DNA of 64,000 nucleotides from Candidatus Obscuribacterales bacterium. Its GTDB lineage: Bacteria; Cyanobacteriota; Vampirovibrionia; Obscuribacterales; Obscuribacteraceae. This document shows, piece after piece, positions 1 to 64,000 of this stretch. The DNA is taken from NCBI GenBank assembly GCA_019744775.1, contig JAIETZ010000004.1, positions 124,001-188,000 on the forward strand. The letters are read 5' to 3'. How positions within the stretch are numbered: the stretch's first letter is position 1; every line of letters starts with the position of its first letter. Under the pieces are notes generated by a model. The model saw nothing but the letters and a program-made list of their open reading frames with translations, was not told where the DNA came from and did not search any database. Made by a program: the position numbers and the translations under genes.

Positions 1-390
1 CAAATGGTAGCGCAACTTTTGCATACGACTAAATTGCCTGATTGCAAGATTTTATTTTTAGAAAACGTCGGCAATCTAGTTTGTCCAGCTGAATTTCCAT
101 TAGGAGAACACTTGCGAATCGTGCTTCTCTCAATAACTGAAGGCGATGACAAACCAATTAAGTATCCGGTTATTTTCCACAACTGCGATGCGGTCATTTT
201 CACCAAGTCTGATTTATTGCCATTTTGTAAGTTCTCACTTGAAAAAGCCAAGGAAGCAATAAGTAATCTCAATCCGGCAGTTGAATTTTTCGTTGTATCA
301 ACTATTTCCGGCGACGGTTTGTTACAGTGGCGTGACTGGATAGTTGAAAAAGCAAGCAAGAAGATGTCTCACCTACAAATTGGGCTTTAA
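1..390 (+). CDS. hypB: HypB, hydrogenase nickel-insertion GTPase (C-terminal part)
   Basis: The reading frame is open from the first base, so only the last 129 residues are present and the true start lies left of the window. HypB is the GTPase that, with HypA, delivers nickel to the [NiFe] hydrogenase large subunit in the cytoplasm. The visible part has the typical ENVGNLVCPAEF segment with its metal-site cysteine, the LLSITEGDDKPIKYP stretch, and a TKSDLLP sequence in the place of the guanine-specificity box (NKxD in most members; here T-K-S-D). It sits 2 bp upstream of hypC and opens the hydrogenase operon. HypA is not visible and may lie upstream. Confidence 0.93.
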   Translation, partial: QMVAQLLHTTKLPDCKILFLENVGNLVCPAEFPLGEHLRIVLLSITEGDDKPIKYPVIFHNCDAVIFTKSDLLPFCKFSLEKAKEAISNLNPAVEFFVVSTISGDGLLQWRDWIVEKASKKMSHLQIGL

Positions 391-392
391 TC

Positions 393-617
393 ATGTGCAT
401 CACCATGCCCGCTAAAATTGTCTCAATCATCGGTCAAATAGCAACGGTCGAACAAAAGGGCATGGAACGAGAAGTATTATTGGCAGTACCCCAAGCATCT
501 GTAGGCGACTTTGCTTTGGTTTATGGTAATGCTGTAATTGCCTTAATTAGTGAAGCAGAAGCAAGTGAGTCAACTGCGCTGATTACCCGATTAGAGGAGG
601 CGGCCCGCCGGGCTTGA
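393..617 (+). CDS. hypC: HypC/HybG-family hydrogenase maturation chaperone (copy 1)
   Basis: A 74-residue protein that begins Met-Cys, the defining feature of HypC: after removal of Met, the cysteine binds the Fe(CN)2CO precursor together with HypD and then the immature large subunit. The MCITMPAKIV start and the beta-barrel core with AVPQASVGDFALVYGNAVI fit the family length and pattern. It follows hypB by 2 bp and precedes the hydrogenase structural genes. A second HypC is encoded at 21676-21912 in the hypF-hypD cluster, so the two copies may have separate substrates or duties. Confidence 0.92.
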   Translation: MCITMPAKIVSIIGQIATVEQKGMEREVLLAVPQASVGDFALVYGNAVIALISEAEASESTALITRLEEAARRA

Positions 618-624
618 TTTTTTG

Positions 625-1686
625 ATGGAACGATTTTATTGTTTTTCCAAAGACAAATTCCTTGATTTTTTCAAGGCTCTTGAATCATTCGGTACTGTGC
701 AAGCACCGGTTAGGGTGACAGATCAATCCTTCGCATTTCGTGCAGTCAAAGAGCCCAAAGAAATCGCTTTTGAGGCACTTAGAACAATCCTGCCACCTAA
801 AAAATTCTTTTATCCTGGACGCGAAACTCTGGTCAGCTGGCAAGGCAATGAAGTTAAGGATCATCAACCGGAAATTCAAAAGCAAGTTTTATTCGGTGTT
901 CATCCCTGTGATCTTGCCGGACTTGGCATTATGGACACCATTTTTTCGGCTGAACCCCAAGACAATCATTACTTGTTGAGACGCGAGGCAACAATTGTTG
1001 TCGGACTGTCTTGCATGCCGGATAAACACTGCTTCTGCAAGTCCATGGGTACTGATACACCTGACAGCTCGGCGTATGACATATTTTTGACGGACATTGG
1101 CGAAGAATACTTTATTGAAATTAAAACGCCTAGAGCCTATGCATTGTTTGAAAATGATCAATTGCTTCTTAAACCTATTACAGAAGAGCATCGGGAAAAA
1201 TACAAAGACTTCTGGCTAAAACGTTCAGAAGCTTTTCAGATCGGATTTGCTTCCGATAATTTACGTGCCACCATGGACATGGAATGGGACAATCCCGTCT
1301 GGGAAGAGTTAGGTAATCGCTGTTTGAGTTGCGGCAATTGTGTACCTGTTTGTCCGACTTGCTATTGCTTCGACGTTATTGACGTCGCCAGTCTTCACGA
1401 AGACGGCGGTGAGCGTATTCGCGAATGGGATGCGTGCCAATTTACTGGTTTTGCCAAGGTTGCAGGGGATTTCAATTTCCGTCCGGGTCCTGTTGATCGC
1501 TTAAAATTCTGGTATCGTCACAAACTGCACGGATTTGAAGATCCGCATGGCATGCCGACTTGTGTTGGTTGCGGTCGCTGTACAGTATCCTGCCCTTCAG
1601 GTATCGACGATATCGTCGGCACTGTTTTGCGCTTGCAGGCAAAAGTGGAAGAAGAGCCAAAGAAGGGACCAGCAAATGATAAGTAG
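625..1686 (+). CDS. hydB: Group 3b [NiFe] hydrogenase (sulfhydrogenase) beta subunit, iron-sulfur protein
   Basis: A 353-residue electron-transfer subunit of the cytoplasmic bidirectional group 3b hydrogenase. Two ferredoxin-type [4Fe-4S] motifs are visible in the C-terminal third: CLSCGNCVPVCP (Cys 233, 236, 239, 243) and CVGCGRCTVSCP (Cys 313, 316, 319, 323). The N-terminal part has the FGVHPCDLAGL segment typical of HydB/AsrA-like proteins. The ATG at 625 is chosen; a TTG at 622 is directly before it. Its end overlaps the gamma subunit by 11 bp. The subunit should pass electrons between the small subunit and the flavin subunit. Confidence 0.93.
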   Translation: MERFYCFSKDKFLDFFKALESFGTVQAPVRVTDQSFAFRAVKEPKEIAFEALRTILPPKKFFYPGRETLVSWQGNEVKDHQPEIQKQVLFGVHPCDLAGLGIMDTIFSAEPQDNHYLLRREATIVVGLSCMPDKHCFCKSMGTDTPDSSAYDIFLTDIGEEYFIEIKTPRAYALFENDQLLLKPITEEHREKYKDFWLKRSEAFQIGFASDNLRATMDMEWDNPVWEELGNRCLSCGNCVPVCPTCYCFDVIDVASLHEDGGERIREWDACQFTGFAKVAGDFNFRPGPVDRLKFWYRHKLHGFEDPHGMPTCVGCGRCTVSCPSGIDDIVGTVLRLQAKVEEEPKKGPANDK

Positions 1687-2512
1687 CCCTTTTTTACCGA
1701 CAAAAGCAACTATCCGCTCGATGATCCCACTAGCTCCGGATAATTACTTGTTTCAACTGCAATTGTCTGATGCTTCGATGCGTAACTGCCGTCCGGGACA
1801 GTTCATTGAACTTTGGGTGCCTGGAGTTGGTGAGTGTCCAATTTCAGTATGTTCAGGAAGTGTAGACGGCATGATGGAGCTGTGCATCCGTCAAGTAGGC
1901 CGTGTCACTACTGCTCTTTTTCAAAAGCAGGAAGGAGACTGGATTGGACTGCGGGGTCCATACGGGGAAGGGTTTCCCTTAGATGAATATAAAGGCAAAG
2001 ATCTAGTCTTAATTGCCGGCGGACTGGGAGTGGCCCCTATACGGTCGCTTTGGCAATATATTTTGGACAATCGAGACGACTTTGGAAAACTAATAATTAT
2101 TTACGGCATGCGTCATTCAATTGATCTGCTCTTTCGAGCGGAGTTTAAGATTCTTATGCGCAGACGAGATATCGAAGTTTATATAGCTGCAGAAGAAATT
2201 GAAGGACCGGCTCTGCCGCCAGTCTCCCTGCAATTAGGGCGCGTGACGGACATGCTCCGATTGGCACCCATTGACGACAACTTTCAAGCAGCAATATGCG
2301 GGCCACCGGTCATGTATAAATATGTAATTAAAGAGTTGGAAGAAAAAGGACTGACACATCAAAGCATTTGGTTGTCACTTGAAAGACACATGAAATGCGG
2401 TGTTGGTAAGTGCGGACATTGCTTTGTCGGTGGTCAGTTTACGTGCCGAAAAGGTCCTGTTTTCAGACTCAGTGATTTGGAATTTCTACCGGAAGTAATT
2501 GAATGTTCGTAA
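1676..2512 (+). CDS. hydG: Group 3b hydrogenase gamma subunit, FAD/NAD(P)-binding diaphorase
   Basis: A ferredoxin-NADP reductase-like subunit of 278 residues that connects the hydrogenase to NAD(P)(H). The FAD domain has the RPGQFIELW segment, the NAD(P) domain has GGLGVAPIRSL, and near the C-terminus a [2Fe-2S] site of the dihydroorotate-dehydrogenase electron-transfer type is formed by Cys 241, 246, 249 and 257 (KCGVGKCGHC then FTC). The open frame extends upstream to 1535, but that part overlaps the beta gene's ferredoxin motif and is not family-like; the ATG at 1676, overlapping the beta stop, fits the family N-terminus. Confidence 0.92.
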   Translation: MISSPFLPTKATIRSMIPLAPDNYLFQLQLSDASMRNCRPGQFIELWVPGVGECPISVCSGSVDGMMELCIRQVGRVTTALFQKQEGDWIGLRGPYGEGFPLDEYKGKDLVLIAGGLGVAPIRSLWQYILDNRDDFGKLIIIYGMRHSIDLLFRAEFKILMRRRDIEVYIAAEEIEGPALPPVSLQLGRVTDMLRLAPIDDNFQAAICGPPVMYKYVIKELEEKGLTHQSIWLSLERHMKCGVGKCGHCFVGGQFTCRKGPVFRLSDLEFLPEVIECS

Positions 2513-2513
2513 A

Positions 2514-3296
2514 ATGAGACACGAAAAGACACCATTGCCGATGATTGCCGTACACAGTTTGACAGGCTGTGCCGGCGAACTATTAGTCATACTGGAAAAT
2601 CTCGACAAACTTTTGCCATATGTCCAGGTTGTAAGTTTTCCTTTCGCGCAAAGCAAAAACGAAATGCGTCCAGTAGACATCGCCTTTGTGGAAGGCTCAG
2701 TGAGTCAGACGCACGATCTGGAAAAGTTGCAACAAATTCGAAACAACTGCCGCTGGTTGGTGGCAGTAGGCAATTGCGCAGTTTGGGGATGCGTGCAAGC
2801 CGGTTGTGCCAAGACTTCTCCACAAGAAATGCTAAAAGCAGCTTATGGACAAGATATAAATTTTGATGCTTTACCGGCGACAGCAATTGACAAGTATGTT
2901 CCCGTAGATGTAAAACTATCCGGTTGTCCAATAAATGCCACTCAATTCTTATCGGTTACGGCCAGCCTATTAAAAGATCACCTACCGTACATCACTAAAA
3001 AACCGGTTTGCCTTGAGTGCAAGTTGCGCGAAAACGGCTGTGTGTTAATAGAGAAGGATTTGCCCTGTCTGGGTCCTGTTACAGCCGGCGGCTGTGGCGC
3101 GCTGTGTCCAACATTTGGAGCTGCCTGCTATGGTTGCTGGGGCCCTTCAGAAGATCCGCAGATGGAGGCAATGTCCGTCATTTTAGAAGAAAAAGGCTAT
3201 GCAATGGATGAGGTACTGGGAAGACTTAGCGCCTTTGGTGCGCCTAAAGAATTATTTTCACGTAGCTCCAATTTTCAAAATAGGAAGTCAGAATGA
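2514..3296 (+). CDS. hydD: Group 3b hydrogenase delta (small) subunit
   Basis: The small subunit, 260 residues, carrying Fe-S clusters that relay electrons from the Ni-Fe site. Seen: SLTGCAGELL near the N-terminus, VGNCAVWGC in the middle, SGCPIN, and a cysteine-rich C-terminal half (CLECKLRENGC, CLGPVTAGGCGALCP, CYGCWGP). In the first motif the usual second cysteine of CxxC is Glu22 (C19-A-G-E22), so the proximal cluster would have a carboxylate or other ligand; F420-reducing hydrogenase FrhG is known to use an Asp ligand there. The ATG at 2514 is 1 bp after the gamma stop; a TTG at 2499 is a less likely start. The stop overlaps hydA (ATGA). Confidence 0.92.
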   Translation: MRHEKTPLPMIAVHSLTGCAGELLVILENLDKLLPYVQVVSFPFAQSKNEMRPVDIAFVEGSVSQTHDLEKLQQIRNNCRWLVAVGNCAVWGCVQAGCAKTSPQEMLKAAYGQDINFDALPATAIDKYVPVDVKLSGCPINATQFLSVTASLLKDHLPYITKKPVCLECKLRENGCVLIEKDLPCLGPVTAGGCGALCPTFGAACYGCWGPSEDPQMEAMSVILEEKGYAMDEVLGRLSAFGAPKELFSRSSNFQNRKSE

Positions 3297-4609
3297 CTGA
3301 TGAAGAGAAGATAATTGAAATTCCGGAAATTTGCCGAGTGGAAGGACATTCGGCGGTAAAGGTAAATATTCAAGACAATCAGGTAATAGATGTCGCCCTG
3401 GATGTTTTTGAAGGTACTCGTTTTTTTGAACAACTTGTAGTTAACCATCATTATGAGGAGATTCCTCATATAACATCGCGAGTTTGTGCCATTTGCTCAA
3501 CAGGGCATGTTGTCGCAGCAGCATTTGCTATCGAGAACATTCTCAATATTCAAGTGTCTGAACAGACGCATTTGTTGAGAGAACTAATGCACTTAGGCAT
3601 GATAATCGAATCCCATGCTACGCATATTTATGCTCTAGCCTTGCCTGATTTCATTGGTGCTGTGGATTTGCTTGATTTCGCCGGCAACCACGTAAAAGAA
3701 TTTACCGCCTGGACGCAGCTGCGAAAACTAGGAGCAGCTATTCAAACAACAATTGGCGGCAGACCATTCCATCCAATAAATTTACATGTGGGCGGATTGT
3801 CCTCCATTCCAACTGCAGAGGCTCTGTCGCAGTTGCTTATTGAACTCAAACAAAATGAAGCTAATGCTTTCAATACTTGTGAATTACTCAGCGGATTTAT
3901 CCCCAAGACAAAAGCATCAGCAACACCCAATTACCTTGCCTTGCTACCTGAGGCAAGTGGTTATGGATTTTTTGGCAGTACGATAATCTCATCTGCCGGC
4001 TGGCAAGACTCTATTCAAAATTACCAAGAATACCTCACTGAAGTTAGTGTTCCTTATAGTCACGCCAAACGCTCAACAAGCAAAGGACAACCCATAATGG
4101 TCGGAGCCATGTCACGGCTGCATCATTTCAGCAAGCGTTTGACACCTGCAGCAAAACAATTTTACGAATCTTCTCCATTATCAAAAGGTGATACTAATAC
4201 TATTTGGAATAACCTTGCCCAGGCAATTGAAATTGTCGAAGCGATTGAGCGCTCTAAAAACATCATTGAAAAGTTATTGACTGAGCCAAGCGAATTAGGT
4301 CGCGACTGTCATATCAGACGTACTGAGGGCAAAGCCGGAAAAGCAGTCGGCGCCGTCGAATGTCCACGCGGCACTTTATACCACTATTATGAAATCGACG
4401 AAGCCGGTAAAATTCAAAAGGCGGATATGATTACCCCGTCTGCTCAAAATAGCCACCGCATTGAAGCGGATATACGCGAAGTAGTTAATTCTTCTATTTC
4501 AGGCGATGAGGCAAATATCCAGTCTAATCTTGAAACGCTGGTTCGAGCTTACGATCCATGTAACACCTGCGCCACCCACATGGTGAGTGTCCATTACAAA
4601 CAAGTATAA
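3293..4609 (+). CDS. hydA: Group 3b [NiFe] hydrogenase alpha (large) subunit
   Basis: The catalytic subunit, 438 residues, holding the Ni-Fe(CN)2CO centre. Both nickel-binding motifs are intact: RVCAICSTGH (Cys65, Cys68) and DPCNTCATH (Cys423, Cys426). After His429 there are 9 residues, MVSVHYKQV, the likely C-terminal extension removed by a maturation endopeptidase; no endopeptidase gene is visible in the window. It is the last gene of the operon, its start overlaps the delta stop by 4 bp, and an inverted repeat at 4752-4779 follows. Group 3b enzymes oxidise H2 with NAD(P)+ or make H2 as an electron sink. Confidence 0.95.
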   Translation: MTDEEKIIEIPEICRVEGHSAVKVNIQDNQVIDVALDVFEGTRFFEQLVVNHHYEEIPHITSRVCAICSTGHVVAAAFAIENILNIQVSEQTHLLRELMHLGMIIESHATHIYALALPDFIGAVDLLDFAGNHVKEFTAWTQLRKLGAAIQTTIGGRPFHPINLHVGGLSSIPTAEALSQLLIELKQNEANAFNTCELLSGFIPKTKASATPNYLALLPEASGYGFFGSTIISSAGWQDSIQNYQEYLTEVSVPYSHAKRSTSKGQPIMVGAMSRLHHFSKRLTPAAKQFYESSPLSKGDTNTIWNNLAQAIEIVEAIERSKNIIEKLLTEPSELGRDCHIRRTEGKAGKAVGAVECPRGTLYHYYEIDEAGKIQKADMITPSAQNSHRIEADIREVVNSSISGDEANIQSNLETLVRAYDPCNTCATHMVSVHYKQV

Positions 4610-4751
4610 TTACTTTCTTTGTCCTTCTAAAGCTTATCAACCAAAAGGATGAGTCGCCAAATCATTCCTAGGGACAATGTATTTTTGCCTCTTCAAAGCC
4701 ACAATAGAAATATAGCAATTCTAAGGTTTTCTGTTTTCCGTATGCCGCATG

Positions 4752-4779
4752 TCAACGAGCCTCCCAAAGGGCTCGTTGA
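4752..4779. terminator. Inverted repeat between convergent genes, likely bidirectional terminator
   Basis: A 10 bp perfect stem TCAACGAGCC / GGCTCGTTGA with an 8 nt loop lies between the end of hydA and the end of the converging universal stress gene. It is followed by TTTAATTTG on the plus strand, a weak T-rich tail, so it could end transcription from both sides. Confidence 0.7.
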
Positions 4780-4780
4780 T

Positions 4781-5251
4781 TTAATTTGTGGGCGCTGTAG
4801 CCTTGTCTTGTCTCTCTGCTTTGCCAGAAGTGTTTGAGACAGGATAGCGCAGAACGACTATCGAACAAGGGGCATGTGACAATACCTCCATGGAGACGCT
4901 GCCTAAAATGAACTTATTTAAGCCTTGCTTGCCATGCGAGCCTACAACAATTAGATCAGCACTCCATGCCTTAGCACTTTCAACAATTTTTTCTTTGGCA
5001 TAACCTTCAACGATTTCGCCTGCCACATCGAATTCAGGGAATCTTTGCTTCAAGCGCTTCGTCATACCAGAAACAAGCTCTTCGGCATCTTTCCTATACT
5101 GATCACTTGGCCAAGCGTAAACTGCTTCTTCAGCCTCGATGGCGTGCAAGAGCTTAACCTCTGTACCGGCAGGGTAGCTGTGCTTTGAAAAGTATTCCTC
5201 AATGCTTGCAGCCAACATCTTATCTTCTAAGCCAATCAAGATTCTTGCCAT
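4781..5251 (-). CDS. Universal stress protein (UspA family)
   Basis: A UspA-type alpha/beta protein of 156 residues. The ATP-binding signature GSHGKQGLNKFILGSVSMEVL (G-2x-G-9x-G-S type) is clear, followed by HAPCSIVVLR. The start at 5251 (MARILIGL) is preferred because AGGAG lies 8 nt upstream; the ATG at 5257 would be only 2 nt from it. It is the downstream partner of the alpha/beta hydrolase gene. One of four Usp genes between 4.8 and 7.5 kb; such clusters are usual in low-oxygen or starvation regulons. A C-terminal tail of about 15 residues is polar and probably disordered. Confidence 0.9.
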   Translation of the reverse strand: MARILIGLEDKMLAASIEEYFSKHSYPAGTEVKLLHAIEAEEAVYAWPSDQYRKDAEELVSGMTKRLKQRFPEFDVAGEIVEGYAKEKIVESAKAWSADLIVVGSHGKQGLNKFILGSVSMEVLSHAPCSIVVLRYPVSNTSGKAERQDKATAPTN

Positions 5252-5269
5252 GTTCATATCTCCTTTGGA

Positions 5270-5935
5270 CTATTTCGAGCTGAACCAATTACTAGCTAAT
5301 GCCGCTGCTCTTTCTAAAGTGCCCGGCTCTTCAAATAAATGGGTAGCTCCAGGAACAATTGCTAATTCCTTTTCGCAGCTGAGCTTAGTGAAAGCCTGCT
5401 TATTGAGCTTAATTACTTCTTCGTCCAATCCACCCACTATCAACAACGTAGGCGCATTTACCAGAGACAGTGCATTACCAGCTAAATCAGGGCGTCCGCC
5501 TCTTGATACGACCGCGTAGACAACGTCTGACAGATAAGCAGCAGCCAAAAGAGCAGCCGCAGCACCGGTGCTTGCGCCAAAATAACCTATCTTCAAATGA
5601 GACAGAGAAGCTTCATGCAGAAGCCAATTAGTAGTTTCCACCATTCGTAAGCCGAGCAAATCAATGTCAAATCGCAAATGTCTGGTGTGCAAGTCAATAC
5701 GTTCCTCCTCAGGGGTGAGAAGATCAAAAAGAAAAGTGCCGATGCCTGCCTCATTTAAGATGGAACTGACATATTGATTGCGTGGACTATGCCTGCTTGA
5801 GCCGCTGCCGTGTGCGAAGACAACTAATTTATCGGCTCCTTTAGGCAAATATAGGTCTCCATTCAGACAAGTGCCGGCGGCGCATACCATTAATGGCGTC
5901 TTTAGTCCTTCCAAATCTTTGACGGTTTTGTACAT
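5270..5935 (-). CDS. Alpha/beta hydrolase, dienelactone-hydrolase-like
   Basis: A cytoplasmic alpha/beta-hydrolase of about 221 residues. The nucleophile elbow GASTGAA, an acidic residue in GGLDEEV and the histidine in GATHLFEEPG form a complete catalytic triad. The VVFAHGSGSSRHSPRN oxyanion region is typical of the group that occurs fused to or beside phosphoribosyltransferases in stress islands; here a PRT is encoded at 16836-17522. Start: ATG at 5935 with AAGG 8 nt upstream; a GTG at 5944 overlaps the Shine-Dalgarno and is rejected. The natural substrate is unknown. It is followed after 18 bp by a Usp gene on the same strand. Confidence 0.85.
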   Translation of the reverse strand: MYKTVKDLEGLKTPLMVCAAGTCLNGDLYLPKGADKLVVFAHGSGSSRHSPRNQYVSSILNEAGIGTFLFDLLTPEEERIDLHTRHLRFDIDLLGLRMVETTNWLLHEASLSHLKIGYFGASTGAAAALLAAAYLSDVVYAVVSRGGRPDLAGNALSLVNAPTLLIVGGLDEEVIKLNKQAFTKLSCEKELAIVPGATHLFEEPGTLERAAALASNWFSSK

Positions 5936-6003
5936 GCTGGTCACCTTCCGCCGTTTCCTTTAGATATTTCCACCTATAAGTCCATAATCGCATTTCTTGA
6001 CAG

Positions 6004-6029
6004 TGTGAGCCTCCGTCCTTCGGCTGATT
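6004..6029. promoter_or_regulatory. Imperfect inverted repeat in a divergent promoter region
   Basis: Between the hydrolase (minus) and a Usp (plus) lies TGTGAGCC-10 nt-GGCTGATT, an imperfect dyad. The right half GG[AC]TGATT recurs in three other stress-gene intergenic regions (11171, 17818, 27808). It could be an operator for the local response regulator; this is inference from recurrence only. Confidence 0.3.
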
Positions 6030-6086
6030 ATTGGTTACTATACTTGCGATACAATTGCTTTGATGATGGTTGCCGGAAAGAAAAAA

Positions 6087-6527
6087 ATGAAAGTATTAAT
6101 TGCAGTAGATGACGCCATATTTGCAGATGAAATTGCAAATTTCGTAATTTGTCAGGGCTGGCCTGCCAAGACTGAATTTCGTATTTTGCATGTAATTGAC
6201 TGGCCACTGGAATCAGAAATGCATTCATCACAAATGATGGATGACTTCCTCGAGAACCGCTATCAGATGGGCAGGCAAATCAGCCAGAAGGTTTTAGAAA
6301 CTATCGAAAAGAGCCTCAAGGACGTAATAGTAGAACAGGAAATCCTAAATGGTCATGCGGCCGAACGCATCCTAAACGTAGCGCGAGGCTGGGGAGCCGA
6401 TCAAATAATTGTGGGTTCACACGGGCGATCCGGGCTGGGATTGTTCCTGTTAGGAAGTGTGTCTAATGCAATAGTTAGCAATGCAAAATGCACGGTCACC
6501 GTTGTTCGCAAGACGGACAACAACTAG
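6087..6527 (+). CDS. Universal stress protein (UspA family)
   Basis: A 146-residue Usp with the MKVLIAVDDA start strand and the nucleotide-binding signature GSHGRSGLGLFLLGSVSNAIV near the C-terminus, so ATP binding is likely. I prefer the ATG at 6087, which gives the normal Usp N-terminus and has GGAAAG a few bases upstream; ATGs at 6063 and 6066 would add 7-8 residues without a good ribosome site. It is divergent from the alpha/beta hydrolase and converges on two further Usp genes. Confidence 0.9.
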   Translation: MKVLIAVDDAIFADEIANFVICQGWPAKTEFRILHVIDWPLESEMHSSQMMDDFLENRYQMGRQISQKVLETIEKSLKDVIVEQEILNGHAAERILNVARGWGADQIIVGSHGRSGLGLFLLGSVSNAIVSNAKCTVTVVRKTDNN

Positions 6528-6535
6528 ACAAACAC

Positions 6536-7033
6536 TTACTTTCTTACTTTAGATGAGTGTTCATGACTCGATTTGCAAGACTTAGTTCCAGCCCCTGTTT
6601 TGGCTCGCACAATTTCCACGGAGCAAGGTGCATGCGCTGCAATTGTTCGAGAAACACTACCCAGTAGGAAGTGAGGACAAATATTACGTCCATGTGCTCC
6701 AACTAAAATTTGATCCGCCGACCAATCTATTGCAGCCTCGATAATTTCTACTTTTGGATCACCTTCTCTAACTTCAAAATGGGCTTTTGCAGTCGGAATA
6801 TGCTCTTCAAGCCGATCCCTGATTTGTGCGCATAGTTCGGTCATATGCTCATGTCGGCGAGCACGCAAATTTATTAGCTGTTCTTTTAAAACATCGTCTT
6901 CATCCCCGATATACAGGGATTCTATAACGGTCAATACCTTGAACTGCGTATCGGGAAGCCAGTGACGTCTAACTACTGTATCAACTACATGCTTCGAATA
7001 AGGTGAATCATCAATTGCCACTATAACTTTCAT
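6536..7033 (-). CDS. Universal stress protein (UspA family)
   Basis: A 165-residue Usp (MKVIVAIDDSPYSKHVV) with the signature GAHGRNICPHFLLGSVSRTIA, a slightly atypical version of the ATP-binding loop (GAHGRN..), so nucleotide binding is probable rather than certain. The frame is open further upstream, but the ATG at 7033 gives the family N-terminus and overlaps the stop of the upstream Usp gene by 4 bp (ATGA), indicating translational coupling. The C-terminal about 20 residues are basic and polar. Confidence 0.9.
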   Translation of the reverse strand: MKVIVAIDDSPYSKHVVDTVVRRHWLPDTQFKVLTVIESLYIGDEDDVLKEQLINLRARRHEHMTELCAQIRDRLEEHIPTAKAHFEVREGDPKVEIIEAAIDWSADQILVGAHGRNICPHFLLGSVSRTIAAHAPCSVEIVRAKTGAGTKSCKSSHEHSSKVRK

Positions 7034-7524
7034 ATCAACATTTCCTCGCGCGTTTTTGCAACTTTTACTTTCTTGGCTTTTATTTTCGGCAAGCGCACAA
7101 CTGTAACAGTGCACAATGCATTTTGTAGAATTGATGTGGACACGCTGCCCAAAATAAATTGGCTTACGCCACGGCGACCATGAGAGCCGACAAAGATCAT
7201 GTCGGCAGGCCATTCTTTGGCTAATTTCAATATTTCTTCCTTGGGATGCCCTTCCAAAACAACCTCCTCAATATGGGTCGTTTTGAGGGCTGTACGCATT
7301 CTTAAGGCAGTATGCCTAACAAGGGCTTTTGCTTGACGCCTAATCAGTTTAACATCAGACTCCAAAAGAGGAAGAAAAGTTATCTCACGACTGTCATCAA
7401 GCAATATCGGTTCTAGAACATTTACGACCTTGAATTCGGTACGTGGCGGCCATTGATGATTTATCACGTAGTCGGCAATGGCAGCGCCAAAAGCTTCGTC
7501 ATCGACAGCAATCAAAACTTTCAT
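7030..7524 (-). CDS. Universal stress protein (UspA family)
   Basis: A 164-residue Usp starting MKVLIAVDDEAFGAAIADYV, with GSHGRRGVSQFILGSVSTSIL as the ATP-binding signature and LCTVTVVRLP after it. GAGGA lies 4 nt before the ATG. It is the first gene of a two-Usp operon with 6536-7033. N-terminal sequence is close to that of the Usp at 6087-6527, which suggests local duplication. Confidence 0.92.
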   Translation of the reverse strand: MKVLIAVDDEAFGAAIADYVINHQWPPRTEFKVVNVLEPILLDDSREITFLPLLESDVKLIRRQAKALVRHTALRMRTALKTTHIEEVVLEGHPKEEILKLAKEWPADMIFVGSHGRRGVSQFILGSVSTSILQNALCTVTVVRLPKIKAKKVKVAKTREEMLI

Positions 7525-7625
7525 CGGTTCCTCAACTTTCCTGTATGTTTACGCAATAAGCATGACACAGGCTCGCCGCACCAACCTCGGCCGAAATGCT
7601 GAGTCGCGTATCCCTACTGAATTAA

Positions 7626-8354
7626 TTAAACCAATCCGCGTCGCATTGCTTGGACCGCTGCCTGGGTGCGATCGTCGACTGCCAGTTTATTTAAAATATT
7701 GCGCACATGGGTCTTTGCCGTGGGCAACGAAATTATCAGCCGATCGGCAATGTCTTGGTTAGATAGACCTTCGACAATAAGGTTCAATACTTCTAGCTCC
7801 CTTGGCGAAAGCGGCTCGGGCAAAGAGGGCCCTGGCGCTGGACGAGGTTCTACTGCAGTAGAGGGCGCTTCATTCTTAGTAAATTCCCATTGGCTCTCCT
7901 GCGTCTTCGCACGAGAGGTCTGCTGCTTGAGCACTTTGGCTGCAATAGCGGCATCCAGCCAAATGTCTCCGGCAAAAACACTTCGAATAGCTGCATATAG
8001 GCGATCCGGTTCTACATCCTTCAGGCAATAACCACCGGCACCGGCGGCAAGTGAAGCAGCGATATCTTGCTCGTTATCATGAGAAGTGAGCATTATTATC
8101 TTGGCAGCGGAATTACTTTCCAAGATTGTTTTCGAGGCTTGAATGCCATCCATGATTGGCATACCGACATCCATGAGCACGACATCCGGCTTAGCTGATT
8201 GGTAGGCCGCGACCGCTTCTTCTCCGTTAGCCGCTTCGGCTACGACCGTCAAATCCTCTGTACGCCCCAGTACTGTCTTAATTCCAATTCGAGTGAGCTG
8301 ATGATCCTCAACCAACAGAATTTTGATTTTTTGCGCACATTCTTTGTCAGCCAC
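7626..8354 (-). CDS. NarL/FixJ-family two-component response regulator
   Basis: A 242-residue regulator: receiver domain (about residues 10-125) with acidic pair Glu16-Asp17, phosphoacceptor Asp62 in VVLMDVGMP and Lys in YCLKDV; a Pro- and Ala-rich linker (about 145-175); and a C-terminal LuxR-type helix-turn-helix (LSPRELEVLNLIVEGLSNQDIADRL and TAKTHVRNILNKL). The start is GTG at 8354 with AGGGA upstream. It is divergent from the globin-coupled histidine kinase at 8471-10078, its likely partner. By analogy with DosS/DosR systems it may activate the surrounding Usp and hydrogenase genes in low oxygen. Confidence 0.93.
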   Translation of the reverse strand: MADKECAQKIKILLVEDHQLTRIGIKTVLGRTEDLTVVAEAANGEEAVAAYQSAKPDVVLMDVGMPIMDGIQASKTILESNSAAKIIMLTSHDNEQDIAASLAAGAGGYCLKDVEPDRLYAAIRSVFAGDIWLDAAIAAKVLKQQTSRAKTQESQWEFTKNEAPSTAVEPRPAPGPSLPEPLSPRELEVLNLIVEGLSNQDIADRLIISLPTAKTHVRNILNKLAVDDRTQAAVQAMRRGLV

Positions 8355-8470
8355 GAGTGTCCCTAATCCTGTCGGTTATTACACAATTTTGTTTATTATA
8401 GATATGCTTTGGTACAAATGACAAATACCATGCACTATGCACTTAACCACCTGCAAGTCCGGAAACAACA

Positions 8471-10078
8471 ATGACTGAAACACCTAATGACGACTGCAAC
8501 AATACTCTGTCCAAAGAAGAAATAGATCTGCGAAAACGCTGGCTTGAGTTTAGTTCCCAAGACGAAGAAATGCTCGCGGAATTGGACCAATTTGTCTCAG
8601 GACACATCAAAGAACTTATTGACGACATGTACCGGCACTTTCTTTCTTTTTCAGAAACCGCAAGTTTTTTTCCGGACAAAGAAATATTGAACCGAGCAAA
8701 ATCAGCTCAATACAGCTATTTTGAAAGACTGACAAAAGGAAATTACGACGAGGATTACGTCAAGGACCGCTTCCGAGTAGGCACGACTCACTATCGTATT
8801 GACTTGGATCCGAAGTGGTATTTGGGAGCCTACAACCGCATCATGCAGGGGCTGTCAAATGTCGTGTTTGAGCATCTGTCCGATAATCCGAACAAAATCC
8901 GATTATTGCTTTCGGCTTTTAGAAAAATCGTTTTTTTTGATATGGGCATTGCCATTGAAACGTATATTCAGGCTAAAGAAACAGCAATACGAGCGCACAT
9001 GAGCACCTTGAACGACTTACATACTGAAAAGAAGGTGACAAAAAGTATTTTGGAGAATGCCCCAATCGGTATTGTGCGATTAGCAGAGGATTTAATATGC
9101 CTGGAGTCAAATCAAAAATTTCTTGAAATGTCCGGCATCAAGGATGGAAAAAATATTGTAGGACAACATTTGTCTCAGTTTGCCCCTAGTCTTCCCCGCA
9201 ACATTTTTGAGCAGGTTCTTTCGACAGGACAAGCTTTTGAGACAATGGCAGATCCGCTCAACTTCAATTCAACAACACAGTCACTGCCAATTCACTTTGA
9301 CTGGGCTGTTTGGCCGGTCAAGGATAATTCCGGCAAAACAATAGGGCTTGTCGCAAAATTCACCAACGCCAGTGATCGCATGATGCTACAACAACAACGC
9401 GAAGATTTTGTTGCTACATTGACGCACGATTTGAAAACGCCAATCCTGGCAGCCAATCGTGCGGTAAAACTGTTGATGGATGGAGACTTCGGACCGGTGT
9501 CTGATGAGCAATCGCATATATTGCAGACGATTCACGACAGCAACTCCTCTCTGTACAAACTAGTTTTAACATTACTCGATGTATACCGTTACGATTCGGG
9601 CGCTAAGGAATTGAATATCGCACCGGCAGACTTGTCGTATACGATAAATCATTTAGCCGCAGAGCTGAGACCACTTGCACAAGCTCAGTCGATTGAACTG
9701 ACAGTCGTCTTGCCGGAAAGCTCTAAGCCAGTGCGCTGCGATGAGGAAGAAATTCGAAGAGTCGTTCAAAACCTACTCGATAATGCACTCAAATACACTT
9801 CATCGGGCGGAGCAATTACTATTTTCATGGAGCAGTCAGAAGAAGAAACTCTCATTGGGGTAAATGACACCGGTAAAGGTATTTCTCTAGAAGATCAACC
9901 TAAACTATTCCAACGATTCTGGCAAGCTGCCGGCAGTGGACGCTACTATGCAAGTACGGGACTTGGACTTTACCTATGTCGCAAAATTGTTGAAAGACAC
10001 AATGGACGAATTTGGTGCCAAAGCGTTCCCGGTGAAGGCTCAATGTTCCAATTCACGATAAAGCATAGTTTGGCATAG
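8471..10078 (+). CDS. Globin-coupled (protoglobin) sensor histidine kinase
   Basis: A 535-residue soluble kinase with no membrane segment. Residues about 12-170 are a sensor-globin domain; the segment RVGTTHYRIDLDPKWYLGAYN places the proximal heme ligand at His107. A PAS-like domain follows (about 190-300), then HisKA with phosphoacceptor His319 in LTHDLKTP, and a HATPase domain (NLLDNALKY N-box, DTGKGI, GLGLYL). Globin-coupled sensors bind O2, NO or CO at heme, so this should sense oxygen or gas ligands and signal to the divergent NarL-type regulator. The neighbouring Usp, hydrogenase and rubredoxin genes fit that job. Confidence 0.93.
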   Translation: MTETPNDDCNNTLSKEEIDLRKRWLEFSSQDEEMLAELDQFVSGHIKELIDDMYRHFLSFSETASFFPDKEILNRAKSAQYSYFERLTKGNYDEDYVKDRFRVGTTHYRIDLDPKWYLGAYNRIMQGLSNVVFEHLSDNPNKIRLLLSAFRKIVFFDMGIAIETYIQAKETAIRAHMSTLNDLHTEKKVTKSILENAPIGIVRLAEDLICLESNQKFLEMSGIKDGKNIVGQHLSQFAPSLPRNIFEQVLSTGQAFETMADPLNFNSTTQSLPIHFDWAVWPVKDNSGKTIGLVAKFTNASDRMMLQQQREDFVATLTHDLKTPILAANRAVKLLMDGDFGPVSDEQSHILQTIHDSNSSLYKLVLTLLDVYRYDSGAKELNIAPADLSYTINHLAAELRPLAQAQSIELTVVLPESSKPVRCDEEEIRRVVQNLLDNALKYTSSGGAITIFMEQSEEETLIGVNDTGKGISLEDQPKLFQRFWQAAGSGRYYASTGLGLYLCRKIVERHNGRIWCQSVPGEGSMFQFTIKHSLA

Positions 10079-10088
10079 CACCACAGTC

Positions 10089-11075
10089 CTAACTCATTTT
10101 AAGCACTGCAGCGCCTTCTAGACGTCCATTTCTCAGATCATCTAGGGCAACATTCGCGTCTTCCAAGGAATAAATCTTGGTTGTTGTTTCAATTGGAATT
10201 TTCGGTGCCAAGTCTATGAACTCTTGCGCATCGCGATGCGTTAAATTCGCCACAGAGCGCAAAACTCTCTCGCCCCATAAAATCTCATAAGGAAACTGCG
10301 GAATATCACTCATATGAATCCCGGCCGTCACTACCGTACCACCTTTTCTGACCGCCTTAAGTGCGGAGACAACGAGACTGCCGACTGGGGCAAAAATAAT
10401 GGCTGCATCTAACTCGTGGGCAGGTGGCTCGGATGATGAGCCGGCCCAATGAGCACCCATTCTCATGGCAAAAGCCTGTCCAGCGAGATCATCTGGTCGG
10501 GTAAAGACAAAGACGCGTCTGTTTTGATACTTGGCTATTTGTATGACAATGTGTGCGGAAGCGCCAAAGCCATAGAGTCCTAAATTTTCTCCTTCACCTG
10601 CCATCTTCAGAGATCGCCAGCCTATAAGGCCCGCACATAACCATGGTGCAATTTGCACGTCATCTAATTCATCCGGCAGTAGAATGACAGAACTTGTATC
10701 AGCCACCGTAAACTCTGCATAGCCTCCATCGATTTGATAACCGGTAAAACGTGCATCGTCACACAAATTCTCTTGTCCACTGACACAGAACCGACAGTAC
10801 CCACAAGTTTTACCCAACCAAGGGACTCCCACCCTTTTTCCAATTGCCGATTTTTCCACGCCGCTGCCGACTTCCGTTATTACACCGACAATTTCGTGTC
10901 CTGGGATAATCGGTAGTTTTGGATTTTTCAGATCACCATCAACTACATGAAGATCGGTACGGCAAACAGCACAAGCCTTAACGGCAATTTGCACCTGCCC
11001 GGCTGCTGGTTGTGGAACAGGCAAATTCTTAAGCACCAGCCCTTTGCCTAGTTCGTCCATTACCATTGCACGCAT
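10089..11075 (-). CDS. Zinc-dependent alcohol dehydrogenase (MDR family)
   Basis: A 328-residue medium-chain dehydrogenase. Catalytic zinc ligands are Cys38, His60-Glu61; the structural zinc lobe is complete with Cys91, 94, 97 and 105. The nucleotide fold GLYGFGASAH replaces the common GxGxxG with GFGASAH, as in AdhA-type zinc ADHs found in stress islands. It should oxidise or reduce alcohols/aldehydes with NAD(P). GGAGG lies upstream of the ATG. It converges on the histidine kinase, 10 bp apart. The exact substrate cannot be read from sequence. Confidence 0.9.
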   Translation of the reverse strand: MRAMVMDELGKGLVLKNLPVPQPAAGQVQIAVKACAVCRTDLHVVDGDLKNPKLPIIPGHEIVGVITEVGSGVEKSAIGKRVGVPWLGKTCGYCRFCVSGQENLCDDARFTGYQIDGGYAEFTVADTSSVILLPDELDDVQIAPWLCAGLIGWRSLKMAGEGENLGLYGFGASAHIVIQIAKYQNRRVFVFTRPDDLAGQAFAMRMGAHWAGSSSEPPAHELDAAIIFAPVGSLVVSALKAVRKGGTVVTAGIHMSDIPQFPYEILWGERVLRSVANLTHRDAQEFIDLAPKIPIETTTKIYSLEDANVALDDLRNGRLEGAAVLKMS

Positions 11076-11139
11076 ATATTGCTCCTCCCCAATAACTTTG
11101 ACTATTTTGCTTCAAAGTCGTTCATCGCGCATCAATCGA

Positions 11140-11178
11140 AAGGAAAGTTTCCTTTATTAATCAGTCCTGAGGCTGATT
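11140..11178. promoter_or_regulatory. Two adjacent dyads upstream of the alcohol dehydrogenase
   Basis: A 15 nt near-perfect palindrome AAGGAAAGTTTCCTT (11140-11154) is followed by AATCAG-8 nt-CTGATT (11159-11178). They lie 65-100 bp upstream of the alcohol dehydrogenase start in a 275 bp gene-free region shared with the plus-strand gene at 11351. They look like binding sites for dimeric regulators. No convincing -35/-10 pair was identified. Confidence 0.4.
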
Positions 11179-11350
11179 TACCTCGTTCCTCCGGACGTTA
11201 TTGCTTATTCGACAAAAAGCAATGATTAATAATGTGACACAACGCAACTTTTCGGAATAGGCTTAGGATTTGTCGCAAGCGTCATTTATTAACATACAAC
11301 TAACACATCTGCTAAACATACATCAAACAAAATCGCTTTGACAAAATAAG

Positions 11351-11704
11351 ATGGCAATGAAAACAGTAACCCAAGTCTCAATTAATCTTCAAACTGGGCT
11401 AATTCTACGTCGAGGGAAAGATGCTCTTTTGCTTGATTGGAAATCCAGTTGTAATTACCTCAATCTAGTTGTCGAACGTCATATCTGCTCAGGCATTTAC
11501 AAAAACACTGCTTCATGCTGGTTAAAGGCAATTGAAACGCACACAGAAGTCAATTGCACAGACGCTGATGTTGTCTTACACATGTCGCCACAAGACTTGG
11601 CCATTACTTTTACTAGAACATTCCTAATGCCAAATACTGTATGGCTTTCTTCAATCGCCCAAGAGAAGCTCAAAATAGCCCTGCAAGACTTTCTTATTCA
11701 TTAG
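11351..11704 (+). CDS. Hypothetical protein
   Basis: A 117-residue protein that I do not recognise. It has no signal peptide or membrane segment; it mixes short beta-strand-like stretches (TQVSINLQTGLILRRGKDALLLDW) with a C-terminal helix (SSIAQEKLKIALQDFLI). It is divergent from the alcohol dehydrogenase and 59 bp upstream of the acyltransferase on the same strand, so it may be co-transcribed with it. Confidence 0.6.
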   Translation: MAMKTVTQVSINLQTGLILRRGKDALLLDWKSSCNYLNLVVERHICSGIYKNTASCWLKAIETHTEVNCTDADVVLHMSPQDLAITFTRTFLMPNTVWLSSIAQEKLKIALQDFLIH

Positions 11705-11763
11705 TTTGCATTGAGTACCTCATGTTATAGAGTAAGTGTACGTACAATCAGACAGCAGTTTAT

Positions 11764-12993
11764 ATGACTCATTCACAGCGACCAAAACATAACTTCCTAG
11801 TAATGTCTTTACTCAAGACAATTTGGCCTATAGCCATGCAGCTTAGGTTTGGACCAATTGAAATTAAGGTCATTGACAATGGATTGTCCGAGCTTCAGAA
11901 CTTAAAGGACAAGCGAGTCATTTTGTGTCCTAATCATCCTTCCGCTGTGGATGCCGACATAATTTTTGCTTTGTCCGAAATCCTCAATGAGGAATTTAAT
12001 TATTTAGCGGCTCATGTTCTCTTCTACGGGCATCGTGGCCTAAATGCTTTGTTGCTAGAGCAGATGGGCTGTTATCCGATAGTGCGTGGCAGCGCAGATT
12101 TCGATGCTTTTCGGACAACACTGGCTATACTGAAAGAAGGAAAAAACAAACTTGTCATTTTTCCGGAAGGTGAAGTATCACACGACAGCCATAACGTGAT
12201 GACCCTTGAACCGGGAGCCGTACAGATTGCCATGTCGGCTCTGGCGGAAATGAAAAAACACAATAGAGAAGCGCCATCGATACTCTTGTTGCCACTAGCA
12301 ATAAAATATTTCTATCGCACGGACATCACCAAGGCTTTGAATCAAGCCCTGCGAACAATCGAGACAAAACTGTCGCTGAGAATAAATTCGTCCAATACAC
12401 TACCGCAAAGAATCACCCTGATGACAGAGTCTGTACTGCTTAGACTGGAAGCACAATATGCGTGCCCGTCCGGTCGCAATGATTCGCTAGCACATCGAAT
12501 TATTAATGTGCGTACTACTATCTTAGAATATCTGGCAGCCAAACTTAATTTGAAACTACCAGAAACAGAAACGCACTTACACTGGGTACACTTGCTTCAG
12601 AAAACTCTTACACAGTTACGTGATGGGCATTTGAAACTTTCACAGCCTTTAGCGGTAAGCAAACATGAGTTTATTAGAACAGCAAATAAGGACATTGCCC
12701 ATGTCCTTAATTTTGTCAGCCTCGATCGCACATTGCCCGACGAGAATTCGGCACCTGAGGATCTAGCGGAAATTGTCAATTTATTGGAGCTGGAGGTCTT
12801 TGGTCGCGCTTACAATAAAGGACCCAGATCGGTCATTATCAAAGTCGGAAAACCGCTAGACCTGCTCGAATATTTTCAAAGCTATAGAGAAAACAAACAA
12901 AAAACAGTAGACGAGTGCGACAAAGAATTAGCCGCTCGCCTGACTAACCTGCTTGAACAAATAGAAAATCAACATCGTCCGCAACTCTTGTAA
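11764..12993 (+). CDS. 1-acyl-glycerol-3-phosphate acyltransferase-like protein (PlsC domain)
   Basis: A 409-residue protein with an N-terminal PlsC-type acyltransferase domain: NHPSAVDAD in the place of the catalytic NHxxxxD motif, GCYPIVRGSAD, and FPEGEVSHDS as the glycerol-phosphate binding motif. Family members acylate lysophosphatidate or related lipids at the membrane face. The C-terminal 200 residues are helical and not recognised; they are rich in charged heptad-like stretches (LRTIETKLSLRIN, LLQKTLTQLRDGHLK). It converges on the Mg-type P-type ATPase. The C-terminal part may make it a specialised member. Confidence 0.8.
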   Translation: MTHSQRPKHNFLVMSLLKTIWPIAMQLRFGPIEIKVIDNGLSELQNLKDKRVILCPNHPSAVDADIIFALSEILNEEFNYLAAHVLFYGHRGLNALLLEQMGCYPIVRGSADFDAFRTTLAILKEGKNKLVIFPEGEVSHDSHNVMTLEPGAVQIAMSALAEMKKHNREAPSILLLPLAIKYFYRTDITKALNQALRTIETKLSLRINSSNTLPQRITLMTESVLLRLEAQYACPSGRNDSLAHRIINVRTTILEYLAAKLNLKLPETETHLHWVHLLQKTLTQLRDGHLKLSQPLAVSKHEFIRTANKDIAHVLNFVSLDRTLPDENSAPEDLAEIVNLLELEVFGRAYNKGPRSVIIKVGKPLDLLEYFQSYRENKQKTVDECDKELAARLTNLLEQIENQHRPQLL

Positions 12994-13023
12994 TACGATG
13001 CAAGAACCAGCAGAAGTCCCAGT

Positions 13024-15453
13024 TCACATATCCCGCATAATTCGGCGCTTGACTGATTGCACCACCAACAGGTATGTCGCGGTAGCAATTACCAAAAACA
13101 CCAAATACTCCAACGGCAATGCGGTGAAACCCAGAGGTCTAGCCACTGCTGTGAACGGCAGAAGTAAGCCTACGGCAACGACAAGCAGTGTTGTTATACT
13201 TAAAGGTTTACTTGGGCGGCTTCGAAACGGATTACCTGCGGTTCTTATCACAAAGAGCACCAGAGTCTGAGTTGCAAGAGACTCGACAAACCAGCCAGTA
13301 TGGAACAATTCCTGGTTCGCATGAAAGAACTTCAGCAGAACAAAAAATGTAATGAAGTCAAAGACTGAACTAATAGGACCGATACGAATCATGAAATTTT
13401 TAATACTCCCAATATTCCAACGATGTGGCTTTCGAATGTAAGTTTGATCCACGTTATCCGATGGAATGGTCACTTGCGCTAAGTCATACAGAAAATTGTT
13501 CAGAATAATTTGGATAGGCAGCATTGGCAGAAAGGGTAAAAACAGTGAGGCTGCTGCCATACTGAACATGTTGCCAAAATTAGAACTTGTCCCCATCAGC
13601 AAATATTTGATGACGTTGCCCCAAGCTTTTCTACCTTCAACGACACCTTGATGGAGAATACGCAAATCGCGTTGCAAAAGAATAATCTCGGCGGCATCCT
13701 TAGCCACATCGACGGCATTAGCCACGGATATACCTACATCGGCTGCATGCAATGATGGAGAGTCATTTATCCCGTCACCCAGAAAACCAACAACATGACC
13801 ACGTCGTTTCAAGGCAAGGATCAGCTGATGCTTCTGGGCAGGAGTTACCCGTACAAATACATTGTATTTTTCCGCTATGTGCTCCAAAGCCGGAGGCGTG
13901 AGACGATCTAGTTCCTCACCATGTATCAGGCGCTCAACGTTCAGACCAACTTTAGAGCACACATGCTTGGTAACGTGCTCGTTGTCCCCTGTAAGTATCT
14001 TAACCTTGATACCATCTTTGTGCAGTGAGGTAATAGTCTTAGCTACTTCCGGTAAAGGTGGATCAAGGAAAGCAAGGAAGCCCAACAGTACAAGGTCTCG
14101 CTCATCATGACGATTCCAGCTTTTTTGTTGTTCCGAGACAACTTTATAAGCGACAGCAAGCACACGATAGCCCTGTCGACTCAACTTGGTCCAGGTGGCA
14201 TTGCACTGTGCAAGCATGTCCTCATCGAGCGCTTGGCGTTCATTAGTGACTTCGCACTGGGTGCAGCACGACAAGATCGTTTCTGGCGCACCCTTAGCGA
14301 TAAGAATGCACTCTTTATCAATTCCGACAACCACCGATAATCGTTTGCGTTCGAAGTCAAAAGGGATTTCGTCCAACTTTCTCGATTGCAAGGTATCACT
14401 TTTCACATCTTTTAGAATGGCTGTGTCCAGAGGATTTTTCGTGCCGGTTTGGTAGAAGCTGTTAAGTTGGGACAAGCGCAGTGTGCGCTCAGATCTATTT
14501 CCCATAAAATCGCAGTATACTTCGAGCACCATTTGACCACTGGTCAGGGTGCCGGTTTTATCGCTACAGAGTACATCCATGCTACCGAAATTTTGAATTG
14601 CCGGTAAATGCTTAACAATGACCTTTTGCTTTGCCATACGGACTGCGCCTTGACCCAGGCTCACCGTCATAATCATCGGCAGAAATTCCGGCGTTAGTCC
14701 AACTGCCAATGCCAATGCAAAAAGAAGTGACTGAATTAAGTCTCGCCCTAGCATAATGTTAGACATCAGTACAAATAAGACCAAGACAAACACCGTCTTG
14801 CTGATCAAAATTCCGAAACGACGAGCACCTCGTTCAAATTCACTTTCTGGAGCCTTGGCAGTTAGAAGATTAGCAATTGTGCCAAAGGCCGTTTTGGTTC
14901 CGGTCGCTATTGCTACCGCCATTGCGGTTCCGCTTACAATTGAACTACCAAGGAAAATTGAGTCATTAACTTGCTTTTCGACAGGAAAGGACTCTCCGGT
15001 GAGGGCAGCCTCATTTACATGAAGGTCATGAACCTCAATCAAACGCGCATCCGCCGGGATTAAATCGCCCGCCGATAATTGAATGAAATCTCCTGGAACA
15101 ATCATGCGAGGCGGCACATCTACCCATTGCCCGTCTCTCAATACGGTGGCTTTCGGCGCGATCTGTGACTTTAACGATTCTTCTGCTTTTTGTGCCCGAT
15201 AACTTTGAATGAAGTTCAGTGCAACGCTCAACAAAACCATAGTCGCAATGATTAGACTATTGAAGCTCTCACCGACAAATGCCGAAACGGCGCTTGCGAT
15301 TAACAAAATGATTACCAACGGATCGGTAAAATATGAGCAAATTTGCAACAAGGTGGACAGGCGATGAACTAAGACGAATTCATTGGGTCCATAGATACGA
15401 AGCCGCTCCTGAGCTTCGTTACTACTTAATCCTGATTCCTCAAGTTTATTCAT
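13024..15453 (-). CDS. mgtA: Magnesium-translocating P-type ATPase (MgtA/MgtB-like)
   Basis: An 809-residue P3B-type ATPase with all key motifs: TGES in the actuator domain (AALTGESFPVEK), phosphorylation motif CSDKTGTLT, KGAPE nucleotide-site motif, and GDGINDSPSLHAADVGISV hinge. N-terminal LSSNEAQERLRIYGPNEF is a cation-ATPase N domain. About ten hydrophobic membrane segments are visible. It should import Mg2+ or another divalent cation across the inner membrane. The next gene downstream in transcription is absent; upstream, the esterase-like gene ends 9 bp away, so the two are probably one operon. The mgtA symbol rests on motif similarity. Confidence 0.88.
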   Translation of the reverse strand: MNKLEESGLSSNEAQERLRIYGPNEFVLVHRLSTLLQICSYFTDPLVIILLIASAVSAFVGESFNSLIIATMVLLSVALNFIQSYRAQKAEESLKSQIAPKATVLRDGQWVDVPPRMIVPGDFIQLSAGDLIPADARLIEVHDLHVNEAALTGESFPVEKQVNDSIFLGSSIVSGTAMAVAIATGTKTAFGTIANLLTAKAPESEFERGARRFGILISKTVFVLVLFVLMSNIMLGRDLIQSLLFALALAVGLTPEFLPMIMTVSLGQGAVRMAKQKVIVKHLPAIQNFGSMDVLCSDKTGTLTSGQMVLEVYCDFMGNRSERTLRLSQLNSFYQTGTKNPLDTAILKDVKSDTLQSRKLDEIPFDFERKRLSVVVGIDKECILIAKGAPETILSCCTQCEVTNERQALDEDMLAQCNATWTKLSRQGYRVLAVAYKVVSEQQKSWNRHDERDLVLLGFLAFLDPPLPEVAKTITSLHKDGIKVKILTGDNEHVTKHVCSKVGLNVERLIHGEELDRLTPPALEHIAEKYNVFVRVTPAQKHQLILALKRRGHVVGFLGDGINDSPSLHAADVGISVANAVDVAKDAAEIILLQRDLRILHQGVVEGRKAWGNVIKYLLMGTSSNFGNMFSMAAASLFLPFLPMLPIQIILNNFLYDLAQVTIPSDNVDQTYIRKPHRWNIGSIKNFMIRIGPISSVFDFITFFVLLKFFHANQELFHTGWFVESLATQTLVLFVIRTAGNPFRSRPSKPLSITTLLVVAVGLLLPFTAVARPLGFTALPLEYLVFLVIATATYLLVVQSVKRRIMRDM

Positions 15454-15462
15454 CGGATAAGA

Positions 15463-16821
15463 CTAATCAATAGTCTCTTCTACCCGATCTTCGCCGGCGA
15501 CCCATTTAGCTGTACGTTCTAAAGGTTCAACAGCTTGGGTTTCCTGGAAATGGATGATGGCATCAAATTGATCCGACAGCCTGGTTAGAAAATAATGACT
15601 TTGACGTTCGGTCTGTGGCATGTAAATGACACCAATTGCCCTTTCCAGATGAGGTTGTTTGAATGCTGCGCGCAAATTTGACTGCTTCAAGTTCAATATG
15701 AAGGACGGCAAATCGACACTATGGAAAAGCTCCTCGATGCTGCCCGGTAGCCCTGGTCGTACAATCTTGCGTTCGGCTTCACCGCCCCATTGGCAGGCAG
15801 CCGTAACGGTACCTGTGTAGCAACTAAATCCGATTGAAAACGTGCTATCCCCAAAGTTTTGTCTCACGAGCTGCCCAAGGTTCAATTCACCCCGTTGCGA
15901 CATCTCGGTAGCACGGGCATCTCCCAAATGTGAATTGTGGGCCCAAACAACCACCTTCATATCTTTGTTGTGTTGGCGCAAATTGTTACCCAGAGCAACC
16001 AACGTCTCCATCATGTGCTCATCGCGCAAGTTCCAAGTGCTTATCCTACCGCGAAACATTTCACGGTAATAATTTTGTGCTTTGGAGACCAGCCTGGCAT
16101 TTTGCTCAACGAAAAAATACTCGTCCATTGCCGGACAGCCATCCTTTTGCATATAGTCGATTGCTCGGTGCTGCAAGTCAATCAACTCAGCAATAACCTT
16201 TTCCTCGCAGGCTTTAGTCAATCCCAGGGAGGAAGCGTAACCATAGGCTTGTTCATCGGAATCAAAGATGGATAGGCAATGATAACGATCACGCGCCCGT
16301 TTGGCAGCTTCAGGATCAACTGTCTGCAAATAATCGACTACCGCAGCAGCCGAACGGTACAAGCTATACAAGTCCAAACCGTAGAACCCTATCTTATTGT
16401 CATGTTTGGCAATAGACTGATTGAAGTGTTTGAGCCATTCGACAAACGACAACACATCAGCATTGCGCCACAACCAAGTGGGAAAACGTTGAAATCCGGA
16501 CAAGGCTTCGGTGGCGGTTTTCGCCTGGCCAAGATCTTTTACAAAACGATTAACCATCCAGGCATCAGGCCAATCAGCTTCGACCGCGACGGCATTGAAG
16601 CCGCGCTCCTCAATAAGTCTCTTTGTCAAATCTATGCGTGTTTTGTAAAATTCGTGCGTGCCATGAGAGGCTTCACCAATAAGTACAAAGGAGCGATCGC
16701 CAATTAGTTCCATTAAGGAGTCAAAATTCTGCTTTTCCCCCGTGAATGGAACAGCCTTTTCTCTAATTAAATGACTCAAGTGCTTATCCGGAGCAAAATG
16801 CCCGCGCATTGTCTGAACCAT
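15463..16821 (-). CDS. Erythromycin esterase family protein
   Basis: A 452-residue protein of the EreA/succinoglycan biosynthesis-like family. Seen: LIGEASHGTHEFYKTR with the conserved Glu and His, VEADWPDAWMVN, KVVVWAHNSHLGDARAT, and a conserved C-terminal MPQTERQSHYF. Some members hydrolyse macrolides, but homologues beside Usp and PRT genes in stress islands have no proven antibiotic role; resistance should not be assumed. ATG at 16821 is preferred, with GGAGG 5 nt upstream; a GTG at 16827 touches the Shine-Dalgarno. It sits between the PRT gene and the Mg-type ATPase, same strand. Confidence 0.87.
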   Translation of the reverse strand: MVQTMRGHFAPDKHLSHLIREKAVPFTGEKQNFDSLMELIGDRSFVLIGEASHGTHEFYKTRIDLTKRLIEERGFNAVAVEADWPDAWMVNRFVKDLGQAKTATEALSGFQRFPTWLWRNADVLSFVEWLKHFNQSIAKHDNKIGFYGLDLYSLYRSAAAVVDYLQTVDPEAAKRARDRYHCLSIFDSDEQAYGYASSLGLTKACEEKVIAELIDLQHRAIDYMQKDGCPAMDEYFFVEQNARLVSKAQNYYREMFRGRISTWNLRDEHMMETLVALGNNLRQHNKDMKVVVWAHNSHLGDARATEMSQRGELNLGQLVRQNFGDSTFSIGFSCYTGTVTAACQWGGEAERKIVRPGLPGSIEELFHSVDLPSFILNLKQSNLRAAFKQPHLERAIGVIYMPQTERQSHYFLTRLSDQFDAIIHFQETQAVEPLERTAKWVAGEDRVEETID

Positions 16822-16835
16822 AAACACCTCCAGAA

Positions 16836-17522
16836 TTAGCGTTTAGCCAAATGATTGTTTGATTTAAATTGAGCACTTTCTTTCAGTGCCATGACCACTT
16901 CATCATTAGTGGTTTGCGTAAAATTGGCATAGTGCAAACCCACCGCCTGAAATTCACGCGGTACACTGACGGCAATAACAGTACAGCACATAGATAATTC
17001 ACTATAGCTTTCCTGACTGATCACCGGAGTTGCTAAAATCACCTTTTGGGCGCCACGCGTACGAGCTGTTTGAACAGCAGCCAATGCCGTCATACCGGTA
17101 GCAATACCGTCATCGACTAAAATAACCGTCTTTCCTTCAAAAGTTGCCGGTTTACGCTCAGCAAGGGCATAAAACTCGCTTTCGATTAGTCTTGTTTTAC
17201 TTAGCAACTGTCGCCTTTGTTCTTCTATGTAAACATTCCATTGCTCAGTCCGCGGTACTGATGGATTTAAAACCACAATTCCATCCGACGAAACGGCACC
17301 AATGGCACACTCCGGCTGGTTAGGATATGGAAGCTTTTTAGAAACCATCACTTCCACGGGTGTGCCGAAAAGACGAGCAATTTCTACGGCCACCGGCACA
17401 CCACCTCTGGGTAGACCAACGATCACTAAATTATCGCTATCAAGTAAACCCTGTGTTTCAAGAAAGTGTTGGAGTTTAACCGCCAATTGCTGCCCTGCCT
17501 GCTTTCGATCTATAAATATCAT
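16836..17522 (-). CDS. Phosphoribosyltransferase domain protein
   Basis: A 228-residue type I PRT. The PRPP-binding loop VILVDDGIATGMT is at residues 133-145, and the N-terminal GLPRGGVPVAVEIAR helix-turn is typical of the family often fused to dienelactone-hydrolase domains in anaerobic-stress islands. The base acceptor is not known. Its start overlaps the rubredoxin stop by 4 bp (17519-17522), and the esterase-like gene follows after 14 bp, so rubredoxin-PRT-esterase-ATPase appear to be one operon. Confidence 0.9.
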   Translation of the reverse strand: MIFIDRKQAGQQLAVKLQHFLETQGLLDSDNLVIVGLPRGGVPVAVEIARLFGTPVEVMVSKKLPYPNQPECAIGAVSSDGIVVLNPSVPRTEQWNVYIEEQRRQLLSKTRLIESEFYALAERKPATFEGKTVILVDDGIATGMTALAAVQTARTRGAQKVILATPVISQESYSELSMCCTVIAVSVPREFQAVGLHYANFTQTTNDEVVMALKESAQFKSNNHLAKR

Positions 17523-17743
17523 ATCTTTTTGCCCTCATAGCTGAATCCATCCACCATTGTGGAAGCTCTCAAATTGGTTCGGTCGGCATCACAAACAGGA
17601 CAACGCCAGTTTTCCGGCAAATCAGCTACATGAGTTTTGGCTGGAATATTAAGCTGTGCATCGCCAAATAGCTCGTTGTACCCGTATGCCCGACAACAAT
17701 CGCAAAGGAAGGAATCATATTCAACCAATCTTTGATTATTCAT
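17519..17743 (-). CDS. Rubredoxin-like small iron protein
   Basis: A 74-residue protein with a complete rubredoxin pattern: Cys14 and Cys17 (CDCC, with an additional Cys16), AYGYNELFGD, a THVADLPENW segment, then Cys48 and Cys51 (CPVC). Rubredoxins carry one Fe(Cys)4 centre and deliver electrons in oxygen or peroxide detoxification or to oxygenases. It is longer at both ends than a minimal rubredoxin (about 53 residues). It leads the operon with the phosphoribosyltransferase, to which it is translationally coupled by ATGA. Confidence 0.85.
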   Translation of the reverse strand: MNNQRLVEYDSFLCDCCRAYGYNELFGDAQLNIPAKTHVADLPENWRCPVCDADRTNLRASTMVDGFSYEGKKI

Positions 17744-17828
17744 ATATCACTCCCATTAAACGAGTACACTCCTATACCCATTTTGTAAGATTTGCACTGT
17801 CTTTGCATGACCAGACAGGATGATTGAA

Positions 17829-17848
17829 CCTCATTCTTACGAATGAGG
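17829..17848. terminator. Hairpin downstream of the CoA-transferase gene
   Basis: Perfect 8 bp stem CCTCATTC-TTAC-GAATGAGG, 31 bp beyond the stop of the CoA-transferase gene (minus strand) and upstream of the rubredoxin operon. There is no T-run, so it may be a transcript-end hairpin or an operator. GGATGATT at 17818-17825 lies beside it. Confidence 0.45.
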
Positions 17849-17879
17849 CCATTCCAAAGCAACAAATTCCATCAAAACA

Positions 17880-19217
17880 TTAAATCAGGGAACCGTTCAA
17901 CCAGCTTAGCTGAGAAGCTTCCTTTTTCAATGCCTCACGATGCTCTGGATGAGCGATAGCTATTAATGCTTTAGCTCTATCGCGAAGGTTTTTGCCATGA
18001 AGTTCTGCAACACCAAATTCCGTGACTATGTAATGGACATCTGCCCGTGAAGTAACGACACCGCTTCCCTTGGTTAAATACATAGTAATCCTAGATACAG
18101 ATCCATTTTTAGCTGTCGATGGTAAAGCAATAATAGCCTTACCTCCTTTGGAGCGAGCCGCACCGCGAACAAAATCTACTTGCCCGCCAAATCCGGAGTA
18201 TAGATTCGTACCAATGGAATCGGCACTTACTTGTCCAGTCAAATCAACCTGAAGCGCCGAATTGATCGAGGTCATTTTACTGTTCTTAGCAATGATGAAT
18301 GGATCATTTATATAATCGCTAGTTTGAAATTCCACGGACGGATTATTATCCAGGTAATCGTACAGACGCTTGGTTCCCATAGCGAACGATACCGCTGTTT
18401 TTCCAGGCAAAACCGTTTTGGCATCATTTGTAATTACACCTGCATCCAATAGATCAAGTATGCCATCAGATACCATTTCACTGTGCACGCCGAGATTTTT
18501 CTTGCCATGCAAGTACTTAAGAACAGCATTGGGAATAGCTCCTATTCCCAGCTGCAAGGTGGCTTCATCATCGACTAGAGAAGCCACAAATTTGCCTATG
18601 CTTTCTTCTACCTCAGTAGTTGGTTCAACAGAAAGTTCAGGCAATGGTCGGTCAACTTCCACAATGTGGTCAATTCGACTTATGTGCAAAAATGATCTGC
18701 CCAGAGTTCTGGGCATTTGTTTGTTGACTTCTGCAATCACTACTTTGGCGCTCTTGCGAGCAGCGATCGTGCAATCAACAGACACGCCATAGCTCACATA
18801 GCCATGGCTATCCGGCGGCGAAACTTGCAAAAGGCAAACATCTACCGGGAGCGCTTTTGTGAGAAAGAGCGCCGGAATTTCAGAGAGAAATACAGGCGTA
18901 TAGTCGGCTATGCCTGCATTTACTGCTCCTCTAACATTAGGACCAATGAAAAGCGCATGTACCTTAAAGGACTTGGCATATTTGGGCAATGAGTAATCTG
19001 CTTGACCAAGAGTGAGCAAATGATAAATTTCCACATTACTTAGCTCGTCCGCCCGTGCCACCATTGCATTAATGAGTCCTAACGGAGCAGCAGCATTCGA
19101 GTGAATATAAACGCTATTGCCTGAACTAACCTTTTTTACGGCGTCTTCCAAGCTGGTCAGCCTGCTCTTATATAGGTCTTGCCAATCTGTCTTAGCTGCG
19201 TTTACTTCAATTGCCAT
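17880..19217 (-). CDS. Acetyl-CoA hydrolase / 4-hydroxybutyrate CoA-transferase family protein
   Basis: A 445-residue class I CoA-transferase. Visible: HSNAAAPLGLINAM near the N-terminus, the conserved QLGIGAIPNAV segment, the HSEMVSDGILDL motif containing the predicted catalytic glutamate, and the C-terminal ITEFGVAELHGKNLRDRA-like signature (YIVTEFGVAELHGKNLRDRA). Family members move CoA between acetyl-CoA and short acids such as butyrate or 4-hydroxybutyrate, useful in fermentation. The ATG at 19217 has AAGGA 8 nt upstream; the frame extends to 19259 without a good site. It is divergent from hypF. Confidence 0.9.
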   Translation of the reverse strand: MAIEVNAAKTDWQDLYKSRLTSLEDAVKKVSSGNSVYIHSNAAAPLGLINAMVARADELSNVEIYHLLTLGQADYSLPKYAKSFKVHALFIGPNVRGAVNAGIADYTPVFLSEIPALFLTKALPVDVCLLQVSPPDSHGYVSYGVSVDCTIAARKSAKVVIAEVNKQMPRTLGRSFLHISRIDHIVEVDRPLPELSVEPTTEVEESIGKFVASLVDDEATLQLGIGAIPNAVLKYLHGKKNLGVHSEMVSDGILDLLDAGVITNDAKTVLPGKTAVSFAMGTKRLYDYLDNNPSVEFQTSDYINDPFIIAKNSKMTSINSALQVDLTGQVSADSIGTNLYSGFGGQVDFVRGAARSKGGKAIIALPSTAKNGSVSRITMYLTKGSGVVTSRADVHYIVTEFGVAELHGKNLRDRAKALIAIAHPEHREALKKEASQLSWLNGSLI

Positions 19218-19321
19218 TTTTCCGTCCTTAAAAATTTCGCGCCATAACAAGAAATTCAAGACAAAAGTTTACTGGAAGTGAACAATAAATGTCCTTAGGC
19301 AAACCCTACAATTGCCGGTAA

Positions 19322-21676
19322 ATGACAACAGTCACTCAAACAAATCAAGACATACGCAAGCGCATCTCAGTCTCAGGCATTGTCCAGGGTGTAGGCTTTC
19401 GTCCTTTTGTTTACAATCTTGCTTGCCAACATGAACTCAAAGGCTTTGTACGAAATGTTGGTGGACTTGTCGACATCGAAGTCCAGGGATCGGCTGCCAA
19501 GATTGACCTGTTTTTGCGTAAGCTAAGCCGACTAAATCCGCCCATGTCGGTTATTGAAGATATCCAAGCGGTGAATATTCCGGTGCTTGATTGTGCGCCG
19601 GAGTTCGAAATCAACAAATCCGGTCTAGAAAAAACCACTCAGAAAGCTATCTCACCGGACATGGCTACCTGTGATGATTGCCTGGAGGAACTATTTGACT
19701 CAACCAACAGGCGCTATCAGTATCCTTTTATCAATTGCACCAATTGCGGCCCGCGCTTTACGATAATCGAACGCTTACCCTATGATCGTCCCCACACAAC
19801 AATGTCCCATTTTGAGATGTGTGAATCATGCCTTCGGGAATACGAAGATCCAAAAGACAGACGATTTCATGCTCAACCGAATGCTTGTGCAAAGTGCGGA
19901 CCTAGGCTTATCTTTCAACAGACAGGACAAGTGGGCACAGAAGTTTACGCCGGAGAAGCGCTTACTCACGCTTGCCGGCTTTTATCCAATTCAGGAATTC
20001 TGGCTGTCAAAGGACTAGGTGGTTTTCATATCCTTTGCGATGCACACGATAATGACGCAGTTAAGATATTACGCCAACGCAAACGACGTTCAGAAAAGCC
20101 CTTTGCCGTAATGATGGCTGATGTTGAAATGGTCCAAAAACATTGCCATCTAAACAGCAGTGAATTAAAACTTCTGACCAGTCCTGAAAGACCGATTGTT
20201 CTTTTACTGAAATTAAAAGATTCGTCGCTGACAAATCTGAATCCCGGCAATGCTTATCTCGGCGTCATGCTTCCTTATACGCCAGTTCATCACTTGCTCA
20301 TACAATCGCTCAAACGTCCTCTTGTTTGCACAAGCGGCAATATTTCAGACGAGCCAATTGCAATTGATAATAATGACGCTCTTGAAACATTGTCCTCTAT
20401 TGTCGATGGTTTCCTGTTACACAATCGCAGCATTCTTTCTCGATATGACGATTCAGTTGCCGCTGTCGTAGAAGGCAAGACGGCACTTGTCCGGCGCTCA
20501 AGAGGATTTGCACCAAAGGCAATTACACTGCCTTTTAAAACTGAAAAACAAATATTGGCAGTTGGTGCGCATTTAAAAAACACATTTTGTCTCTACAAAG
20601 ATTCCCGTGCATACTTGAGCCAGCATATCGGGGATTTAGAAAATCTCGAAACGCTGGAACACATGCAAACTGCTCTTGCGCGCATGAAGGACCTCTTCGA
20701 GTTTACGCCGGAAATCATTGCATCAGATATGCATCCTGATTATCTCTCGACTAACTATGCAGCCGAGCTTCATCAAGCACTGGAGATTCCACTCATACAA
20801 GTTCAGCATCACCATGCACATATAGTAAGCTGCATGGTGGAAAATAATTTGGTTGATCCGGTAATTGGAGTTGCCTTCGATGGTCTGGGTTATGGCACCG
20901 ACAGCACCTTCTGGGGTGGTGAATTTCTCATTTGCAGCCTCAGCGATTTTAAGCGCGCCGCTCATCTTCAACCAAAACAAATGCCCGGAGGCAATCTAGC
21001 CATTCGCCATCCTTGGAGGATGGCTTTGTCCTACCTCAATACCCAATCAGAGACTGCAAGCACATTTCTAAATATCTGCCGGCAAAAGCATGGAGAACAA
21101 GCAGTTCATTTTGCACAGAGTCAAATTAAAAAGAATATAAATTCGCCCTTAACATCCAGCATGGGCAGACTATTTGATGCAGCATCTGCCGTACTCAACA
21201 TTCGGCATAACGCAAGCTTTGAAGGACAAGCAGCTATTGAGCTGGAAAAATACGGGCAGGACTTTCTTTCAAGTGGGACTTCTTTACAAAATATAGTTCC
21301 GTATCGCTACTTATTAATAACCGATAGTTCTCCATACTTGATTGACACAGATGAGCTACTGCCGCAGCTAATTACCGATCAACTCTCCGGTGCAAGTACG
21401 TCCGAAATCTCCTATCGGTTTCACCTTACAGTAGCCAAACTCATAGGCGATACCTGCTCAGCTATAAGAAACACATCTGATATTAATCAGATCTGTTTAT
21501 CCGGAGGTGTATTCCAAAATAGGTTACTCATAGATCTTTCCAACAAAATCTTGCAGGGTTTGGATTTTGAAATCTTTAGACACGGACAAGTGCCGGCTAA
21601 TGACGGTGGACTAAGCTTGGGACAGGCGGTTGTGGCCGCCTCACAAATCAATTCAATTTGCATGGAGATAAGCTAA
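19322..21676 (+). CDS. hypF: HypF carbamoyltransferase, hydrogenase maturation
   Basis: A full-length 784-residue HypF that makes the cyanide ligand precursor from carbamoyl phosphate. Domains in order: acylphosphatase (ISVSGIVQGVGFRPFVYNLA), two zinc-finger halves (CDDCLEEL..CTNCGPRF and CESCLREY..CAKCGPRL), a YrdC-like domain (KGLGGFHILCDA, RRKRRSEKPFAVM), and a Kae1-like carbamoyltransferase domain (QHHHAHIVSCMVEN, GVAFDGLGYG, LSGGVFQNRLL). It begins the hypF-hypC-hypD-SIS-hypE operon; its stop overlaps the hypC start (TAATG). Confidence 0.96.
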   Translation: MTTVTQTNQDIRKRISVSGIVQGVGFRPFVYNLACQHELKGFVRNVGGLVDIEVQGSAAKIDLFLRKLSRLNPPMSVIEDIQAVNIPVLDCAPEFEINKSGLEKTTQKAISPDMATCDDCLEELFDSTNRRYQYPFINCTNCGPRFTIIERLPYDRPHTTMSHFEMCESCLREYEDPKDRRFHAQPNACAKCGPRLIFQQTGQVGTEVYAGEALTHACRLLSNSGILAVKGLGGFHILCDAHDNDAVKILRQRKRRSEKPFAVMMADVEMVQKHCHLNSSELKLLTSPERPIVLLLKLKDSSLTNLNPGNAYLGVMLPYTPVHHLLIQSLKRPLVCTSGNISDEPIAIDNNDALETLSSIVDGFLLHNRSILSRYDDSVAAVVEGKTALVRRSRGFAPKAITLPFKTEKQILAVGAHLKNTFCLYKDSRAYLSQHIGDLENLETLEHMQTALARMKDLFEFTPEIIASDMHPDYLSTNYAAELHQALEIPLIQVQHHHAHIVSCMVENNLVDPVIGVAFDGLGYGTDSTFWGGEFLICSLSDFKRAAHLQPKQMPGGNLAIRHPWRMALSYLNTQSETASTFLNICRQKHGEQAVHFAQSQIKKNINSPLTSSMGRLFDAASAVLNIRHNASFEGQAAIELEKYGQDFLSSGTSLQNIVPYRYLLITDSSPYLIDTDELLPQLITDQLSGASTSEISYRFHLTVAKLIGDTCSAIRNTSDINQICLSGGVFQNRLLIDLSNKILQGLDFEIFRHGQVPANDGGLSLGQAVVAASQINSICMEIS

Positions 21677-21912
21677 TGTGTCTGGCTATACCAGGATTAA
21701 TTGAAAGCATTTATGTGCAAGACAATATAAATATGGCTAAAGTAAATTTCGGAGGCGTCAAGCGCGCCACGTGTCTTGCTTATGTTCCTCACGCCAAAGC
21801 AGGCGATTATGTTCTGGTGCATGTTGGCTTTGCCCTGAGCGTAATTAACGAGCAAGAAGCGCAAAGCACCCTTAAGGTGCTCAAGGACATCGGTGAACTG
21901 GACGAAATATGA
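21676..21912 (+). CDS. hypC: HypC-family hydrogenase maturation chaperone (copy 2)
   Basis: A 78-residue HypC with the Met-Cys start ([13 protein letters not shown]), a conserved [15 protein letters not shown] segment, and the extended C-terminal helix. The start at 21676 shares a base with the hypF stop (TAATG), and its end overlaps hypD by 4 bp. The two HypC copies in the window differ clearly in sequence (MCITMPAKIV versus [10 protein letters not shown]); this one is the more canonical and is the likely partner of HypD. Confidence 0.95.
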
Positions 21913-23006
21913 AATACCTCGATGAATATAGAGATTCAACCCTGGCTGAACAGCTATCGCAACGAATTCATAAAGCTACCAAACATAATTGGACAATTAT
22001 GGAAGTATGCGGCGGACAAACACATTCGATTTTGCAATATGGTTTAGAAGATTTGCTACCGGAAACAATTGAGCTACTACATGGACCAGGTTGCCCTGTC
22101 TGCGTTACTCCCCTTGAATTAATTGACAAAGCAGTGGCGATTGCATCCAGACAAGATGTAATTTTCTGTTCGTTTGGAGACATGCTGCGAGTTCCCGGGT
22201 CGCAAAATGACCTACTAGGTGTGAAAGCGCAAGGATTTGATGTTCGCATTGTCTATTCACCACTAGATTGTCTAGCAATTGCCAAAAACAATCCTGACAA
22301 ACAAGTTGTTTTCTTCGCCGTTGGATTCGAGACAACCGCCCCCGCCAATGCCATGTCCGTCCGTCAAGCCAAAACACTCGGGCTTGGCAATTTCTCTATT
22401 TTGACTTCACATGTAACTGTGCCACCAGTAATTACTTCCATATTGCAGTCAGTCGACAACCGCGTGCAGGCATTTTTAGGACCTGGACATGTCTGCTCGG
22501 TAATGGGCTGGAAACAGTACGAGGCAATTAGTAATCACTACAAAATCCCCATTGTAATAACAGGATTTGAGCCAACGGATCTCTTAGAAGGAATTCTTCG
22601 CTGCGTACTGCAATTGGAAGCTGGAGAATACAAAGTCGAGAATCAATATGCGCGTGCAGTCGAGAAGGAGGGAAACAAAGTTGCGCGCACGGTCGTCGAA
22701 GAAGTGTTTGATGTAAGCGATCGAATGTGGCGCGGACTGGGCTCAATCCCTAAAAGTGGCTATAAATTAAGTTATGACTATGCCGATTTTGATGCAGAAC
22801 GTATTTTTCAGCTAGAGACAATTTCCGCCGAAGAGCCTGCCATCTGTATTAGCGGGCAAATCTTGCGTGGCTTAAAAAAACCGCATGAGTGCCCGGCATT
22901 TGCCAACATGTGCACTCCGGAAACACCGCTTGGCGCAACTATGGTTTCAAGCGAGGGAACTTGTGCCGCTTACTATAAATATGGTCGCATCGGTCAGACC
23001 AAATAA
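21909..23006 (+). CDS. hypD: HypD, hydrogenase Fe(CN)2CO assembly protein
   Basis: A 365-residue HypD, the iron-sulfur scaffold on which the Fe(CN)2CO unit is assembled with HypC. Conserved signatures are present: [24 protein letters not shown], the [13 protein letters not shown] segment, [12 protein letters not shown], and the C-terminal cysteine cluster ([19 protein letters not shown] and [25 protein letters not shown]) that binds [4Fe-4S]. It overlaps hypC by ATGA and is followed by a SIS gene after 12 bp. Confidence 0.96.
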
Positions 23007-23018
23007 GGAGTTAATTCA

Positions 23019-23624
23019 ATGACCACAGCTACTCAACCTAACATAGCTTCAGCAATTAGGCGCAAGGCCGAGGAAAGCACTAAAGTAATTACTGGTTTTT
23101 TTGAAGCCAATCAAAACAAAATTGCCGAATTGGCTCATTTAATGGCAGAGCGCTTTGAAAAAGGCGGCCGACTTTTTGTAATGGGTAATGGTGGCAGTTC
23201 ATGTGATGCCGAGCATCTCATGGTGGAATTCATGCATCCCATTTTTGAAAAACGCAAGCCTCTTCCTTGTCTTTCTCTCAATCAGGGTCATAGTTTAATT
23301 ACCGCCATCGCCAACGATGAAGACTTTTCCCGCATTTTTTCTCATCAGTTAATTCAATTGGCTAAACCGGAAGATATGGTGCTGGTAATTACAACAAGCG
23401 GTATGTCTTCCAACTTAGTTGCCGGTCTAAAAACCGCCAAATCTTGTGGCTTAATGACTATTGCTTTTTCCGGTAAGGATGGAGGCAGAGTAAGCCAATT
23501 GGCCGATCACGTACTTACCGTGCCAAGTTTTAGCATTCACCGCATCCAGGAAAGTCATACCGTTTTATTGCATGTGTTGTGGGATGCCATTCATTTAACA
23601 ATGGGAGAACAAGACATTGTCTGA
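23019..23624 (+). CDS. SIS-domain protein, phosphoheptose isomerase-like (GmhA/DiaA type)
   Basis: A 201-residue single SIS-domain protein with VMGNGGSSCDAEHLMVEF, AIANDEDFSRIF and VLVITTSGMSSNLVAGL, matching GmhA/DiaA. GmhA isomerises sedoheptulose 7-phosphate; DiaA-type members bind DnaA. Its location between hypD and hypE, with GGAG upstream and an 8 bp overlap with hypE, suggests a role linked to hydrogenase maturation or a carried-along metabolic gene. Several other bacterial hyp clusters have a SIS gene in this position, by recollection. No other heptose-biosynthesis genes are in the window. Confidence 0.88.
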   Translation: MTTATQPNIASAIRRKAEESTKVITGFFEANQNKIAELAHLMAERFEKGGRLFVMGNGGSSCDAEHLMVEFMHPIFEKRKPLPCLSLNQGHSLITAIANDEDFSRIFSHQLIQLAKPEDMVLVITTSGMSSNLVAGLKTAKSCGLMTIAFSGKDGGRVSQLADHVLTVPSFSIHRIQESHTVLLHVLWDAIHLTMGEQDIV

Positions 23625-24666
23625 GTCTGTAAGTACCTCTATTAATTGCCGACTGCCACTGGATAGTTCCGGCACTATCCGCCTCGGACACGGCTCAGGC
23701 GGTAAGATGAGCGCCTCCTTGACCAGTAGTTTATTCCTGCCTATTTTGGGTAATCCAATACTAGATGAGCTCGAAGACGCCGCCATCGTTGAAGGCGGCT
23801 CTCGAATAGCGGTCACTACCGATGCATACGTTGTAAACCCTATCTTTTTTCCTGGTGGTGATATTGGTTCACTTGCTGTACATGGGACCGTCAATGATCT
23901 CTGCATGCGCGGAGCTAAACCACTGTACTTGTCCGCATCATTCATATTAGAAGAAGGTCTGCCGCTTAATATCCTGGAGAAAGTAATACGGTCTTTTCAC
24001 GAAGCAACGGAGAAATCCGGCATTATGCTAATCGCCGCCGACACAAAAGTCGTCAACCGTGGGGCTGCCGATCAGATATTCATCACCACAACCGGAATAG
24101 GAATAGTCGGCGACAAAGTTCCTTCGGCGAATGCTGCTTGTGCCGGCGATGTAATAATTATCAGCGGCGACTTAGCCCAACATGGTATGGCAGTTATGTG
24201 TGCACGTGGTGGTCTCGAGTTAGAAACTGAGCTTTTAAGTGATAGCGCTCCGCTCAATAATTTAGTTCAAAAAGTACTTGAAGCTTCCGATAAGGTGCAC
24301 TGTTTACGTGATCTGACACGCGGCGGATTAGCAAGCGCCGTCAACGAGCTTGCTCAGTCGTCAGGCGTGGGCATTGTGCTTGACGAAAAGCATATTCCCA
24401 TCCATCCACAAGCAAAAGCAGCCTGCGAACTTTTAGGACTAGATCCCTTATATGTAGCTTGCGAAGGTAGGTTTCTTGCAATAGTAGCTTTTGAGGATGC
24501 CGAAACAATCTTGCAAGTAATGCGCAAAGATCCGCTGGGAAACAATGCTCACATTGCTGGAGTTGTTGTTGAAGACCACAAGGGTGTGGTGGTTCTCAAG
24601 TCAGCTGTTGGCGGCAAACGGATACTGGATAAATTATCCGGCGAGCAATTACCTCGCATCTGCTAA
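23617..24666 (+). CDS. hypE: HypE, thiocyanate-forming hydrogenase maturation protein
   Basis: A 349-residue HypE of the AIR-synthase-like fold. It dehydrates the carbamoyl group on its C-terminal cysteine to thiocyanate; the terminal PRIC is intact. RLGHGSGGKM, DAYVVNPIFFPGGDIG, VNDLCMRGAKP and DLTRGGLASAVNELA are clear family motifs. The likely start is TTG at 23617, with GGGAG 9 nt upstream and overlap with the SIS stop; no ATG occurs before the conserved GHGSGGKM. It ends the hyp operon and converges on a small minus-strand gene. Confidence 0.95.
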   Translation: MSESVSTSINCRLPLDSSGTIRLGHGSGGKMSASLTSSLFLPILGNPILDELEDAAIVEGGSRIAVTTDAYVVNPIFFPGGDIGSLAVHGTVNDLCMRGAKPLYLSASFILEEGLPLNILEKVIRSFHEATEKSGIMLIAADTKVVNRGAADQIFITTTGIGIVGDKVPSANAACAGDVIIISGDLAQHGMAVMCARGGLELETELLSDSAPLNNLVQKVLEASDKVHCLRDLTRGGLASAVNELAQSSGVGIVLDEKHIPIHPQAKAACELLGLDPLYVACEGRFLAIVAFEDAETILQVMRKDPLGNNAHIAGVVVEDHKGVVVLKSAVGGKRILDKLSGEQLPRIC

Positions 24667-24676
24667 AAGTTCATTT

Positions 24677-24964
24677 CTAATTAGCTGCTATCGTGTCCGG
24701 GCTAATCATTTCCGCAAGCGCCAAAATCTCATATTTGGCGAAATTATAGACAGGAGCCATGGCTAATAATCTGTCTAGCTCCTCATTACTCTCGACGCTA
24801 TAAATCCAAGCACCACCATGGCGGCCGACAACATGCCATCTTTTCTCAAGCTTGCCGTCCGCTATGAGTTTTTCTGCATATGCCGGCATGCGCAACACAG
24901 CATTCACCGCCTCTGTACCCAAGCATGCCGTTTCGAGCGACCAAAGCACAAGAAACTTAGACAT
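24677..24964 (-). CDS. Small protein, muconolactone-isomerase-like / dimeric alpha-beta barrel fold
   Basis: A 95-residue cytoplasmic protein. The pattern KFLVLWSLE, a helix (NAVLRMPAYAEKLIADGKL), KRWHVVGRHGGAWIYSVESNEELDRLLAMAPVYNFAKYEILAL resembles the ferredoxin-like dimeric barrel of muconolactone-isomerase/YciI-type proteins, including the conserved GxW..xxVxSNxExxxLLxxxP pattern. Function is unknown. It converges on hypE (10 bp) and is downstream of the P-type ATPase gene's end with 48 bp between. Confidence 0.6.
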   Translation of the reverse strand: MSKFLVLWSLETACLGTEAVNAVLRMPAYAEKLIADGKLEKRWHVVGRHGGAWIYSVESNEELDRLLAMAPVYNFAKYEILALAEMISPDTIAAN

Positions 24965-25012
24965 CCAGCCCCCTTAATGTGAAGATGCCAGACATTGTAC
25001 TTCAAGTCATTC

Positions 25013-27691
25013 TCATCGTGAACTTCTTTCGTGCGCTTTTGCGCGAGGAATGCACTTAATTACAATCATGGAAGCCAAACAGGAAAGCAATGAAGCCGAA
25101 AGCACAATCAACCAATCATAAAAATTCAGTCTTGTCGTTCCTAAAACTTTCTCGAGCGGTCGGATGTAAATCGCAGCAATCATCAAGGCATATGAAATCA
25201 ACATATTTAGTACAAGAGCAGGTCTTACATGTTTCCATATACTATCCTTAGTGAAAGATCGTCCGGACCATGCCCATAACCAAGCTTGAAAGAGCAAGGC
25301 ACAGGACAAAGTGGCAAAACCAAGAGTTGTAATCTTTTCCAGGTGAAAGGCAGAGTGAGCGTGTATCACAATTGCCAAAAGCACCCCTGTGGCAACCAGT
25401 AAAGCTCTAGTCCATATCTGTATATACTCATCCTTCCCAAGCACAGATGAAGCAGATTGTCTTGGTTTATGCTTCATAATTGACTTGTGGGAAGGCAAAA
25501 GAGCCACTCCCAAGGCTGGGAAAACATGCACGATTAAATTCAACCACAATAATTGTAGGGGTAAAAGAGGCAAACCGGTATTGAATAATACTGCACCGGT
25601 AACAGTCATTACGGCAGCCAAAGACGCAGTAAGCAAATAGGCAATGGCGTTTTGGATATTGGCATAAATAACTCGTCCTTGCTCAATTGCCTTTACGATT
25701 GAGCTGAAGTTGTCGTCGGTGATTACAATTTCGGCAGCCTCACGAGCAAGGTCCGAACCAACTTTGCCCATAGCCACCCCAATATCCGATTGCCTCAAAG
25801 CAGGCGCATCATTGACTCCATCACCGGTCATTGCCACCACAAGTCCGTCATTTTGCAAAGCGCGAACCACCGACAATTTCACTTCCGGACTTACACGCGC
25901 TAAAATCGCTTTTCCTTTTAGGGCAGAAGTCAGCTCTTTTTCCTCAAACTTACTTATTTCCTTGCCGGTTAATATGGGATCTTCATCACCATCCTCGACA
26001 ATGCCTAAATCCTTACCAATAGCCAGGGCCGTTTGCGGTTGATCGCCTGTGAGCATCAGTACCTTAATACCAGCGGCTTTGCAAAGAGCAATAGACTCCT
26101 TAACGCCGAACTTTGGTCTATCTTGCATGCCAACTAAACCGAGGAAGGTCGAATTTGATTCTACTGAAGCAAGATCAGTAGAATCAATGTTAGACAAGTC
26201 TTTTCTGGCAACGGCAAGAACTCTCAATCCCTTTTCAGCCATCTTTAGATTAGCCATCATAAGCTCATTCCGCAATGCGTCGTCGATTTTGCAGAGTACA
26301 CCATCACGATAAAGTGAGTCGCAAATTTTCAACACCGATTCAGGTGAACCCTTGGTCAAAGACATTAGTTGACCAGCCGGGCTGCGATTTATTGTCGTCA
26401 TGCGCTTGCGGGTTAGGTCAAACGATAGCTCGTCAATTCGCGGATATAGTGATAAAAGTTGGGCATGAATCAGTCCTGCTTTGGCAGCAGCTACCAGCAA
26501 AGCGCCTTCAGTTGGATCACCATGGATATGCCATTCATCCTTACCCTCATGGTTTTCCAAAAAAGCGTCATTACAGAGAGCAGCCGCAAACAACAAATTA
26601 CTTAGAGTGTCCTCTGACTCAATATCTACTTCAATACCGTTGCAATGAATTTTTCCTATCGGTTCATAACCTTTACCGGACAAATGAAATTGCCTGCCAT
26701 CGGCAAAAATTTCCGTAACTTGCATACGATTTTCAGTAAGCGTACCTGTCTTGTCGCTACAAATAACTTGGCAGCACCCAAGCGCTTCAACGGCTGCTAA
26801 TTGCCTTACCAAAACTGCCTTCTTCACCATACGCTGAGTACCTATAGCTAACGCCAGAGTGGCAACGACGGGCAGGCCTTCAGGAATAGCAGCTACGGCA
26901 AGGGCAATACTTGTTTGCACCATCATTAAAACCGGCTCCTGATGCCACAGTCCAACCAGAGTCAAAACAACACAGAGAACTAACATCATCCAACACAGTT
27001 GCTTGCCCAATCCTTCAAGTTCAAGCTCCAGCGGAGTTTGCCTTGACGGTACTTCCGTCAGCAGCTTGCCCAACTTACCTAAGCGTGAATTAAGCGCCGT
27101 AGCAATAACAATTGCCAACGCCTGACCATCCAGGACAAGAGTGCCTTGGTACACGATGTCATCGATTTCTTCGTTATTGTGCGATATGCACTTAAATACA
27201 GGAACACTTTCCCCTGTAAGTGTCGCTTCATCAACATTGATACCACAAGTCTGAACCAGCCTTACATCAGCCGGTACACGTACGCCAGCTTCAAGTTGGA
27301 CGATATCTCCGGGAACAAGCTCACGTGTTGGGATATCGATCTCTTGGCCATGGCGCCTGGTTCGTATAGTTGGAGACGAGAGTTTGGTCAGTGCCTTAAG
27401 CGAAATCTGCGCTCGCAGTTCTGTGAAAAAGCCAACAAAGGCGTTAATGGCTACAGCACCTAAAATTGCCAGAGACTGCAAATATTCGGCAAAAAAGTAT
27501 GAAATTAAAGCCGCGACAATTAATAGGATGACAACACTTGAGCGAAACTGCCGAGCCAGCAAAATGAACCACTCGTCTCTCACCGGCTTGACCGGAATTT
27601 CATTGAATCCCCAACTGGCTCGCCTTTCCAGCACCTCGGACTCTGTTAACCCGATGTCTAAACGGGTTTCCACAGGAGACTCAAAAGCCAT
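25013..27691 (-). CDS. Cation-transporting P-type ATPase (Ca2+/P2-type)
   Basis: An 892-residue P2-type ATPase with TLTGESVPV, phosphorylation motif VICSDKTGTLTENRM, TKGSPE, and TGDGVNDAPALRQSDIGVAMG. The membrane motif AVAAIPEGLP in the fourth transmembrane helix is the Ca2+-ATPase type signature. N-terminal GLTESEVLERRASWGFNEI is a cation-ATPase N domain. I prefer the ATG at 27691 (GGAGG 10 nt upstream); the frame is open to an ATG at 27748 without a visible ribosome site. It should export Ca2+ or import/exchange another divalent ion. CtpF, a dormancy-regulon ATPase in mycobacteria, is of this class. Confidence 0.9.
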   Translation of the reverse strand: MAFESPVETRLDIGLTESEVLERRASWGFNEIPVKPVRDEWFILLARQFRSSVVILLIVAALISYFFAEYLQSLAILGAVAINAFVGFFTELRAQISLKALTKLSSPTIRTRRHGQEIDIPTRELVPGDIVQLEAGVRVPADVRLVQTCGINVDEATLTGESVPVFKCISHNNEEIDDIVYQGTLVLDGQALAIVIATALNSRLGKLGKLLTEVPSRQTPLELELEGLGKQLCWMMLVLCVVLTLVGLWHQEPVLMMVQTSIALAVAAIPEGLPVVATLALAIGTQRMVKKAVLVRQLAAVEALGCCQVICSDKTGTLTENRMQVTEIFADGRQFHLSGKGYEPIGKIHCNGIEVDIESEDTLSNLLFAAALCNDAFLENHEGKDEWHIHGDPTEGALLVAAAKAGLIHAQLLSLYPRIDELSFDLTRKRMTTINRSPAGQLMSLTKGSPESVLKICDSLYRDGVLCKIDDALRNELMMANLKMAEKGLRVLAVARKDLSNIDSTDLASVESNSTFLGLVGMQDRPKFGVKESIALCKAAGIKVLMLTGDQPQTALAIGKDLGIVEDGDEDPILTGKEISKFEEKELTSALKGKAILARVSPEVKLSVVRALQNDGLVVAMTGDGVNDAPALRQSDIGVAMGKVGSDLAREAAEIVITDDNFSSIVKAIEQGRVIYANIQNAIAYLLTASLAAVMTVTGAVLFNTGLPLLPLQLLWLNLIVHVFPALGVALLPSHKSIMKHKPRQSASSVLGKDEYIQIWTRALLVATGVLLAIVIHAHSAFHLEKITTLGFATLSCALLFQAWLWAWSGRSFTKDSIWKHVRPALVLNMLISYALMIAAIYIRPLEKVLGTTRLNFYDWLIVLSASLLSCLASMIVIKCIPRAKAHERSSR

Positions 27692-27785
27692 AACTTTGCT
27701 GCCTCCAAAAGATTCGCCGTTCAACAAGTAATTAACTGGACGTTTCATGCATATAAGTATCTTTCATTCGACTCAATCTTCAATC

Positions 27786-27815
27786 AATCATCCGGCGTCA
27801 TCCTTTCGGATGATT
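27786..27815. promoter_or_regulatory. Inverted repeat in the divergent region upstream of the P-type ATPase
   Basis: AATCATCC (27786-27793) and GGATGATT (27808-27815) form a perfect 8 bp dyad with a 14 nt spacer, inside which a shorter stem TCATCC-TTTC-GGATGA is also possible. It is in the divergent region between the ATPase and the plus-strand gene at 27892. The half-site GG[AC]TGATT recurs upstream of other stress genes. Confidence 0.45.
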
Positions 27816-27891
27816 ATTCAATTATGAATCTTAAGATGGATATCCGGACATTAGACAACTGCCAAAATGGACACACAAGGAGATTTACCCA

Positions 27892-28296
27892 ATGAAACTC
27901 AAATACCCCAATGGCAGGTTGCTTATCTTCAACTTACTACATCAAGAAGACCTTCGATGCAATGAAGCGCTTGTTAAGGGTGCATATGCCTTAGGACTAA
28001 TTACTAAATCAGACTCGTCACCAAATGGTAATGCAAAATCCGTCGACTGCGGTTCACCGGCTATCCTAAAAAACATAATTAGAACCTACTTTGATCAACG
28101 GCAGCCAAATATGACTGAAGAAGAAAAGGCAAAATCTGTCGAGCACGTGTTAGCGCAAGTCAACAAGGACATTAGTGATTTCAAAACTGAAATCGGCATC
28201 ACTCACCCCAACACAGCTCCAAGCAAAATGGAATGCGGCAATTTAGCACCGGCAACATTCGACTTTTTACTGCAGCACTTGCAGTATTTTGCCTAG
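27892..28296 (+). CDS. Hypothetical protein
   Basis: A 134-residue acidic, soluble protein that I do not recognise. It has a strong AAGGAG ribosome site at 27877-27882 and a helical middle (MTEEEKAKSVEHVLAQVNKDISDFKTEIG). Four cysteines are scattered (Cys23, Cys52 and near 116) without a recognisable metal motif. It is divergent from the P-type ATPase and shares the dyad at 27786-27815, so it may belong to the same stress response. Confidence 0.65.
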   Translation: MKLKYPNGRLLIFNLLHQEDLRCNEALVKGAYALGLITKSDSSPNGNAKSVDCGSPAILKNIIRTYFDQRQPNMTEEEKAKSVEHVLAQVNKDISDFKTEIGITHPNTAPSKMECGNLAPATFDFLLQHLQYFA

Positions 28297-28304
28297 AACT
28301 AAAT

Positions 28305-28940
28305 TTACGGAACAAAAGCAGTAAATTGCACTGTTGCAAAGCTTTCGCTAAAATCCACTTTGGAAATTGAGCCTGTCGGAATACTCAATCTCCAGAAATT
28401 TTCCGCAGGAATACCTAGCGAATAACAAAGAACGCCCCTGATTACTCCGGCATGGGTGATAACGGTTACGGATTTCCCTTGGTGGTTGCTTATAATTTCG
28501 CGAACTTGCTCTTTTACACGCTGGCAGAGACCTGCTATGGACTCACCCCCAGGCGGAGCTATGTGAATCGGGTCTTTTGACCAGCGTGCATAAGCAGCCG
28601 GCTCATTTTTCTTAATGTCCCAGTAGCTTTTGCCATCCCAACTACCGACATTCCATTCATTCAAGTCTTCAACAATGACAGGAGACGTCTTGAGTTTAGC
28701 GCCGACAATTTCTGCCGTTGTCAAAACACGCTTGGATGGGCTGCTAAGCAAAACATCGACCTTCTGCGTGGACAGCCATGCTGATAAAGCAGATGCTTGC
28801 CTCTCGCCACGCTCGGTCAAAGGCGCATCAGGATCCGTGTATAAGAGCCCTTCTTCGGTTGGTATTGTATGTCCGTGGCGCGCCAAAAGGACAGATGTAA
28901 CTACTTCTTCCGGGTGCAGTGGTTCCTTTTCTTCAGCCAA
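28305..28940 (-). CDS. Histidine phosphatase family protein (phosphoglycerate-mutase-like)
   Basis: A 211-residue member of the histidine phosphatase superfamily: LLARHGHTIPTEEG with the catalytic RHG, VLLSSPSKRVLTTAEIVG, the LNEWNVGSWDGKSYWDI segment with the acid residue, and VTVITHAGVIRGVLCYSLG with the second histidine. It could act on 2,3-bisphosphoglycerate-like, cobalamin (CobC) or other phosphoesters. The start is TTG at 28940 with GGAG 7 nt upstream. It follows the aldolase gene on the same strand (13 bp gap), which suggests joint use in sugar-phosphate metabolism. Confidence 0.88.
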   Translation of the reverse strand: MAEEKEPLHPEEVVTSVLLARHGHTIPTEEGLLYTDPDAPLTERGERQASALSAWLSTQKVDVLLSSPSKRVLTTAEIVGAKLKTSPVIVEDLNEWNVGSWDGKSYWDIKKNEPAAYARWSKDPIHIAPPGGESIAGLCQRVKEQVREIISNHQGKSVTVITHAGVIRGVLCYSLGIPAENFWRLSIPTGSISKVDFSESFATVQFTAFVP

Positions 28941-28953
28941 GGGAATTCTCCAA

Positions 28954-29637
28954 TTAATTTGAACGTGCCAAAAATTCTTGAGGCAATGGCTTTGTTAATC
29001 CATAAACACTACGAACTGCAATTAGTTTCTTCACCTGCTCTGCTGATAGCGGTTTCACACCACCAAGCAAATGAGCAACCATCATTGTCTCTGCATAATG
29101 CTCGAGTGTCTCTAATTTGTAAAACGCATCCCAAATATCTGCGCCAAGACAAAGAGCACCATGGTGATCCATCATCATCACATCATATTCTTTGACAAAC
29201 ATCTCAATACTTTGCGAGACTTCATTAGTTGACGGTGTCGCATATGGTGCCGTAGGGATACTGCCGACAGTACAAATCACCTCAGGCAATACAGGCGCAT
29301 CAAGCGACATTCCAGCGACCGTAAAACCGACCGCGCAAGTAGGGTGAGCATGTACCACTGCCTTTATATCCGGGCGCATTTTATAAGCCGTTAGGTGCAT
29401 CCTAAGCTCGGTTGAGGGGTTGCCATTGAGTGAATTCGGCAACAATTCCCCATTAATATTGGTTAACACTAAATCGGCTTCCAACACTCTCCCTTTGCAT
29501 GCGCCTTTAGGGGTTGTTAGAACCACATTTTCAGACAGTCGAATGCTGAAATTGCCCTCTGTGCCGCAAATGTAGCGGCGCTGGTAGGACAGATGACAGA
29601 CCTTAATTAGTGCTTTTCGAGCTTCTTTTTCGTCCAC
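28954..29637 (-). CDS. Class II aldolase/adducin family protein (fuculose-phosphate-aldolase-like)
   Basis: A 227-residue zinc aldolase-like protein. Metal-ligand histidines occur in VVHAHPTCAVGFT and in HYAETM near residue 190; GTEGNFSIRL (with the substrate phosphate loop) and DHHGALCLGADIWDAFYKLETLEH are family signatures. Members cleave L-fuculose-, L-rhamnulose- or ribulose-type phosphates to dihydroxyacetone phosphate and an aldehyde, or act as epimerases or methylthioribulose dehydratases. The start is GTG at 29637 with GAGGA 7 nt upstream. It forms a two-gene unit with the histidine phosphatase. Confidence 0.88.
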   Translation of the reverse strand: MDEKEARKALIKVCHLSYQRRYICGTEGNFSIRLSENVVLTTPKGACKGRVLEADLVLTNINGELLPNSLNGNPSTELRMHLTAYKMRPDIKAVVHAHPTCAVGFTVAGMSLDAPVLPEVICTVGSIPTAPYATPSTNEVSQSIEMFVKEYDVMMMDHHGALCLGADIWDAFYKLETLEHYAETMMVAHLLGGVKPLSAEQVKKLIAVRSVYGLTKPLPQEFLARSN

Positions 29638-29767
29638 AAAGTGGTCCTCATGCCATTATCAGGACAATAATTTTACCGTTAAGTAATGAATTACTCTTGA
29701 AAAACTAGTATATCTATTGATTACTCCGAGAAACCAGCTTTCCCGGGCGTCTCTTTAGGTGTCTCCT

Positions 29768-31609
29768 ATGCGCTGTCCAGAGTGTAGTTTAAGAAATTCC
29801 GTAGCCGCCAGATCTTGTACTTCTTGCGGTCATCGCTTCAAGAAAAAGCCTGTAGGCAAAGAGCTCAAAATAGCCATTGCCGGCGTTGTCGGACTGGGCA
29901 TCATTTGGGCAGCAGGCGCAGCCATTGTGCCGCAATTCACCGACCCGCAACAAAACCTAACCCGCATCTCGAAGCGCATGATGGCCGGACCTGGAAACGC
30001 CAACGAGGCAAAATCGATGCGCAAAGAATTCGAGCAAGCTATTTCTGCTTACTTGGAAAAGATAGGCGGCTCATCGAGCAAAGAATTGACCAACAAGCTG
30101 CAAAAGCTTTTACCGTCAGAAGCCTTCGAAGTGCACATTGTTGAACTTCCGCGCGGACTGAAAGTCGTCGAAGTCGACACAATGCTTGAAGCAAGCTCCT
30201 TTCTCGTGATGAAGGGCGACAGACAAACAAAAGTATTTCCGTTGAACGGCTTGGAAGTTTTCGACGATGCAAGACTGCTGAACGAAACGGCCGGACCATT
30301 GCTTGTGCTTCTTGGGCATAGCGGCGGGCAAGAAGCCCATCAGCCACAAGTGCGTGCTTATGCTCTGATGCCTGACACCATTGCTGATGTGACTGAAAAG
30401 TTTATTCCAAAGGTAGTGGGTGAAGGTACGGCTCGTTTTGCAAAGAACGGACGCGATATTCAGCTTGATCTTTGTGTTTTATCCATGGGCAAAGTGGATA
30501 ACGTAATTAGCAAAGACACCAAAATAGAAACAACCACAGCACATCAAAATCTCCTGTGGAAAGATGCACATTATGTATCCGCTATTGATTTTGCATCATC
30601 ACCGTTGCTGCCTTTATACGCAGTGACAGAGTGCTTGCGCAATCCGGAATTGACGCCGGCATATAAATCATTCTTAGGCGGCAAGGGACAAGAACTTGTA
30701 GCCAATTACAAATCACCAAATGCCGGCAACTTCTTAATTAAGAAGGGTGCACTTGGTCCTGGGAAAATTGCATATACATTATCCGGACCAACAGGCGCAT
30801 TCAAAATAAATGTTGCACGCGACAGCAAAAACAACTGGACAATTGCATCCTACGCAAGCGACAAAATAGCTAGTGCTGCAGCCGACAACGAAGAAGAAAC
30901 CATTGCTGATGATGTTGATGAAAAACCAATTCAGCCGGTAGCACCAGCTCCTATTATTGTGACAAAGAAAGCCCAACCTGCTCCGGTTATCGTCACAAAG
31001 AAAGCTCAGCCGGCTCCAGTTGTTGTAACAAAGAAAACAACACCGACTCCAGTCGTTGCCAAAAAGCCTGAGCCGAAACCGGTAATTGAAACTAGGCGCG
31101 ACAGAAAGCGTGACCTCAATAGCATCAAGCCTATTGCGTCACTAAAGCCAGAGCCAAAAGTAGTTGCCGCTCCAGTTGAAATACCTATGGCAAGCGAATC
31201 TGCGTACATATCCAGCTCGATATCCGCCTCAACCGTCAACATACGCACAGCTCCGGGCACTGACGCCAAGCCAGTAGCCGAAGTAGGGAAAGGCACCCAG
31301 ATAGAGATAGTCGGCAAAGCCGGCGGCTGGTATAAAGTGCGTCATAACGGCAAGGTAGGCTACGTCTACGGTGGACTAGTCGACTATCAAAAGCCGGAAG
31401 CGTACACAACGGCCACAATCACCAAAGGCACAACTGTGGTCGACCATAAGAAGAAACCAACTGTTAAGCCACAAGCCGGCGACAGAGTAATCGTCTTAGG
31501 CGGCATGAAAAATGACAAATATAGAGTGCAATTCCCCAATGGAAAAACCGGCTATATCAACAAGGACGCGGTAAACGTCAATATTGATACTCCGCAGTTT
31601 GTTCCGTAA
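29768..31609 (+). CDS. Membrane-anchored SH3-domain protein with N-terminal zinc ribbon
   Basis: A 613-residue protein. Cys3, 6, 17 and 20 form a zinc ribbon at the extreme N-terminus; a hydrophobic segment near residues 35-53 likely crosses the membrane; residues about 60-375 are a domain I do not recognise; then a low-complexity Pro-Lys linker with repeats of the kind APVIVTKKAQP; then a bacterial SH3 domain (VNIRTAPGTDAKPVAEVGKGTQIEIVGKAGGWYKVR) and a second SH3-like repeat to the end. Such tails bind peptidoglycan, so the C-terminus is probably outside. ATG at 29768 (AGG 8 nt upstream) is preferred over GTG at 29759. Confidence 0.85.
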   Translation: MRCPECSLRNSVAARSCTSCGHRFKKKPVGKELKIAIAGVVGLGIIWAAGAAIVPQFTDPQQNLTRISKRMMAGPGNANEAKSMRKEFEQAISAYLEKIGGSSSKELTNKLQKLLPSEAFEVHIVELPRGLKVVEVDTMLEASSFLVMKGDRQTKVFPLNGLEVFDDARLLNETAGPLLVLLGHSGGQEAHQPQVRAYALMPDTIADVTEKFIPKVVGEGTARFAKNGRDIQLDLCVLSMGKVDNVISKDTKIETTTAHQNLLWKDAHYVSAIDFASSPLLPLYAVTECLRNPELTPAYKSFLGGKGQELVANYKSPNAGNFLIKKGALGPGKIAYTLSGPTGAFKINVARDSKNNWTIASYASDKIASAAADNEEETIADDVDEKPIQPVAPAPIIVTKKAQPAPVIVTKKAQPAPVVVTKKTTPTPVVAKKPEPKPVIETRRDRKRDLNSIKPIASLKPEPKVVAAPVEIPMASESAYISSSISASTVNIRTAPGTDAKPVAEVGKGTQIEIVGKAGGWYKVRHNGKVGYVYGGLVDYQKPEAYTTATITKGTTVVDHKKKPTVKPQAGDRVIVLGGMKNDKYRVQFPNGKTGYINKDAVNVNIDTPQFVP

Positions 31610-31667
31610 CAATTCGCACTTGATAACTACATGATATATTTAAGAGGTCGTACAATTACAAACTTAT

Positions 31668-31741
31668 CGGGACGTGGCGCAGCTTGGTAGCGCGGTTGCT
31701 TTGGGAGCAATAGGTCGCAGGTTCAAATCCTGTCGTCCCGA
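31668..31741 (+). tRNA. tRNA-Pro (anticodon UGG)
   Basis: A complete 74 nt cloverleaf: acceptor stem CGGGACG/CGTCCCG with discriminator A, D arm GCGC-loop-GCGC, anticodon stem GTTGC/GCAAT with loop TTTGGGA giving anticodon TGG (proline, CCA and wobble), and T arm GCAGG-TTCAAAT-CCTGT. No CCA is encoded. The gene is the integration target of the element that follows: its last 42 bases (31700-31741) are repeated at 45281-45322, and the element restores the 3' half, so the tRNA stays intact. Confidence 0.96.
31700..31741 (+). repeat. attL: 42 bp direct repeat (tRNA-Pro 3' half)
   Basis: Left copy of the 42 bp attachment repeat, identical to 45281-45322. It runs from the anticodon loop to the discriminator base. 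Flanking bases differ on both sides (31699 C versus 45280 A; 31742 A versus 45323 T), which fixes the repeat length. Crossover in the anticodon stem-loop region is usual for tyrosine integrases using tRNA genes. Confidence 0.95.
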
Positions 31742-31806
31742 AATTTAGTACTAGTGCGGCTTTCGAGCTTCTGACAATATCCAAAATTACGGCCTGTCTT
31801 TTCGCT

Positions 31807-31826
31807 TTGTACGCACTATGTACTCA
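31807..31826 (+). repeat. Candidate arm-type integrase site, left end
   Basis: TTGTACGCACTATGTACTCA matches 18 of 20 bases of the right-end sequence TTGTACTCACTATGTACGCA (45142-45161), and the two differences are swapped G/T. It is 66 bp inside attL. Positions at both ends of the element and next to the integrase gene suggest integrase arm sites. Confidence 0.6.
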
Positions 31827-31898
31827 TTTGCGTATGTGCTTTGCGAAAGATACTCGCATGACAATCTATACTCTCTCCAGTAGTTGCGCCCCCAGAAT

Positions 31899-33338
31899 AT
31901 GACCAATCCAAAGAAGAAAAAGATTGTTGTTATTGGTGCAATCGGCTTAAGCAGAGTGACAGACAGTTATAGCCTGCGATCATTTTCATGGGACAGCCTT
32001 CATTCGGTCAACAATCTTTCCGACTATGACTTCGTTATTATCAATTTGCTGCCACCACGTCCGAGTCTCTACAGTCACGATTGGACAAAATTCTTCGAGA
32101 AATTGACATTTCGTACTTTCCTAAACGTCGCAAGTCATGATGGACTGTTCATAATAATCGGCGATCCACGCCTTACTGTCCCGGTCCAACCACAACAAGG
32201 CGGAATAGTTGACATTCCATTTCTGAATTGGACCGGATTGACTTTTACCTGGGGGAAAGATGGTGGAGACACTGTCTATCCAACCAAAGAACTTGCACAG
32301 TCACAATTTGCGCCTTATATTGCCAAACTCAAACAATGGGACTATTTCATCGACAAAATCACTATCAATAGAAACGTGTTGACCGCTGCGCTAGGCAAAG
32401 AATATCACCACGCAATCGACGTTAAGTTTGACGAAACGTCACTGGCTAACACACGATTTCACAAATCTTTGGCACTCTATTATTTCTTTCATTTCAGTGC
32501 CAGAATTTCCGAATCCGAATTCACCGATGGAATGTCAACTTGGAAGCGGCTCGCAGAAGCACAAACAGTGGGCCCAGTTATTTTGCTTCCGGACCTGGGA
32601 ATTGGCAGCGACGAAACAATTCATTTGGTGCTCAACGATGTTTTGAACTTGCGTCTTTCAAATCCTGAGCCTGCATGGCTGCAGGACTATGTCGCTCCTG
32701 GGCAAGACGTCATCGACTCAACAATCAGAGACATTGACGCCCAGATTAACAGCCTTCAAGTTCAGCACACCACAAAAATTCAAGAAAGAGTCCAATCTCG
32801 CAGGTGCTTACGTCTTCTGTTCGATGTCGGAACTAACCTAGAAGAAATCGTAAAAGAAGTTCTGAATGACCTAGGCGCCATAGTTCATGAGCCGACTGAG
32901 AAAAACAAGGAAGACGGCTGGATTACCGTAGAAATAGACGGCAACATTCTCGAGGGCGTACTTGAAGTCAAAAGTACTGAAAGGCCTAACTTTGACGAAA
33001 GTGGACTTAGGCAATTGATGGACTGGAAAAACAGAGGCAAGTTGAAGCAGAAATTATACAAGGGCATATTCATAGGCAGTAATTCAGTCAAACTTCATCC
33101 ATCAGAGCGCTCGGAGGGTTTTGGACACTCGCTGATAGAAACCGCAAAAATAGACGACCTAGTAACAATTAAGTGCGATGACCTCTATTGTATTTACCAA
33201 TTACAGAAGCTTGCTCTGCTCGACCAAAAACTTTTCTGGAAGCAATTGTTTGAGACCAAAGGCGTCTTTAATGCATCACAGTTTCGCAAGCAACTGGAAG
33301 AAAATGCTTCTTTAGCCGAGGCAGCAGAAAAAGTATGA
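31899..33338 (+). CDS. Predicted PD-(D/E)XK-type nuclease, possible defence protein
   Basis: A 479-residue soluble protein without a family name that I can give. The N-terminal half (KKIVVIGAIG, SDYDFVIINLLPP) looks like an alpha/beta fold; the C-terminal part has a short coiled region (DIDAQINSLQVQHTTKIQERVQ) and then EDGWITVEIDG..LEGVLEVKSTERPNFDESGLRQLMDW, matching the E-x-K core and following Q of PD-(D/E)XK nucleases. A weak ribosome site precedes the ATG at 31899 (a TTG at 31884 is possible). It overlaps the next gene by ATGA, so the pair is translationally coupled. The place beside attL is the usual cargo slot. Confidence 0.65.
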   Translation: MTNPKKKKIVVIGAIGLSRVTDSYSLRSFSWDSLHSVNNLSDYDFVIINLLPPRPSLYSHDWTKFFEKLTFRTFLNVASHDGLFIIIGDPRLTVPVQPQQGGIVDIPFLNWTGLTFTWGKDGGDTVYPTKELAQSQFAPYIAKLKQWDYFIDKITINRNVLTAALGKEYHHAIDVKFDETSLANTRFHKSLALYYFFHFSARISESEFTDGMSTWKRLAEAQTVGPVILLPDLGIGSDETIHLVLNDVLNLRLSNPEPAWLQDYVAPGQDVIDSTIRDIDAQINSLQVQHTTKIQERVQSRRCLRLLFDVGTNLEEIVKEVLNDLGAIVHEPTEKNKEDGWITVEIDGNILEGVLEVKSTERPNFDESGLRQLMDWKNRGKLKQKLYKGIFIGSNSVKLHPSERSEGFGHSLIETAKIDDLVTIKCDDLYCIYQLQKLALLDQKLFWKQLFETKGVFNASQFRKQLEENASLAEAAEKV

Positions 33339-34327
33339 CCAAAGAGTATCAGCTATTCACCAAATTCAAAGAAGGCGGATTGAACTTTTTAAAACAGCTC
33401 AAAGACGAGGAAACCGCCGAATCTGAAATTCTCGACTTTAAGCGCGCCGAAACTGATTCTGGACCTCTCACCAGAAAGGATCTGCAAAACCTATCAATCA
33501 ACCTGAGTGGATTTGCCAATGCCGAAGGTGGTTTGATTGTTTGGGGCATCGATTGCAGAAGCCATGCTAACGACGACCCAGACACCGTCAAGGAGCTGCG
33601 CCCTATTAAAGACGTGAGTCTCTTCTACCAGCAACTAAAAACAAAATCCGCAGAAGTTCTTTCCCCTGGTATCAACGGAATAGAACATTGGCTTATTGAC
33701 TCAGACCAACCGGACGAAGGCTTTGTAGTAACTTACGTACCAAGGTGGGATGGCTACCCTCAAATGGCTACAGCAAAAGACGTACACCGATATTACTTTC
33801 GCGTCGGACCAAAAACTAACATCATGCCACCATACGTGCTTGCTGATCGTTTCGGTAGACGACCACAGCCAAAGCTGCAAGCAACATGGTTCGTTAGTGG
33901 AGTAGATGCAGTAAATGGAATTTATATACAAGCAGCGTCCATCGTTCTTGGCATTAGGAATGTGGGGGTCGGCACCGCAAACCATCCAGCGATATCGGTC
34001 AACAATTCTGCAAATGACGTGCCGCTAGATCTTCACAGCTATGGTGCGTATGGACTCGAAAAGAGAACGCACTTACGAGTGTCACCCAATGGACGTGACC
34101 CAGCGTTAACTTTCTTTGGCGGACTTATGAACATTGTCATTTATCCTGGCATGACATTGGATTTCACAACTTTTACGTGGGCAGTTGGCGACGATAATTT
34201 CCCGGATATCAAAATTCCCATCTCCTATTACTGCGATTCATTCCATGGAAGCGAAGAACTCCTAATCTGTGGTTCGGAAATTATGGAGGGTCTCAAGTGC
34301 CTAAATAGTCGTCTCAGACTGCGATAA
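33335..34327 (+). CDS. AlbA_2/Schlafen-type putative nucleic-acid-binding protein
   Basis: A 330-residue protein whose N-terminal 150 residues fit the AlbA_2 (divergent AAA_4, Schlafen-like) domain: ESEILDFKRAE, then LSINLSGFANAEGGLIVWGID, then HRYYFRVGPKTNIMPPYVLADRF. The domain occurs in nucleic-acid-binding or RNase proteins and in several anti-phage systems. The C-terminal part (about 190-330) has beta-rich stretches and is not recognised. It is coupled by ATGA to the nuclease-like gene, suggesting a two-protein system. An inverted repeat GTGTTTAT/ATAAACAC follows at 34343-34375. Confidence 0.7.
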   Translation: MTKEYQLFTKFKEGGLNFLKQLKDEETAESEILDFKRAETDSGPLTRKDLQNLSINLSGFANAEGGLIVWGIDCRSHANDDPDTVKELRPIKDVSLFYQQLKTKSAEVLSPGINGIEHWLIDSDQPDEGFVVTYVPRWDGYPQMATAKDVHRYYFRVGPKTNIMPPYVLADRFGRRPQPKLQATWFVSGVDAVNGIYIQAASIVLGIRNVGVGTANHPAISVNNSANDVPLDLHSYGAYGLEKRTHLRVSPNGRDPALTFFGGLMNIVIYPGMTLDFTTFTWAVGDDNFPDIKIPISYYCDSFHGSEELLICGSEIMEGLKCLNSRLRLR

Positions 34328-34400
34328 GCCTAAATTGTTTGGGTGTTTATAACAAACACTGTTCTCAATAAACACACTTAAAAAAAAGGACATGCATCTT

Positions 34401-34622
34401 ATGATTGAATTTAACCTCGACTTGATCAACCAAATGCAATTTCCTGAATTGAGATTTGCACCGGGACTCCAGTTGAGTAAGCAAGAGTCTAAGCGAAGAC
34501 TTGAAGTCCAGATTGCAGCGGGTAACAACTCGCGCGAATTATGTTCAGCGTCCGTAAGACGATTATCAATTCGCACCAATTTACTAATGTATGCCAAACT
34601 ACAAATTGCTTTGTCTGGTTGA
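34401..34622 (+). CDS. Small hypothetical protein
   Basis: A 73-residue predicted protein, basic in its second half, not recognised. AGGA lies 10 nt before the ATG at 34401 (an ATG at 34392 is too close to it). Composition is plausible for a protein, but there is no homology I can name; it could be a satellite accessory gene or chance frame. Confidence 0.4.
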   Translation: MIEFNLDLINQMQFPELRFAPGLQLSKQESKRRLEVQIAAGNNSRELCSASVRRLSIRTNLLMYAKLQIALSG

Positions 34623-35016
34623 AGTGGGAGATTATTACCGAATTGTTGAAACGGACTATGACTAATGTAATACCCGATACTTAAGTATAAGCATAGTTGA
34701 AAACCTTTCGTTACAACGGTGAAAGAAATGACAGACGCACTCTAACAAGGGAAAGAAGAATTAGGTCCAAATGACAAATAAGGAAAAACAAACTGCGATA
34801 GCCGCCACATGGTCGATCGAAGATATTCGGGAAGCTCTTGTGATACCGAAGGCAGAGAAAACAAAAAAGACTAGGATGCGAAGGTCGGAAATTCAATAGT
34901 TCGGTTATTCAGGGCATTTAATGGAGAAACGAGCGAAGACCTGGAAGCAACTGTAATTGAAGCCGACGAATAACATGTTCCGGCAGCGTAGAACTGACAC
35001 AATTGGAGTTTCTTAT
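34623..35016 (+). other. Sparse region with one possible micro-ORF
   Basis: About 390 bp between two small genes. It holds one possible gene of 42 codons at 34771-34899 (described separately) and a short 11-codon frame at 34921 (MEKRAKTWKQL). I see no tRNA, strong promoter or repeat here. Confidence 0.5.
34771..34899 (+). CDS. Possible micro-protein, basic
   Basis: A 42-codon frame beginning MTNKEKQTAIAATWSIEDI, with AGG about 6 nt upstream of the ATG and a lysine/arginine-rich C-terminus (KTKKTRMRRSEIQ). The sequence looks protein-like, similar to small phage regulators, but its length makes it uncertain. It lies between other small plus-strand genes of the element. Confidence 0.35.
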   Translation: MTNKEKQTAIAATWSIEDIREALVIPKAEKTKKTRMRRSEIQ

Positions 35017-35361
35017 ATGGATCGAAACGTACAGTCGGCAGTAATTGGTATGGCTACGGCCAGGTACCGAACTAGATTTGAGTGGAACATCAAGATTAAT
35101 AACGTTGATCAGATTACAGAGGGTGACATTGTTTCATTCACAACCGAATTTGAAGCGAATAAGTTTAAAGAAGTTAGCGAGTTGTTTGAAATCCAAAAGA
35201 CTTTGGGCGAATCAATCTTTATTGGAGTGAAGCAGGGAGCAAAATCGCTCACCATCGGCGGAGTAATTTCTGAAATCAGGAAAGATGGCTCAGACCTAAA
35301 AATTACTCTTTGTGTTACACAACCCCAGAAAAAACCGACCTTGCGAGACTTGTCTTTGTAA
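35017..35361 (+). CDS. Small hypothetical protein of the element
   Basis: A 114-residue protein, not recognised. Beta-rich pattern with a possible small-barrel region (YRTRFEWNIKINNVDQITEGDIVSF, KSLTIGGVISEIRKDGSDLKITLCVT) and a central helix. ATG at 35017 is preferred: GGAG lies 8 nt upstream. It is followed by the next plus-strand gene after 26 bp, so the two may be co-transcribed. Confidence 0.55.
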   Translation: MDRNVQSAVIGMATARYRTRFEWNIKINNVDQITEGDIVSFTTEFEANKFKEVSELFEIQKTLGESIFIGVKQGAKSLTIGGVISEIRKDGSDLKITLCVTQPQKKPTLRDLSL

Positions 35362-35387
35362 CTGCTTGGATAAATCGGGGAGTCAAA

Positions 35388-35810
35388 ATGAACAGTCAAT
35401 TTATGAGAAGCTTACCTGAACCAGTGCCACCGTTAGATGCTGACGTTGCGGTAGAAGTAATGGGTTGGAGTCTTCAGGTTGGTAAAGGAGGAGGTCCATA
35501 TGATGCTATAGAGGCATGGGCAAAGGGTAATCGTGTGTTGGTTCTTTTTGACGGTGCCAGCATGCGCTGGTCACCGACCGGCGATCCCAGTTCAGCATTT
35601 ATGGTTCTCTTGAATATTGCTCAACGGAATTGGGACGTCAGCATTAACTTCAATCGAGAAACATGCATGTGGTCAGTAACAATTCGAGATGATGAAGGCT
35701 CAGTTTCTGATGAGCAAAGCACCTCTCCAGAAGATTTGCTGTCAATGATAGCTCGTGTTTCATTAGCTGCTGTCAGAAAGAATGAGGGACGGACTGGACC
35801 TCCTGCATGA
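35388..35810 (+). CDS. Small phage-type protein, possible ABA-sandwich domain
   Basis: A 140-residue protein with a strong GGGGAG ribosome site 5 nt before the ATG at 35388. Residues about 60-130 (MRWSPTGDPSSAFMVLLNIAQRNWDVSINF..CMWSVTIRDDEG..STSPEDLLSMIARVSLAAV) have the pattern of phage ABA-sandwich proteins: W-S/T-P, then a helix, a strand ending in W.V.I, and a terminal helix with A..L.A. Its function there is unknown. The identification is by pattern only. Confidence 0.5.
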   Translation: MNSQFMRSLPEPVPPLDADVAVEVMGWSLQVGKGGGPYDAIEAWAKGNRVLVLFDGASMRWSPTGDPSSAFMVLLNIAQRNWDVSINFNRETCMWSVTIRDDEGSVSDEQSTSPEDLLSMIARVSLAAVRKNEGRTGPPA

Positions 35811-35849
35811 AAGCACGATTCAGAGCACGAAGAGAAAAGCCACAGTCAT

Positions 35850-36248
35850 TTAACGAAAGATGAGTTTCTTTCTTCGTTTACGGGTAACAGCATCCTTTAC
35901 GGTTAACCGCTGTCTGCTCAATGGTCCTATGCCTATTTTTTGCCCCAGCGATAGTGCTCGATTCCAAGCCTTCTGCGATATTGCCAGCTGTGGATGTGCC
36001 TTAGGATTACCATTCTTGGCACTGATGATGATACCGTCCTTGTTGAGAATCAGATCAGCCTCAATAGCTGCTGCTACAGTGCGGCAATATTCAGCCAGGA
36101 TAGGCTTCCTTTCATCAGTGAGAAGCCCGAGCCTGTGTAATTCTGGTGCGCAGATATGCCATTGATTCAGCGCTTCGCCATTCAAATCAAATGGTGGTTC
36201 CAACAGTCCACCGGACAGTGCTTTTAATTGATTTCTATTTTTTGCCAT
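35850..36248 (-). CDS. P27-family phage terminase small subunit (copy 2)
   Basis: A 132-residue small terminase of the P27 type: LNQWHICAPELHRLGLLTDERKPILAEYC matches the conserved W..l.peL...g.lt..D...l..yc segment, followed by DLILNKDGIIISAKNGNPKAHPQLAISQKAWNRALSLGQKIGIGPLSRQRL with the NP and final gl.p.sR motifs. The C-terminus is basic (RKRRKKLIFR). Small terminases select the phage DNA for packaging and need a large subunit, which is absent here. GGAG lies 9 nt before the start. It is the last gene of the minus-strand operon, next to the other P27 gene. Confidence 0.8.
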   Translation of the reverse strand: MAKNRNQLKALSGGLLEPPFDLNGEALNQWHICAPELHRLGLLTDERKPILAEYCRTVAAAIEADLILNKDGIIISAKNGNPKAHPQLAISQKAWNRALSLGQKIGIGPLSRQRLTVKDAVTRKRRKKLIFR

Positions 36249-36274
36249 ATTGTATGTCTCCGGAAATTGATTGA

Positions 36275-36739
36275 TTAGGAAAAGAACTCCGCATCATCAT
36301 CAGAATCCTCCTCGGAGTCTGTTGAACCCGCGTCTACTCTAGTTCTACTTGAGGGCGTTAAACCGAATTCCTTGGCTATGGACTGAATTTCCTTAGACGC
36401 GTCGGCGGCAATTTTTACATAGGGATTTGCATAAAAGCTCCCTGTTGGTCTCATTAGCACAGCACCTTCCTTGGCAAGCTTTTTCTGGGCATCTAGCCAA
36501 GTTGCCCAGGCACCGCAGTAAAGCTCTAGCTGGCTCTGATCGATCTGAGTCGCAACGCCAAGCCTTTGAAGCTCCGGAACAATTCTAGCCCATTCTTTTT
36601 TGCCTTCGGTTGGCATCCAAGAAGGACAACTTAGATCCCCCGTTGCTGGTTTTGGTTCGTTTGGTAGCCGGCGCTTTCCTGGATTGCCGGCACGCTCTTT
36701 TAGAGCTCTTGATTTTGGAATTGGACCGGGTCTTGCCAT
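36275..36739 (-). CDS. P27-family phage terminase small subunit (copy 1)
   Basis: A 154-residue textbook P27 small terminase: MARPGPIPKSRALKERAGNPGKRRLPNEPKPA start, PSWMPTEGKKEWARIVPELQRLGVATQIDQSQLELYCGAW, then LMRPTGSFYANPYVKIAADASKEIQSIAKEFGLTPSSRTRV. ATG at 36739 has AAGGA 8 nt upstream; the frame continues upstream to 36823 without support. It differs strongly from copy 2, so they are not a recent duplication. In PICI satellites a terminase small subunit redirects the helper phage motor to satellite DNA, and no large subunit is needed. That is the likely role. Confidence 0.88.
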   Translation of the reverse strand: MARPGPIPKSRALKERAGNPGKRRLPNEPKPATGDLSCPSWMPTEGKKEWARIVPELQRLGVATQIDQSQLELYCGAWATWLDAQKKLAKEGAVLMRPTGSFYANPYVKIAADASKEIQSIAKEFGLTPSSRTRVDAGSTDSEEDSDDDAEFFS

Positions 36740-36839
36740 TGTGATTTCCTTTTGATTATTAGTGGTACTAAAAATGGTGCTCGATTTTAATTGTTTAATT
36801 CGCGGTCGTGCGCGCTGACCCAACCGCGCGGTCTTTTGA

Positions 36840-37259
36840 CTAAAAGCTGTAGAGATTAGACCCCCCTATGGGGGGGGGTCCTTCTACGCTCGTACAAATC
36901 GTTCTAAACGGACGAACAAGTGGCTCAATCAAGGTGAAATCTCGCTTCCAGTTTCGCGGAACATTGCGATGCCTTGCTCTTATTTCCTTGGTGAATGGAC
37001 CAATAAGGTGAAGACAGTACTGTTTTCTCAGATGTGGAGATTCAGCGAATTCGCAATCTGCTTGCCTGAAATTGCGACCACCAAGCGTATAAGCAAAGGA
37101 TGTGCCTTCACTGTGATAATGAATCAACTCACAGTAATGACACCAGATAGCCAATTTCCCGCTTTCGGTTCTATATGCGGGAAGAATCAAATGGTTCTCA
37201 TTAAGCCCCAATGGCTCACAATCTTCGCATCTATGTTTAGATCTAGTTTTGGCTGTCAT
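36840..37259 (-). CDS. Zinc-ribbon-like phage protein of unknown function
   Basis: A 139-residue protein with cysteine pairs CEDC (about residues 11-14) and WCHYC (39-42), then GGRNFRQADCEF..SPHLRKQYCLHLIGP. Similar small proteins with a CxxC plus a terminal Cys/His block occur beside terminase genes in actinophage-like genomes, by recollection. AGGAG lies 8 nt upstream of the ATG. The C-terminus is coded over a C9/G9 homopolymer tract (36870-36878) and a palindrome, so its last 12 residues may vary by slippage. Confidence 0.55.
   Translation of the reverse strand: MTAKTRSKHRCEDCEPLGLNENHLILPAYRTESGKLAIWCHYCELIHYHSEGTSFAYTLGGRNFRQADCEFAESPHLRKQYCLHLIGPFTKEIRARHRNVPRNWKRDFTLIEPLVRPFRTICTSVEGPPPIGGSNLYSF
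36861..36878. repeat. C6-TAT-G9 homopolymer palindrome
   Basis: Plus strand CCCCCCTATGGGGGGGGG in the 3' end of the zinc-ribbon gene, 21 bp from its stop. It can form a G/C hairpin and the nine-G tract is prone to slipped-strand change, affecting only the last residues of that protein. Confidence 0.5.
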
Positions 37260-37271
37260 CAGTTTATCTCC

Positions 37272-37574
37272 TTAGGGACTGGTCGATATTGAGGGCGACC
37301 CTGCAAAATCGTCAAATGTTTCTTTCGTTGGCTCTAGCCAATCCAGACTTCGTATATATGTTTGGCTCATTTGCGCTCGCTGTTCATCGGTCCAAGCAAG
37401 AGACCGAAAGTCGTCAAGAAGACTGAGGATTTCGTCCTTGCTTTCTGCCGCCTGGATGCGCGCCAGCCAGTGACCTAGGGTGTCGGTTGGCAATGAGACT
37501 TCCGCCAGATGTTTGGCATTCTTCTCTTGTTCTATTTGATTGGCTGCTTGGTCGTAACACTTCAGAAAGTCCAT
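37272..37574 (-). CDS. Hypothetical protein of the element
   Basis: A 100-residue acidic helical protein (MDFLKCYDQAANQIEQEKNAKHLAEV, IQAAESKDEILSLLDDFRSL), not recognised. GGGGAG lies 10 nt before the ATG. It follows the candidate origin region and precedes the zinc-ribbon gene (12 bp gap), all in the satellite's minus-strand operon. Confidence 0.6.
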   Translation of the reverse strand: MDFLKCYDQAANQIEQEKNAKHLAEVSLPTDTLGHWLARIQAAESKDEILSLLDDFRSLAWTDEQRAQMSQTYIRSLDWLEPTKETFDDFAGSPSISTSP

Positions 37575-37590
37575 TTCTATTTGCTCCCCT

Positions 37591-37778
37591 GCGGAATTAG
37601 AGGATTTAGCGGAATTGATGACAGGGCTTGGCTTATAGTCTTTACACCTCTGCGAATTTGTGCGGATTTACAAACAGAATTAGTAAGAATCGCTTCTAAA
37701 TCCGCACAAATCCGCAAGTATCCAATTGCCATAAGCCTCATGGCGCTTACTATTCCTCCAATTCCGCTAAATCCGCAC
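37591..37778. repeat. Nested inverted repeats, candidate replication origin
   Basis: Inner pair: TGCGAATTTGTGCGGATTTA (37651-37670) against TAAATCCGCACAAATCCGCA (37697-37716), 19 of 20 complementary, 26 nt spacer. Middle pair: GGCTTAT (37630-37636) and ATAAGCC (37731-37737). Outer pair: GGATTTAGCGGAATTG (37602-37617) against CAATTCCGCTAAATCC (37759-37774). The shared unit GCGGATTTA recurs several times, so it also reads as iterons in both orientations. It lies just beyond the end of the helicase-like gene and overlaps its last codons. Candidate satellite origin; alternatively an RNA hairpin regulating the downstream genes. Confidence 0.55.
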
Positions 37779-39108
37779 CTATAGAAGTAAAACCAGGGGT
37801 AATAGACCACCAAGTAATTGCCTTGCCTTTACCTCGACCCCCACCTTCTTTGCGCTGAGTAATCCTGCCAACCGCTTGGAGATCCGTCAGAATCGCATTT
37901 AAGCGATCAGCCGGCAGGTGACCATTGAATAGCTCATTCAGTTGCGTTTGTGACTTGTCGCCTTCAGCTAGCGCCAAAAGGATTTTGTTTGAGTCTGGGT
38001 CGGCTTCGGTATCGCCGAATATATAGCGAGCCGAATTATGGCAGTACTGCCAGACAGCCAAAGCTGCCTCAAGGTGTTCTGGCAAGATGGTACTGCTCCG
38101 ATCCAGGAGTGCATAGATCAGTGCCAATCTAAGAACTTGAGCTTCAGCTCTGGCAGTGACAACGCCAAGAATGCCTGACTCATCCTGAGAAATCATTGGA
38201 TAAAGGGCTTTCCAAATCTCAATGGTGTTTGAGGCTAGCGATACTATCCCAATATCTGATGCGGTTTTGATTGCTTTAGCCAACTCGCTAGACAACTCAT
38301 CTACTAAATCACCATCCATTGCTTTAGGAAAAGGCACCATCTTCTGTCGTCTCGCGCACACCCAGAGAAATCTATTGGCTAACCCATTCCAAACATCCGA
38401 TGTCTGAAGCAATACTTTCAATTCGTGTCTAGTAATGTGTCCGATTATGCAGACGTGAGCACCAGTCGCTTTGATACGGTTTGATTTAGTTAAGGGTGCC
38501 ATGTCACCGTGATCCCACGATGTTCTCAGAATAGAAGAAAGAGTATTCCCATCGCGCTGTATGGCTTTAAGTGCTCCACCTAATTCACCCTCATAAACAA
38601 CCAGTCGCTTATCGTTTACGCCTTCGTCTTCGAGTTCACCGCTCTTGTTTCTCTTGTCACCGGGATCTCTGACGGCATACACCACACCCTCCCCGGAAGA
38701 AAGAGGACCGTGAGACACCTGCAATGGTGGTAATGCATGAATAGTTTCCGCTCTCTCAAAAATTCTCCGAATGGGGTCTGCTGAAGTCCCTTTGCGAGCA
38801 CGACTTGATGCACCAACTAGGGCTGACATCAGCCTTGGTGGATGATTAGTTTCACCAACACGAATTCTTGCTTGGGATCCGAATGCAGCGCCAGAGTGAG
38901 TTAGTGCTGTCAGTAAAATCGCCGCCGGATCTGCCTCACTATTTTCTGTTGCGGCTCTAACTATATTTCCAGCCAGTCCATATAACGCTTTGTCTGACAG
39001 GATGGGCCATGTGGATGGCGCAGCGGACTCAAGTTTTTCCGGTGTGCCGCTCGTGGATTCGATGGTGAATTCTGGCGTCTCATTGATAATGTTCTTGAGG
39101 CTATTCAT
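37750..39108 (-). CDS. DUF3987-type (YfjI-like) helicase/ATPase-like replication protein
   Basis: A 452-residue protein of the DUF3987 type, common next to primases in phage satellites and integrated elements. Recognised segments: AAILLTALTHSGAAFGSQARI, SALVGASSRARKGTS (a Walker-like loop region), VYEGELGGALKAIQRDGNTLSSILRTSWDHGD, IIGHITRHELKVLLQ, GLANRFLWVCARR, and a C-terminal winged-helix-like tail (LLALAEGDKSQTQLNELFNGHL). It probably acts with the primase at the origin. It overlaps the primase stop by one base (TAATG) on the minus strand. Confidence 0.75.
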   Translation of the reverse strand: MNSLKNIINETPEFTIESTSGTPEKLESAAPSTWPILSDKALYGLAGNIVRAATENSEADPAAILLTALTHSGAAFGSQARIRVGETNHPPRLMSALVGASSRARKGTSADPIRRIFERAETIHALPPLQVSHGPLSSGEGVVYAVRDPGDKRNKSGELEDEGVNDKRLVVYEGELGGALKAIQRDGNTLSSILRTSWDHGDMAPLTKSNRIKATGAHVCIIGHITRHELKVLLQTSDVWNGLANRFLWVCARRQKMVPFPKAMDGDLVDELSSELAKAIKTASDIGIVSLASNTIEIWKALYPMISQDESGILGVVTARAEAQVLRLALIYALLDRSSTILPEHLEAALAVWQYCHNSARYIFGDTEADPDSNKILLALAEGDKSQTQLNELFNGHLPADRLNAILTDLQAVGRITQRKEGGGRGKGKAITWWSITPGFTSIGADLAELEE

Positions 39109-40166
39109 TAGCTCGCCACCTCGTTGCTCATTACGTAGTCAAACCAATCAGTACCAGCTCTAGGTGGCAAGAGCAGTTTGACCTTCTTGTGAGCGTACAG
39201 CAGACGAGTTGCGAGCTTTTGAGCCGCTGCGAGTCCAACGTTGTTCATGTCATGGTCGGCAAATATCATTACTTGCTTCACGGTTTCCGGTACCTCTAAG
39301 GAAGCCATGCCACCGGCGGAAACTGTGGACCACACAGGTAGACCAGTAGTTATATGACAGGCAAGAGCGGTCTCAATACCTTCTGCTATTCCAAGGCTCT
39401 CAGAGGCCTCTTGCAGGCGGATCGCTCCACCTCTAGTGGCTCCTTCGTAGATTGGCTTCATGAGCTTCTTAGGCTTTGCTACAGGTGCTTTCTGTCCGTC
39501 CAGGGTTAGATATGTGCGGTGCAAACAAACTGGCTGATTATCGGATGACATAACCAAGGCCAACATTGACGGAAATGTGCCGAGACAATTATCTCCGTCA
39601 AAATAGTCCAGCTCAGGATGATAACGTAAACAAGCTGGTATATCATCCAGCTTTAGTTCCCTAGTCTTGGTCAGATACTTATGAATCGGATCTCCTGATG
39701 CAACCGATCTGGCTTCTGACCAGAATCTATTCAATATCCGAAGTTGCTCTCCGTTTGCTTGTCTATTGGATGTACCGACATTTACTGCTCTGGAAATCGG
39801 CATAGCTGGTAAGCAAGGCTTTCCAGAGAGTCCGAGATAGTCTGCGACAAGGTTTAAGGAGTAAGTAATTTCAATGCCCCGATAGAGCGCAAGCAACTTG
39901 AATCCATCGCCGGCACCACAGTGACTACAAAAAAATGTACCGTCGTCGTTCTTGTTATCGAATCTAAATCTATCTTTGCCACCACAGCAAGGACATGGTC
40001 CATGTTTACGTCTCAGCAGGTGTGACGGCATACCAAGCGATGTGAGTATCTGCAGCCAGTGCCCGTTCGCCACCTGTTTGACTTCTTTGAAGTCCAGTCG
40101 TTTATAATTTGTACGTGCTATTTGATTCGCCCCGCTTGCTTGAGAGGGGCTTTCATTTGTATTCAT
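39108..40166 (-). CDS. Toprim-domain primase (P4 alpha / phage primase type)
   Basis: A 352-residue primase: a zinc-finger block CPCCGGKDRFRFDNKNDDGTFFCSHCGAGDGF (four Cys, residues about 58-90) followed by a primase core and a Toprim domain with GIAEGIETALACH and MIFADHDMNNVGLAAAQKLA. It makes primers for satellite or plasmid replication. The N-terminal block resembles the P4 primase zinc finger. AAGGAG lies 10 nt before the ATG. It heads the replication pair with the DUF3987 protein. Confidence 0.88.
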   Translation of the reverse strand: MNTNESPSQASGANQIARTNYKRLDFKEVKQVANGHWLQILTSLGMPSHLLRRKHGPCPCCGGKDRFRFDNKNDDGTFFCSHCGAGDGFKLLALYRGIEITYSLNLVADYLGLSGKPCLPAMPISRAVNVGTSNRQANGEQLRILNRFWSEARSVASGDPIHKYLTKTRELKLDDIPACLRYHPELDYFDGDNCLGTFPSMLALVMSSDNQPVCLHRTYLTLDGQKAPVAKPKKLMKPIYEGATRGGAIRLQEASESLGIAEGIETALACHITTGLPVWSTVSAGGMASLEVPETVKQVMIFADHDMNNVGLAAAQKLATRLLYAHKKVKLLLPPRAGTDWFDYVMSNEVAS

Positions 40167-40180
40167 GATTGAGAAACTCC

Positions 40181-40435
40181 TTATCCTAGCTTGTCTATTT
40201 CGGCTAGGAGCTTGTCCATAATGTCGAAGTTGTGCGCGATGGCACGGGCAGACCCCTGAATTGTTTTTCTGAGAGATACCAGACTCTCTTGGTCGCCTTT
40301 TACTTGTAAGTGCTGTGTTGAAAGAATTACCCCCTCAAGTTGTCGCTCTTGTTCTTGAAGGGCGCACCAAATTGTATGAGCGGCATAACCGAAAAGATGT
40401 TGTCCAAACTTCTGTGGTTCAATTTCTTTAGGCAT
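40181..40435 (-). CDS. Small hypothetical protein
   Basis: An 84-residue mostly helical protein with no recognised domain (HLFGYAAHTIWCALQEQERQLEGVILSTQHL, ARAIAHNFDIMDKLLAEIDKLG). A strong GGAGGG ribosome site overlaps the end of the AlpA-like gene upstream, so it is probably translated from that mRNA. Its place in replication or regulation is unknown. Confidence 0.6.
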   Translation of the reverse strand: MPKEIEPQKFGQHLFGYAAHTIWCALQEQERQLEGVILSTQHLQVKGDQESLVSLRKTIQGSARAIAHNFDIMDKLLAEIDKLG

Positions 40436-40438
40436 GGT

Positions 40439-40675
40439 TTAACCCTCCTGCCCAGAATCGCTGGTGCTAGTGCGCTTATGACTTTCCATCCAGTGATGAA
40501 CTTCTATCAGGTCATATCGAACGGCGGCGCGCAGACCCTCGCCTTTGATGAAAGGAATTCCACCGCCTACAACTCGGTCGCGCTGAATCTTCGCCCGCGA
40601 CCAGCCGGTAATTCTCGACAGCTCTTGTTCGTCGATGTACCGGGTTTCCATTTTGTGCATACTTGCGTTTTGCAT
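40439..40675 (-). CDS. AlpA/excisionase-type MerR-like DNA-binding protein
   Basis: A 78-residue protein with an AlpA/Xis-type helix-turn-helix: YIDEQELSRITGWSRAKIQRDRVVGGGIPFIKGEGLRAAVRYDLIEVHHWMESHKR. AlpA is a satellite activator and can act as an excisionase. GGGGG lies 6 nt before ATG 40675. It lies just upstream of the replication genes, as in P4-like and PICI elements where AlpA and primase follow integrase genes. The upstream gap contains several GC[AG]TAA-type dyads. Confidence 0.8.
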   Translation of the reverse strand: MQNASMHKMETRYIDEQELSRITGWSRAKIQRDRVVGGGIPFIKGEGLRAAVRYDLIEVHHWMESHKRTSTSDSGQEG

Positions 40676-40711
40676 TTGCTACCCCCAAAGGTTTGTTTGT
40701 CTTGGGAGATA

Positions 40712-40773
40712 TTACGCAGCAATAGATATATTCGTAACCCCCGCATAAAAAACCAATTTCGTTGAATTATGCG
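40712..40773. promoter_or_regulatory. Dyad-rich region upstream of the AlpA-like gene
   Basis: The 112 bp gap between the AlpA-like gene and the unknown gene at 40788 has two inverted repeats: TTACG (40712-40716) with CGTAA (40733-40737), and CGCATAA (40742-40748) with TTATGCG (40767-40773). Repeated GCATAA/TTACGCA elements suggest operators for a DNA-binding regulator such as AlpA. No convincing promoter hexamers seen. Confidence 0.45.
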
Positions 40774-40787
40774 TAGGGTATTGTTTA

Positions 40788-41564
40788 TTAGCTGTCCAAT
40801 CGCCGAACTTGGGAGGCAATGGTGTGCGGTGGGTCAGGTATGTTCAAGAATTCCAGGCATTTTCCAATGACTTGGACACAAACCGACTCCGGGTCACCGG
40901 ACACTCGAATACCATGTTGTGGAAGCATGCGCATGACATCCAGAAACAGTTTATTACGTGCGTGGTCCGCCGGACGTCCCCGTCTGGACGGACTCATTTC
41001 TTTAGCGGCAAGATCAAGCATTTTTTTAATGGCTAGGGAGTCGGTACGCAGTCGATTAAGAATCTCAGTGAATTCTCTACTGGAAGTATCAAATTCAAGA
41101 GTGATTGAATTTGATACTTCCGCCGCCGTGTCTTCGTACTTCTCGGCTATAGCTAATTCACATATAAACTCGACAGCATCTTGAGTCATCAATGCGTCAA
41201 GATGCGGCTCCAATCCAGTGAATCTTTCCAGGACCGAAGTAATTGATTTCTTTAACTTCCTAGGGTCTTGTTCATTGCTCAATTCGGACACAAACCAAAT
41301 GTAGGTTCCGATAGCGAGTTCAATTTGTTTTACAAGCGCATCAGGATGCTCGGGATTTGAGACATTAAGGAGCATTGGTGTTTCATTGTGGGAGATAACG
41401 TAGCTTTCGCTATCATTGCAGTCTACCCCAGAGGGGGAATATTTTGTCCGTAGCCATTCTTTAAGCTTGAGTAAATCGGCTTCCAGATCCCGCTTATTAT
41501 CTGGATCTATTAACGTCTGCCATTGAGAACGGTCCATGAGCCAGTCTGTGTGTTGCGATTGCAT
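40788..41564 (-). CDS. Hypothetical protein of the element
   Basis: A 258-residue acidic soluble protein, not recognised. It begins MQSQHTDWLMDRSQWQTLID and ends with a basic-then-hydrophobic block (MSPSRRGRPADHARNKLFLDVMRMLPQHGIRVSGDPESVC) that could bind DNA. An AAGGAGG site lies 11 nt upstream of the ATG. It is the first gene of the minus-strand module and may be a regulator or accessory factor. Confidence 0.6.
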   Translation of the reverse strand: MQSQHTDWLMDRSQWQTLIDPDNKRDLEADLLKLKEWLRTKYSPSGVDCNDSESYVISHNETPMLLNVSNPEHPDALVKQIELAIGTYIWFVSELSNEQDPRKLKKSITSVLERFTGLEPHLDALMTQDAVEFICELAIAEKYEDTAAEVSNSITLEFDTSSREFTEILNRLRTDSLAIKKMLDLAAKEMSPSRRGRPADHARNKLFLDVMRMLPQHGIRVSGDPESVCVQVIGKCLEFLNIPDPPHTIASQVRRLDS

Positions 41565-41839
41565 GCTTTGATGCGCCTCCTTCGTGACGCTCCTTCAAAT
41601 TGATTGCCAAGCCAGATGAAGAAGGTGTTCACTTTTCGGGAGCTACCCTAGGCTGGCGAACCCATATTGTAAGTTGACCCGTGCGTGGTTGAGTGGCATC
41701 TGGCTAAGAATCCCCAAAACGCAAGCTGCATAAGGGGAGCGCTAAGTGCGCACGACGCTAAGAATGGATTGTCAAAGGTTGTGGTAAGATGAAATTGGGG
41801 CTGCCAGTAAGGTGGCTATTTTAGTTTCGAGGATTTGCA

Positions 41840-41983
41840 GTGCTTAAGTTACTCAGTCTGGTACCAATACAGAGAGATGAGCGCGAGGGGATTGCGCGGC
41901 ATCAATGGGCGTTAGCTGCCGCACAACGGCTCATGTTTTGTACTCGCTGGAAGATGCTATTAACGGACATAATTCGTCAATGA
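41840..41983 (+). CDS. Micro-protein 1 of a coupled cascade
   Basis: A 47-codon frame with GTG start and a good GAGGA ribosome site 6 nt upstream (41829-41833). It begins MLKLLSLVPIQRDEREG and ends in a hydrophobic, basic tail (RLMFCTRWKMLLTDIIRQ). The stop overlaps the next frame's start by ATGA. Not recognised; the coupling is the main evidence that it is translated. Confidence 0.45.
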   Translation: MLKLLSLVPIQRDEREGIARHQWALAAAQRLMFCTRWKMLLTDIIRQ

Positions 41984-42102
41984 AATTTGGGCAATTGAGT
42001 TTTGCGCTCATCGAACTGCCTACCCACTTAGGGAACGGGGATTTTTCCGACCCGATTCGCAACTTTCGCAGGTTTAGCAGCTCGCTTTATGATTTCTTGT
42101 GA
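41980..42102 (+). CDS. Micro-protein 2 of a coupled cascade
   Basis: A 40-codon frame starting MKFGQLSFALIELPTHLGN and ending SSSLYDFL. It is entered by an ATGA overlap with micro-protein 1 and has no separate strong ribosome site. Its stop is followed after 7 bp by micro-protein 3. Function unknown. Confidence 0.4.
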   Translation: MKFGQLSFALIELPTHLGNGDFSDPIRNFRRFSSSLYDFL

Positions 42103-42109
42103 GGTACTC

Positions 42110-42256
42110 ATGCTTAAAATAGGACCAAGTCTAACAATCCTGAACGATCAGAATAAACCACCTCGACCAATGCGGAAATGGTTATGGGTTTTCAAATTAC
42201 GCGGGTCCTTTAGCAGTGTATTGCAGGGCATTCTAAGTAACAGATTTCTGCGGTAG
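42110..42256 (+). CDS. Micro-protein 3 of a coupled cascade, basic
   Basis: A 48-codon frame with GAGGT 4 nt before the ATG: MLKIGPSLTILNDQNKPPRP, then a basic, Trp-rich second half (MRKWLWVFKLRGSFSSVLQGIL). It converges on the recombinase-HigA fusion, whose stop is 37 bp away. Together these three frames look like a small regulatory or toxin-like operon. Confidence 0.4.
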   Translation: MLKIGPSLTILNDQNKPPRPMRKWLWVFKLRGSFSSVLQGILSNRFLR

Positions 42257-42293
42257 CAAATTCAATTACTTGATCCTGGGCTTGGCAAAGCTT

Positions 42294-43631
42294 CTACGTG
42301 TTACGTCGCATGAATAATTCCGGTTCGACGCCCAACCGACCGGCGAGTCGCTGGGCGTTTTTCTTGCTCAACAAGTGCTTGCCGGATAACAACTCAGAGA
42401 CCGTGCTTTTTGAGCCTAGGATTTTCACCAAATCATTCCGCGTCAGTCCTTGTTCCCTCATCAGCCATTGAAGTGCTTCATGTGGTGGCTTATGGGCAAG
42501 TGTTGCTCGCTGTTTCTGTTCATAAACTCCAATCAATGTGGCAAGAACCTCAAAGTAATCTCGTTCATCAGGTTCTGTGATGTTTCTGCGAAGAGATTGA
42601 CGATGTACGTGCTTGGCTGTCTCGTACTCGCTTTCGGATTGTATTAGGCGTAAGGGTAGCTTTGAAAACCAGCCGAGATATCTTGAATAGTCTTTGAAGC
42701 GCCTCATAGTGGTGACAAGCGCTTCTAGCTCATCTGGTGTCACACTTTTCTTGGAAAGCAAGCTCATGCTTTCCTCCGGCAAATCGTTGAACCATTGCTG
42801 TTGTACTAACTGTCTAGCTTCTAGCTCAGCATCTTTGCCAGCAATCGCGTATACCTTCATCGTTGTCACCAACGACTTGTGATTCATAGCCCCTTGAATA
42901 ATTGTCGCGCTGACATTCAAGTCAGCCATTGCTGCGGCAAGCGAGCGTCTTAAATCATGTGGACGAGCATACGGTATCTCCGCGGCAGCAATAAGGCTGC
43001 GCCATGATTTATACAACCAACCCATGTGACCCTCACCCTGTGCGGACGGAAAGACCCATGGCGTGTCATTCTTGCGCGAATTGATAATATTCAATTCATT
43101 AGGACCTAAGGGGATTAATTGCGGCGTGCCATTTTTTGTTTTGGGAATAATCCACCATCGAGCTTCAAGATTCAGATGTTCCCAGCGCATGGATAATAGA
43201 CTGTTTCTGCGGACACCGGTAAACAGTGAGAGCATCACATAGTCGTGGAGATCTTTGTTTTCTCGCTTTTGCAAGAGTCGATTTAGCGTTTGAACTTCTG
43301 ATGCGCTTAGTCGTCTAGTTCTGACATTCTCTGGAAATTGTTCTACCAGAGCAAATGGATTGGGTTCAGAGCACAGTTGCCATTTTATGCCTTTATTCCA
43401 GGCCGCTTTAAGCGTCTGTAAAACCCTGTTGGATTGAATAGGTGACCGTTCACCGATTCGCTGATGCAGCGCTTCGGCAACGGTAATATCAATCTCGGAT
43501 AGCTTTCTGGCGAACATGTAACTAACATGCTTATTTAAGGTTTGCTCAGTAGCTGTTGCGGTAACGCGGCGCTTATACATGTGTCTATGCAAATAGGCAT
43601 CGATCAAGTCTTTTAGAGTTAGATCGTTCAT
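42294..43631 (-). CDS. Tyrosine recombinase fused to a HigA-type antitoxin domain
   Basis: A 445-residue fusion. Residues 1-280 are a phage-type tyrosine recombinase with all catalytic positions: Arg141 (TGVRRNSL), His225 and Arg228 (HDLRR), His251 (MNHKS), Tyr261 (KVYA). Residues about 330-445 match a full HigA antitoxin: ESEYETAKHVHRQ, ERDYFEVLATLIGVYEQK, then the HTH (HEALQWLMREQGLTRNDL, LGSKSTVSELLSGKHLL, LAGRLGVEPELF). HigA proteins bind their own promoter and neutralise HigB; no HigB-like gene is seen nearby. An 18 bp palindrome lies 63 bp upstream. Most likely a self-regulating excision or inversion factor. Confidence 0.85.
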   Translation of the reverse strand: MNDLTLKDLIDAYLHRHMYKRRVTATATEQTLNKHVSYMFARKLSEIDITVAEALHQRIGERSPIQSNRVLQTLKAAWNKGIKWQLCSEPNPFALVEQFPENVRTRRLSASEVQTLNRLLQKRENKDLHDYVMLSLFTGVRRNSLLSMRWEHLNLEARWWIIPKTKNGTPQLIPLGPNELNIINSRKNDTPWVFPSAQGEGHMGWLYKSWRSLIAAAEIPYARPHDLRRSLAAAMADLNVSATIIQGAMNHKSLVTTMKVYAIAGKDAELEARQLVQQQWFNDLPEESMSLLSKKSVTPDELEALVTTMRRFKDYSRYLGWFSKLPLRLIQSESEYETAKHVHRQSLRRNITEPDERDYFEVLATLIGVYEQKQRATLAHKPPHEALQWLMREQGLTRNDLVKILGSKSTVSELLSGKHLLSKKNAQRLAGRLGVEPELFMRRNT

Positions 43632-43670
43632 GTCCCCGTTACTGTCCTTAGTGCTTAGATTTATTTGAGA

Positions 43671-43711
43671 AACCTAAGCGGTTAGGTTATTAGTATTATT
43701 AGCTAATAATA
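43671..43711. promoter_or_regulatory. Two palindromes upstream of the recombinase-HigA fusion
   Basis: AACCTAA-GCGG-TTAGGTT (43671-43688) and an 18 bp perfect palindrome TATTATTAGCTAATAATA (43694-43711) lie 40-80 bp before the fusion gene start. HigA-family proteins repress through palindromes in their own promoters, so these are likely operators; an attachment site for a second recombinase is the alternative. Confidence 0.55.
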
Positions 43712-43863
43712 GGTCTGACACTGGTTTCTGAAACATCAATACCCATTCTTGCTTTCAAATAATCGGTTGCCATTCACTTGAAGGAATGATTCGCATAAGA
43801 TTGCAACTGGTTCGCAACTCAGAAAGCTCCGCCTGTTTAAAAATCGCAGAATTCGCAGCTCTT

Positions 43864-45105
43864 TCAATTAGCAACGACCACAATCGGCTCGCTATCCTTC
43901 AACTCTTCCTTCTTGATAAATTTGTCCAAAAAGTAAGCGGAAATTTTCTGCATAGGCATTCGTAATCTTTCAACGTCGGTAACTATATACCCGAGAGTAA
44001 CGTCGGAACTATTGCGATGATTTGCCAATTTCTTAACTGCATAATGCGGTATATCCAGCTTTTCCGCAGTTGTCAGAAAAGTGCGACGCAAGTCGTGAAC
44101 CATAAACTTAACACCCGAATTCTTGATAATCCTTTCCACAGCTCGCTTGCATTCGACCATATGAGTGTTGCTTTCTTCACCAGGAAAAACATACGGGTTA
44201 TCTATTCTGATTACCTTTGCACGCTCACCCAGCAAGGCTATTAGATAGTCAGATAAGGGAAGCCGATGCTCATCATGATTCTTTGCCTCTTCAGATGGAA
44301 TTGTTAGGGTCTTGTTTTTGAAATCAACATTGCACCATTTGAGCTTTGAAGCTTCACCACGCCTCAAACCAGTAAATAGGCACAGGAGAAAGAAATCACG
44401 CATCACGTCGTTCTCCAGAGACATTACAGCCTGATACCAATCAGGAAGCTGATGGTCGTGAATTACCGATTGTCTACGTGGAATGCGATTCCATGCCTTT
44501 ATCTGAGATAAACGGCGAACTGGATTGTCCTGCAAGATGGAATGTCCGTCGCTATCCTCATATGTAGCCAGAGCATAGTTGAACAGACAACGCAGTACAC
44601 GCATGACTTGATGCGCCTGAGCTTCTCCCTTACCACGTGGACCATTGGCATTGGAGAGCTGCTTGTGCCGGCGTTCCACCATATCCTTGGTAATCTCAAC
44701 AATAGGCTTGTTTTGCCATTCGGTGAGACACCTGTTCACCGCGCCATCGTATAGCCTGATGGTCGTCGGTCTAAGATTTTTGGATTGCTTGTAGGACTCT
44801 AAGACCTCTGCAAGGGTAATCGACTTTGCTTTCTGCTCGGCCTTGCGAGTGTTTGGATTGATTCCCTTTTCCATCAATCTAAGCAAGTCCTTCGCTTCAT
44901 CCTCTGCTTGCTTAGGTGTCCAGTTACCATGTTTGCCAATCTTGACCCGACAAACCTTGCCTTTGACGCGTCCTTGAGCAAAGTAGGTCTTGCTACCGGC
45001 AGTAACCCGCAAGCCAAACCCCTTGAGTTCTTCATCGAAGTATAGTTTCGCTCCGGTCGCTGGGTGTTCCACTTTATCGACGAATGTTTTGTTAAGTCTT
45101 GGCAT
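43864..45105 (-). CDS. int: Tyrosine integrase of the element (DUF4102 arm-domain type)
   Basis: A 413-residue P4-like integrase: arm-binding DUF4102-type N-terminus (YFDEELKGFGLRVTAGSKTYFAQGRVKGKVCRVKIG), a core-binding middle, and a catalytic domain with Arg248 (TGLRRGEASKL), His337 and Arg340 (HDLRR), His363 and Tyr373 (LGYI). Next to attR, reading away from it, it is the integrase expected to act at the tRNA-Pro site. Arm-like repeats occur at 31807 and 45142. No good Shine-Dalgarno is visible for its ATG at 45105. Confidence 0.93.
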   Translation of the reverse strand: MPRLNKTFVDKVEHPATGAKLYFDEELKGFGLRVTAGSKTYFAQGRVKGKVCRVKIGKHGNWTPKQAEDEAKDLLRLMEKGINPNTRKAEQKAKSITLAEVLESYKQSKNLRPTTIRLYDGAVNRCLTEWQNKPIVEITKDMVERRHKQLSNANGPRGKGEAQAHQVMRVLRCLFNYALATYEDSDGHSILQDNPVRRLSQIKAWNRIPRRQSVIHDHQLPDWYQAVMSLENDVMRDFFLLCLFTGLRRGEASKLKWCNVDFKNKTLTIPSEEAKNHDEHRLPLSDYLIALLGERAKVIRIDNPYVFPGEESNTHMVECKRAVERIIKNSGVKFMVHDLRRTFLTTAEKLDIPHYAVKKLANHRNSSDVTLGYIVTDVERLRMPMQKISAYFLDKFIKKEELKDSEPIVVVAN

Positions 45106-45141
45106 TTAGTAATTCTCTTTTTGAGGTTGAGTACACACATT

Positions 45142-45161
45142 TTGTACTCACTATGTACGCA
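45142..45161 (+). repeat. Candidate arm-type integrase site, right end
   Basis: TTGTACTCACTATGTACGCA, 37 bp before the integrase start and 120 bp inside attR, matches the left-end sequence at 31807-31826 in 18 of 20 bases. A further GAGTAC half-site is at 45129-45134. Confidence 0.6.
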
Positions 45162-45280
45162 GATTATTTCACAACCACTAAAAAGGAATCGTTAATTTTC
45201 ACGCTAAAAGCCAAGCCCCATAAGGCTTCTGAGCAATATTTCAAAAACATTCAAAACCTGTATAAATCATTCGCTACTGA

Positions 45281-45322
45281 TTTGGGAGCAATAGGTCGCA
45301 GGTTCAAATCCTGTCGTCCCGA
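45281..45322 (+). repeat. attR: 42 bp direct repeat (tRNA-Pro 3' half)
   Basis: Right copy of the tRNA-Pro 3' half, identical to 31700-31741. It lacks the 5' part of a tRNA gene, so it is not a second tRNA. It ends 8 bp before the stop of the TolC-like gene, so the undisturbed chromosome would have the tRNA gene and that convergent gene nearly touching. Confidence 0.95.
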
Positions 45323-45330
45323 TATCTTTT

Positions 45331-46725
45331 CTAAAACTCGATTTTCTTACCAATAGCGGTTTCAAGATCAGCCCAGGAGTTTTGGTAGGCTACTACCGTG
45401 TCGAAGTAATTGGAGAAAGTATTTTGGAATTGTTGTTGCGCAACAAGGGCATTGCCCAAGTCAGAGTTGCCATTTTCGTAACTGTCCTGAGCTTTGCGGA
45501 CAACGTTTAACGCTAGTGGTATCAATACTTTTTGAAAGTGCGCAAGATTGGATCGCGCAGCAGACAACGCAGCATAAGCTCCACGCACATCGACTTCTAC
45601 TCGTTGCGCCATCGCAGCTGCTTGTACTTCAGCTTGCTTGTGCGTCGCCTTGGCAGCAGCTATTTCACCTTGGTGACGATACAAGATAGGGATATCAACG
45701 TTTACGTTTAAATAAGCGCCCGCTTGCTGTGGCATTTGCTTGTAGGTGCTGAAGACCAAGCCTGAACCTATCAAGACATCAGGAATTGCTTGCGCTTTGG
45801 CTAATGTAATGCCCTTGCGAGCGGCAATAACCTGTTGTCTGGCAGCTCTCAAATCAGGTCTTTCTGCAAAGGCCATCTCCAATAGTTTGTCTACTGGTAA
45901 TAGTGGCTCATCAGGTGGTGGCACTAATTCCGTGCGTTGTGTTGAGAGTTTAAATAATCCGTTATCTTCTACGTCGAGATCCCGATTTGGATCAAAGCCA
46001 AGTAAATAATCCAGCTCGATTGAAGCTTGCCGGAGACGGCTTATTGCTGAATGACGCAGGGTTTCAAATTGATCTACCGCTAGTTTCGATTGGAGGAGTT
46101 CGACTTCTTCGCTTTTGCCGGCTTTGTATCTTTTTTCAGCAATGCCCGCCAGTCGATCAACTAATTTTCTTTGATTCTCGACCAAATCAATATTGGCTTC
46201 AGCGGCTGCAAGTTCGGCATAGCCTTTTCTCACTGCAGAGCGCACGTCGTATCGCAAATCGGCCAATTGATATTCCGCCAAAACATAATTTGCTCTGGCG
46301 TATGCCAAGCGTTTGTGACGCTTGAAGCCCATTTCAAATAATTGGTTAGCACCTACTGCTTGCGTATTTCCGGATATATCGCCGGTATAAGGAGTTCCAA
46401 ATCCGTACTGCAAAGCAAATTGAGGGTTAGGGCGCGCGCCGGCAATTTTTACTTGTGCTTGTGCAAGGTCGATATTTTTTAGCGCTGACACTACGCTGGG
46501 GTTTTGGTTGTAGGAAGTCTCAAAAGCTTTGGATAGACTCAACGAAAAGCGGTCGACGGGATGATTTGGTCTATCAGAAGGCCCAGGCTGCAATGCTTTC
46601 ATGGTCCAGTCCCACGTCTCAGGCGTGACTAAATCGTGCGCCGTCTGAGCAATTGTGGGGAAGGGAAAAGATGTGCCCAATACGCAGGCAGCAAAGACTA
46701 GTATTGGTACCTTAGAAAGCGTCAT
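45331..46725 (-). CDS. TolC-family outer membrane efflux protein (CzcC-like)
   Basis: A 464-residue outer-membrane channel of tripartite efflux systems. An N-terminal signal peptide (VPILVFAACVLGTSFPFPTIAQ) is followed by two homologous halves with long amphipathic helices (LAQAQVKIAGARPNPQFALQYGFG and ARQQVIAARKGITLAKAQAIPDVLIG), the usual TolC/CzcC repeat. No inner-membrane pump or adaptor gene is adjacent in the window, so the partner is unknown. Its stop is 8 bp from attR and it is the first chromosomal gene beyond the satellite. Confidence 0.9.
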   Translation of the reverse strand: MTLSKVPILVFAACVLGTSFPFPTIAQTAHDLVTPETWDWTMKALQPGPSDRPNHPVDRFSLSLSKAFETSYNQNPSVVSALKNIDLAQAQVKIAGARPNPQFALQYGFGTPYTGDISGNTQAVGANQLFEMGFKRHKRLAYARANYVLAEYQLADLRYDVRSAVRKGYAELAAAEANIDLVENQRKLVDRLAGIAEKRYKAGKSEEVELLQSKLAVDQFETLRHSAISRLRQASIELDYLLGFDPNRDLDVEDNGLFKLSTQRTELVPPPDEPLLPVDKLLEMAFAERPDLRAARQQVIAARKGITLAKAQAIPDVLIGSGLVFSTYKQMPQQAGAYLNVNVDIPILYRHQGEIAAAKATHKQAEVQAAAMAQRVEVDVRGAYAALSAARSNLAHFQKVLIPLALNVVRKAQDSYENGNSDLGNALVAQQQFQNTFSNYFDTVVAYQNSWADLETAIGKKIEF

Positions 46726-46806
46726 AACCTGCTTGGCTGCTGCGCAAATGTGCTCAACGCTAAGAAAATATCAGATTGACAACAGACAATGTCTGATATC
46801 CACCTG

Positions 46807-47994
46807 TTAAATATACTCTTTAATCTCTCGGAATTTCTCCAGAATTTGACTCCAAGGGATTTGCGACAGGATAAGCGGTACAGCCGGCAAAATACAGGCA
46901 ACGGCAAAAACAACAACTATTTGCCTGCCGAAAACAAATGGTCTCATGTTCGACACTGCTTGATAGGCAATTGCGGAGTGTTCTAATTCGCAGGAAGTAT
47001 CTAAATCTTCAATATCAAATTCTTGAATATCAGGTCCTATCCAGTGTTTGCCAAAGCCATAGCTGGCGTTATGCGAAAGCTTACCGTAGGCAAAAAGAGC
47101 GTCTCTTTTCGCTTTGACCAGACGTGGGGTAAAAGCAAGCAAGGGACCCAAGAACATCGCCAACATGAAAATCACCCAGAAAGCCAATATATCCCAATGC
47201 TCAATTAGCCTCGTTGGATGAATGCGCAGCAATCTTTCAACAGCTCCTGTTAGTCCGCAAGACATAGCAAAAGCTAAGAGCGTAAAAGCTGTTTGTCCTG
47301 CACCGACAAATCCCAGTCCACCGGCTCCATCAGCGTGTGTCGGGTGAACAGTTAGCGGGAAAGTAGACAATTTCAAAAGGAAATAAACCCATAGTCCATA
47401 TTGGTAAAGTGCTTCCAGCCATAAAAAGCGAAAGACTGGCTGGCTAAAGTAGTTTTGAAAATTACCGGCCATGGAAAATGCTTTTGATCCATCAACTAAT
47501 TCAGCTGTTTGCCAGGTAGAAGTATGCGCGTGAATGGCCACATCAGCGCTAAGAATGTTTGTCACAAAAGCCAGGAACAACAATATTATCTGCACTAATG
47601 GCAGCGTCTGTAGTTTGACGATGTTATCGACCAATCGCCAGTAGTTGTCGATGCTTTCAGGTGGAATAATGTGACAGACCATGAATTGTCGAATCATGCG
47701 CTTCATCCAGGGGCGCACTAACGGTTCAGAAATTAGAATGACCGGCCCAGCTATCAGATAACGACATATAGAGCTGTAGTCGAAAAGAAAAGGCACATGA
47801 ACCTTTCCTGGAAGTGCTGTGCCTTCAATAATGGACAGCACCAGCAATGGCAGCCAGGTAAGCAGAATGAAAAAGAGCGCACCTGACCCTGAGATATGCA
47901 ATCTCGAGGGCGCCAACCTCAAAAATGAAAGAAGCCGATAAAGCAAACCAGATGGGTGTTCTGGTACTTCAATCACCGCCATTTGATTGTCCAT
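46807..47994 (-). CDS. Multi-pass membrane protein of unknown function
   Basis: A 395-residue integral membrane protein with about eight hydrophobic segments (for example LFFILLTWLPLLVLSIIEG, LVQIILLFLAFVTNIL, LAFWVIFMLAMFLGPLLAF, VVVFAVACILPAVPLIL). The HPTHADGAGGLGFVGAGQTAF stretch is a conserved loop in a family of uncharacterised bacterial membrane proteins. The function is not known. It is 81 bp upstream of the TolC-like gene on the same strand. Confidence 0.75.
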   Translation of the reverse strand: MDNQMAVIEVPEHPSGLLYRLLSFLRLAPSRLHISGSGALFFILLTWLPLLVLSIIEGTALPGKVHVPFLFDYSSICRYLIAGPVILISEPLVRPWMKRMIRQFMVCHIIPPESIDNYWRLVDNIVKLQTLPLVQIILLFLAFVTNILSADVAIHAHTSTWQTAELVDGSKAFSMAGNFQNYFSQPVFRFLWLEALYQYGLWVYFLLKLSTFPLTVHPTHADGAGGLGFVGAGQTAFTLLAFAMSCGLTGAVERLLRIHPTRLIEHWDILAFWVIFMLAMFLGPLLAFTPRLVKAKRDALFAYGKLSHNASYGFGKHWIGPDIQEFDIEDLDTSCELEHSAIAYQAVSNMRPFVFGRQIVVVFAVACILPAVPLILSQIPWSQILEKFREIKEYI

Positions 47995-48036
47995 ATTTTC
48001 AGGATACTAGTATTTGGCTATTCCACGCGCCGATAT

Positions 48037-48831
48037 TTAATTCCAGTGCAGTTTTTTATAAAGTTCCGGATGGGATTTAAGCGTCTTTTTGAGAGTGTCT
48101 ACTGGTACTACATATGTCGATTTTGCTTCTTCCTCGCCGTTGAGTCCCTTATCGAAATTTACCGCGAATGTGACACCTATGACCTCGCCTTTTTTATTTA
48201 CTACCGGCGACCCTGAGCTGCCTCTTTCGGCATGAGAGCTAATGCGGACTATTTCTTGCGACTTGGGCATGGCATCCACAGGAGATTTTTCACCAAATAC
48301 GTCTTTGACGGAGCCAACTTCATAGATATTGCCCACGGAAACAAACACATTTTGGCTGCCTAATGGATGACCAAAAATTGCTGTGCCTTCGCCATACTTG
48401 AGCTTGCCGCTTCTCCCCATCTTCAAATGGCTAAGGTCTTTTTTGCCCTCTATTTGCACAAGCGCCAAGTCGGCTTCCGGGAAATGTGCAACTGGAGTAG
48501 CGTTTACCTTTTCACCGGTAATCAGCTCTGCAGTGAAACTACTACAGTCTTTAACAACATGCTCACAGGTTAGTACCAAACCGTCTGGAGAAACCAACGC
48601 CCCACTTCCCACGCCTTTCACCTTTTTAGATAGCCCTTTATCGGTTAACTCTAAGACTTCAGAAAACAACCGTACACTTGCAGCAGCGCCTGCGTCATAG
48701 AATGCAACTGCTGGGTCATTGGCATCAATTGTAGTAAGGCGAGCTTTTTCATTGGGCAGCATGATAGGAATGAGCCGAGTGTTGCTCTCAGGAATTACCT
48801 CAATCCGGCTCTCTTTGCCTAATTCACTCAT
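48037..48831 (-). CDS. Trypsin-like serine protease (S1C/HtrA-type catalytic domain)
   Basis: A 264-residue protease domain. The triad is visible: His in LTCEHVV, Asp in PEADLALVQI, and Ser in ERGSSGSPVVNKKGEVIGV. No PDZ domain and no signal peptide can be seen, so it is either cytoplasmic or part of a larger module. The likely role is degradation or processing of misfolded or stress-damaged proteins. It is downstream of the TadG-like gene, across a terminator, and upstream of the membrane protein gene. Confidence 0.88.
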   Translation of the reverse strand: MSELGKESRIEVIPESNTRLIPIMLPNEKARLTTIDANDPAVAFYDAGAAASVRLFSEVLELTDKGLSKKVKGVGSGALVSPDGLVLTCEHVVKDCSSFTAELITGEKVNATPVAHFPEADLALVQIEGKKDLSHLKMGRSGKLKYGEGTAIFGHPLGSQNVFVSVGNIYEVGSVKDVFGEKSPVDAMPKSQEIVRISSHAERGSSGSPVVNKKGEVIGVTFAVNFDKGLNGEEEAKSTYVVPVDTLKKTLKSHPELYKKLHWN

Positions 48832-48844
48832 TGCTAACCCAAGT

Positions 48845-48879
48845 TAAAACAGGGCCTCAATCCTAAGGATTGAGAGCCC
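48845..48879 (-). terminator. Rho-independent terminator of the TadG-like gene
   Basis: On the minus strand the arms GGGC-CTCAATCC (with one bulged base) and GGATTGAG-GCCC form a 12 bp stem (48852-48879) with loop TTA, followed by TGTTTTAA. It is 42 bp downstream of the large surface-protein gene and before the protease gene, so it separates the two transcripts. Confidence 0.8.
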
Positions 48880-48920
48880 CGTCTTCAATGGGGTAACTAC
48901 GTATGTTTCTACGTATAGCC

Positions 48921-51900
48921 CTAGGTCGAGAAGTGGAAGAGTTTGGCGCAGCCTCCTTCTTCGATGTAGAACACGGCGGCTCTATAGGTGGAGAACAGCA
49001 GGTCGACGATTTCATCGTCCATCTTATCGACGCTTCCTTTTTCCTTTTGATATGTGCCGGCGGCTACTCCGGTGGAAGAAGGAGGTTGTCCATAGCTTTC
49101 GAAATAATCTCGTAGCTCTGCTTCATCCATGCTCGGGAAATAGATGCTTCTATCTCTGTTATTTCCACCTGGGTTTTTGTGGTAGTTGTGATCAACAGTC
49201 GTCACTGCACTCTTCCAGGTTTCAAAATCAGACAGGAAGTGCATTTCCTTGAGGGACTCATCACTCATTTTCATGAAGTAATGAACATTCCCAGAGCTGT
49301 CTACTTTAGCGACAACACTACCCCATGAGTCGCCTTCCTCCACAGTTACTCTTCCTGTTGGTCCCATAGAGTCAACACAGAAGTTAGGTCCTTCAGGAGT
49401 TGTTGGTGGAGTTGGTGGAGTTGGTGGGCTTGTTGGTGGTGCCGTAGGCGGACTCGGTGGAGTCGGTGTGCCCGGAACTTCTCCAGATGTCGGCGGTGTC
49501 GGGGGGGTAGTCGGCGTGCCTGGGACTTCGCCGGATGTCGGCGGTGGAGCAGGAATGCCCGGTGGCGTTATCGACGGAGTTGTCGGTATTGGACCACTTG
49601 TCGGTGCCGGACATCTAAGTGACCATTCACCAATAAGCACAGGATAATTATTTCCAGCGAGCGAAGCATTACTTCCGGGAGCATTTCTGTCCGCAAAATA
49701 CGCTTTCGTGTACACGGCACCATTGTCACGAGCGATGCAGTTCCACACTTGAGTAATACTTGAGCCAGCTGGTTTTGTAACCCAGGATGCAGTGTTCTGG
49801 TACATATACTGCGTTTCGAGTACGTTGACTCCAGCTAAACTGGTCAATGGTGTCATGCGAACCATATGTCCATCCGGATTTACATACAACGCAAAGATGT
49901 TGTTGCGCTGCGGTGGCACCGCTGTCAATGCATGCGCAGGAGCCAAGAGATGCAGACCACTTTCGCGCGGGACCTCGCTAATTTTAGCTGCGCCGGATGA
50001 TGAGACAAGGACAAAGGACTTATCTGGTTTGACACTTGGGCATGCCCAGTCTCTTATAGCTAAACTTTCGTCTTGATTGGTGGCAATCACCGATGTGCTG
50101 ATAATTTCAGCTTCGGTTGCGGCTTTTTGTACAGGATAGAAATTACCTGTTACGATTTCGTATTTCTTGCCGCTTTCACGCTTAAGCCCAAAAGCTGTTA
50201 TAGCCTTACGGTCGTTGAGCATAGCAACAGTAGCGTTAATTGTGTACTGGGCATTCTTGCTCACAGCTAGTGCGCGAGCTACTTGTCTAAGCATGGCTTT
50301 TCTTTGTTTCAAAAGTTCGGTTTTTTCGGCACCGTCAGGCAGTCTATCAATACGCGCCTTATTGGCGTCAAGCTCATCGACCTTTTTAATCAGAACTGCT
50401 TTTGCAGCTTTTAACGATTCTGAAGCTAGTTGATTAGACCTTTTGACCGAATTGTAGAAATCAAAAAGAATTTCTGCTGGCTGTCCATTAGTAGTTATGG
50501 TGCGTCCTTGGTTATCCAATGAGACTACCAAACTATTGCCCGGCAAAGTCATATCAGCGGGAATATATCCAAAGACATTGGGAAACTGCCTGCGATATCC
50601 TTCGCGATCTGAATGAAAGTTGCGCAAGTCACGTCTGTCGCCAACACCATTTTGAGGAATATCAAATATTCCGAAGGTGACTGGATGATCAGGACGTACA
50701 TCCGCATACACCGGAGCAATTACAGAATTATTAAGCGTTGCTTGCTGTCCCTGATTCCAAAGTGGAGATGAGATTACATCAGCAGCTTCTTTTATATTGG
50801 GACGCAAGTACATACTGCGCAACCAATCATAGACAACGAAAGACAAGACAACACTTGGATCATCGCTATTTCTGCCACGGAAACTATCCGGTATGACGCT
50901 TGCTGAAGCGTTAGCCGGCACAGGTCCACCACTGGCTCGAAACCAGTTGCCTGGACTGGCTTGATTCCATCCGTGATACGGGCTTGTAGAGCCAAAATTG
51001 CTATCAAGGTTGGCATTCGCCGTATTGAATTTTCCGCCGTCAAGTTTGACTTGCGAATTATTCATAATTGATTTGATGCTTGTGAAATCGACACCAAAGC
51101 CTGATGGCGGTGCGCCGGCTCCCGGGAATGACACTTGCAGAGTGCCGGATGGAAATCCTTTCGGGCTGAAAGAGCTGCCTGCCTCAGCAGTAGCTATAAC
51201 ATGCACAGTTCTAAAGTCAGGCTCAGGCGAGCCTGCTTTGTCACCAGTAGACACAAGCCCAACATCTTCTTGAGCATCAACTTGCACCAAGCTCGGTGGC
51301 ATCAAGTCGTCACTAGGCATTGTTTGAAAGGTATTGTTATCAACCAAAGCAAGGGTGCCACCGGTGGCGATAAATCTAAATGTCAAATTGGTGCCAACTG
51401 CGTTGGTATCTACATTAACACCAGCAGTATAAACATAGTCACCATTTACGACTTGCGATGTCGCACCATCTACTTGTGCTGATGTGATAGGCACCGGTAC
51501 AGGTGTATTGGTTTTTGTTTTACCGTTGGTTGTTCCTACCTTAATATGCAAGTCACCACGACGCTTGGCGCCCTTTATAGCTCTTACGGCGTTAGCGTCG
51601 TACGCAATATTGGCTGAAGCGACTAAATTAATTTCCTTGCCATTCTTGTCCTTCACAGTGCCACCACTTGCGGCTTTGAGAATCTCGTTGCGCAGAAGTT
51701 TTGCATCATGTTCTGCTCGACGCAAGTCTTGAGCTGCCATTACCACCATAGAACTGTTACCCAACTCATTGGCAATAAGAGCATCCAAACGAATGGTCGC
51801 CATGATTGTGTTTATGCCGATTACCGGACGCTTGTTGATATCGCCATCGGGAGGACTGTCATCAACTAAGGCAACGTTACCGAAATAGGTACCATCTTCT

Positions 51901-52091
51901 TCAGATACAACTATTCTGCCTAAATCTTTGGCTGCTTGTAGCGCTCCGGCATCAATTGCTGTCTGAGCTTCTTTATGAGACGTGAACAGCATCGTGTAAT
52001 TGATGACGATAAAGCCGACAACCAGCGCAAACATCAACGAAACAATGAGTAGTATTAATGCATTCCCGCGACAAGACCGAACCGTTTCCAT
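48921..52091 (-). CDS. Large TadG/TadE-like surface protein with proline-rich repeats
   Basis: A 1056-residue exported protein. The N-terminus (METVRSCRGNALILLIVSLMFALVVGFIVINYTMLFTSHKEAQTAIDAGALQAAKDL) is the signature of TadE/TadG-like pseudopilins of Flp pili: a short cytoplasmic region, one hydrophobic helix, then ALQAA-type motif. A large beta-rich outer part follows, with a helical hinge (residues about 540-620), and near the C-terminus a low-complexity P-T-S/G-E-V-P-G-T repeat (about residues 826-905) before a final 150-residue domain. No tad or pilus genes are adjacent. It probably forms a surface-exposed fibre or adhesive protein. Confidence 0.8.
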   Translation of the reverse strand: METVRSCRGNALILLIVSLMFALVVGFIVINYTMLFTSHKEAQTAIDAGALQAAKDLGRIVVSEEDGTYFGNVALVDDSPPDGDINKRPVIGINTIMATIRLDALIANELGNSSMVVMAAQDLRRAEHDAKLLRNEILKAASGGTVKDKNGKEINLVASANIAYDANAVRAIKGAKRRGDLHIKVGTTNGKTKTNTPVPVPITSAQVDGATSQVVNGDYVYTAGVNVDTNAVGTNLTFRFIATGGTLALVDNNTFQTMPSDDLMPPSLVQVDAQEDVGLVSTGDKAGSPEPDFRTVHVIATAEAGSSFSPKGFPSGTLQVSFPGAGAPPSGFGVDFTSIKSIMNNSQVKLDGGKFNTANANLDSNFGSTSPYHGWNQASPGNWFRASGGPVPANASASVIPDSFRGRNSDDPSVVLSFVVYDWLRSMYLRPNIKEAADVISSPLWNQGQQATLNNSVIAPVYADVRPDHPVTFGIFDIPQNGVGDRRDLRNFHSDREGYRRQFPNVFGYIPADMTLPGNSLVVSLDNQGRTITTNGQPAEILFDFYNSVKRSNQLASESLKAAKAVLIKKVDELDANKARIDRLPDGAEKTELLKQRKAMLRQVARALAVSKNAQYTINATVAMLNDRKAITAFGLKRESGKKYEIVTGNFYPVQKAATEAEIISTSVIATNQDESLAIRDWACPSVKPDKSFVLVSSSGAAKISEVPRESGLHLLAPAHALTAVPPQRNNIFALYVNPDGHMVRMTPLTSLAGVNVLETQYMYQNTASWVTKPAGSSITQVWNCIARDNGAVYTKAYFADRNAPGSNASLAGNNYPVLIGEWSLRCPAPTSGPIPTTPSITPPGIPAPPPTSGEVPGTPTTPPTPPTSGEVPGTPTPPSPPTAPPTSPPTPPTPPTTPEGPNFCVDSMGPTGRVTVEEGDSWGSVVAKVDSSGNVHYFMKMSDESLKEMHFLSDFETWKSAVTTVDHNYHKNPGGNNRDRSIYFPSMDEAELRDYFESYGQPPSSTGVAAGTYQKEKGSVDKMDDEIVDLLFSTYRAAVFYIEEGGCAKLFHFST

Positions 52092-52297
52092 CTCGAAAAT
52101 TCCTCATGCAACAAACGATATATACCTCGTGAACCGAGAAGGCACACGACTACATCGACTGGGGTAACTTTGCGAGAGTTAGTAAACAGTACCGGTCTAT
52201 ATTAGCACCGCTTAATAATTTGTCAAGGGGATTTAATCAAGCCTGAATGAGCCGCTGGGCTATAATTGCTGGACAAAATTCACCCAAAAGGACAGAC

Positions 52298-52717
52298 ATG
52301 AAAGCTTTCAATTTCCTAGTCGCGTTGTTTGTAATTTCTTCGGTCCTCTGCCCATCACCGGCGACTGCTGACACCGGTAAGTCAGGTTCATTCGTTCGTC
52401 ACATGGTCTCCGTAAAGTTCAAGGAGACAACAACACCTGAACAAGTTCAACAAGTTTTGTCCGCGTTTAAAGACATGAAGACCGGCATTCCAGAAATCTA
52501 CGCTATGGAATTTGGCCCTGATGTTAGTGTCGAGCATAAGAACAAAGGTTTTACACATGGTTTCTTGTTGACCTTCGCCAACGAGAAGGATCGCGATACT
52601 TATTTGGTACATCCTGTGCACAAAAACTTTCTGGCATTAGCCAAACCGCTGTTGGACGACATTTTCGTCATCGACATTTTGACAGCTGCATCGGACAAAA
52701 AAATAAACAAGACCTAA
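52298..52717 (+). CDS. Exported Dabb-domain (stress-responsive A/B barrel) protein
   Basis: A 139-residue protein with a signal peptide (MKAFNFLVALFVISSVLCPSPATA) and then a dimeric A/B barrel: VRHMVSVKFKETTTPEQVQQVLSAFKDMKTGIPEIYAMEFGPDVSVEHKNKGFTHGFLLTFANEKDRDTYLVHPVHKNF. The Dabb family is stress-associated and its biochemical role is mostly unknown. ATG 52298 has AAAAGGA 7 nt upstream; the frame is open to 52247 without support. Its export distinguishes it from cytoplasmic members. Confidence 0.8.
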   Translation: MKAFNFLVALFVISSVLCPSPATADTGKSGSFVRHMVSVKFKETTTPEQVQQVLSAFKDMKTGIPEIYAMEFGPDVSVEHKNKGFTHGFLLTFANEKDRDTYLVHPVHKNFLALAKPLLDDIFVIDILTAASDKKINKT

Positions 52718-52896
52718 AGGTTTTTACCAGGGGGAACTATCACCCTGGCAAAACATCTTAGTGTCCATAAAGCAGCCAAAGTAAATGCGACGCCCAGTGA
52801 CTGCAAAATTATGTGATCTGCTCCTAAGCAAGTTGATATTGTCACGTCTAGTTCAGATGAACTTAGTGAAGGGAAGTTCCAGACAATAACGAACAC
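52714..52896 (-). CDS. Possible small membrane-associated protein
   Basis: A 60-residue frame with a hydrophobic C-terminal half (ILQSLGVAFTLAALWTLRCFARV). It lies just beyond the acyltransferase on the same strand, but the terminator-like hairpin at 52727-52748 is inside its 3' end, so it may be a chance frame. Low confidence. Confidence 0.2.
   Translation of the reverse strand: MFVIVWNFPSLSSSELDVTISTCLGADHIILQSLGVAFTLAALWTLRCFARVIVPPGKNL
52727..52748. terminator. Terminator-like hairpin between convergent genes
   Basis: CCAGGG and CCCTGG (52727-52732, 52743-52748) with flanking TTTTT and AAAA tracts give a symmetric hairpin after the Dabb-protein gene, able to terminate transcription from both strands. 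Confidence 0.7.
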
Positions 52897-52901
52897 TAAC
52901 G

Positions 52902-53894
52902 CTAAGCTTGTCCATATGGAAAGCGATTTTTCAAGCGATTTATGGGATTTTCCAGGTAATACCAGGACAGGGAAGCCATGCCAACGGTAATGGCAAAGTA
53001 TAAAACCGGCTTAGTAATGAACGCCAATGAAGGAACAAGAATTAGGAGAAATATGCCGATCGGCATAGAAAACATATGAAACACGTACAAGCCATAACTT
53101 ATTTTCCCCAAGTAGGCGATTGGTCTAAAAGAAAATGTGTTGAGCAAGAAGGCATTGTTTGTCCTCCACAGTCCGAATACAACAAGTGCCATTGCAAATG
53201 CGCAAACTGTTTCATCCAAGCCATAGAGATGCTGTTGGTTGAGTTCTAATGGAATCCAGGCAAGTATTAATGCAAGACCCAGCATAAAACACCTGGAGCC
53301 GCTCCAGTTTTTTGTATTAGCTTGAAGTTCTAACAATCCTGCCAAACATCCCCAGAAAAGGTATTGTCCGCGGACTGGTAAAAGCAATTCATAGAGAGTG
53401 TTTGGATTAACCGCCTGAAAAATCAGCTTGGCGATAATGGTGAGAAGAATCATAGTCGTCAAAAAGCGCAAACGCATAATAGACGGGACTAGAAGGATGA
53501 GTGGCGCGTACGAAAGATAGAACTGTTCTTCGACGCAAAGACTCCAAAAATGGTTGACCAAACTGGTTGACTGTCCGAGCAAATAAATTTTGATATTCCA
53601 GAGATAGGTAAACAACCAGAGTGGATAGGGTAATAGCCCAATAGCCAGCAAAACCAAGAGAACAAAATAGTAAAGCGGAAAGATCCTCAAACTGCGCCGA
53701 ATATAAAAGACTTTCAGATCGTGCTTTATAGAACCAGTTTCTCCTTTAAGCAAGAGACGGGTTATGAGAAAGCCGCTTAAGACAAAAAATAGATTGACTC
53801 CGACGGCACCTGTTAGCTGAATGCCGATAAAGTGCTGCGCAAAAACCAGAAGGAAGGCTAAAAATCTTAATCCGTCTAGTTGCTGTCTGTGCAT
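52902..53894 (-). CDS. Acyltransferase 3 family membrane protein (OafA-like)
   Basis: A 330-residue integral membrane acyltransferase. The N-terminus has the family pattern RQQLDGLRFLAFLLVFAQHF and the catalytic-region motif FWSLCVEEQFYLSYAPLIL is present; about ten hydrophobic segments are visible. Such enzymes O-acetylate or acylate cell-surface polysaccharides. The ATG at 53894 is preferred to a TTG at 53900. No sugar-biosynthesis cluster is adjacent, so the substrate is unknown. Confidence 0.87.
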   Translation of the reverse strand: MHRQQLDGLRFLAFLLVFAQHFIGIQLTGAVGVNLFFVLSGFLITRLLLKGETGSIKHDLKVFYIRRSLRIFPLYYFVLLVLLAIGLLPYPLWLFTYLWNIKIYLLGQSTSLVNHFWSLCVEEQFYLSYAPLILLVPSIMRLRFLTTMILLTIIAKLIFQAVNPNTLYELLLPVRGQYLFWGCLAGLLELQANTKNWSGSRCFMLGLALILAWIPLELNQQHLYGLDETVCAFAMALVVFGLWRTNNAFLLNTFSFRPIAYLGKISYGLYVFHMFSMPIGIFLLILVPSLAFITKPVLYFAITVGMASLSWYYLENPINRLKNRFPYGQA

Positions 53895-54145
53895 TGGCAA
53901 ATATTAGCATGCAGTCCTGTTAACTTTGCATTTTTTGGAAACCTCTGGCTCTTTGTTATGAGTCCAATCCAAATAGATTTTGCCATAGCTGTTGCCTGTC
54001 GTAGGGACGCCTGCTGCGTTCGGAAAAAGATTTTGTACGAGTTATAGGATGCCCCACCGATCCAAGGGTTCCACGCCTTATAAACGTGGTTACAAAACTC
54101 AGCGTGGATTAAACATCTCGTAAATTTGTTACGACTCGGCTTCAT
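53876..54145 (-). CDS. Doubtful small protein between DUF2252 and the acyltransferase
   Basis: An 89-residue frame that overlaps the end of the DUF2252 gene by 17 bp and the start of the acyltransferase gene by 19 bp. Its amino-acid use (many Lys, Trp, Cys, Asn) is not typical of a folded protein and I recognise no domain. It may be degenerate DNA. The interval otherwise has no feature that I can support. Confidence 0.2.
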   Translation of the reverse strand: MKPSRNKFTRCLIHAEFCNHVYKAWNPWIGGASYNSYKIFFRTQQASLRQATAMAKSIWIGLITKSQRFPKNAKLTGLHANICQCTDSN

Positions 54146-55541
54146 TTTCCGACACAGCTTTAATACGCCCGGATCGAATAGCTGCCGTTAGAGCAGCGTG
54201 ATCCTTTTCGGTTTGGTCGGCATAGCTCATGGCGAAATCAGCGATAGCTCTATCGAATTCATCAGAGTGTCCCAAATAACCGCTAAGTACTGCCGAATCT
54301 CCTGCTCGAGCGTGAGCACGGGCCAATACGGCACCCATAAATTCGGCGCCCGATACCATCTCGGCTCCTTCCCAGAGTTCGACTTCCGGCTTCACCTTCG
54401 TGTCGCGCAATTGACGAATATAGAAATGTTTACCGTTTTCAAATTGCGTCCAGCCAAGGAATATATCGCTGGCTGATTGGGCAATTCTTTGACCGGCAAT
54501 TACTCGATGCCCATGATTAGCAAATTCGCTTTTGCCTGCGTACGGCTCAAGCACTGACTCCGAAGCTTCTTTGATTTGCAAAAGCAAAGGTTCATTATCT
54601 GGCGCCAAGAAAAGAGCTACTCCGCACAGCGTACCAACACTGCCTATACCGACAACTTTAACGGCAACATCCGTTAGTTTGTACCGGTCGAACAATCTGC
54701 GCTTATCTTCCTGCAATGAATCTCTGTAAGCAGGAATTGCATTGCGGAATTGATCAATGAAAGACTTGTCTTTCCAGTGATATACAAGCGGCGGACTATC
54801 TTTGATCATGAATTGCCCGTCGATTTGTTCAGTGAGTTTCGGGAAATAGTGGTCTTGCGTTGTGCGCTTCATTGCTTGTTTCAAACGATCTTTGCGTTCT
54901 TTTTGTAAATTCGGATCGCTTGTCTGTTCAATTACTTTGGTCCAATCAATACGCGAATACCAAATGTCCAAAAGACTCGTATGAGCATACTCATCGGTCT
55001 TCTCACGATATGAGCGAGCTACGGCTTCAGCCGCTGCCGCTTGAAACTTGGGTTTTATACCGTTGTCTCGAGCTGCTAAAACAAAACTCACCGCCAGTCG
55101 CTTAAGGTCCCATTCCCAAGGTGCAGGCAATGTTTCATCGAAATCGTTGATATCAAACACGATATTTCTTTCAGGCGTGGCAAAGGCGCCGAAATTGAAT
55201 AAGTGGCAGTCACCGCAAGCCTGCACACGCACTTTAATTGAAGGTGAACTTGCCAGGTCATAGGCCATAAGAGCAGCAGAGCCACGATAAAAGGTAAACG
55301 GGGATTGGGCCATACGTCCCCAACGAATTGGGATAAGCTCTTCAACGCGCCCCTTGTTGAATTTTTCCAATAGTTCAATCGGATCTGGTCTATCAGGAGC
55401 TATCTTCCACGTGGCGTGGTCTTTGTACGGCACAACCGATCGCATTGCCTTACCGCGAAAACGTCTGTCATCGCGAGGCGAAATAGTCGCATCGTGCAAC
55501 AGCGCCTCAGAAGTCGGTTTCTTTTCCTCAATCTCGGGCAT
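54129..55541 (-). CDS. DUF2252 family protein
   Basis: A 470-residue DUF2252 protein. Visible family signatures: FTFYRGSAALMAYDLA, CGDCHLFNFGAFATPERNIVFDINDFDETLPAPWEWDLKRLAVSFVLAARDNG and VVGIGSVGTLCGVALFLAPDNEPLLLQIKEA. The pattern is that of a kinase-like fold with GDCHLxNFG in the position of a catalytic loop, but the function is unknown. It is on the minus strand downstream of cstA, separated by an inverted repeat. Confidence 0.88.
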   Translation of the reverse strand: MPEIEEKKPTSEALLHDATISPRDDRRFRGKAMRSVVPYKDHATWKIAPDRPDPIELLEKFNKGRVEELIPIRWGRMAQSPFTFYRGSAALMAYDLASSPSIKVRVQACGDCHLFNFGAFATPERNIVFDINDFDETLPAPWEWDLKRLAVSFVLAARDNGIKPKFQAAAAEAVARSYREKTDEYAHTSLLDIWYSRIDWTKVIEQTSDPNLQKERKDRLKQAMKRTTQDHYFPKLTEQIDGQFMIKDSPPLVYHWKDKSFIDQFRNAIPAYRDSLQEDKRRLFDRYKLTDVAVKVVGIGSVGTLCGVALFLAPDNEPLLLQIKEASESVLEPYAGKSEFANHGHRVIAGQRIAQSASDIFLGWTQFENGKHFYIRQLRDTKVKPEVELWEGAEMVSGAEFMGAVLARAHARAGDSAVLSGYLGHSDEFDRAIADFAMSYADQTEKDHAALTAAIRSGRIKAVSENEAES

Positions 55542-55585
55542 AATCGGATCTCCCTGGCATAAAAGTCCCGCCAGTATTGTTATTC

Positions 55586-55614
55586 CAAGATCCGAGCCGT
55601 CCTGTCGGATCTTG
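55586..55614. terminator. Inverted repeat downstream of cstA
   Basis: CAAGATCCGA-9 nt-TCGGATCTTG, a 10 bp perfect stem between the stop of cstA and the start of the DUF2252 gene (both minus). There is no T-run after it, so it is a weak terminator or an operator. Confidence 0.5.
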
Positions 55615-55640
55615 TTAAATACCGATACAGTATTTAATCA

Positions 55641-57731
55641 TTAGCAACAGCGCGCGGGAGCCTCAGCAGAGCCCGGTTCCGGCTTGTTGTCGTTGCACTG
55701 TGGTCTAGGCTTGCCAAACCAGGACCGAACCGCTTCAAAAACAATTAAAAACACCATGGCAAGAAATGCTACTGCCATAACCGCATCGAGGCGATCGTTG
55801 AAAATTAGGGTTTGTGTCATGCCAATGTCCGCTGCTGGAACAAGTCCTGATTGGATCTTATCGGCAAGCATTTGCGCATGTGACAAAAATCCAAGCTTCG
55901 GTGAGGCGCTGGTCACCTTTAACACCGCTGCCGTTGTCGTTACGCAAAGAAGCCAGACAAGCGGCGCAAGTGTAATCCAGCAATATCGAGCTTTGCCCAT
56001 GCAAACGATGCAAGTTGTAGCAACGCACAAGGCAACAACTGCCAACAACTGATTGGCAATGCCAAATAACGGCCACAAGCTGTTGATGCCACCTAATGGA
56101 TCAATTACACCTTGATAGAGGAAATAACCCCAGCCGGCCACGACCAAGAAAGAACTCAAAATTACAGCCGGATACCAGTCAGTTTTGCCTAAGGGCTTCC
56201 AAATCAAAGCAAGAAAGTCTTGTAAAAGAAATCTGCCCACTCTTGTGCCGGCATCCAGACAAGTAAGAATGAAAAGCGCCTCAAACATAATGGCAAAGTG
56301 ATACCAGAATGCCAGACCACTGGCCGCTTCTTTAGCACCGAGTCCAATTTGAGTTAGAGCCTTGGAAAATATGTGAGCCATGCCCACGGCAAGCGTTGGT
56401 CCGCCGCCTGTGCGCGACCAGAGACTGTTTTCTCCGACATCGGCAGCCAGTTTACTCATCTCATCAGCTGAAACTTGATACCCCCAGGAGGAAATCATGC
56501 CGGCGGCAGCAACGGGGCTTTCACCAACAACACCTTTGGGAGAGTTGATGGCAAAGTAAGTACCTGGCGTAATAACGCACGCAGCAATTATTGCCATTAT
56601 CGCCACGGAAGCTTCACACAACATTGACCCGTAACCAATTGCCCGTGCATGACTTTCCTTCGCAATCATCTTTGGAGTCGTGCCTGAAGACACCAAAGAG
56701 TGGAATCCGGAAATTGCTCCACAGGCTATTGTGATAAAGCAGAAAGGAAAAATGCTGCCGGAGAATATGGGTCCTTGTCCATTGGTAAATACGGTCAATG
56801 CAGGCATTGAAAGATTTGGGCAAAGAGCAAAAATTCCTACGCCCAATAAGCCAATCGTCCCTATTTTTATAAAAGCAGATAGATAATCACGCGGCGCAAG
56901 CAGCACCCAGACAGGCAGCACAGAGGCCACAAATCCGTAAATCATTATCGAGATAGAAAGTTGAGTACCTGTAAGTGTGAACCAAGGAGCAAGATCCGGA
57001 TTTTCAGCAACATACTTGCCCACTATCACGGCAGCAACGGTCAGCAACACACCAAGAATTGATCCTTCAAGCACTTTACCTGGTCTTATAGAGCGCATGT
57101 AAATGCCAACGACAATTGCAATGGGCACCGTCATAAGCAACGTGAACGCGCCCCATGGACTTGCCTTCAAAGCATTGACTATGACAAGGGCAAGGACGGC
57201 CATCAAAATGACCATAATTAGAAGTATCGCTGTTAACGACAGTACGCCGGCAAAAGGCCCGATTTCTTCTTTCGCCATAGCACCAAGTGATTTGCCATTA
57301 CGGCGCATCGAAGCGCAAAGAACAACAAAGTCTTGCACGGCTCCGGCAAGTACGACTCCAAGAATTATCCACAGAGTCCCAGGCAAGTAACCAAATTGCG
57401 CGGCCAGAATTGGACCTACCAATGGACCAGCTCCGGCAATTGCCGCAAAGTGGTGGCCGAACAAGACCCACTTGTGAGTCGGCACATAATCCTTTCCATC
57501 GTCTATTGCAACAGCTGGTGTCTGGCGCGAATCATCAAGGGCAAACACCTTTTCAGCGATGAACTTGCTGTAAAAGCGATAACCGCAAGCAAATGTACAA
57601 AGCGCAGCCAGCAACAACCAGGCAGCATTGATACTTTCACCTCGTACTATTGCAATATGACTAAGAGCGGCCGCACCAACAGTTGCGATAGCCACCCAAA
57701 TGGCGCATCTAATTACATTCGGAAAAGACAT
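55641..57731 (-). CDS. cstA: CstA-family carbon starvation / pyruvate-peptide transporter
   Basis: A 696-residue CstA-like membrane protein with about 18 hydrophobic segments. CstA/BtsT members import pyruvate or peptides in carbon-limited cells. Conserved segments include [33 protein letters not shown], the [27 protein letters not shown] motif and the C-terminal half with the conserved [16 protein letters not shown]. The ATG at 57731 is used; the frame runs upstream into nupC. It ends with the unusual [10 protein letters not shown] tail. It is 2 bp downstream of the NupC-type gene, so one operon is likely. Confidence 0.9.
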
Positions 57732-57733
57732 AG

Positions 57734-59044
57734 TTAGGTAAGCAAACCTGCAATGGCAGCAGACATATAACTTGCCAGCGTGCCGCAAATTAAGGCCTTA
57801 ATACCAAGCTTAGCCAAATCATGTCTACGTGAAGGAGCAATTTCTCCAATACCACCGATTTGCATAGCGATAGAAGAGAAGTTGGCAAAACCACAAAGCG
57901 CAAATGTGGCAATTGTTTCTGCCTGGTGTCCCATGTGTATTTCGCTTGAGCCCTTTAATATTGAAGACATGTCGAGGTAAGCGACAAACTCGTTGATAGT
58001 CAACTTCTCACCCATCAGGCGACCAACAGTGTGAGCATCAACCCAGGGCACTCCCAAAAGCCATGCAACTGGTGAAAAGAGAACACCAAAAATATCTTGC
58101 AGCTTTAGGGTGGCAAGATTTAAACCGATAGCATCGGCGCGCAATCCGACTTCATACAGTCTGCTACCGACAAAACCAAGACAGGCATCGGTCATGGCGA
58201 TAAGGGCGATAAAGGCAATTAGCATTGCACCAACATTTAAACCAATTCGCAGTCCTTCGGAAGCGCCGTGAGCTGCTGCATCAATTAAGTTGATGCTTGT
58301 CTTTTTGACTTCGACTTCCACTGTGCCTTTAGTCTTCGAGTGTTCTGTTTCCGGAAAGACTATTTTTGAAATAACCAAAGCACCTGGTGCTGCCATCAAA
58401 CTAGCAGTCAGCAGATATGAAGCCTTTATACCCATTCCAATATAGACGGCAAGGACGCCACCGGCAACGCACGCCATAGATCCGGACATTGCAGCAAGAA
58501 GTTCGGACATAGTCATAGTTGCCACATAAGGACGAATCAATAATTGAGCTTCCACTTGTCCGACAAATATCGAGGCAGCATTAGATATAGCTTCAGCGCC
58601 GGATGCTCCCATCACAAAAGCAACTACTTTAGCTACTACCTGAACAATTCTCTGCATGATACCCAGGTGATAAGAAATACTCACAAGGCAAGAAACAAAG
58701 ATGATAGTTGGAATAACGCGAAAACCAAATATATAATCCGAACCTGGTCCAAATATCTGAATAAGTACTTCCGGTTTGCTAACCAGCGGTCCGAAAACAA
58801 ACCCCGCGCCTTTGTCTGAATAACCAAGAACGGCAGTCACCACGTCGCCTATAGATTGAAAGAGCTTTTGTCCAAACTCAACTTTCAAAACAAAAATGGC
58901 AGTGAGCAGTTGCAGAATAAGTCCACTAATAACTAAACGCAGGTTGATTGCCTTGCGGTTGTTGGACATCAAATATGCCAGTCCAAGTATTGAAGCTATT
59001 CCTAGAATTCCCACCATCTTGCCTGCGCTTGGCTCAACAATCAC
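57734..59044 (-). CDS. nupC: Concentrative nucleoside transporter (NupC/CNT family)
   Basis: A 436-residue CNT transporter that imports nucleosides with H+ or Na+. Typical signatures include [50 protein letters not shown] and [25 protein letters not shown] (family pattern for substrate binding). About eleven hydrophobic segments are visible. It is followed by cstA after a 2 bp gap, a pairing of nutrient uptake functions, and preceded by the PEGA-like gene. Confidence 0.92.
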
Positions 59045-59046
59045 AA

Positions 59047-59499
59047 CTAGTTCCCTCCGAGTGCATCGAGTGAAGGATCGCCTTTCTCAATGAGTTTTTT
59101 TGGCTTTAGATTGACGCCTATATAGTCTTCGCGTCTCATATTTATTTGTTTGCTGAAAGTAGTAAATTCCGCTTTGCGCACTTCTATCAAATGTGGACCG
59201 TCATTGATATGAGTCCAAAAGGCACCGCCACCCAAACCGGAATCTTCGGAGGCTACCATGGCACCAACTTTCTTACCATCTACAAATACTTCTGAACCGA
59301 CGGTGTCTGCTTCACCACTCAAGAAAAGATTGAAGTTTTGTCCGACGTTGTGACGCGTCTCCAGCCACAATACAGCAAGAACAACAACGACAAGAGCTAT
59401 CCAAATTTTTAAGGCACGTGAGGACTTGGGTGTAATGGCGATATTGCCGGCATCCTCAATAGATTCACTGGAAGACTTTTCCGTCGTCATCATGGTCAC
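59047..59499 (-). CDS. Small PEGA-like membrane-anchored protein
   Basis: A 150-residue protein with one transmembrane segment (about residues 29-47, LKIWIALVVVVLAVLW) and an outer part with a PEGA-like pattern (GSEVFVDGKKVGAM, DGPHLIEVRKAEFTTFSKQINMRREDYIGVNLKPK). The GTG at 59499 has AAGG 5 nt upstream; ATGs at 59493 and 59490 are alternatives. It is followed by nupC after a 2 bp gap. Function unknown, perhaps envelope maintenance. Confidence 0.6.
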   Translation of the reverse strand: MTMMTTEKSSSESIEDAGNIAITPKSSRALKIWIALVVVVLAVLWLETRHNVGQNFNLFLSGEADTVGSEVFVDGKKVGAMVASEDSGLGGGAFWTHINDGPHLIEVRKAEFTTFSKQINMRREDYIGVNLKPKKLIEKGDPSLDALGGN

Positions 59500-59612
59500 A
59501 ATTGCCTTTCATGTCCGGGGCAAGAATGCCCAGGATCCGCCTACATCTATTAGATCGTGCAGATCTTAGCAGTTGACTATGCTCAAATGTATTAAGACTT
59601 GAAGCCCGAGTC

Positions 59613-61931
59613 TTAGCGCAATTTCATCATGATGGCCGGCGGCTGATTGCTGCGATTTCCAGAGGCTTCGCTATTGGAAATTTTGCTTTCCGGCTGAGTT
59701 GGCAAGCGCATGATCATACGCGGTCCGGTTTGCGGCAAAGAACCAGCCGGTCTGCCTTCCGAATTTGGTCGCGGTTCGCTTGGCGTGATTAAAGGCTCAC
59801 CGGTTGCATCCGATGGCGGAGCCTCACGACTTGGTGCCGGCGCAGGCGTAATTATGCGAACGGAAGACGTATCTTGTGCAGGAGCTGGTTGCGGAGCTTG
59901 ATCAAGCTGCGGAGTCATCGGCTGCATTGGTTTTGCTTCTTGCGGCTGTCTATTTATCTCTTCCATGCCCGGCAGTGCTGTCGGCGGCTCTAAGTTTTCT
60001 TCCTTGAGCAACTCTTGTTCAGCACCACTTAATCCGCTATCAGAAGTAGGAATCATGAAAGCACCTGGTGGTGTCGGGTATTTTTCATAATAGGCTTGGT
60101 TGTACTCGCGCCAAATTTTTGCCATAACAGTACCGCCTGTGACAAAAGTTCCGGGAATAGGCAAATTGTCGTCGTTGCCGCCCCAAACGGCAGTAACTAG
60201 ATCGGGCGTGAATCCAATAAACCAAATATCTTTTGCCTCGTCCGCTGTGCCTGTTTTACCGGCAACAGGTCTGTCGGCAAGACGAGCCTGCGTGCCTGTG
60301 CCCATCTTCACGACGTCCTGCATGATATCAACCAGCGTACTTACTGGTTGGGACTCAAATGCCTTGTCGACCTTCGATTCAAACACCTGAATTGTTTGAC
60401 CACGATTGTTTTCAATGCGGCGAACTACTTGCGGGCGAATGGAAATTCCAGCGCGAGCAAATGTGGAATAAGCAGACGCCATATCTAAAGGCGAAACTGC
60501 TGAACTTCCCAGTGCAAGAGACAAGTTGTTATCGAGTTTGGTTGTGACTCCTGCTAGTCGAGCTGTTTCAATTACATTGTCTATGCCGACCATCTGTCCG
60601 ATGCGCACGGCCGGTACGTTGCGCGAAAGTGTAAGCGCTTTGCGTACTGTTATCTTGCCCATGAATTTGTGGTCAAAGTCTTTCGGTGACCAATCAGGCA
60701 AGCCCCAACCTTGTTTAATCGTAATTGGTTCATCAGCAATAATCGTTTCAGGCGTGATTTGCCCTTTCAAAAAACCTGTCAGGTAAACAAACGGCTTGAA
60801 TGCTGAGCCGACTGTATGTGGATTTGTCGCTCTGTTGAATTGATTTTTCCAGTAATTGCCGACACCACCAACAAGAGCAACGACAGCTCCATCCCGTACA
60901 TTGATTGAAACAAGCGCACCCTGTGTCACACCCTTTGGTGCCTTCTTGATGCTTTCATTGAGAACTTTTTCAGCAATCTCTTGCGCTTGCGGATCGAGGT
61001 TTGTATAGACTCTCAGTCCCTGCCTGCGCATTTCTGCCGGGCTGAAGTGCGAGCGCAAAATCTCGAGCACGTAGCTTACATAATATGGATATTTCGAAAG
61101 TGGATTGATTCCCTTTTTGAAAACAAGCTTTTGATCCTTGGCTATTTTTGCTTGTCCTGCGGTAACGTAACCGTACTCAACCATACGATCAAGAATAAAG
61201 TGTTGTCTTTCAACTGCATCGCTGCGATTTGCTTCTGTAGAAAGTTCAGAAGGTGCTTTTACCAAACCAGCCAAGAAAGCCGATTCTGCAAGGTTCAAAG
61301 ATGCTGCACTTCTATCAAAATAACGTGAAGCTGCGCGCTCAATGCCATAAGCACCATTACCGAAATAGACTTGGTTCAAATAAAGTTCAAGAATTTTTTC
61401 CTTGGGATAACGTCTTTCCAATTCCCAAGCCATGATTGCTTCTTTGACTTTGCGATCGATATTACGACGCGGCTCTTCAAAGAACAGATTCTTCACCAGC
61501 TGCTGCGTGATAGTCGAACCACCTTCAACAACACGACGAGCAACAATGTTGGCCATCAAGGCACGAAAGATACTTACGGGGTTAATGCCGTGGTGTTCAT
61601 AAAAGTGATGGTCCTCAGCGGCAAGCATTGCTTGCTGCATTTGATTGGATATTTGGTTAAGGGGAACAACCTGACGATCTTCGTCACCCTCAACCGTCGT
61701 CACCATCTTGTCGTTGCGATCGTAAATTTGAACAGCTTCAATCGGCTCATATTTTTCCAAAATGGAAATATCCGGCAAGTCGACAATCTGACGCCAGAAG
61801 GCGGCGCCTAAAAATCCGAGCACGCAGCATATTATTGCCGCGATTGTCAGGAGGAAGTTTCGAAGCGAACTTGGCCCGGACTTTTTTCGTCCGTGCTTCG
61901 GTTTTTTGGAATTTGCTTTAGCTCTGACCAC
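59613..61931 (-). CDS. Penicillin-binding protein 1A (bifunctional transglycosylase/transpeptidase)
   Basis: A 772-residue class A PBP. One transmembrane segment near residues 24-46 anchors it in the membrane; the glycosyltransferase domain has AAEDHHFYEHHGI and GGSTITQQLVKNLF (with the catalytic Glu residues); the transpeptidase domain has SAFK, SRN, and KTGT (GKTGTADEAKDIWFIGF). The C-terminal 150 residues are low-complexity, rich in Pro, Gln and Ala. The start codon is GTG at 61931, the only start before the conserved part; AGGAG is 16 nt upstream, longer than usual. It builds and crosslinks peptidoglycan. Confidence 0.92.
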   Translation of the reverse strand: MVRAKANSKKPKHGRKKSGPSSLRNFLLTIAAIICCVLGFLGAAFWRQIVDLPDISILEKYEPIEAVQIYDRNDKMVTTVEGDEDRQVVPLNQISNQMQQAMLAAEDHHFYEHHGINPVSIFRALMANIVARRVVEGGSTITQQLVKNLFFEEPRRNIDRKVKEAIMAWELERRYPKEKILELYLNQVYFGNGAYGIERAASRYFDRSAASLNLAESAFLAGLVKAPSELSTEANRSDAVERQHFILDRMVEYGYVTAGQAKIAKDQKLVFKKGINPLSKYPYYVSYVLEILRSHFSPAEMRRQGLRVYTNLDPQAQEIAEKVLNESIKKAPKGVTQGALVSINVRDGAVVALVGGVGNYWKNQFNRATNPHTVGSAFKPFVYLTGFLKGQITPETIIADEPITIKQGWGLPDWSPKDFDHKFMGKITVRKALTLSRNVPAVRIGQMVGIDNVIETARLAGVTTKLDNNLSLALGSSAVSPLDMASAYSTFARAGISIRPQVVRRIENNRGQTIQVFESKVDKAFESQPVSTLVDIMQDVVKMGTGTQARLADRPVAGKTGTADEAKDIWFIGFTPDLVTAVWGGNDDNLPIPGTFVTGGTVMAKIWREYNQAYYEKYPTPPGAFMIPTSDSGLSGAEQELLKEENLEPPTALPGMEEINRQPQEAKPMQPMTPQLDQAPQPAPAQDTSSVRIITPAPAPSREAPPSDATGEPLITPSEPRPNSEGRPAGSLPQTGPRMIMRLPTQPESKISNSEASGNRSNQPPAIMMKLR

Positions 61932-61983
61932 GTTGGTTCTTTATATGCTCCTGCCGAGCTTATATTTTAACGTAGTCAAGGAA

Positions 61984-62011
61984 AAGAGGGCGCCCTTTCG
62001 GACGCCCTCTT
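61984..62011 (-). terminator. Rho-independent terminator of the XerC/D gene
   Basis: AAGAGGGCG-10 nt-CGCCCTCTT hairpin, followed on the minus strand by TTTTCC. It lies 21 bp after the stop of the XerC/D gene (minus) and just before the PBP1A start. Confidence 0.8.
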
Positions 62012-62031
62012 AGCAATTAGATTCGCCGACC

Positions 62032-62985
62032 CTACGCTCTTGGGTGGGATTGACTGTAGATTTTCCGCAGTCTGTCCATACTCACGTGCGTGTAGATCTG
62101 GGTGGTGCTAATAGACGAGTGACCCAGGAGATCCTGAACCACGCGGAGATCGGCTCCACCTTCCAGCAAATGTGTGGCGAATGTGTGTCTTAGTGTGTGT
62201 GGTGTAATTGTCTTGTTAATACCTGCCTTGCGGGCGTACTTCAAGACAATTCTGTGCACTGAACGTGTCGACAGCGGTGTCGATTCACGGCTAATAAAGA
62301 GCGGATCTTTACCTTCCGGAAGACGTCCACCAGCCAAACGAGACCAGTGCTCATTGAGGTAACGACGCAACCACTCGTTGGCGCTTTCATTCAAAAGCAC
62401 AACGCGTTCGCGGCTACCCTTGCCGAAGCAACGAATTTCCATGGTTTCCGGGTTGTATTCAGCAACCGTCAAACCGCAGAGTTCGCTTACTCGCATGCCT
62501 GTAGCATAAAGTGTTTCCATAATTGCTCTGTCGCGAACACCCAAAGATGAGTTGTCCGGTTGAGAGAGAAGATTCTTCACCTCTTCGCGATCCAAGCAAG
62601 CCGGCAAGCGACGAGCAAGTTTCGGTCCACGAAGTGGCTTCGATGGATCTTCAGTAATCAATTGCTCGCGGCGCAAGAAACGGCAAAAGCTTCTAATAGC
62701 CGAAATCTTACGGGCAACTGTCGGGCGGCTGTACTGATCAGTAATGTCTCTGATGTAGGTTCTCAGCGCTTCCGCTTCCAACCAACCTGAACTATTACCG
62801 CTCGTACCGGCCATCAATGTACCTTCAACCTGAGGAACTTGTCCCTCCGGTTGTCCTGAGGAGTTAATCAACTGCCTCAGATCATTTATATATGCGCGAA
62901 TTGTGTGCGATGAATAATTACGTTCTGCTTCAAGGTAGCCCGCAAATTGATCGAGCCACACCAGTGCCCCTGGTTGGTAAGTCAC
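62032..62985 (-). CDS. xerC: XerC/XerD-type tyrosine recombinase
   Basis: A 317-residue recombinase with a core-binding domain and a catalytic domain (ATGMRVSEL, TPHTLRHTFATHLLEGGADLRVVQDLLGHSSISTTQIYTHVS) that includes Arg, His-x-x-Arg, His and Tyr. In most bacteria XerC/D resolves chromosome dimers at dif sites. The N-terminus has a Gly/Ser-rich insertion (residues about 40-65, SSGQPEGQVPQVEGTLMAGTSGNSSG) that is longer than in model XerC. The start is GTG 62985 with GAGGG 5 nt upstream. XerC versus XerD cannot be resolved here. Confidence 0.85.
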   Translation of the reverse strand: MTYQPGALVWLDQFAGYLEAERNYSSHTIRAYINDLRQLINSSGQPEGQVPQVEGTLMAGTSGNSSGWLEAEALRTYIRDITDQYSRPTVARKISAIRSFCRFLRREQLITEDPSKPLRGPKLARRLPACLDREEVKNLLSQPDNSSLGVRDRAIMETLYATGMRVSELCGLTVAEYNPETMEIRCFGKGSRERVVLLNESANEWLRRYLNEHWSRLAGGRLPEGKDPLFISRESTPLSTRSVHRIVLKYARKAGINKTITPHTLRHTFATHLLEGGADLRVVQDLLGHSSISTTQIYTHVSMDRLRKIYSQSHPRA

Positions 62986-63369
62986 GATCGCCCTCTTTCT
63001 TTCTAGTCTAGTAAATATTAAAAATGTGTAACGGAACGAAGTTAATTATAAGCATCTTATGATCGCTGTAAAGCCCCTTGGCATCATATTTTGAGACATT
63101 TCTTTGAAAGCCTCACAGGGCGATCATTTCGAGATATTCCACTTTTTCGGACGCTCTAGCCTGTTGATATCCAACTGCTCATTAATTTCGATCTCTCGAA
63201 ATCCAGACAAAGCAAAATCCAGGTAAACTGCGCCGAACTCTCCATTTTGTTACGATGGAATCTTGTCAAGAAGTCATTACTCATAGACAATATTGTTATG
63301 GTATGTCGTGTGTAGGCTGGCAAGGCATTTGGTTGCCAGATCCTGCCTGGAATCCCCTAGGAGTGATTC
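62986..63369. other. Long gene-free region before the adhesin gene
   Basis: About 384 bp between the divergent XerC/D gene and the adhesin. A minus-strand promoter for the recombinase and a plus-strand promoter for the adhesin must lie here. AT-rich stretches occur (near 63015 and 63045), but I could not pick certain -35/-10 pairs and saw no dif-like or repeat sequence. Confidence 0.5.
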
Positions 63370-64000
63370 ATGATCCAGTTCAGAAAGAAGCTGGCATTAC
63401 TTTGCGCATTCGGTTTCTTATTTGTACACCTGCAAGGAAGTGTTGCCTTAGCGCAGGAGTCGACATCAAGCGTTCCAGATTCTCACAGTTGTGACTCGGC
63501 AACATGCGTGAATGGCACGAATCCAGCAACGGCAACTATTGTCGAATCTGCCTCACACTCAACACCAATTAACTTGGACCTCAGCTCGACCCAGCAAACG
63601 GTTGCGCTGCCAACAACAGCCACATTTTTGCCTTTCAACCTATCTGTTACCGACGGAAGTTCTCTACCTATTCAGCCTGGTGCTTTGCTAACTCCAGCAC
63701 AATTTATTGCTGCCTTCCAGATTCTATCGGGAGGCACGCAAGAACTACTGCTTGGGATAAATGGTAATGCTGTCGGTGGCAGCTTTGCCATTAATGAGAC
63801 CCTAAGCCAGCCGCTGGGCAACCTGGTGGTTCCGCAGGGTGTAACAGCCATTCATGACTTTGGCGTAGCATCCGAACTAAATCTTGCCGGCATTCTAAGC
63901 AATGCTGGAACTTTCTACGCAGTGTCCAGCAACATGGCGGTCAACAGTGCCGCAATCAGCAGCTCCAGTATTATCAACCAGCAGGGCGCGCTTATCACTT
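63370..64000 (+). CDS. Large secreted beta-helix adhesin-like protein (N-terminal part)
   Basis: The frame from the ATG at 63370 is open to the window end (210 codons), so the gene continues to the right. AGGAG lies 6 nt before the start. A signal peptide is clear (MIQFRKKLALLCAFGFLFVH, cleavage near SVALAQES). The mature part is Ser/Thr/Asn/Gln/Ala-rich with GINGNAVGGSFAIN, GNLVVPQGVTAIHDFGVASELNLAGILSNAG and SSSIINQQGALIT, the pattern of filamentous-hemagglutinin-like beta-helix repeats. It is likely exported to the cell surface, but no partner transporter is visible. Confidence 0.75.
   Translation, partial: MIQFRKKLALLCAFGFLFVHLQGSVALAQESTSSVPDSHSCDSATCVNGTNPATATIVESASHSTPINLDLSSTQQTVALPTTATFLPFNLSVTDGSSLPIQPGALLTPAQFIAAFQILSGGTQELLLGINGNAVGGSFAINETLSQPLGNLVVPQGVTAIHDFGVASELNLAGILSNAGTFYAVSSNMAVNSAAISSSSIINQQGALIT

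Follow-up and report, generated by a model that had tools for sequence, protein, structure and literature searches.

The genome studied here (4.1 Mb) belongs to a Candidatus Obscuribacterales bacterium, and our analysis covered a window of 64,000 nucleotides (GenBank assembly GCA_019744775.1, contig JAIETZ010000004.1, positions 124,001 to 188,000), to whose first letter all positions refer. In this window, two overlapping genes, named P0001 and P0002 like their products, lie inside a 13.6-kb element, near one of its ends; the element is integrated at a tRNA-Pro gene and bounded by an exact 42-bp direct repeat (31700-31741 and 45281-45322). The locus comprises the following features:

31667..31742, plus strand: tRNA-Pro (TGG), attachment gene of the satellite (ARAGORN)
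31700..31741, plus strand: attL, 42-bp repeat within the tRNA-Pro 3' end (exact copy at 45281-45322)
31899..33338, plus strand: P0001, 479 aa, ATG start (ORF)
33335..33338, plus strand: ATGA start/stop overlap of P0001 and P0002 (ORF coordinates)
33335..34327, plus strand: P0002, 330 aa, ATG start (ORF)
35850..36248, minus strand: small terminase subunit 1 (Terminase_4; Pfam E 2.3e-17)
36275..36745, minus strand: small terminase subunit 2 (Terminase_4; Pfam E 3.4e-29)
37750..39108, minus strand: DUF3987 helicase/primase-like replication protein (Pfam E 8.9e-14; PHROG helicase)
39108..40166, minus strand: primase with zinc ribbon and Toprim (Pfam; phrog_510 1.3e-72)
42294..43631, minus strand: tyrosine integrase with C-terminal HTH (phrog_1 and transcription-regulator PHROGs)
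43864..45105, minus strand: tyrosine integrase adjoining attR (Pfam Phage_integrase 1.9e-17 and arm domain)
45281..45322, plus strand: attR, second copy of the 42-bp repeat (exact repeat of 31700-31741)

Given that the element combines two integrases, a primase, a DUF3987 protein and two small terminases, and that Pfam and PHROG searches recognised neither a large terminase nor a capsid gene between the att repeats, its assignment as a phage satellite without recognised virion genes is supported. The repeat, the tRNA-Pro gene and this gene set bear out the location in a satellite beside attL that an initial annotation of the locus had given. The satellite also holds a tandem pair of differing small terminase genes (35850-36248 and 36275-36745) unaccompanied by a large terminase, the integrase at 42294-43631 carries a C-terminal XRE-like HTH fusion and is adjoined by the second integrase, and the small protein encoded beside the gene pair (35385-35810) weakly matches Phage_ABA_S.

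The start of P0001 is at the coordinate given in the initial annotation, 157 bp downstream of attL, with an alternative TTG start at 31884; the gene ends at 33338, that is inside P0002. The annotated overlap by ATGA was likewise correct: both genes are open reading frames, the frame was confirmed and the bases 33335-33338 are shared. No promoter or terminator above chance was found around the two genes. The GC content of the pair does not differ from that of the host and its composition is thus uninformative on a recent arrival.

Profile searches with P0001 in Pfam, NCBIfam, PADLOC, PHROGs and PDB sequences yielded nothing meaningful. The family is thus uncatalogued in the libraries searched (Pfam, NCBIfam, PADLOC, PHROGs), in line with its earlier description as an unrecognised protein. 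The same description had pointed to a PD-(D/E)XK-like C-terminal core with an E-x-K motif followed by a glutamine. Both are present as E356-V-K358 and Q372, and E315, D339, E356, K358 and Q372 are invariant across five aligned full-length relatives. From the alignment, an AlphaFold2 model and a match to FokI, we delimited an N-terminal Rossmann-like domain (residues ~5-120), a coiled-coil helix (269-307) and a C-terminal PD-(D/E)XK domain (~310-455). The model was built from three sequences with a mean pLDDT of 60, most of the C-terminal third being better (mostly 58-87 per ten-residue block). Structure prediction, which had been proposed as a check on the nuclease core, gave the element order of PD-(D/E)XK folds, alpha-beta-beta-beta-alpha-beta (helix 312-324, strands 328-330, 340-346 and 349-360, helix 367-382, strand 387-395). 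FokI was the top match of the nuclease domain in both fold searches, with E 1.9e-3 in Foldseek and a Z of 14.1 in VIA (154 residues aligned at an rmsd of 4.2), followed in the second search by N.BspD6I (Z 12.3). D339 and E356 are 17 residues apart, the same spacing as in the catalytic positions of FokI, which we take to be D450 and D467-x-K469. According to the model, the C-terminus of P0001 is hence a FokI-like PD-(D/E)XK nuclease domain with D339, E356 and K358 intact, and on the strength of fold and residues the protein is quite probably an active DNase.

P0001 shares with FokI and N.BspD6I the alpha-beta-beta-beta-alpha-beta core, the D...E-x-K signature and the FokI spacing; however, identity is only ~12%, the Rossmann-like domain and the coiled coil stand in place of a sequence-specific DNA-binding region, and E315 and Q372 are additional conserved residues. 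The conserved set of E, D, E-x-K and Q is also reminiscent of Mrr-type (type IV) nucleases. One relative of P0001 (L002) touches the Mrr_cat model at 14.0 bits (E 0.057), below the cut-off of 21, but P0001 itself has no Pfam match to Mrr_cat.

The N-terminal ~120 residues of P0001 look Rossmann-like in the model, and the fold search barely covers this part; flavodoxin/ThuA-like folds appeared among the matches, which were too weak for an assignment. With its Rossmann-like N-terminus, nuclease C-terminus and similar length, P0001 resembles Card1 and Can2, and this domain order argues for a sensor-gated effector in which a nucleotide second messenger binds the N-terminal domain and switches on the nuclease. 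The nuclease domain indeed matches Can2 (Z 6.7) and VC1899 (Z 8.4), but it is the only part that matches, and less well than it matches FokI. Moreover, the N-terminus showed no CARF or SAVED domain in Pfam or PADLOC, no CARF or SAVED chains were among its fold matches, and the element contains no recognisable cyclase gene. We therefore regard such a second-messenger switch as very improbable.

The second gene had been annotated as AlbA_2-type, an assignment that withstood closer inspection: P0002 passes the cut-off of Pfam PF04326 (AlbA_2) narrowly (26.2 bits, cut-off 25.3), and Schlafens lead both profile and fold matches. Among PDB sequences, a profile of ten AlbA_2 domains found mammalian Schlafens, SLFN8/13 at 3.2e-5 besides SLFN14 and SLFN5, and the fold search, performed with a weak AlphaFold2 model (four sequences, mean pLDDT 52), was topped by SLFN13, SLFN11, SLFN12 and SLFN14. 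The AlbA_2/Schlafen domain spans residues 29-164, with E29, D34 and K36, and is followed by a C-terminal half predicted to be beta-rich. A PDB profile match of this half to the ClpC N-domain (E about 1e-3) was dismissed, as the model shows strands there and a domain-restricted search yields Schlafens; the ClpC N-domain is helical. In rat SLFN13, the active site consists of the three carboxylates E205, E210 and D248, and alanine mutants of E205 and E210 are fully inactive (PMC5862951). P0002 E29 and D34 align with E205 and E210, but the position of D248 is occupied by C74, with D73 adjacent (position 73 is an aspartate in 6 of 13 aligned proteins). Because of this third position, an RNase activity of P0002 is plausible but not secure, and judged from the aligned residues the chances that P0002 is an active RNase are about even. 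Bacterial Schlafens of the AlbA_2 type are reported to act in anti-phage defence (PMC12839542, citing preprint 10.1101/2025.07.24.666596). Those linked to BREX carry a histidine-kinase/wHTH fusion (PMC12839542), instead of which P0002 has its beta-rich C-terminal domain. Neither P0002 nor P0001 matched a model of PADLOC-DB.

Intact P0001-type genes are rare, have a scattered distribution and differ in their partners. Full-length relatives with 26-35% identity were found at four loci (L001, L002, L013 and L014). The closest of them (L001, 35%) is from Verrucomicrobiales, and the hosts of L013 and L014, which have a cyanobacterial look, belong to the phylum of the source genome. At L014, the intact relative lies 82 bp after an OLD/AAA-Toprim gene; at L081, it and a type IIG restriction gene share the overlap TGATG; at L002, it is one gene away from a type IIG-like gene. 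In the short contigs available, no satellite was seen around the relatives that adjoin restriction genes. L013 and L001 are intact as well and sit in ordinary chromosomal surroundings without a visible partner. Scans of viral contigs found no P0001 relatives. A candidate family member, an unannotated solo protein of 446 aa with a two-part layout like that of P0001, is encoded on IncF plasmids of Enterobacter hormaechei (L024:7251-8591), with 100% identity among seven Enterobacter plasmids. A search of E. coli DNA with its gene gave nothing. Its PADLOC match to CARF3 (E 0.001) falls into the coiled-coil/nuclease part and not into the N-terminus, for which reason a CARF reading was discarded.

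A different picture emerged from fixed homologues. The P0001 profile matches proteins in 39 of the 50 genomes that served as comparison set for the host family. These proteins are mostly 600-1300 aa long and are covered over the coiled coil and the nuclease domain (hhalign 98.1%), but the E-x-K motif is missing in all nine copies read (L030-L038), several of which are followed by a gene for a receiver-like protein that has a membrane segment at its C-terminus. In the source genus, the profile gave no match of this type. Five full-length homologues from one cyanobacterial family (L082-L086) stand alone among ordinary chromosomal genes, and their catalytic positions are degenerate as well (T/A315, I/V/A339, L/V/D356). 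The initial annotation had held that homologues confined to housekeeping contexts would speak against a defence role. The homologues found are not confined in this way: housekeeping-like contexts do exist, but the copies read there, in the source family and in these cyanobacteria, have lost catalytic residues. Judging by their residues, the fixed copies read thus appear catalytically dead, whereas intact ones tend towards mobile loci or coupled partners, a contrast that looks like repeated domestication of P0001-type nucleases. The contrast is a pattern in the loci read, given without statistics and with the intact, partnerless L013 and L001 as exceptions.

P0002-type genes occur in 11 of the 50 genomes of the host family, and every strong copy read there lies in a mobile or defence locus. 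The closest relatives of P0002 are copies in its own genus and family. Relatives were found beside DISARM (L015; DrmA 2.6e-220, DrmMII 3e-96), beside an Mrr_cat nuclease and an Xre/RES toxin-antitoxin (L053), with mobilisation (relaxase) genes (L055-L057) and, in three further cases, in viral contigs; solo relatives occur in phages and mobilisable elements. In three loci, the neighbour is a second gene on the same strand, namely an OLD/AriA-like gene after a gap of 50 bp (L017), an orphan gene of 298 aa at a distance of ~22 bp (L054) or another AlbA_2 gene (L016), the latter two with integrase genes nearby. A tblastn search of plasmids and phages with P0002 yielded nothing. The orphan gene (L054:1628-2524), directly 3' of its P0002-like neighbour and from the same genus, carries a D-x-E...Q-F-K motif and has no library match; judged by this motif, its product could be another PD-(D/E)XK nuclease. 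Furthermore, a viral contig of 6.9 kb (L027), which is inovirus-like, contains a Zot-like gene and looks like a filamentous-phage genome, bears a solo P0002-like AlbA_2 gene at its end.

Sister satellites, identified by their DUF3987 protein (45-60% identity), show what else can occupy the region between the replication block and the end tRNA. One of them (L066) has a PD-Lambda-4_A-like gene (1e-25) there, next to tRNA-Arg, and another (L070) an LmuA-like gene (6e-13; weak DUF4297 match), next to tRNA-Leu. P0001 and P0002 occupy the equivalent region, and homologues of both are absent from the sister satellites read. In L066 (6253-12057), the PD-Lambda-4_A-like gene, with a nuclease-like motif (DGGVD...QYK) and an NTPase, adjoins an MvdD-type ATP-grasp gene. 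Owing to these defence-like genes by the end tRNA and to the P0002 relatives in defence or mobile loci, the role as anti-phage cargo suggested in the initial annotation appears likely for our pair. Antiviral hotspots are carried by satellites, and in those of P4-like satellites, too, the defence genes vary but their slot within the integrated satellite, which encodes an integrase and a primase, is fixed (PMC9122126). The present case differs in that it concerns another phylum and an unrelated satellite with two small terminases, and the slot is on the tRNA side of the element, distant from the integrase.

Alternatively, the genes might serve the satellite itself, in replication, control of packaging or interference with a helper phage. 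The latter is a known satellite trait, both genes lie inside the element beside attL, and solo AlbA_2 genes are borne by phages. We nevertheless consider this improbable: neither gene is present in the sister satellites read, two of which have defence-like genes in that region instead, P0002 relatives occur outside satellites, beside DISARM and in mobilisable elements, and P0001 relatives lie by restriction genes with no satellite in view on the short contigs available.

Do P0001 and P0002 form one system or a modular pair? The initial annotation had raised the possibility of a new two-gene system, which in its strict form means that neither protein works alone: one of the two, be it the Schlafen protein or the nuclease, would sense infection and then release or target the other. 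The ATGA coupling would fit, as would the same-strand second gene near P0002 relatives in three loci and the close neighbours of intact P0001 relatives at L014 and L081. Inspection of gene neighbourhoods showed defence and mobile contexts but not a constant pairing: in the loci read, no P0001 relative adjoins an AlbA_2 gene and no P0002 relative adjoins a P0001 relative. The former are found with OLD, with type IIG genes or solo, including the solo copies L013 and L001 and the solo relative on Enterobacter plasmids, the latter with OLD-type genes, an orphan, a second AlbA_2 gene or solo. The nearest relatives also differ, being from Verrucomicrobiales for P0001 and from the own genus and family for P0002. 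Since each gene's relatives have other partners and the pair recurs at none of the other loci found, a new obligate system is unsupported; we rate it as unlikely, and give similarly poor odds to a two-component system with exchangeable nuclease partners. That P0001 and P0002 depend on each other at all seems rather doubtful.

We thus favour, with a probability of roughly 60%, that the pair is a variable anti-phage cargo operon of two independently mobile nuclease genes in a tRNA-Pro-integrated satellite. Several points weigh against this reading: the AlphaFold2 models are thin, P0002 has C74 at the third Schlafen carboxylate position, neither protein matches a PADLOC model, the partners are unconserved so that the coupling may be accidental, and some intact P0001 relatives are solo in the ordinary chromosome (L001, L013). 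There is precedent for the fold classes and for cargo arranged in this way in a satellite, whereas the P0001 family is new with respect to the libraries used, and the gene combination is new among the loci searched.

For a modular cargo operon of this kind, we infer that the proteins act as nucleases and against phages, together with what they cut, what triggers them and how they might physically cooperate, along the following lines. (i) The ATGA overlap would couple P0001 and P0002 translationally. (ii) P0001 would act as a metal-dependent DNA endonuclease, which cuts DNA with its C-terminal FokI-like PD-(D/E)XK domain, probably dimerises via the long coiled-coil helix and probably senses a signal or gates its activity through the N-terminal Rossmann-like domain. 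(iii) The AlbA_2 domain of P0002 would probably bind or cut RNA (tRNA-like), its beta-rich C-terminus probably mediating binding. Together, both proteins may stop infection, as phage DNA is attacked and translation is shut down in the infected cell.

More tentatively, and with odds clearly below even, P0001 may found a widely scattered family of sensors combined with a FokI-like nuclease, which joins up with Schlafen, OLD or type IIG restriction proteins as partners in defence and whose catalytically dead descendants became domesticated, fixed genes of the chromosome throughout entire bacterial groups. At the present locus, it would form a module with a Schlafen RNase that attacks both DNA and RNA. 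If true, defence-nuclease domestication could be tested directly on the two kinds of copies, the intact ones that are mobile or coupled to a partner and the dead ones that are fixed. If the pair indeed serves in defence, an uncatalogued nuclease family, with one relative on Enterobacter plasmids, would join the defence repertoire, and satellites of a little-studied bacterial group would have a slot for exchangeable defence genes, comparable to the P4 hotspot.

Follow-up and report, generated by a model that had tools for sequence, protein, structure and literature searches.

In the SaPIs of Staphylococcus aureus the replication origin lies just 3' of rep and carries iterons that are read by the C-terminal domain of Rep (PMC7581432), and the origins of Gram-negative PICIs likewise contain iterons and directly follow rep on its 3' side (PMC6092414). 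One of these, that of EcCICFT073, has two iteron sets around a centre described as A+T-rich, in an element with the gene order int, alpA, pri/rep, ori, terS (PMC6092414). Iteron origins placed 3' of a self-loading helicase are a known kind. Phage P4 alpha combines a TOPRIM primase, a helicase and a winged helix in one polypeptide, and its winged helix binds the origin repeats (PMC4234260), while the archaeal plasmid pRN1 requires an intact 100-nt stem-loop, an element with inverted symmetry just 3' of its primase-helicase gene (PMC4234260). PICMI satellites of Vibrionaceae, for which DUF3987 and DUF5906 models served as search profiles, are described as small elements at fis that encode int, alpA and a primase; the part of the published account used here gives no description of an origin (PMC10803314). 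For DUF3987 domains it was predicted earlier that they are helicases, and that the winged helix that follows might read origins (PMC5862659).

In the window (the whole 64-kb stretch of DNA analysed here) we observed two 45-bp direct repeats, 44/45 identical, at tRNA-Pro; since these repeats (31697-31741 and 45278-45322) form its boundaries, the island between them is 13.6 kb long. Its features are as follows:

31697-31741, + strand: att repeat, the 3' part of tRNA-Pro (31667-31742), 44/45 identical to the other end
35850-36248, - strand: second terminase small subunit
36275-36823, - strand: terminase small subunit
37272-37574, - strand: small ORF adjoining the iteron array; a similar-looking ORF (by eye) lies 3' of the helicase in the related loci L011 and L056
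37750-39108, - strand: DUF3987 helicase, the proposed initiator, with an MCM-fold AAA+ ATPase (residues ~34-365) and a winged helix (~370-436)
39108-40166, - strand: TOPRIM (DnaG-type) primase with a zinc ribbon, upstream of the helicase
40439-40675, - strand: AlpA/excisionase-like small DNA-binding protein (weak alpA match, E 3e-5, PHROGs)
41592-41657, - strand: int-alpA RNA (RF02996)
42294-43631, - strand: tyrosine recombinase with a C-terminal HTH_3
43864-45105, - strand: island integrase with a P4-type arm-binding domain
45278-45322, + strand: att repeat at the far island end

The element has an integrase and its own att site, its genes follow the PICI order of alpA-type regulator (by the weak match listed), primase, rep, candidate ori and terS, and its main ORFs (31.7-45.3 kb) gave no match to genes for capsid, tail or lysis. 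We regard it as a phage-satellite-like island, which extends PICI-like elements to a non-photosynthetic lineage of the cyanobacteria, Candidatus Obscuribacterales. A possible helper phage is an HK97-type prophage in the same genome (L162 = G000:C2, 119000-138000; L161), which has terminase, portal, protease, capsid and tail genes; its terminase small subunit shares 41% identity with that of the island.

We noted several further features of the island. The two terminase small subunit genes (35850-36823) stand in tandem and are mutually diverged, with no other head or packaging gene in the island, and the HTH_3-fused tyrosine recombinase adjoins the separate P4-type integrase. The int-alpA RNA (RF02996) sits here in a Candidatus Obscuribacterales island. 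A Schlafen/AlbA_2-domain protein (33335-34327, + strand) adjoins a 484-residue protein (31884-33338), and the two may be a cargo or defence pair.

In the predicted structure of the helicase (mean pLDDT 89) the ATPase domain is, among solved folds, most like those of MCM helicases (Z up to 19.2 over ~275 residues), and a winged helix forms the C-terminus, so that the protein is predicted to combine, as an initiator does, a helicase fold with a C-terminal DNA-binding domain. Residues 99-109 form an unusual conserved P-loop-like stretch, GASSxARKGTS, in which R105, K106 and G107 are invariant in 56 sequences. Searches of plasmid and phage collections with the helicase found distant relatives only, and a nucleotide search of the phage collection gave no relatives.

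Like the SaPI rep-ori, the array comprises multiple short iterons directly downstream of a helicase gene, whose product is the proposed initiator here and a self-loading initiator in SaPI, and both kinds of element have a separate primase gene nearby; however, the Rep proteins of SaPIs are of other families (DUF927, Primase_Cterm/D5) whereas the helicase of the island is DUF3987, and unlike in SaPI the units are 9-10 bp and extend into the helicase coding sequence. With EcCICFT073 the island has in common the gene order, the position directly 3' of rep and two iteron sets around a centre, although its central A+T enrichment is weak and its primase and helicase are separate genes. It has the same three parts as P4 alpha but splits them over two genes, with a helicase that is MCM-like. 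The pRN1 element resembles the array in position and inverted symmetry, but it is a stem-loop without iterons and belongs with a different class of primase and helicase. To PICMI the island is likened by description, not by sequence.

The array extends over 37591-37776 and comprises ten 9-bp units with the consensus GCGGAWTTR, arranged in four groups in a mirrored 3-2/2-3 layout:

37591-37617, + strand: left outer iteron triplet GCGGAATTA-GAGGATTTA-GCGGAATTG, 9-bp spacing
37652-37670, + strand: left inner iteron doublet GCGAATTTG-T-GCGGATTTA, 10-bp spacing, mirroring the right inner doublet
37671-37696, no strand: central spacer of 26 bp separating the convergent inner doublets, a candidate site of melting or loading
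37697-37715, - strand: right inner iteron doublet GCGGATTTG-T-GCGGATTTA, 10-bp spacing
37750-37776, - strand: right outer iteron triplet GCGGATTTA-GCGGAATTG-GAGGAATAG, 9-bp spacing, the last helicase codons and the stop

Within 196 bp there are 9 sites that fit GCGGAWTTR with up to one mismatch, whereas 300 dinucleotide shuffles of the segment had 0.34 such sites on average and never more than 2; the tenth unit, GAGGAATAG, is the remaining member of the right outer triplet. The word GCGGATTTA occurs five times in the whole window (0.6 expected), with three of the five inside the array, and one exact pattern search of the 4.1-Mb genome found no close pairs of the GCGGAWTTR word elsewhere. As codons, the right triplet reads GCG GAT TTA GCG GAA TTG GAG GAA TAG (ADLAELEE-stop), the end of the helicase gene. 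An earlier note on this DNA had placed the array immediately after that gene; its last three units are in fact the last nine codons of the gene, stop included, so that the array does not start directly after it. The A+T content between the mapped inner sites is 68%, against 54% for the locus, and we saw no inflection of GC skew at the array, where a change had been looked for.

The same note had described three nested complementary pairs, and all of these are present: outer arms of 16 nt (37602-37617 and 37759-37774) with 100% complementarity, inner arms TGCGAATTTGTGCGGATTTA and TGCGGATTTGTGCGGATTTA that are complementary at 19/20 positions, and a middle pair, GGCTTAT/ATAAGCC (37630-37636 and 37731-37737), which lies outside the iteron units. 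The outer and inner pairs are the matching halves of iteron groups. The repeats are genuine, well beyond what chance would produce, and from their sequence they are best read as iterons rather than as three nested hairpin stems.

Searching the closest relatives, we found that an element of the same genus (L006/L056), the helicase of which is 51% identical, has GCGGAWTTR-like units in the same 3-2/2-3 layout at the 3' end of its helicase gene. Its inner arms have 4 mismatches in 21 positions while the iteron units are kept, therefore the units are better kept than the pairing, and the 7-bp middle pair is absent from this relative. The most similar helicase, at 60% identity, is from another genus (L004/L011), and the L011 array has a single clear set, GCGTAATTG-GCGAATTTG-CGGAATTG, with a second, faded one in the helicase tail.

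A wider survey was based on two sets of loci drawn from pattern-based scans and phylogenetically uneven, in which repeated 9-mers were scored on both strands in 600-bp windows. In the first set of 60 loci from many phyla (this window and 59 others, with the helicase sequence as the sole search criterion) the helicase 3' window was the most repeat-rich of its locus in 29, against 1.36 expected (Poisson 2e-28). The held-out set comprised 58 viral loci previously unused, which were scored in the same way and with a core motif kept fixed, and here the helicase 3' window ranked top in 27, against 1.27 expected (2e-26); the near-duplicates L017/L020, L096/L098 and L109/L110 are counted in these rank tests. 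The suggestion that related elements would carry iterons was thus borne out, with the same word and layout in the same-genus relative and, at about half of 118 related loci, the strongest iteron array at the very 3' end of the helicase gene; at the other half, approximately, the array was not the top-ranked repeat. We found no iteron arrays 3' of more distant DUF3987 genes, namely E. coli yfjI and those of the Actinobacteria phages P318, Ponzi, Ibantik and Success, and the signature therefore belongs to part of the DUF3987 family.

Although the array words vary by locus (GCGAAATAA, GCGACAAAA, ACGAATTAA, GCGAATTTG and others), an RCG(A/G) core is common to them: RCGA was present in 32/45 array words and 36/152 control words (p = 2e-8), and RCGnnnWW in 30/45 arrays and 20/152 control windows (p = 9e-12). 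Tandem RCGR sites in the held-out set averaged 0.84 per window at the helicase 3' end and 0.05 elsewhere (p = 0.003), while a reversed-motif negative control in that set gave p = 0.30. The observed unit spacings are 8, 9 and 10 bp, besides spacings of two units. Both orientations are present in 55 of 61 clear arrays, the first unit of which has a median position of +2 from the stop codon, with 26 arrays starting inside the gene. The central spacer is not clearly enriched in A+T, with an excess of 0.07 in the first set (p = 0.27) and 0.056 in the pooled sets (p = 0.02). Iteron similarity tracks helicase similarity (Mantel p = 0.0005). We also considered assigning iteron specificity to the winged helix, but a partial Mantel test does not separate the winged helix from the ATPase.

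From the arrays, their conserved place and layout, their common RCG(A/G) core and the predicted folds reported here, we read 37591-37776 as the probable replication origin of the phage-satellite-like island, bound by its own DUF3987 helicase (probability about 0.85). The earlier proposal of a candidate origin here gains support both from the recurrence of iterons at the 3' ends of related helicase genes and from the analogy with SaPI and Gram-negative PICI origins, in which there are also direct short repeats at the helicase 3' end and two unit sets around a centre. In the mechanism we propose, the helicase would bind the ten 9-bp iterons via its C-terminal winged helix, and the two convergent half-arrays would place two helicase assemblies face to face across the 26-bp spacer. 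The DNA would open at this spacer, where the MCM-like proteins may load as two rings and unwind outward, and the adjoining TOPRIM primase would make primers for the host polymerase. We infer both replication from the segment and its direction.

One alternative is that the origin works by structure, as an extruded hairpin or single-stranded stem-loop of the kind proposed for pRN1, with the sequence repeats secondary; a long single-stranded hairpin for initiation had also been suggested in the earlier note. The essential pRN1 stem-loop is a precedent, and the segment as single-stranded DNA folds at z = -6.5, with none of 200 shuffles equally stable, and that of the same-genus relative also folds well (z = -5.3), but such folding is expected of every inverted iteron set. 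Across the pooled loci, matching is ~50% both for the 4 nt on the inside of the inner arms and for the 5 nt on the outside of the outer arms, a value confounded by units longer than 9 nt. Flank-inclusive tests hinted at mirror symmetry (p = 0.04; pooled p = 7e-5), and we set these comparisons aside because inner and outer units have different flanks according to their place in the array; with the iteron cores alone the effect was gone, mirror pairs having 1.42 mismatches and non-mirror pairs 1.35 (p = 0.83). Arm spacing was equal on both sides in only 14/26 cases. Together with the mismatched inner arms of the relative, in which the iterons are kept, these results show no arms conserved as structure rather than sequence, as a pRN1-type element would have, and in SCCmec the binding of Cch2 is left intact by deletion of the inverted repeat and abolished by deletion of the direct repeats (PMC7581432). 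We consider a hairpin origin improbable; judged from these sequence comparisons, the conserved feature is the iteron unit.

It is also conceivable that the helicase, the AlpA-like protein or another regulator uses the array to control transcription or copy number, with replication starting elsewhere. Plasmid iteron arrays also serve copy control, and we found one promoter-like site, which was weak and no better than chance. This we hold to be highly improbable, since the array is at the 3' end of a gene and not upstream of the operon, recurs in this position across many phyla, and similarly working elements use the 3' position as origin. That the array is a transcription terminator or RNA element closing the helicase operon is scarcely credible despite the stable folding of the segment as RNA (z = -6.8), as there is no terminator-like site on the helicase strand, Rfam gives no match at the array, and the tandem direct 9-bp units, some within the coding region, would be left unexplained.

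Returning to the reading as a helicase-bound iteron origin, we lean, with moderate confidence, to a broader proposal: the MCM-like DUF3987 clade, found in many bacterial phyla and viral contigs, would initiate at one ancestral iteron type (9 bp, RCG(A/G), mirrored half-arrays, helicase 3' end). Published mentions of DUF3987 are mostly in genome descriptions, besides work on primases (PMC5862659) and satellites (PMC10803314). In the literature searched, which included few subscription papers, we found no description of an origin for a DUF3987 replicon (which is not proof of novelty) or of the common RCG(A/G) iteron type, and no match for "DUF3987" and "iteron" together. If the proposal is true, sequence alone could suffice to locate the origins of many satellites and prophage-like elements that are as yet uncharacterised. 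DUF3987 proteins occur in satellites, prophages and islands, and an origin signature would help to delimit satellites and make the earlier origin-reading prediction (PMC5862659) directly testable; the DUF3987 helicase would itself be a tractable example of an MCM-like helicase, probably a self-loading one, for which a DNA site is defined. A practical test system would be the locus of the cultured Bradyrhizobium sp. BTAi1 (L037, ~7275-7360), where GCGACnAAA-like units in both orientations lie 3' of the DUF3987 gene. At two other loci we saw the array repeated beyond a short ORF, in L024 (~+399 to +442 from the helicase stop), where the helicase gene tail is repeated as well, and in L039 at ~+444 to +468, and these second arrays possibly represent an insertion or recombination site.

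Follow-up and report, generated by a model that had tools for sequence, protein, structure and literature searches.

A Tyrosine Recombinase Joined in Frame to an E. coli-Type HigA Antitoxin in a PICI-Like Phage Satellite of Candidatus Obscuribacterales

Introduction

Toxin-antitoxin genes often adjoin integrases in mobile elements, and whether they have a part in the control of recombination is a standing question. The transposition modules of Tn3 elements hold toxin-antitoxin genes for which a regulatory link has been proposed (PMC7157771), and in P4-like satellites the defence hotspots adjoin the integrases (PMC9122126). In both cases the cargo lies beside the recombinase as separate genes, whereas in the locus described here the antitoxin lies within the recombinase polypeptide. 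The gene was found in a stretch of 64 kb of the genome of a Candidatus Obscuribacterales bacterium, the whole of which is called the window in what follows. An earlier note, made from the letters of the DNA, had described a tyrosine recombinase fused to a complete HigA. Is this a recombinase that has gained a regulatory domain, or are these two genes joined by accident? A covalent integrase-antitoxin protein, available alongside related elements in which the fusion is absent, makes the question of recombination control testable.

Results and Discussion

The Two Halves of the Fused Protein

The gene occupies positions 42294-43631 of the minus strand and is a single frame of 445 codons counted from its ATG, with 0 internal stops, so the frame is continuous as the earlier note had reported. 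The 445-aa product begins with a tyrosine recombinase, which is followed by a disordered linker and then by a HigA of the E. coli type in its full length. The integrase domain PF00589 (aa 107-262, E 7e-19) and the domain HTH_3 (aa 388-439, E 5e-7) both exceeded the Pfam cut-offs.

In the recombinase half, here called int1, residues R141, K166, H225, R228, H251, and Y261 were invariant or near-invariant in the alignment of 32 related integrases. The catalytic R-K-H-R-H-Y set of tyrosine recombinases is present within the PF00589 fold, and the earlier claim that residues 1-280 hold all the catalytic positions stands for the six of them. The AlphaFold (AF2) model of this part had a pLDDT above 90 for most residues, and its fold matched the integrases of Tn1549, lambda, and the Xer type. 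Among named organisms, the recombinase has its closest relatives in Candidatus Obscuribacterales and Melainabacteria bins. The N-terminal arm-binding domain of P4-type integrases is absent, the fusion beginning at the core-binding domain, whereas most int1 relatives carry about 100 additional N-terminal residues forming an arm-like extension. Arm-less integrases of the int1 family also exist without any HigA (L040/L002 and L003), so the loss of the arm domain does not call for a HigA in its place. One of these arm-less integrases (L040, 8377-9369) is the nearest paralogue (47%), located at the end of a prophage, beside the prmA and tmRNA genes; this prophage has nuclease, HNH, TerS, TerL, portal, and protease genes.

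The HigA half could be aligned end to end, from about aa 310, with four HigAs that the same genome encodes as stand-alone proteins, and also with HigAs from other Obscuribacterales and elsewhere in the phylum. The earlier placement of a full HigA at residues 330-445 was right as to completeness, and its start has to be moved closer to aa 310. E. coli and Shigella HigA were the closest PDB relatives both by sequence and by fold (E. coli 6kml, 6jq4, and 6kmq; Shigella 5ycl), and AlphaFold predicted a helical C-terminal domain. With full-length homology that includes the N-terminal helices and the XRE HTH, and with a similar recognition-helix region, the HigA part is by its sequence a member of the E. 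coli K-12 branch. It matched HTH_3; with NCBIfam TIGR02607, which describes a different HigA branch, it reached 14.3 bits for a cut-off of 47.7. The PADLOC match to PD-Lambda-2_B (7e-19) covered only positions 4-120 of the 402-position profile, and the partners of PD-Lambda-2 were not seen. Since MAFFT misplaced the HigAs in a combined alignment of integrases and HigAs, two separate structure models were made.

The HigA part differs from the HigA of E. coli K-12 in standing behind a recombinase and in having no HigB partner gene: neither tblastn nor profile searches gave a convincing HigB toxin gene in the 64-kb window. Outside the window, the host genome has three higBA loci, three of its four stand-alone HigAs having a HigB-like gene immediately upstream, so that the search for a HigB-like toxin in the host, proposed earlier, gave a positive answer. 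At the corresponding locus of another genome (G019) the HigB-like gene belongs to PF09907.

The Satellite That Carries the Fusion

The fused gene is located within a 13.6-kb phage satellite (31697-45325) inserted in the tRNA-Pro gene (Table 1). In a genome of the same genus (G002) the site is uninterrupted, the left flank, tRNA-Pro, and right flank being contiguous. The element is compact, lies at an att site, and brings together an integrase, an AlpA-like regulator, a primase with a replication gene, and a terminase small subunit. This gene set is the one described for PICIs (PMC6092414), to which the size and the int-alpA RNA also correspond. Unlike those PICIs, this element has tandem integrases, core genes all in one direction, and an Obscuribacterales host. 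The only repressor-type domains recognised in it were the HTH of the fusion and the AlpA-like protein.

Compared with the P4/PICI-type satellite integrases (PF00589, phrog_1), int1 shares the catalytic and core-binding domains and the position beside the att site and tRNA, upstream of the int-alpA RNA, alpA, and primase; it differs by the missing arm-binding domain, by the additional C-terminal HigA, and by the int2 gene in tandem. Of the two integrases, int2 is the likelier enzyme for the integration into tRNA-Pro.

Table 1: Location in the window of the elements of the satellite and of the fused gene.
Feature	Positions	Strand	Remarks
attL, 3' end of the intact tRNA-Pro	31697-31744	+	48-nt direct repeat with attR, 96%; tRNA gene 31667-31742 (ARAGORN)
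Second terminase small subunit	35850-36248	-	PF05119 2e-17
Terminase small subunit	36275-36823	-	PF05119 4e-29; phrog_83
DUF3987 helicase/replication protein	37750-39108	-	domain matches
Primase	39108-40166	-	Zn ribbon, DUF7146, and Toprim; domain matches
AlpA/excisionase-like regulator	40439-40675	-	phrog_66 3e-5; phrog_1266 6e-5
258-aa ORF that follows the int-alpA RNA	40788-41564	-	no family match
int-alpA RNA (RF02996)	41592-41657	-	46.6 bits, gathering 35.8
HigA part, aa 312-445	42294-42698	-	HTH_3; full-length alignment with host HigAs; PADLOC PD-Lambda-2_B; fold match E. coli HigA
Linker, aa 284-311	42699-42782	-	integrases of relatives end at about aa 283-290 of the alignment
Internal GGAGG (42773-42777) and ATG codon 289 (42765-42767)	42765-42777	-	candidate start of a free HigA of 157 aa
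int1 recombinase part, aa 1-283	42783-43631	-	PF00589; weak Int_N; phrog_1 integrase 8e-44; core-binding and catalytic domains
Second dyad, AACCTAAgcggTTAGGTT	43671-43688		centre 23 bp from that of the first dyad
Perfect 18-bp palindrome, TATTATTAGCTAATAATA	43694-43711		63-80 bp upstream of the ATG of the fused gene
int2, outer satellite integrase, 413 aa	43864-45105	-	Arm-DNA-bind_3 and Phage_integrase; beside attR
attR, partial copy of the tRNA-Pro 3' end	45278-45325	+	48-nt direct repeat with attL

Unfused Relatives and Rarity of the Fusion

A satellite of the same layout, with int2, int1, int-alpA RNA, primase, and DUF3987 genes, was found unfused in G023, its counterparts being 30% (int2), 46% (int1), and 47% (primase) identical. 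Its int1 has the N-terminal arm-like extension and no HigA. The int2-int1 order is conserved in this satellite, and on this ground the recombinase was rejected as a foreign insertion. G019 has, after an integrase of the int1 family and on its strand, higB, higA, a HicA toxin gene, and finally the int-alpA RNA, all of them separate genes, and in G035 the RNA is preceded by a ParE-like gene. Related integrases are followed by this RNA in G023, G019, and G013. With toxin-antitoxin genes near the RNA in G019 and G035, the interval from int1 to the int-alpA RNA is a cargo slot for such genes, alike to the hotspots adjoining the integrases of P4-like satellites (PMC9122126). Most simply, the fusion would consist of int1 and an antitoxin of this slot, higB and the stop codon of int1 having been lost. 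A family of tandem-integrase satellites with the int-alpA RNA and a toxin-antitoxin cargo slot beside the integrase is hereby documented in Obscuribacterales.

Matches to RF02996 were seen in seven of 50 Obscuribacterales genomes, six of them above the cut-off, mostly near integrases (L138, L146, and L228-L234). Tandem integrases have been retained in satellites of two genera (42294-45105 of the window and 9141-11961 of L042).

The profile search for the same architecture in other genomes, which the earlier note had recommended, was performed with HigA in 386 genomes of the phylum, 60 of relatives, and 50 of the family, and gave no second recombinase-HigA fusion; nor did a search of 194 relatives with the whole protein, or searches of plasmid and phage records, of IMG/VR, and among relatives in viral and genome contigs. 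Altogether about 800 whole genomes were searched in part, and hundreds of HigAs and integrases were retrieved. A HigA-bearing frame of 394 aa in G068 was considered as a second case and discarded, its HigA being N-terminal and without an integrase domain. No description of such a fusion was found in the literature searched, which agrees with the earlier statement that no example was known. As the searches were deep in Obscuribacterales and shallow in other groups, similar fusions may exist elsewhere. This satellite integrase with an antitoxin-derived domain, known from one copy in one genome assembly of 13 contigs, appears to have arisen once, by the joining of two adjacent satellite genes.

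Dyads in the Promoter Region

The 18-bp palindrome noted earlier just upstream of the gene is exact. It is the sole perfect dyad in the 64 kb with arms of at least 9 bp and no spacer, and when the intergenic region was simulated 5000 times with a Markov model, only 5 of the simulations gave such a palindrome; it is unlikely to be there by chance.

The palindrome had been proposed as an operator bound by HigA. To look at the operators of this HigA branch, a CA-N3-TG dyad was scored out of 8, with a threshold of at least 6, in 29 higBA loci. Dyads at or above the threshold were present in 16 of the 29 higBA promoters, in comparison with 3% of random windows. The promoter of the fusion (43612-43883) contained no CA-N3-TG site, and the best score in the element was 5/8. 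Given that the palindrome does not have the operator form of the relatives of this HigA, its binding by HigA is unsupported, and the proposal was not upheld. The dyads may be bound by the fusion protein, by the recombinase part of int1, or by another regulator.

The CA-N3-TG dyad operator appears to be shared by the HigAs of the E. coli K-12 branch in Obscuribacterales, the rest of the phylum, and E. coli. In one higBA promoter (L081, in G027) there are TATTAG/CTAATA half-sites that resemble the half-sites of the palindrome and are spaced differently, which is too little to build on.

The Junction

The GGAGG motif, followed after 5 nt by the ATG of codon 289, is situated exactly where the recombinase homology of the relatives stops, and it would fit with the former start of a separate higA. 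With a Shine-Dalgarno sequence and an ATG at this position, a free HigA is possibly also made; it would be about 20 aa longer than its relatives. An equally strong Shine-Dalgarno match was present at 10 of 558 internal ATGs in ORFs of the same genome (about 2%). Each of the other two frames runs into a stop close by the junction, so that one wrong base could merge two genes in appearance; there is a run AAAA at codon 295, and the linker of 28 codons is open only in the frame of the fusion. The AF2 pLDDT was below 50 at aa 290-297 and 301-328, which predicts a flexible attachment of HigA. GC3 was alike in the recombinase and HigA parts.

Interpretation of the Fusion

With moderate confidence, we favour the reading that the inner satellite integrase, int1, was joined in frame to the adjacent HigA of the cargo slot and gave a catalytically competent recombinase, in which HigA contributes dimerisation, DNA binding, and self-repression. 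A higA located in the slot between int1 and the int-alpA RNA would have become joined to int1 when higB and the int1 stop codon were lost. In the resulting protein, the HigA part would supply dimerisation and sequence-specific DNA binding, and might partly substitute for the N-terminal arm-binding domain that most relatives keep. The fusion would thereby be able to repress the promoter of its own gene and also satellite genes nearby, and a free HigA, probably made from codon 289, could dimerise with it. The most likely role that we infer is that of a recombinase to which a domain for DNA binding and self-regulation has been added. The earlier note had suggested that the fusion could couple excision or inversion to self-repression, or sense stress as the antitoxin is degraded. 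The att repeats and the uninterrupted site in G002, the unfused relatives in G023 and G019, the conserved catalytic residues and confident recombinase fold, and the complete HigA count for this reading, as do the absence of the arm-like extension, the coincidence of the end of homology with the GGAGG-ATG, the upstream palindrome, and the HTH as a repressor-type domain. The promoter without the CA-N3-TG operator, the flexible link to HigA, the arm-less integrases that have no HigA, and the fact that a single indel near codon 295 would restore two ORFs count against it; moreover, selection on the fusion as such is not demonstrable from a single copy. A bolder version holds that the integrase gave up its arm-binding domain and took a toxin-antitoxin repressor in its stead, the place and time of recombination then depending on the dimerisation of HigA, the binding of HigB, or the degradation of the antitoxin. 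The recombinase would then be wired directly to the toxin-antitoxin state of the cell, a proposal that we find quite improbable.

Three other explanations have to be weighed against the favoured one. A recent loss of a stop codon could have joined the neighbours without functional integration, HigA being made mainly from codon 289 as a solitary antitoxin or regulator, which might neutralise host HigB or bind the host higBA operators, while the tail on the recombinase would be incidental. The ribosome-binding motif exactly at the end of the relatives' integrases, the three host higBA loci available as targets, the adjacency of integrase and higBA in G019, and the lack of another fused copy speak for it; but the frequency of such motifs at internal ATGs means that chance is possible, the HigA so made would be longer than its relatives, and the linker is open in the fusion frame only, and we hold this explanation to be somewhat unlikely. 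That the gene is degenerating, int2 having taken over integration while int1 lost its arm domain and drifts with the HigA fusion as a by-product, would account for the two integrases in tandem and for the arm domain being present in int1 of G023 and missing here. A frame of 445 codons without a stop, with the catalytic residues and HTH all intact, the similar GC3 of both parts, and the retention of tandem integrases in another genus at only 30-47% identity make drift unlikely. An error of sequencing or assembly, in which two real neighbouring genes were merged because a base was skipped or inserted or a stop was misread, is very improbable: the stops of the alternative frames, the AAAA run, the candidate start of HigA itself, and a 13-contig assembly with no second copy for comparison would agree with it, but the neighbouring genes are intact, the run is just four bases, the shared frame passes through all 28 codons of the linker, and the absence of higB from the window implies more than a mis-joined normal higBA.

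Other Features of the Satellite

Plus-strand cargo at 31884-34327 encodes a 484-aa protein of no recognised kind and a Schlafen/AlbA_2 protein; these are possibly defence genes, and PADLOC gave no match in them. For the 258-aa ORF, no relatives were found in 50 genomes of the family. Within this ORF there is an inverted repeat (41082-41121) whose 17-bp arms match perfectly and are separated by 6 nt, and which has the shape of a loxP/dif-type recombinase core. Present as a single copy in the genome, it is no more than a lead to the site of the recombinase. A stretch of 18 nt of this repeat recurs with 16 of 18 positions at 42253-42270, just beyond the end of the fused gene. Between the DUF3987 gene and its neighbour, a sub-threshold Rfam match to MIR8001 (37648-37717, E 0.004) is probably just a strong hairpin.
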